Part shown: in pieces, positions 1 to 9,957 of the stretch
Numbering within the stretch: position 1 is the first letter of the stretch
How the letters are laid out: every line of letters starts with the position of its first letter
Source: Pseudomonadota bacterium
Lineage (GTDB): Bacteria; Pseudomonadota; Alphaproteobacteria; Micropepsales; Micropepsaceae
Assembly: GCA_021808875.1 (NCBI GenBank)
Contig: JAKBAU010000122.1
Coordinates: forward strand, 1 to 9,957
DNA length: 9,957 bases
Direction of reading: 5' to 3'
Notes under the pieces: model-generated
What the model was told of the DNA's origin: nothing
Seen by the model: only the letters and a program-made list of their open reading frames with translations
The model's database searches: none
Made by a program: the position numbers and the translations under genes

Positions 1-2
1 TG

Positions 3-3000
3 ACGGTCATGATGCGGCTCGTCTTCCTCCTCGCGGCGGAAGAGCGCGGCCTGCTTCTCTTCGGCGATCCCCGATACGATGCGTTCTACGCGCTCTCCAG
101 CTTGCGCATGCAGTTGCGCGCCGACTCCGAGGAGATACTCGAACGCCGGCGCTCGGCCTGGTCCCGGCTGCTCGCGCTGTTCCGGGGGGTCTACGGCGGC
201 ATCGACCATCCGTTGCTGAGGCTTCCGGCGATGGGCGGCTCGCTGTTCGATCCCGACCGCTACCCGTTCCTCGAAGGGCGCAAGAAGGGAACGAGCTGGC
301 GGAACGACCCCGCGGAACCGCTGCCGATCGACGACCGGACGGTCCTGCTCCTGCTGGAAGCTATCCAGACCTTCGAAGGGCGCACGCTCTCCTATCGCGC
401 GCTCGACGTAGAGCAGATCGGCCACGTCTATGAAGGCCTCCTCGAACGCACGGTCCAGCGCGTCGACGACGTCACGCTCGAACTCGAAGGATCGGCCAAG
501 GCCAAGAATGCGCGCGTGGCGCTTGGGGAGATCGAGTCGGCGCGCCTCGACGGCGCCGCGAGGATCGTCGAACTATTGAAAGAACGGAGCGAGCGTTCCG
601 AGCCAGCCATTCGCAACGCAATCGGGCGGGAACCGGACGAACGCCTGGCGGCGCGCCTGCTCACCGTGTGTCGCGGCGACGTGGTCTTGCGCGATCGCAT
701 CCTGCCCTATGCCGAACTCCTTCGGACGGATCCGTGGGGATACCCACTGGTTCACCACGCCGGCGCCTTCGTCGTCGTCCTCGGCGCCGACCGGCGCGAT
801 AGCGGAACGCACTACACGCCCAAGAGCCTGACCGAGAAGATCGTCGAGGAGACCCTGGCCCCGATCGTCTATCGCGGCTCGGCCGAAGGCGCGGCGCGCG
901 AGGATTGGAAGCTCAAGAGCGCCGACGAACTCCTTGACCTCAAGATCTGCGACCCCGCGATGGGATCTGGCGCGTTCCTCGTGCAGGCTTGCCGCTGGCT
1001 CGCCGATCGGCTGGTGGAAGCTTGGTCCGACACGGAGACGGCGGGCGGCCGGATCGACGACGAAGGCCGCATCCGCGCCGCCAATGACACGGCCGGGTTC
1101 GAACCGCTGTCGCGCGACACCGAAGAGCGCGCCATCCTTGCGCGCCGCCTGATGGCCGAGCGCTGCCTCTACGGCGTCGACAAGAACCCGCTCGCGGTCG
1201 AACTCGCCAAGCTGTCGCTGTGGCTGACCACACTCGCCAAGGGACGCCCCTTCGGCTTCCTCGATCACAACCTGCGTAGCGGCGACAGCCTGCTCGGCAT
1301 CCATGATCTCGGCCAGCTCATCGAGCTGGACATGAAGCCGAAGGGCAAGGCGCAGCTTCGCCTCTTCGGTCGGACCATCCGGTCGGCCATTGACAAGGCG
1401 CTCGCGCTTCGCAGCCAGCTTCGCTCGATCCCCATCCGTGACATTGGCGATGTCGAGGCGATGGCCGCGCTCGACGCTCAATCGCGTAGCGAACTCGCTC
1501 TGCCGGAACTGATCGCCAACGCGCTCGTCGGCATCATCCTCACCGGAGAACGCGCCGTGAGTATTACGGCACTGGCGGCCATGGCCGACGAAGCCGCGGG
1601 GGGTGATGTCAATGCACGGACCCGCTTGTTGCAGCAGGCAACAGCCAACCTCGTGCATGACGCCCCCGATGGGGTGGCACGGCGTCCTTTCCATTGGCCA
1701 CTCGAATTTCCAGAAGTCTTTTCGCGGAACGATTCCGGCTTCGACGCAATAGTTGGAAACCCTCCATTTATGGGAGGGCGGTTGATCGGTCGTCGACTTG
1801 GAGCGACATATCAAGAATATCTGAAATTCATTCGCAACGACGTGGCCGGATCACCTGATTTTTGCGCTTATTTCTTTTTGCGTTCATTTTATCTGATCTC
1901 GCAATCAGGCGGGATCGGCTTGTTGGCGACGAAATCAATTACCGAGACCGGTTCACGGGTAGTCTGCTTTGATCAGATTGTGTCCAAGGGCGGCACCATA
2001 TACAGCGCCCTCTCCAGGCTTCCGTGGCCAGGAAACGCGGCGGTCGTTGTTTCGATCGCCTGGATCACCCGAAGCATTTGGAAGGGCAGCGTCATTCTCG
2101 ATCAGCGCGCTGTTGCTACTATCAATGGTGCATTGGAGGAAGATTTTCAGATTAAGCGACCGATGAAACTCAAGTTTTTGAAGGGAAGATTCTCACAAGG
2201 TCAGGACGTAATGGGGCGTGGTTTCGAGCTTACAGAGCACGAGCGCGCCGAAATCCTTGCCCAAGACCCCGATTGCGAACAAGTAATTCGTCCGCTCTTC
2301 AACGGGCAGGACATCGCGAATATGCCGAGCCTGAGCCCATATCGATGGGCGATATATTTCTACGATTGGCCGGAGGAGGAAGCCAGGCGCTACGAGCCAG
2401 CATTCCGACGCCTTGAAGACCTAGTGAAGCCCTATCGGGATTCTCTTACCGGCCAAATACATCAAGATTGCTTCTGGAAATTCTGGGATCTTCGCCCATC
2501 GCTGATGCGCGAATCCAAAGGTCACACCTATTTTCTAGCGTCACCGGTAGTGGCGAAATACGTAACCTTCCGACGCGTTCCGTCTCATAATGTTTATAAC
2601 CATAAGACGAAAATATATTTCCTATACGCATGGTCTGATTTCGCAATTTTGCAATCCAGCTTGCATCAGGAATGGGCATTTTGGAATTGCGCAACTCTCG
2701 GCGCATCTACGTTGAGTTATTCAACGTCGGCAGCGTTAGAGACTTGGCCAATGCCGGGATCTGGCAACGATGAACCGCTAAATCTAATTGGCCAAAAATA
2801 CCACAAGATGCGGGACAGTTTTCTCACAGAAAACGGTATCGGCCCCACGCAATTTTATAATCGCTTCCATAACCCGGAGGACAAAGACGCCCAAATCGTG
2901 GCTCTTCGAGACCTTCATCGGCAGATGGATCTGGCCGTGTTGGCGTCTTACGGCTGGCAAGATTTGGATCTTGCCCACGATTTTCACGAGATGCCTTATC

Positions 3001-3221
3001 TGCCAGTGAATGACCGGTGCCGCTTCACCCTCTCTGAACATGCCCGCCTAGCAGTCTTACGGCGATTGTCGGAACTCAATCACGAGAGATACAGCGAAGA
3101 GGTCGAGGCAGGACTGCATAAGATAGCCAAGAAAGCGGCGTCCGGGAGGAAGCGAACCCCACGAGATGTTGGCAATCTCTTCAATGCCGACACCGCCGAA
3201 GCGGAGACCGTCGATGACTGA
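3..3221 (+). CDS. drmMI: DISARM-type N6-adenine DNA methyltransferase DrmMI (5' partial)
   Basis: This is a large adenine-specific DNA methyltransferase of the Eco57I/TaqI (PglX-like) class. It would methylate host DNA with S-adenosylmethionine so that the defence complex ignores it. Numbering from the ATG at 9, motif I is DPAMGSGAFL (315-324), the acidic SAM-ribose region is GVDKNP (389-394), and the catalytic motif IV is NPPF (584-587). The order I then IV, with target recognition C-terminal, fits gamma-type N6-adenine methylases. The first visible residues (MMRLVFLLAAEERGLLL) resemble an internal helix of this family. The frame is open to the window edge, so the true start lies upstream and the ATGs at 9 and 12 are probably internal. 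At least 1072 codons are present. No PD-(D/E)xK nuclease motif is evident in the visible part. Assignment to DrmMI rather than BREX PglX or a type IIG enzyme rests on drmA and drmB downstream. Codons from about 1730 to 2910 are AT-richer than the rest. The stop overlaps the next small ORF by 8 nt. Confidence 0.85.
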   Translation, partial: TVMMRLVFLLAAEERGLLLFGDPRYDAFYALSSLRMQLRADSEEILERRRSAWSRLLALFRGVYGGIDHPLLRLPAMGGSLFDPDRYPFLEGRKKGTSWRNDPAEPLPIDDRTVLLLLEAIQTFEGRTLSYRALDVEQIGHVYEGLLERTVQRVDDVTLELEGSAKAKNARVALGEIESARLDGAARIVELLKERSERSEPAIRNAIGREPDERLAARLLTVCRGDVVLRDRILPYAELLRTDPWGYPLVHHAGAFVVVLGADRRDSGTHYTPKSLTEKIVEETLAPIVYRGSAEGAAREDWKLKSADELLDLKICDPAMGSGAFLVQACRWLADRLVEAWSDTETAGGRIDDEGRIRAANDTAGFEPLSRDTEERAILARRLMAERCLYGVDKNPLAVELAKLSLWLTTLAKGRPFGFLDHNLRSGDSLLGIHDLGQLIELDMKPKGKAQLRLFGRTIRSAIDKALALRSQLRSIPIRDIGDVEAMAALDAQSRSELALPELIANALVGIILTGERAVSITALAAMADEAAGGDVNARTRLLQQATANLVHDAPDGVARRPFHWPLEFPEVFSRNDSGFDAIVGNPPFMGGRLIGRRLGATYQEYLKFIRNDVAGSPDFCAYFFLRSFYLISQSGGIGLLATKSITETGSRVVCFDQIVSKGGTIYSALSRLPWPGNAAVVVSIAWITRSIWKGSVILDQRAVATINGALEEDFQIKRPMKLKFLKGRFSQGQDVMGRGFELTEHERAEILAQDPDCEQVIRPLFNGQDIANMPSLSPYRWAIYFYDWPEEEARRYEPAFRRLEDLVKPYRDSLTGQIHQDCFWKFWDLRPSLMRESKGHTYFLASPVVAKYVTFRRVPSHNVYNHKTKIYFLYAWSDFAILQSSLHQEWAFWNCATLGASTLSYSTSAALETWPMPGSGNDEPLNLIGQKYHKMRDSFLTENGIGPTQFYNRFHNPEDKDAQIVALRDLHRQMDLAVLASYGWQDLDLAHDFHEMPYLPVNDRCRFTLSEHARLAVLRRLSELNHERYSEEVEAGLHKIAKKAASGRKRTPRDVGNLFNADTAEAETVDD
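1730..2910 (+). other. AT-richer segment in the presumed target-recognition half of drmMI
   Basis: Base composition changes inside the methyltransferase gene without breaking the frame. Hand counts of single 60-nt lines give 41/60 GC at 961-1020 (motif I region), 26/60 at 1861-1920, 19/60 at 2581-2640, and 35/60 at 3001-3060. The AT-richer part begins close to the NPPF catalytic motif and covers the region where Eco57I/TaqI-type enzymes carry their target-recognition domain. The edges are approximate. Likely explanations are replacement of the specificity domain by recombination from a lower-GC donor, or relaxed codon use in a fast-diversifying domain. Confidence 0.6.
3203..3207 (+). promoter_or_regulatory. 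Shine-Dalgarno for the mini-ORF at 3214
   Basis: GGAGA lies 6 nt upstream of the ATG at 3214, inside the last codons of the methyltransferase gene. Motif and spacing are good for a ribosome binding site, which is the main reason for taking the following 23-codon ORF seriously. Confidence 0.45.
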
Positions 3222-3285
3222 CACCACCGACGCAGCGGTTGATCTCAACCTGCTCGCACGTCTCAAAGAGAGGGCCTGCCGATGA
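3214..3285 (+). CDS. 23-residue mini-ORF bridging drmMI and the GHKL ATPase gene
   Basis: An ATG at 3214 opens a 23-codon frame starting MTDTTDAAVDLNLLARLKER and ending at the TGA at 3283-3285. It overlaps the methyltransferase stop by 8 nt, and its own stop overlaps the ATPase ATG as ATGA, the usual termination-reinitiation arrangement. A GGAGA lies 6 nt upstream. It may be a coupling leader that passes ribosomes to the ATPase gene, a small protein, or the surviving N-terminus of a gene lost by deletion. A frameshifted N-terminal extension of the ATPase is less likely, because the ATPase has its own good ribosome binding site. I recognise no family. Confidence 0.35.
   Translation: MTDTTDAAVDLNLLARLKERACR
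3265..3274 (+). promoter_or_regulatory. Shine-Dalgarno for the GHKL ATPase gene
   Basis: AAAGAGAGGG ends 7 nt before the ATG at 3282. It supports that start over an alternative initiation further upstream and lies inside the mini-ORF. Confidence 0.55.
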
Positions 3286-4697
3286 CGAAACCCACCAACG
3301 ATCAGGCACAGGCCAGCCCGACCAAACGGTTCTTCGTGTCGATGCTGACGCGCGACATCAACCTCGCCGACGCGATCCTCGACCTTCTCGACAACTGCCT
3401 CGACGGTGCGCTCCGGTTGGCAGACGGCGGCAACGTCGATTATGCGCAGCATTTCGTGAAGATCGAGCTCGCCGCCGATCACTTCTCGATCGAAGACAAT
3501 TGCGGGGGCATTCCGCGCGAGGTCGCGAAGAACTACGCGTTCAAAATGGGCCGCGACACAGACGATGACCGCGACTCCGACACCGAGACCATCGGCATGT
3601 ATGGCGTGGGAATGAAGCGTGCGATCTTCAAGATGGGTCGCGAGGCGCTGGTGCGGACCCGGTATGATGAAGATACATTCGAGGTGCCAATCACCTCTGC
3701 CTGGCTCGACGCCAAAGGCTGGGATCCGCTGCCGATCAACGAGCCGACCGAGGCCAGCGAGAAGCTCCCCGAACCCGGCACGGTGATCTACGTCCGCGAA
3801 TTGTATGAGGGCGTCTCCAGGCACTTCGCCAACGAAGCATTCGAGAACGAGGTTCGCACCGCCATCTCCGAGCACTTCACGATGTTCCTCCAATGGGGCT
3901 TGCAGGTGACGCTCAACGGCAAACCCGTGGAGCCGGTGCTCGTCGAAGTGCTCGTGTCACCGCGCGAGGATGGACCCGCTCCGTTCGTCTTTCAGAAGAC
4001 GATCGACGATGTGATCGTCTCGATCACCGTCGGCCTGAACACCGGACGCAGCCTTGGCAACGACGATGAGGACGACTCGGGTTTTGAGCGCGATCGGTCT
4101 TCTGCGACAGCCGGCTGGACGGTGCTCTGCAACGATCGCGCTGTGATCGTCGGAGATAAGAGCCGGCTTACGGGCTGGGGCGACGGGATCCCGCTGTACC
4201 ACCCGCAGTTCGCCATCATCACCGGCATCATCGAGTTCCGTTCCAAACACGCCGACAAACTACCGGTCACGACGACGAAGCGTGCACTCGATACCTCGTC
4301 GAACGTCTGGCTCGAATCTTTGGTGAAGATGAAGGAGGGTATGCGAGTCTGGATTTCGTACACGAACCAGTGGAAGAACCATCCGCGTGTCGATCAGTCG
4401 AACTATTGGGAGGATGCGCGCCCGCTTCCGTTGACCAGGGCGATTGCGGCGGTTGCCTCGCGTACCACAGCCAAAATCTCTGACGGCCAAATCGAGTTCA
4501 ACCCGCAGAAGGCCAAGGTCCTCCCCGAACCGCCGGGGAAGACGCCGTCGTCGCGGAGGATCGTGTTCTCGCGGCCGATCGAGGAAATACGCCTCGTCTC
4601 GAAGATGTTGTTCGACGTCGATGACGAGAAGCCGGGCATCGTCGGTGAGAAATGTTTCGAGCTGACGTTCACCAAAGCCACGAAGCAGGACGGCTGA
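3282..4697 (+). CDS. GHKL (Hsp90/MutL/MORC-like) ATPase, DISARM-associated
   Basis: This 471-residue soluble protein has an N-terminal Bergerat-fold ATPase domain. The N box is DLLDNCLDGA (34-43), with N38 as the Mg-binding asparagine. The G1 box is DNCGGI (72-77) and the G2 box is GMYGVGMK (105-112). GHKL proteins dimerise on ATP binding and act as conformational clamps or switches. Residues around 200-335 could be an S5-like transducer domain, with VTTTKR (329-334) placing K333 where MutL, gyrase and Hsp90 relatives carry a phosphate-contacting basic residue; this is inference. Two points are odd. The usual catalytic glutamate of the N box is aspartate (D34), and the ATP-lid region (91-104) is strongly acidic, as is a second stretch near 260-272. 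No histidine-kinase dimerisation helix, membrane segment or signal peptide is seen. The gene lies between drmMI and drmA, where I know of no standard DISARM component, and ends 3 nt before the next gene. Its role is unknown; an ATP-gated sensor or clamp is plausible. Confidence 0.85.
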   Translation: MTKPTNDQAQASPTKRFFVSMLTRDINLADAILDLLDNCLDGALRLADGGNVDYAQHFVKIELAADHFSIEDNCGGIPREVAKNYAFKMGRDTDDDRDSDTETIGMYGVGMKRAIFKMGREALVRTRYDEDTFEVPITSAWLDAKGWDPLPINEPTEASEKLPEPGTVIYVRELYEGVSRHFANEAFENEVRTAISEHFTMFLQWGLQVTLNGKPVEPVLVEVLVSPREDGPAPFVFQKTIDDVIVSITVGLNTGRSLGNDDEDDSGFERDRSSATAGWTVLCNDRAVIVGDKSRLTGWGDGIPLYHPQFAIITGIIEFRSKHADKLPVTTTKRALDTSSNVWLESLVKMKEGMRVWISYTNQWKNHPRVDQSNYWEDARPLPLTRAIAAVASRTTAKISDGQIEFNPQKAKVLPEPPGKTPSSRRIVFSRPIEEIRLVSKMLFDVDDEKPGIVGEKCFELTFTKATKQDG

Positions 4698-4700
4698 GAC

Positions 4701-5696
4701 ATGAGCGCCGGATCTTCACTTCCGTACCGGCTGAGGCCCAACAAAGCAGTCGACAGGGAATTGTTCCTGTCGCTGCTGATGCGGTTGACTCCCTCGCTCT
4801 CGCTTGAAAATTACCAGTACGTCGGGCTCGGCGGTCCCTTTCTCGAAGACTTCAGATTGGTGCATGCCCGGCTTGGTCTCAAGCGAATGGCCTGCGTCGA
4901 AACGGAGCAGGAGGTCCACAAACGCCAGCTCTTCAATCGACCGATCGCTTCGATCGAATGCGTCCATGCGACGCTCGAAGACTATCTGGACGGGCACGAC
5001 TTCGAGGCGCCGGCGATCATATGGTTCGACTACACCGAGCCGAAGGGCATCACCACGCAGATCGAACGCTTCGCGCGGACGATCGGCACGGTTCCGCTCG
5101 GGAGCGTGCTTCGAGTGACGCTCAACGCCAATCCAGAATCTCTCGGAAAGCCGAATGCCAACGAGGTCTCCGTTGAGATTGACGACGTAGCCTCCAGTGA
5201 TCGTAAGGAAAGGCCGACCGTACAGGAGTGGCGGCTTGCCCGTTTCAAGGAGCGGGTTGGGCAACTTTTCCCGAGCGGATTGTCCGCTGACGGCATGACG
5301 CAGAAGCGCTTCGGTTTTAGCGTGCTCCGCGTTCTCAAGCTGGCGGTCGAAAAGGAAGCGCTCAACTTCCGTGATCGCCGGATCGTGTGGGCACTGGCCA
5401 CGCATTACAAAGACGGTCAGGCGATGGTGACGGCAGCACTCGTAGTCTGTGCTGCCGACAACACCGCCATCGAAGAACTCGTGAAGGGATGGGAGTTCTA
5501 CTCGACGTCGGATTCGCCCCATCGTCTCGACTTGCCAGCCCTTTCGACCTTGGAGCGTTTGACCATGGAGTCGAGCGACGATGTTCGGGCGAAGATGACC
5601 TTCGAACTGCCCAAGTCCGACATGGGCGAGGATCCATTTTCGGTTTTCAAGAAGTTCTACCGTATCTACCCGCATTTCTCGCGCGTCGAGCTGTAG
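4701..5696 (+). CDS. Unassigned protein with Rossmann, methyltransferase-like N-terminal half
   Basis: I do not recognise a named family for this 331-residue protein. The N-terminal half has the pattern of a class I SAM-dependent methyltransferase: a strand ending in a glycine-rich turn (YVGLGG, 40-45), a helix, a second strand ending in acidic residues (CVETE, 65-69), and a hydrophobic strand ending WFDYTEPKG (108-116), with D110 at the motif IV position. No NPPY/DPPY motif is present, so it is not an ordinary N6-adenine or N4-cytosine methylase, and no PC motif suggests a C5-cytosine enzyme. The C-terminal half (about 170-331) shows no motif I can place. No signal peptide or membrane segment is seen. 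It starts 3 nt after the ATPase stop with a weak AGGA at 4687-4690, and ends 19 nt before drmA. That spacing suggests it works with the GHKL ATPase. It could be an active small-molecule or protein methyltransferase, a degenerate SAM or nucleotide sensor, or an effector subunit. Confidence 0.75.
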   Translation: MSAGSSLPYRLRPNKAVDRELFLSLLMRLTPSLSLENYQYVGLGGPFLEDFRLVHARLGLKRMACVETEQEVHKRQLFNRPIASIECVHATLEDYLDGHDFEAPAIIWFDYTEPKGITTQIERFARTIGTVPLGSVLRVTLNANPESLGKPNANEVSVEIDDVASSDRKERPTVQEWRLARFKERVGQLFPSGLSADGMTQKRFGFSVLRVLKLAVEKEALNFRDRRIVWALATHYKDGQAMVTAALVVCAADNTAIEELVKGWEFYSTSDSPHRLDLPALSTLERLTMESSDDVRAKMTFELPKSDMGEDPFSVFKKFYRIYPHFSRVEL

Positions 5697-5702
5697 AAGC
5701 TC

Positions 5703-5709
5703 AAGGGGA
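5703..5709 (+). promoter_or_regulatory. Shine-Dalgarno for drmA
   Basis: AAGGGGA lies 6 nt before the ATG at 5716, in the 19-nt gap after the preceding stop. It fixes the drmA start and suggests this gene is initiated independently rather than only by coupling. Confidence 0.6.
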
Positions 5710-5715
5710 CGACGC

Positions 5716-8700
5716 ATGACCACGACTGCCGATCCAGAAATACAAGGATGGCTTGCAAAGGAACCGACCTGGCTCGGCCCATGCATCCTGCAACTCGACG
5801 GAGAGCGTTCGACTTTCGCGGCGGTCGAAGACGGGCACTGGATCGTCGTAGCTGGAGTCGACGGCGGCCTGAAGAGTGTCGGGCGCATTCTACGGATACG
5901 CTCCGATCTTGCGAACACGACGATCTATTTTGACCGGCTGCATTCCTTTCGCACGCCGGGATCGGCGTCCGACGTCGGTTTGACGCTACCCGCCGGCCCC
6001 ATTGGACGCCTCCGTCCGGAAGACCTCGCGACCATCTTCGCTCTGGGCGGTATCTCTCCGGCTTCCGTGCCGCTCATCCAGAACGTCACCTACGTCCGCA
6101 ATCTGCTCGAATTGGCAGTCCGCGACGATCTCCTCGGTCCGGCGGGTGGCCCGCACGAGCTGATCAAGGACATGAGCGTCCGCGATCGCTATCTGGTCGG
6201 GAAGCTCGCGCCACGCCGGCCGGGTGACGGCGAGACGACTGCCGTCGAGCCGGCGGCGGCGGCAGACGAGGTCGGCGACATTGAGGATGAGAGGGCGGCG
6301 TCCATTCACGAACCGGGCGCCGAATTCGCGAGTGCTTCCGGCCGCGTGGAGCCGGAGGACGATGCCCTCGACGAAATCGACACCACGAACAATCAATCGC
6401 TCGTGCCATCCAGCCTCGGGCTGACCTTCTGCGTCGCATCAGGCGTGGAGTCGCTCTCCGTCGATGTTCGGTGGGGATGCTACGAGCGTGTCCCGAGCGA
6501 CGAGCATGACATCGTCAAAACCCGGAAGAACCGGGCGACTGGCAAGGAGGAAGCGACCAAGGTCAAGGTGTGGCGGCGCATCCCGTGTGGCGGAATCGTT
6601 CCCGTACCACTGAAGGACGGGCCGATAAGGCCCTCGACGCCCGACCGTGACCAGCCCGACGTCAGGCTGCAAGGCGCCGTCCGGACAAACGACCAGGGGG
6701 AACGCCTCATCACCTTGTTTCTCGTGAACGGCCAATTGGAGCCCGAGGACAACAAGGACCGTGCTTGGCTGTTCCAGCCGGAGATCTCCGTGACCCCGCC
6801 GGAAGGCGCTGCGGACAAGGCGATTTTCAGGCGACGCCCGTCCAATGAAATCGTCGTCGACGATCCGGAGCGCGATCGCTTGGCCCTGATCTACCGCAAT
6901 CGGCTGGAGTTCGCCGTCGGCCACGGCGTGTCGGTCCACGCCGACACGATGCCAGAAGATTCCGGGAAGGCTTGGCGGATCCGCACGGAGATCATTCCGC
7001 GCTACGAGATTGCCGTGACGGAGACGCCGGGCCTCGACCCCGACGACCGCCCGGCGATGCGTCGGATGGTCGATGAAGGTTGGCTCGACATGAGTCGCCT
7101 TGCGGAATTGGAGCCGCAGGCGCTGCGTGATGCCCTGTCATGCCTGGTCGACGACTACGCCGTCTGGATCGAGGAGCGACGTGCGCGGCTGAAAAGCGAG
7201 ATCACCGGCTTCGACGAGCCGGGGCGAGACGTGATCGCCCGCTGCGAGGATACCCTGCGCCGTCTTCGCGAGGGGATGAGCACGCTCTTTTCCGATGATG
7301 CGGCCTTGTCGGCATTTCGCTTCGCCAACAGGTCCATGGCGCTCCAGCGCGTGCGGAGCCTCTATGCCCTCAAGCGCAGGCGGGGCGAGGCAGCGGACGT
7401 AGCGCAGCTCGACATCCCCAGGAATAGATCCTGGCGTCCCTTCCAATTGGCCTTCCTCTTGTTGTCGGTGCCTTCGCTCGCCGACCCGGCGCATCCCGAT
7501 CGAACGAAACCCGTGGAGGCCTTCGCCGACCTGCTGTGGTTCCCGACGGGTGGCGGTAAGACCGAAGCCTATCTGGGCGTGGCCGCCTTCGCCATGGCGA
7601 TGCGTCGGTTGAAGAACGACCTCGGCGGGCTCGACGCCTCGCGTGGCCTCGCCGTGATCATGCGCTACACGCTGCGCCTCCTTACGCTGCAACAGTTCCA
7701 GCGTGCGACCGCTCTGTTGTGCGCGATGGAAGTGATCCGTCGCGGGGACGAAAAGACCTGGGGCAAGGAACCCTTCTCGCTGGGATTGTGGGTTGGCAAT
7801 AGGGTGACGCCGGGCCGAACCGAAGACGCTCACCAGGCGATCGAAGCGCTGCGCAACGGTGATCGAAATCGCGCCGGCATCTCATCGCCGGCGCAATTGA
7901 CAAGTTGCCCTTGGTGCGGCTCGGAGATCTCTGCGGGTCGCGACATTGAGGTCGACAGAATCGTCGGTCGGACCCTCATCCATTGCGGGGACAAGCTCGG
8001 CACCTGTGAATTCTCGCGAGCCGGCTCCAGCAGGCTCGCCCACCCCGGTTTGCCTGTGAAGGTGGTCGACGAGGAAATCTACCATCGTCCCCCGACGATG
8101 ATGATCGCGACCGTCGACAAGTTCGCCATGATGGCCTGGCGGCCAGAAGTCCGTAACCTCTTCGGTCGGGTCGACGAAGAATGCGAGCGTCATGGCTTGC
8201 TCTGGCCGCGGCACGATTGCGGCACGGGGCATCGCGCGCGCGGCTCGCATCCCGCAGCGAAGGTGAAGCAGGTTCGCACCCTGCGGCCCCCGGATCTCAT
8301 CATCCAAGACGAATTCCACCTCATCAGCGGCCCGCTCGGCACCATGGTCGGCCTCTATGAGAGCGCCGTCGACGAACTGAGCACTTGGCCCCTCGGTGAC
8401 ACGAAAGTCAGGCCAAAGGTGGTGGCTTCCACTGCCACCGTCCGGCGCGCCGAGGATCAGGTGCGCAACGTGTTCATGCGGCGCATCTCTGTCTTTCCGC
8501 CCTCGGGCCTCGACGTCGAGGACAACTTCTTCTCGGTCCAGCGGCCCATCGAAGAGAAGCCCGGCCGCCGCTACATGGGCATATGCGCGCCCGGTAGCTC
8601 TCGCCCCGCGGTGCTGATCCGGACGTACACGGCCTTCCTCACCGCGGCGCAAGCACTCTTCGATCGTTTCGGTCCGGTCGCCGATCCGTACATGACGCTG

Positions 8701-9693
8701 GTCGGCTACTTCAATTCACTGCGCGAGTTGGGCGGAATGAAGCGCCTCGCCGAGGACGACGTTCAGACGCGATCCTTCCGCGTGAGCATGAGCCTCGTCG
8801 ATCGGCCAGGTTTGTCGCAGCGGCGCGTCGATGACGTCCGCGAACTGACATCCCGTGTCTCCAGTCACGACATCCCGCGCTATCTCGATCAGCTCGAGAT
8901 CCCCTTCAATGGGACGTTCGATTCCGGGATAGGGAAATGGGCAGAGCATCGCGCTCCAGGCGACCCGCGCCCGATCGACGTCGTTCTGGCGACCAACATG
9001 CTTTCGGTCGGCGTCGACGTGAGCCGTCTCGGTGTCATGGTCGTCAACGGCCAACCGAAGGGGACGGCGGAATACATCCAGGCCACCAGCCGCGTGGGAC
9101 GCACGCTGCCGGGCTTGGTGGCCACCGTGCTCACCTGGGCGCGCCCGCGTGATCTCTCACACTACGAGACGTTCGAACACTATCACGCGACCTTCTATCA
9201 GCACGTCGAAGCCCAGTCCGTGACGCCATTCTCGCCGCGGGCGTTGGACCGTGGTCTCACGGGGGCGATGCTGTCGATCATCCGTAACACTTATGACCCT
9301 TTCGCGCCGAACACGGGCGCGGGCGCGATGAATAGCCCGAGCCGGCCGGAAATGACGGCGACAATCGGCGCCGTAGCCGACCGGACCTGGGAGGTCACGG
9401 AGGATTCGACCAAGAAGGCACTGATCGAACGGGAACTGAAGCATCGCGCGGACGACTGGGCCAAAGAAGCCGGCGTGGGAGGCCGCACGCTCGTCTATCA
9501 AAAATATGGGGCAGGCCCGACGGCGTATCCGCTCCTGGAAGCTCCGGGCGTGAAGCCGTGGACAGACTGGACGGTCCCGATGTCCATGCGTGAGGTCGAA
9601 CCCGGTGTGAGGCTGGTGATGGAGGACTCTCGCTCGACGAGCGATCCATCCTGGCGCGCGCGCGTGATCCCGGCGAATGGGGGCGAGGCGTGA
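5716..9693 (+). CDS. drmA: DISARM helicase DrmA
   Basis: This is a 1325-residue superfamily 2 DExH helicase. In DISARM, DrmA forms the core complex with DrmB, binds DNA and is needed for phage restriction. The N-terminal region (about 1-165) leads to an acidic, Ala-rich linker (170-223), then a probable beta-rich domain (about 225-400) and a helical, arginine-rich region (about 455-575). The motor motifs are Walker A FPTGGGKT (609-616), Walker B DEFH (865-868), motif III STAT (905-908), a motif V region around TNMLSVGVD (1093-1101), and motif VI QATSRVGR (1122-1129) with R1126 and R1129 as arginine-finger candidates. All key residues look intact. Between Walker A and DEFH is an insert of about 250 residues with cysteines C731, C734, C757 and C764 in a zinc-ribbon-like pattern, and a second Cys/His group (C823, H833, C835, H839). 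The gene overlaps drmB by 4 nt. The drmB neighbour makes DrmA far more likely than an unrelated DEAD/DEAH helicase. Confidence 0.92.
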   Translation: MTTTADPEIQGWLAKEPTWLGPCILQLDGERSTFAAVEDGHWIVVAGVDGGLKSVGRILRIRSDLANTTIYFDRLHSFRTPGSASDVGLTLPAGPIGRLRPEDLATIFALGGISPASVPLIQNVTYVRNLLELAVRDDLLGPAGGPHELIKDMSVRDRYLVGKLAPRRPGDGETTAVEPAAAADEVGDIEDERAASIHEPGAEFASASGRVEPEDDALDEIDTTNNQSLVPSSLGLTFCVASGVESLSVDVRWGCYERVPSDEHDIVKTRKNRATGKEEATKVKVWRRIPCGGIVPVPLKDGPIRPSTPDRDQPDVRLQGAVRTNDQGERLITLFLVNGQLEPEDNKDRAWLFQPEISVTPPEGAADKAIFRRRPSNEIVVDDPERDRLALIYRNRLEFAVGHGVSVHADTMPEDSGKAWRIRTEIIPRYEIAVTETPGLDPDDRPAMRRMVDEGWLDMSRLAELEPQALRDALSCLVDDYAVWIEERRARLKSEITGFDEPGRDVIARCEDTLRRLREGMSTLFSDDAALSAFRFANRSMALQRVRSLYALKRRRGEAADVAQLDIPRNRSWRPFQLAFLLLSVPSLADPAHPDRTKPVEAFADLLWFPTGGGKTEAYLGVAAFAMAMRRLKNDLGGLDASRGLAVIMRYTLRLLTLQQFQRATALLCAMEVIRRGDEKTWGKEPFSLGLWVGNRVTPGRTEDAHQAIEALRNGDRNRAGISSPAQLTSCPWCGSEISAGRDIEVDRIVGRTLIHCGDKLGTCEFSRAGSSRLAHPGLPVKVVDEEIYHRPPTMMIATVDKFAMMAWRPEVRNLFGRVDEECERHGLLWPRHDCGTGHRARGSHPAAKVKQVRTLRPPDLIIQDEFHLISGPLGTMVGLYESAVDELSTWPLGDTKVRPKVVASTATVRRAEDQVRNVFMRRISVFPPSGLDVEDNFFSVQRPIEEKPGRRYMGICAPGSSRPAVLIRTYTAFLTAAQALFDRFGPVADPYMTLVGYFNSLRELGGMKRLAEDDVQTRSFRVSMSLVDRPGLSQRRVDDVRELTSRVSSHDIPRYLDQLEIPFNGTFDSGIGKWAEHRAPGDPRPIDVVLATNMLSVGVDVSRLGVMVVNGQPKGTAEYIQATSRVGRTLPGLVATVLTWARPRDLSHYETFEHYHATFYQHVEAQSVTPFSPRALDRGLTGAMLSIIRNTYDPFAPNTGAGAMNSPSRPEMTATIGAVADRTWEVTEDSTKKALIERELKHRADDWAKEAGVGGRTLVYQKYGAGPTAYPLLEAPGVKPWTDWTVPMSMREVEPGVRLVMEDSRSTSDPSWRARVIPANGGEA
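6223..6384 (+). other. Acidic low-complexity linker within DrmA
   Basis: DrmA residues 170-223 are rich in Ala, Glu and Asp, with a run of four alanines and several acidic pairs and few large hydrophobics. This looks like a flexible linker between the N-terminal region and the following beta-rich domain. The reading frame is continuous. Confidence 0.5.
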
Positions 9694-9957
9694 GCAAGAC
9701 ACCCGTAGGCGAAGTCCGCCCCAGCCAACTTCTTTGGACCTATGGCCCCGGTGCGCTGATTGATCTGCCCAATCTATCGGTGGTCACGATGGGGACCGAC
9801 CGTTGGGAAAGGGACAGGTGTCAGCCCATCCAGGAGGCGCGGTTGCTGGCGAACGTCCGGAGTGTTCTTGGACCTCAGGTGGAGTCGTTGCGGATGCCGC
9901 CGATCGGCGAGCGTGACGTCGTCGATCCATTCTCACCTGCCGCCCTGATCGGTGTGC
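9690..9957 (+). CDS. drmB: DISARM protein DrmB, N-terminal part (3' partial)
   Basis: A frame starting at GTG 9690 overlaps the drmA TGA by 4 nt (GTGA) and stays open to the window end, giving 89 codons. The product has RPSQLLWTYGPGALIDLPN near the N-terminus (residues 10-28), which I recognise as typical of DrmB proteins of the DUF1998 family, followed by the strand VVTMGTDRW. DrmB is the partner of DrmA; the DrmA-DrmB complex is the DNA-binding core of DISARM. The DUF1998 domain would lie further downstream and is not visible. The start choice rests on the conserved motif being only about 10 residues in, on the overlap with drmA, and on a GGGGG at 9679-9683, 6 nt upstream. The overlap suggests translational coupling and balanced subunit synthesis. 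Confidence 0.88.
   Translation, partial: MSKTPVGEVRPSQLLWTYGPGALIDLPNLSVVTMGTDRWERDRCQPIQEARLLANVRSVLGPQVESLRMPPIGERDVVDPFSPAALIGV

Follow-up and report, generated by a model that had tools for sequence, protein, structure and literature searches.

In a class 1 DISARM operon, drmMI and drmA were found to flank a pair of genes encoding a GHKL ATPase and a Methyltransf_35 (MT35) protein. The same pair also occurs free-standing beside dcm in phages and chromosomes, and it therefore appears to be an undescribed pluggable module. The best explanation, which we hold with middling confidence, is that the two genes form an exchangeable cassette, part of a restriction-like module linked to cytosine methylation, and that this cassette has been plugged into a dcm-bearing class 1 DISARM lineage. 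The new object is likely to be the GHKL-MT35-dcm module, for which we infer a function below. The initial annotation of this DNA had taken the two genes for functional parts of DISARM; its observation was confirmed in part, and its interpretation was also supported in part.

Organisation of the window and features of the two proteins

Class 1 DISARM comprises drmD, drmMI, drmA, drmB and drmC. The window (the whole stretch of 9,957 nt analysed) carries five co-directional genes on its plus strand (Table 1), and the profile matches of drmMI, drmA and drmB agree with the class 1 DISARM operon initially proposed. The drmMI frame is open from the window start, and its product matched PADLOC DrmMI (PDLC02643) with 1352 bits over profile positions 284–1334 of 1347, whereas a general type IIG model scored 1566 bits; its Pfam domains are Eco57I, MmeI_Mtase and MmeI_TRD. 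DrmA scored 1512 bits with PADLOC DrmA and 1455 bits with NCBIfam DISARM_DrmAS (cut-off 950). The 89 visible residues of DrmB matched DrmB_fam (E 4e-23, 82 bits), below the full-length cut-off of 240 because drmB runs off the window. The flanking genes drmD and drmC lie beyond the window and were found in relatives, with the order kept. Gaps of 19 nt or less had been reported throughout. Three junctions agree with this (GHKL/MT35, 3 nt; MT35/drmA, 19 nt; drmA/drmB, 4-nt overlap), but the fourth, between drmMI and the GHKL gene, measures 60 nt. As initially stated, neither additional gene is a listed DISARM component, and no PADLOC model matched either protein at E up to 1.

Table 1. Features of the window, with positions counted from its first nucleotide
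Feature	Position	Strand	Remarks
drmMI	9..3221	+	MmeI-like adenine methyltransferase, class 1 DISARM; first ATG at 9; 5' part precedes window
Spacer drmMI to GHKL	3222..3281	.	60 nt
GHKL+S5 ATPase, prokaryotic MORC signature	3282..4697	+	471 aa; gene 1 of the pair
N box D34-L-L-D-N38	3381..3395	+	D34, N38 invariant, 33 rows
ATP-binding motif D72-N-C-G-G76	3495..3509	+	invariant, 33 rows
MORC-family S5 motif GhXhhpXXRhl	4113..4145	+	residues 278-288; 36/36 homologue rows
S5-domain lysine loop T331-T332-K333	4272..4280	+	invariant, 33 rows
Methyltransf_35 (MT35, PF20553)	4701..5696	+	331 aa; class I SAM-methyltransferase fold; gene 2 of the pair
Motif-I-like stretch Y40-D50	4818..4850	+	Y40, D50 invariant, G44 nearly invariant, 35 rows
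Motif-IV-like W108-F-D110-Y111	5022..5033	+	W108 invariant, D110, Y111 nearly invariant, 35 rows
drmA	5716..9693	+	1325 aa; class 1 DISARM YprA-family helicase; NF038325 DISARM_DrmAS
DrmA N-terminal part	5716..6093	+	ahead of DISARM_DrmAS match, which begins at residue 127
drmB start (DUF1998 protein)	9690..9957	+	continues past window end; NF038324

Gene 1 encodes a GHKL ATPase domain (Pfam HATPase_c_3, E 2e-9), and the best 120 database homologues were 79–96% identical to its product over 96–100% of the protein. The ratio dN/dS was 0.07–0.14 wherever dS was measurable; judging from these identities and ratios, the two-gene pair is not a product of chance. The GHKL ATP-binding motifs are present, with G108, G110 and K112 also invariant in 33 rows, and K333 is presumably the ATP-sensing lysine, a role carried over from other GHKL proteins. 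In the alignment with MORC4, a glutamate occupies the site of D34 in the N box, so ATP hydrolysis by gene 1 is uncertain. The S5 motif was found in every homologue row, versus 0.44% of shuffled sequences. This motif is defined as uniting the MORC family in the excerpts of Iyer, Abhiman and Aravind (2008, PMC2292703), and gene 1 is, by this signature, a prokaryotic MORC-type ATPase. Ranked by E-value with Foldseek, Hsp90/TRAP1 chains came first, SMCHD1 fifth and MORC2 45th; only in a second look (VIA) did MORC proteins lead, with Hsp90 within 2 Z units. The ATP-switched clamp initially suggested is a reasonable though putative reading of gene 1, backed by the MORC signature and the fold.

Gene 2 matched PF20553 with E 3.3e-82 and has the Rossmann methyltransferase fold of class I SAM-dependent methyltransferases. 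We infer that its two conserved stretches correspond to motifs I and IV, and SAM binding and methyl transfer are putative activities suggested by these conserved residues. The best structural neighbours of MT35 by Z were RsmD-like and Trm1 RNA methyltransferases, and the O-methyltransferase assignment implied by the Pfam name was not retained, these neighbours being weak evidence either way. A PDB sequence search with MT35 yielded no credible match. The viral contigs searched with a single MT35 sequence (P0156) gave no relative, whereas the GHKL alignment did find relatives.

Distribution of the pair within and outside DISARM

In the genome-contig scan, 26 of the 29 close relatives were embedded in DISARM, in three phyla (Pseudomonadota, Myxococcota and Planctomycetota), but the scan patterns were built from an alignment of relatives 76–100% identical to the window, so the scan is biased towards a DISARM-linked subfamily and this fraction is no family-wide rate. 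With a further embedded pair on a Microvirga plasmid, the arrangement is not unique to a single genome, and no description of it was found in the excerpted literature among the matches listed, as the initial annotation had anticipated. The typical order was dcm-vsr-drmD-drmMI-[GHKL-MT35]-drmA-drmB-drmC. With drmMI, drmA and drmB in the window, and with drmD and drmC in relatives that keep the order, the operon resembles class 1 DISARM; it differs in the two genes between drmMI and drmA and, in relatives, in the dcm-vsr ahead of drmD. Operons of this lineage carry a dcm gene for a C5-cytosine methyltransferase, usually accompanied by a Vsr endonuclease gene, nearly always at the 5' end. Since dcm-vsr occurs in addition to drmMI, adenine and cytosine methyltransferases are found together in these relatives. 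The L001 dcm product matched PADLOC DrmMII best (288 bits), with a general type II methyltransferase close behind (281 bits). In each embedded locus with both neighbours visible, the pair lay between drmMI and drmA (L031 retained the MT35 end only, and no upstream genes were visible in L006 and L031).

The other three of the 29 close genomic relatives stood alone with dcm, and the close relatives at L019, L025, L028 and L032 stand alone (L019 stops 210 nt past MT35, leaving its downstream side partly visible). A four-gene set of the Ciceribacter type has the order dcm-vsr-GHKL-MT35. None of the 48 viral-contig loci carried drmA, drmB or drmMI. Within 4 kb, dcm was found in 47 of them (all but L033), MT35 in 45 (all but L075, L076 and L078) and vsr in only 8, L027 having been left out of these counts by a 900-nt flank rule. 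Nearly all of the stand-alone copies found had dcm alongside. Many homologues were located on temperate-phage contigs, close to terminase, portal or replication genes, and one was found in a filamentous phage. The cargo of the ten phage loci inspected was just GHKL, MT35 and dcm. A Pfam scan of ten flanking frames from eight of these loci revealed no recognised nuclease beside the pair; seven frames had no match of any kind and may include a nuclease of an unrecognised kind. The module genes belong to PHROG families of unknown function and had no PADLOC match. A megablast search of E. coli genomes with one phage cassette gave no match.

Outside the two centre genomes (G001 and G003), which had been picked for the pair and were excluded from these counts, no DISARM core was present at the PF20553 locus in any of six PF20553 genomes, and dcm was missing at two of these loci (L133 and L138). 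A locus was scored as lacking DISARM when tblastn with drmA, drmB and drmMI gave no match in a stretch of 8–21 kb; weak SNF2-type drmD matches in L033 and L133 (59 and 55 bits) were excluded from the DISARM count. A genome-wide DrmA search covered five of the six genomes, G859 being left out. None of the eight non-centre genomes in which DISARM_DrmAS exceeded its class 1 cut-off had PF20553; three of them (G519, G484 and G544) were assigned on drmA score alone. Two related DISARM backbones had a clean empty site at the pair's place, and L125 retained dcm-vsr without the pair. In these samples, the pair is a standard component of class 1 DISARM neither by prevalence nor by co-inheritance. Whether it lies mostly away from DISARM, a question raised at the outset, depends on the sample: the wider family did, whereas the close relatives did not.

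History of the pair and of the DISARM genes

Evolutionary distances were strongly correlated between GHKL and MT35 (r 0.89) and among the dcm, vsr and drm genes (r 0.85–0.99; 0.96–0.99 among drmD, drmMI, drmA and drmB), whereas the correlations of the pair with the dcm/vsr/drm group were of 0.26–0.55 (0.35–0.55 with the drm genes alone). Bootstrapping over 25 loci gave a wide interval for this difference in r (0.07–0.66). A long-branch warning concerned the distant rows. The correlations indicate that the pair and the drm genes have evolved largely separately. They also show dcm-vsr tracking the drm genes, which ruled out dcm-vsr as a property of the pair inside DISARM.

The N-terminal part of DrmA is a fast-changing zone adjoining the pair. 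The DrmA of L010 (with the pair) agreed with those of L082 and L125 (without it) at 37% and 31% over the first 100 columns, 79% and 78% over the second 100 columns, and 86–100% further on. The initial 60 residues of the L024 DrmA were 87% like the L026 type, as if swapped with the pair, but in L027 and L013 the pair had changed and the DrmA N-terminus had not, so the idea that this region always moves with the pair was rejected. A tie between the pair and the target-recognition half of DrmMI was also discarded, because the L001 and L010 pairs were 87–96% alike while the last two quarters of drmMI were at 51% and 33%. An EVE-like DrmA N-terminus was not retained either (HHalign against a two-sequence EVE-HNH/HNH set, probability only 44.5), and a Pfam search of this part gave nothing useful.

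The initial annotation had taken the tight packing to argue that the two genes are functional parts of DISARM. On such a dedicated-subunit reading, they would be integral, co-adapted components that sense for DrmAB or regulate it by an ATP switch. The constant site across three phyla and the apparent co-exchange in L024 would fit this interpretation, but we consider it unlikely: related operons without the pair exist, the wider family was found away from DISARM, the histories are largely decoupled, the pair was replaced in L027 and L013 next to an unchanged DrmA N-terminus, close relatives stand alone, and the packing is sometimes loose, the pair being bordered on one side by an additional 1.2–4.3 kb in L011, L015, L022, L026 and L029. 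The stand-alone loci with dcm and the phage cargo of three genes could instead mean that the pair is a self-sufficient defence module, which occupies the operon without interacting functionally with DISARM. This is doubtful, since all embedded loci use one place and the operon dcm-vsr follows the drm genes rather than the pair; the embedded pair therefore seems reliant on the dcm of the DISARM backbone. The many temperate-phage homologues and the filamentous-phage copy would also be expected of phage counter-defence or DNA-protection cargo (e.g. masking phage DNA with dcm) adopted later by bacteria, but this origin is highly improbable, given the retention of the pair under purifying selection in bacterial DISARM operons and the excerpts of PMC2292703, in which prokaryotic MORCs are otherwise chiefly parts of restriction systems.

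The exchangeable cassette is the explanation that we retain. Several observations count against it: dcm-vsr without the pair in L125, the loci lacking dcm (L133, L138 and L033) or MT35 (L075, L076 and L078), the rarity of viral vsr, the N-box aspartate, the first rank of Hsp90 in Foldseek, the wide bootstrap interval and the scan bias.

Related systems and a proposed mechanism

The prokaryotic MORC restriction systems, described as laterally mobile in the excerpts of PMC2292703, similarly combine a GHKL+S5 protein bearing the MORC motif with nearby cytosine methylases, Vsr and SF2 helicases. However, these excerpts name neither a Methyltransf_35-like partner nor DISARM, and the phage versions inspected here have no separate recognised endonuclease. 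A GHKL ATPase domain is also found at the N-terminus of VcSduA, a Shedu protein with experimentally shown phage defence, but it is fused there to a nuclease, in a layout termed paraMORC3 (excerpts of PMC12137116). One distant GHKL homologue (L134) had a weak PADLOC MzaB match (E 0.006), whereas the window proteins had no Mza match in PADLOC at E up to 1. In Deinococcus sp. AJ005, vsr, dcm and an ATP-binding protein (664 aa, PADLOC REase_II match) adjoin class 1 DISARM, but this GHKL-type II restriction enzyme sits after drmC rather than within the operon, and tblastn with MT35 was negative there. The HEF_HK/Response_reg_2 pair (Bellieny-Rabelo 2021, excerpts of PMC8011034) has a parallel layout (HATPase_c_3 protein, partner gene, C5 methylase and Vsr), but it is very improbable that the pair similarly senses a signal and controls expression of methyltransferase or restriction genes, since MT35 has a methyltransferase fold and Pfam-A searches up to E 1 gave no match to HEF_HK (PF19191), HisKA or Response_reg_2 (PF19192).

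For the exchangeable cassette, we propose that the MORC-like protein would undergo ATP-driven dimerisation and close as a clamp on DNA, and that the MT35 partner would bind SAM and modify DNA, RNA or the complex, or else sense SAM. Self and foreign DNA would be told apart by dcm-made cytosine methylation. Where phage or plasmid DNA lacks this mark, the clamp would remain shut and block replication or transcription, or it might deliver such DNA to a nuclease or helicase, namely Vsr or, within DISARM, DrmAB. Within DISARM, plugged in at its fixed site between drmMI and drmA, the pair would add a cytosine-based second check to the adenine-based check of DrmMI, and cassette exchange would alter sensing with the helicase core untouched. 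A stronger version, which we regard as speculative and rather unlikely, is that GHKL(MORC)-Methyltransf_35-dcm constitutes a three-gene, nuclease-free system resembling restriction-modification, in which dcm marks self with 5-methylcytosine and a clamp licensed by its SAM-binding partner entraps and silences unmarked DNA uncut; dcm-bearing class 1 DISARM would then borrow the clamp as an interchangeable sensing and trapping cassette.

These findings show defence systems mixing by cassette: the DISARM core together with dcm-vsr, and the MORC-methyltransferase pair, have largely separate histories yet meet at one fixed site. They point to a small unnamed three-gene module of phages and bacteria that is directly testable, and bacterial MORC ATPases, the proposed origin of the eukaryotic MORC proteins in the excerpts of PMC2292703, would gain a defined, tractable system. 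If true, a nuclease-free MORC clamp would be a bacterial counterpart of the eukaryotic MORC silencing of mobile DNA.

Gene content and recurrence of the embedded pair

The window holds part of a class 1 DISARM operon, in which a gene for a MORC-type GHKL+S5 ATPase and a gene for a Methyltransf_35 protein (PF20553; hereafter MT35) lie between drmMI and drmA. Neither gene of this pair had a PADLOC match at E values up to 1. The initial annotation described an operon with gaps of 19 nt or less, and this holds for three junctions, but drmMI and the GHKL gene are 60 nt apart. Both pair genes are under purifying selection (dN/dS 0.07–0.14 in six comparisons; two comparisons of MT35 had saturated dS). 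In drmMI, GC content drops to 0.51–0.53 over the C-terminal half (positions 2000–3500), compared with about 0.60 for the pair and 0.64 for most of drmA; the low value in drmMI is in line with an exchange of its target-recognition half.

Genes of the window, with the databases that recognised them
Gene	Position	Strand	Recognition
drmMI, main part	to 3221	same as other four	PADLOC and NCBIfam, strong
GHKL protein, 471 aa	3282–4697	same	
Methyltransf_35 protein, 331 aa	4701–5696	same	
drmA	5716–9693	same	PADLOC and NCBIfam, strong
drmB, start only	9690 on	same	NCBIfam

A search of the genome contigs with aligned close relatives of the MT35 gene yielded 29 loci, and drmA was found downstream of the pair in 26 of them, including two (L006 and L031) that begin at a contig end and have no visible upstream drm genes. 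The three loci with no downstream drmA were L019, with an integrase gene near the pair, L025 from Ciceribacter and L028 from a Desulfuromonadales MAG. On the Microvirga terrae plasmid NZ_CP102847, the full order is annotated as dcm, vsr, drmD, drmMI, GHKL, MT35, drmA, drmB, drmC. With extended flanks, dcm was present in all 23 embedded loci with a visible upstream side and vsr in 19 of the 23; in L017, the position is 3' of drmC, not 5' of drmD.

Five embedded loci (L011, L015, L022, L026 and L029) carry an extra 1.2–4.3 kb on one side of the pair. An additional gene lies between MT35 and drmA in L015 (11006–12211) and L022 (10968–12167); the former encodes an AspBHI-like protein whose catalytic domain is of the Mrr type (PADLOC methyl-directed REase II, 500 bits), and the latter resembles it on comparison by eye. 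The additional gene of L011 (6671–8506), with DUF7380 and DUF4209, occupies the gap between drmMI and GHKL and matches the PADLOC candidate PDC-S39 (855 bits). About 4.3 kb separate MT35 from drmA in L029 (10951–15242), with two large open frames of 385 and 742 aa. In L018, drmMI directly follows dcm (3917–8281), and no drmD match was found in the 18 kb covered.

On the Sphingomonas parapaucimobilis plasmid NZ_CP155757 (L091, 2197–23426), drmD, drmMI, drmA and drmB are flanked by cas3 and casA, both of a type I-E CRISPR-Cas set; DISARM is here nested within another defence locus. A class 1 DISARM lacking the pair, on a Deinococcus sp. AJ005 plasmid (L089), is directly followed on its 3' side (18539–22248) by vsr, by dcm and by the gene of an ATP-binding protein of 664 aa that matches PADLOC models of type II restriction enzymes.

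The pair in genomes, plasmids and phages without DISARM

PF20553 was present in 5/398 genomes of the phylum of G001, 2/289 of its class and 3/369 of the class of G003, counts that include these two genomes, picked for carrying the pair. Around PF20553 in the six other genomes (G101, G208, G309, G352, G438 and G859), no drmA, drmB or drmMI was found, and dcm was present at the locus in four. DISARM_DrmAS exceeded the family cut-off in 6/398 and 4/289 genomes, and PF20553 was absent from all eight genomes with such a match other than G001. Among 72,556 plasmid records, 85 had a drmA match and two a GHKL match, and MT35 was matched only in Microvirga.

HNH_2 genes occur 5' of dcm in L028 (6697–7245) and beside a stand-alone GHKL-MT35-dcm set in L131 (11867–12799, complement), the latter with an EVE match under the cut-off. 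In L138 (G859), the MT35 gene of a GHKL-MT35 set has an in-frame stop, a neighbouring protein has AAA matches and a DndE match slightly under the cut-off, and no dcm match was found in the 16 kb covered.

Of the 48 GHKL loci (28–68% identity) found in viral contigs, 45 had MT35, 47 dcm and eight vsr at a distance of up to 4 kb, and none had drmA, drmB or drmMI. Ten phage loci were followed gene by gene (nine of these 48, and PfAC20). The cargo was GHKL, MT35 and dcm in all ten, with no other non-overlapping frame of at least 85 aa between these genes; dcm is oriented towards the pair in the nine viral-contig loci (convergent) and runs in the same direction in PfAC20. Among ten flanking frames scanned with Pfam, no nuclease was recognised, and seven matched no family. 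Within about 5 kb, the neighbour set, with families named by Pfam from representatives, included P2-type families of terminase in 14/59 loci, of portal protein in 15/59 and of replication-A protein in 11/59. The P2-like phage KL3, in the portion of PMC3091744 available, has a module of methylase, Vsr and restriction enzyme.

Empty sites and separate histories

Two loci, L082 and L125, lack the pair despite a DISARM backbone related to that of Microvirga (best segments: drmA 85%, drmB 90–91%, drmD 89–91% and drmMI 66–75% identical). In both, 2 nt separate the end of the drmMI frame from the start of drmA, and L125 still has vsr and dcm 5' of drmD. The drmA of L024 is 89% identical to that of the window, and its GHKL and MT35 are at most 72% and 71% identical to those of any other locus, while L027 combines a drmA of the L013 type (89%) with a pair of the L026 type (86–90%). 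By windowed identity, the exchanged stretch lies between the variable drmMI half and the end of MT35; in L024 it extends into drmA, within its first 60 codons.

The first 120 or so residues of DrmA (window 5716–6093) precede the DISARM_DrmAS match. This N-terminal zone changes abruptly beside the cassette (window, L082, L125 and L024) and has a weak EVE-like likeness (HHalign 44.5%).

Across 18 common loci, pairwise distances formed one block of dcm, vsr, drmD, the first half of drmMI, drmA and drmB (r 0.85–0.99) and another of GHKL and MT35 (r 0.89), with r = 0.26–0.55 between the two. The bootstrap interval of r(GHKL,MT35) minus r(GHKL,drmA) was 0.07–0.66 (25 loci). For GHKL, monophyly of the DISARM-embedded copies was rejected (AU p 2.95e-6); the best tree showed four changes, two of them forced by starred branches, and a long-branch warning applies to its distant rows. 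Nested stand-alone copies branched at starred forks (L028) and at unstarred forks (L019).

Relation to described systems

The general setting of the GHKL gene was already known, since Iyer 2008, in its main text, places prokaryotic MORCs in restriction systems with cytosine methylases, Vsr and SF2 helicases; an MT35 partner, DISARM embedding or exchange was not found in the portion of that main text covered. A GHKL domain also occurs in VcSduA, a proven phage defence protein in which it is fused to a nuclease (PMC12137116, available portion). PF20553 or Methyltransf_35 was not mentioned in the literature searched, mainly main texts of open-access papers. Among the matches listed for DISARM in combination with GHKL, Vsr, DrmMI/DrmMII or subtypes, no title or abstract described the arrangement. 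It was likewise not found in the available text of Bravo 2022 or Bell 2025 (PMC12458937), the main text of the latter being without GHKL, and further searching gave related work only.

The initial annotation had proposed the pair as a functional part of an undescribed DISARM subtype. Our reading is that the pair is mobile: away from DISARM it is usually accompanied by a cytosine methyltransferase, and within DISARM the backbone itself provides this enzyme. We infer a part for the pair in phage defence, a putative mode of action and a possible contact with DrmAB. In the available text of PMC9142583, Bravo and colleagues report that the DrmAB ATPase is stimulated more by unmethylated than by 5mC DNA, and propose that other systems may contribute components to DISARM in a mix-and-match manner. 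Neither point comes from this operon, and both fit the simplest account of our results, in which a cassette of MORC ATPase and methyltransferase, derived from a system linked to cytosine methylation, would be pluggable into, exchangeable in and sometimes missing from a dcm-carrying DISARM lineage.
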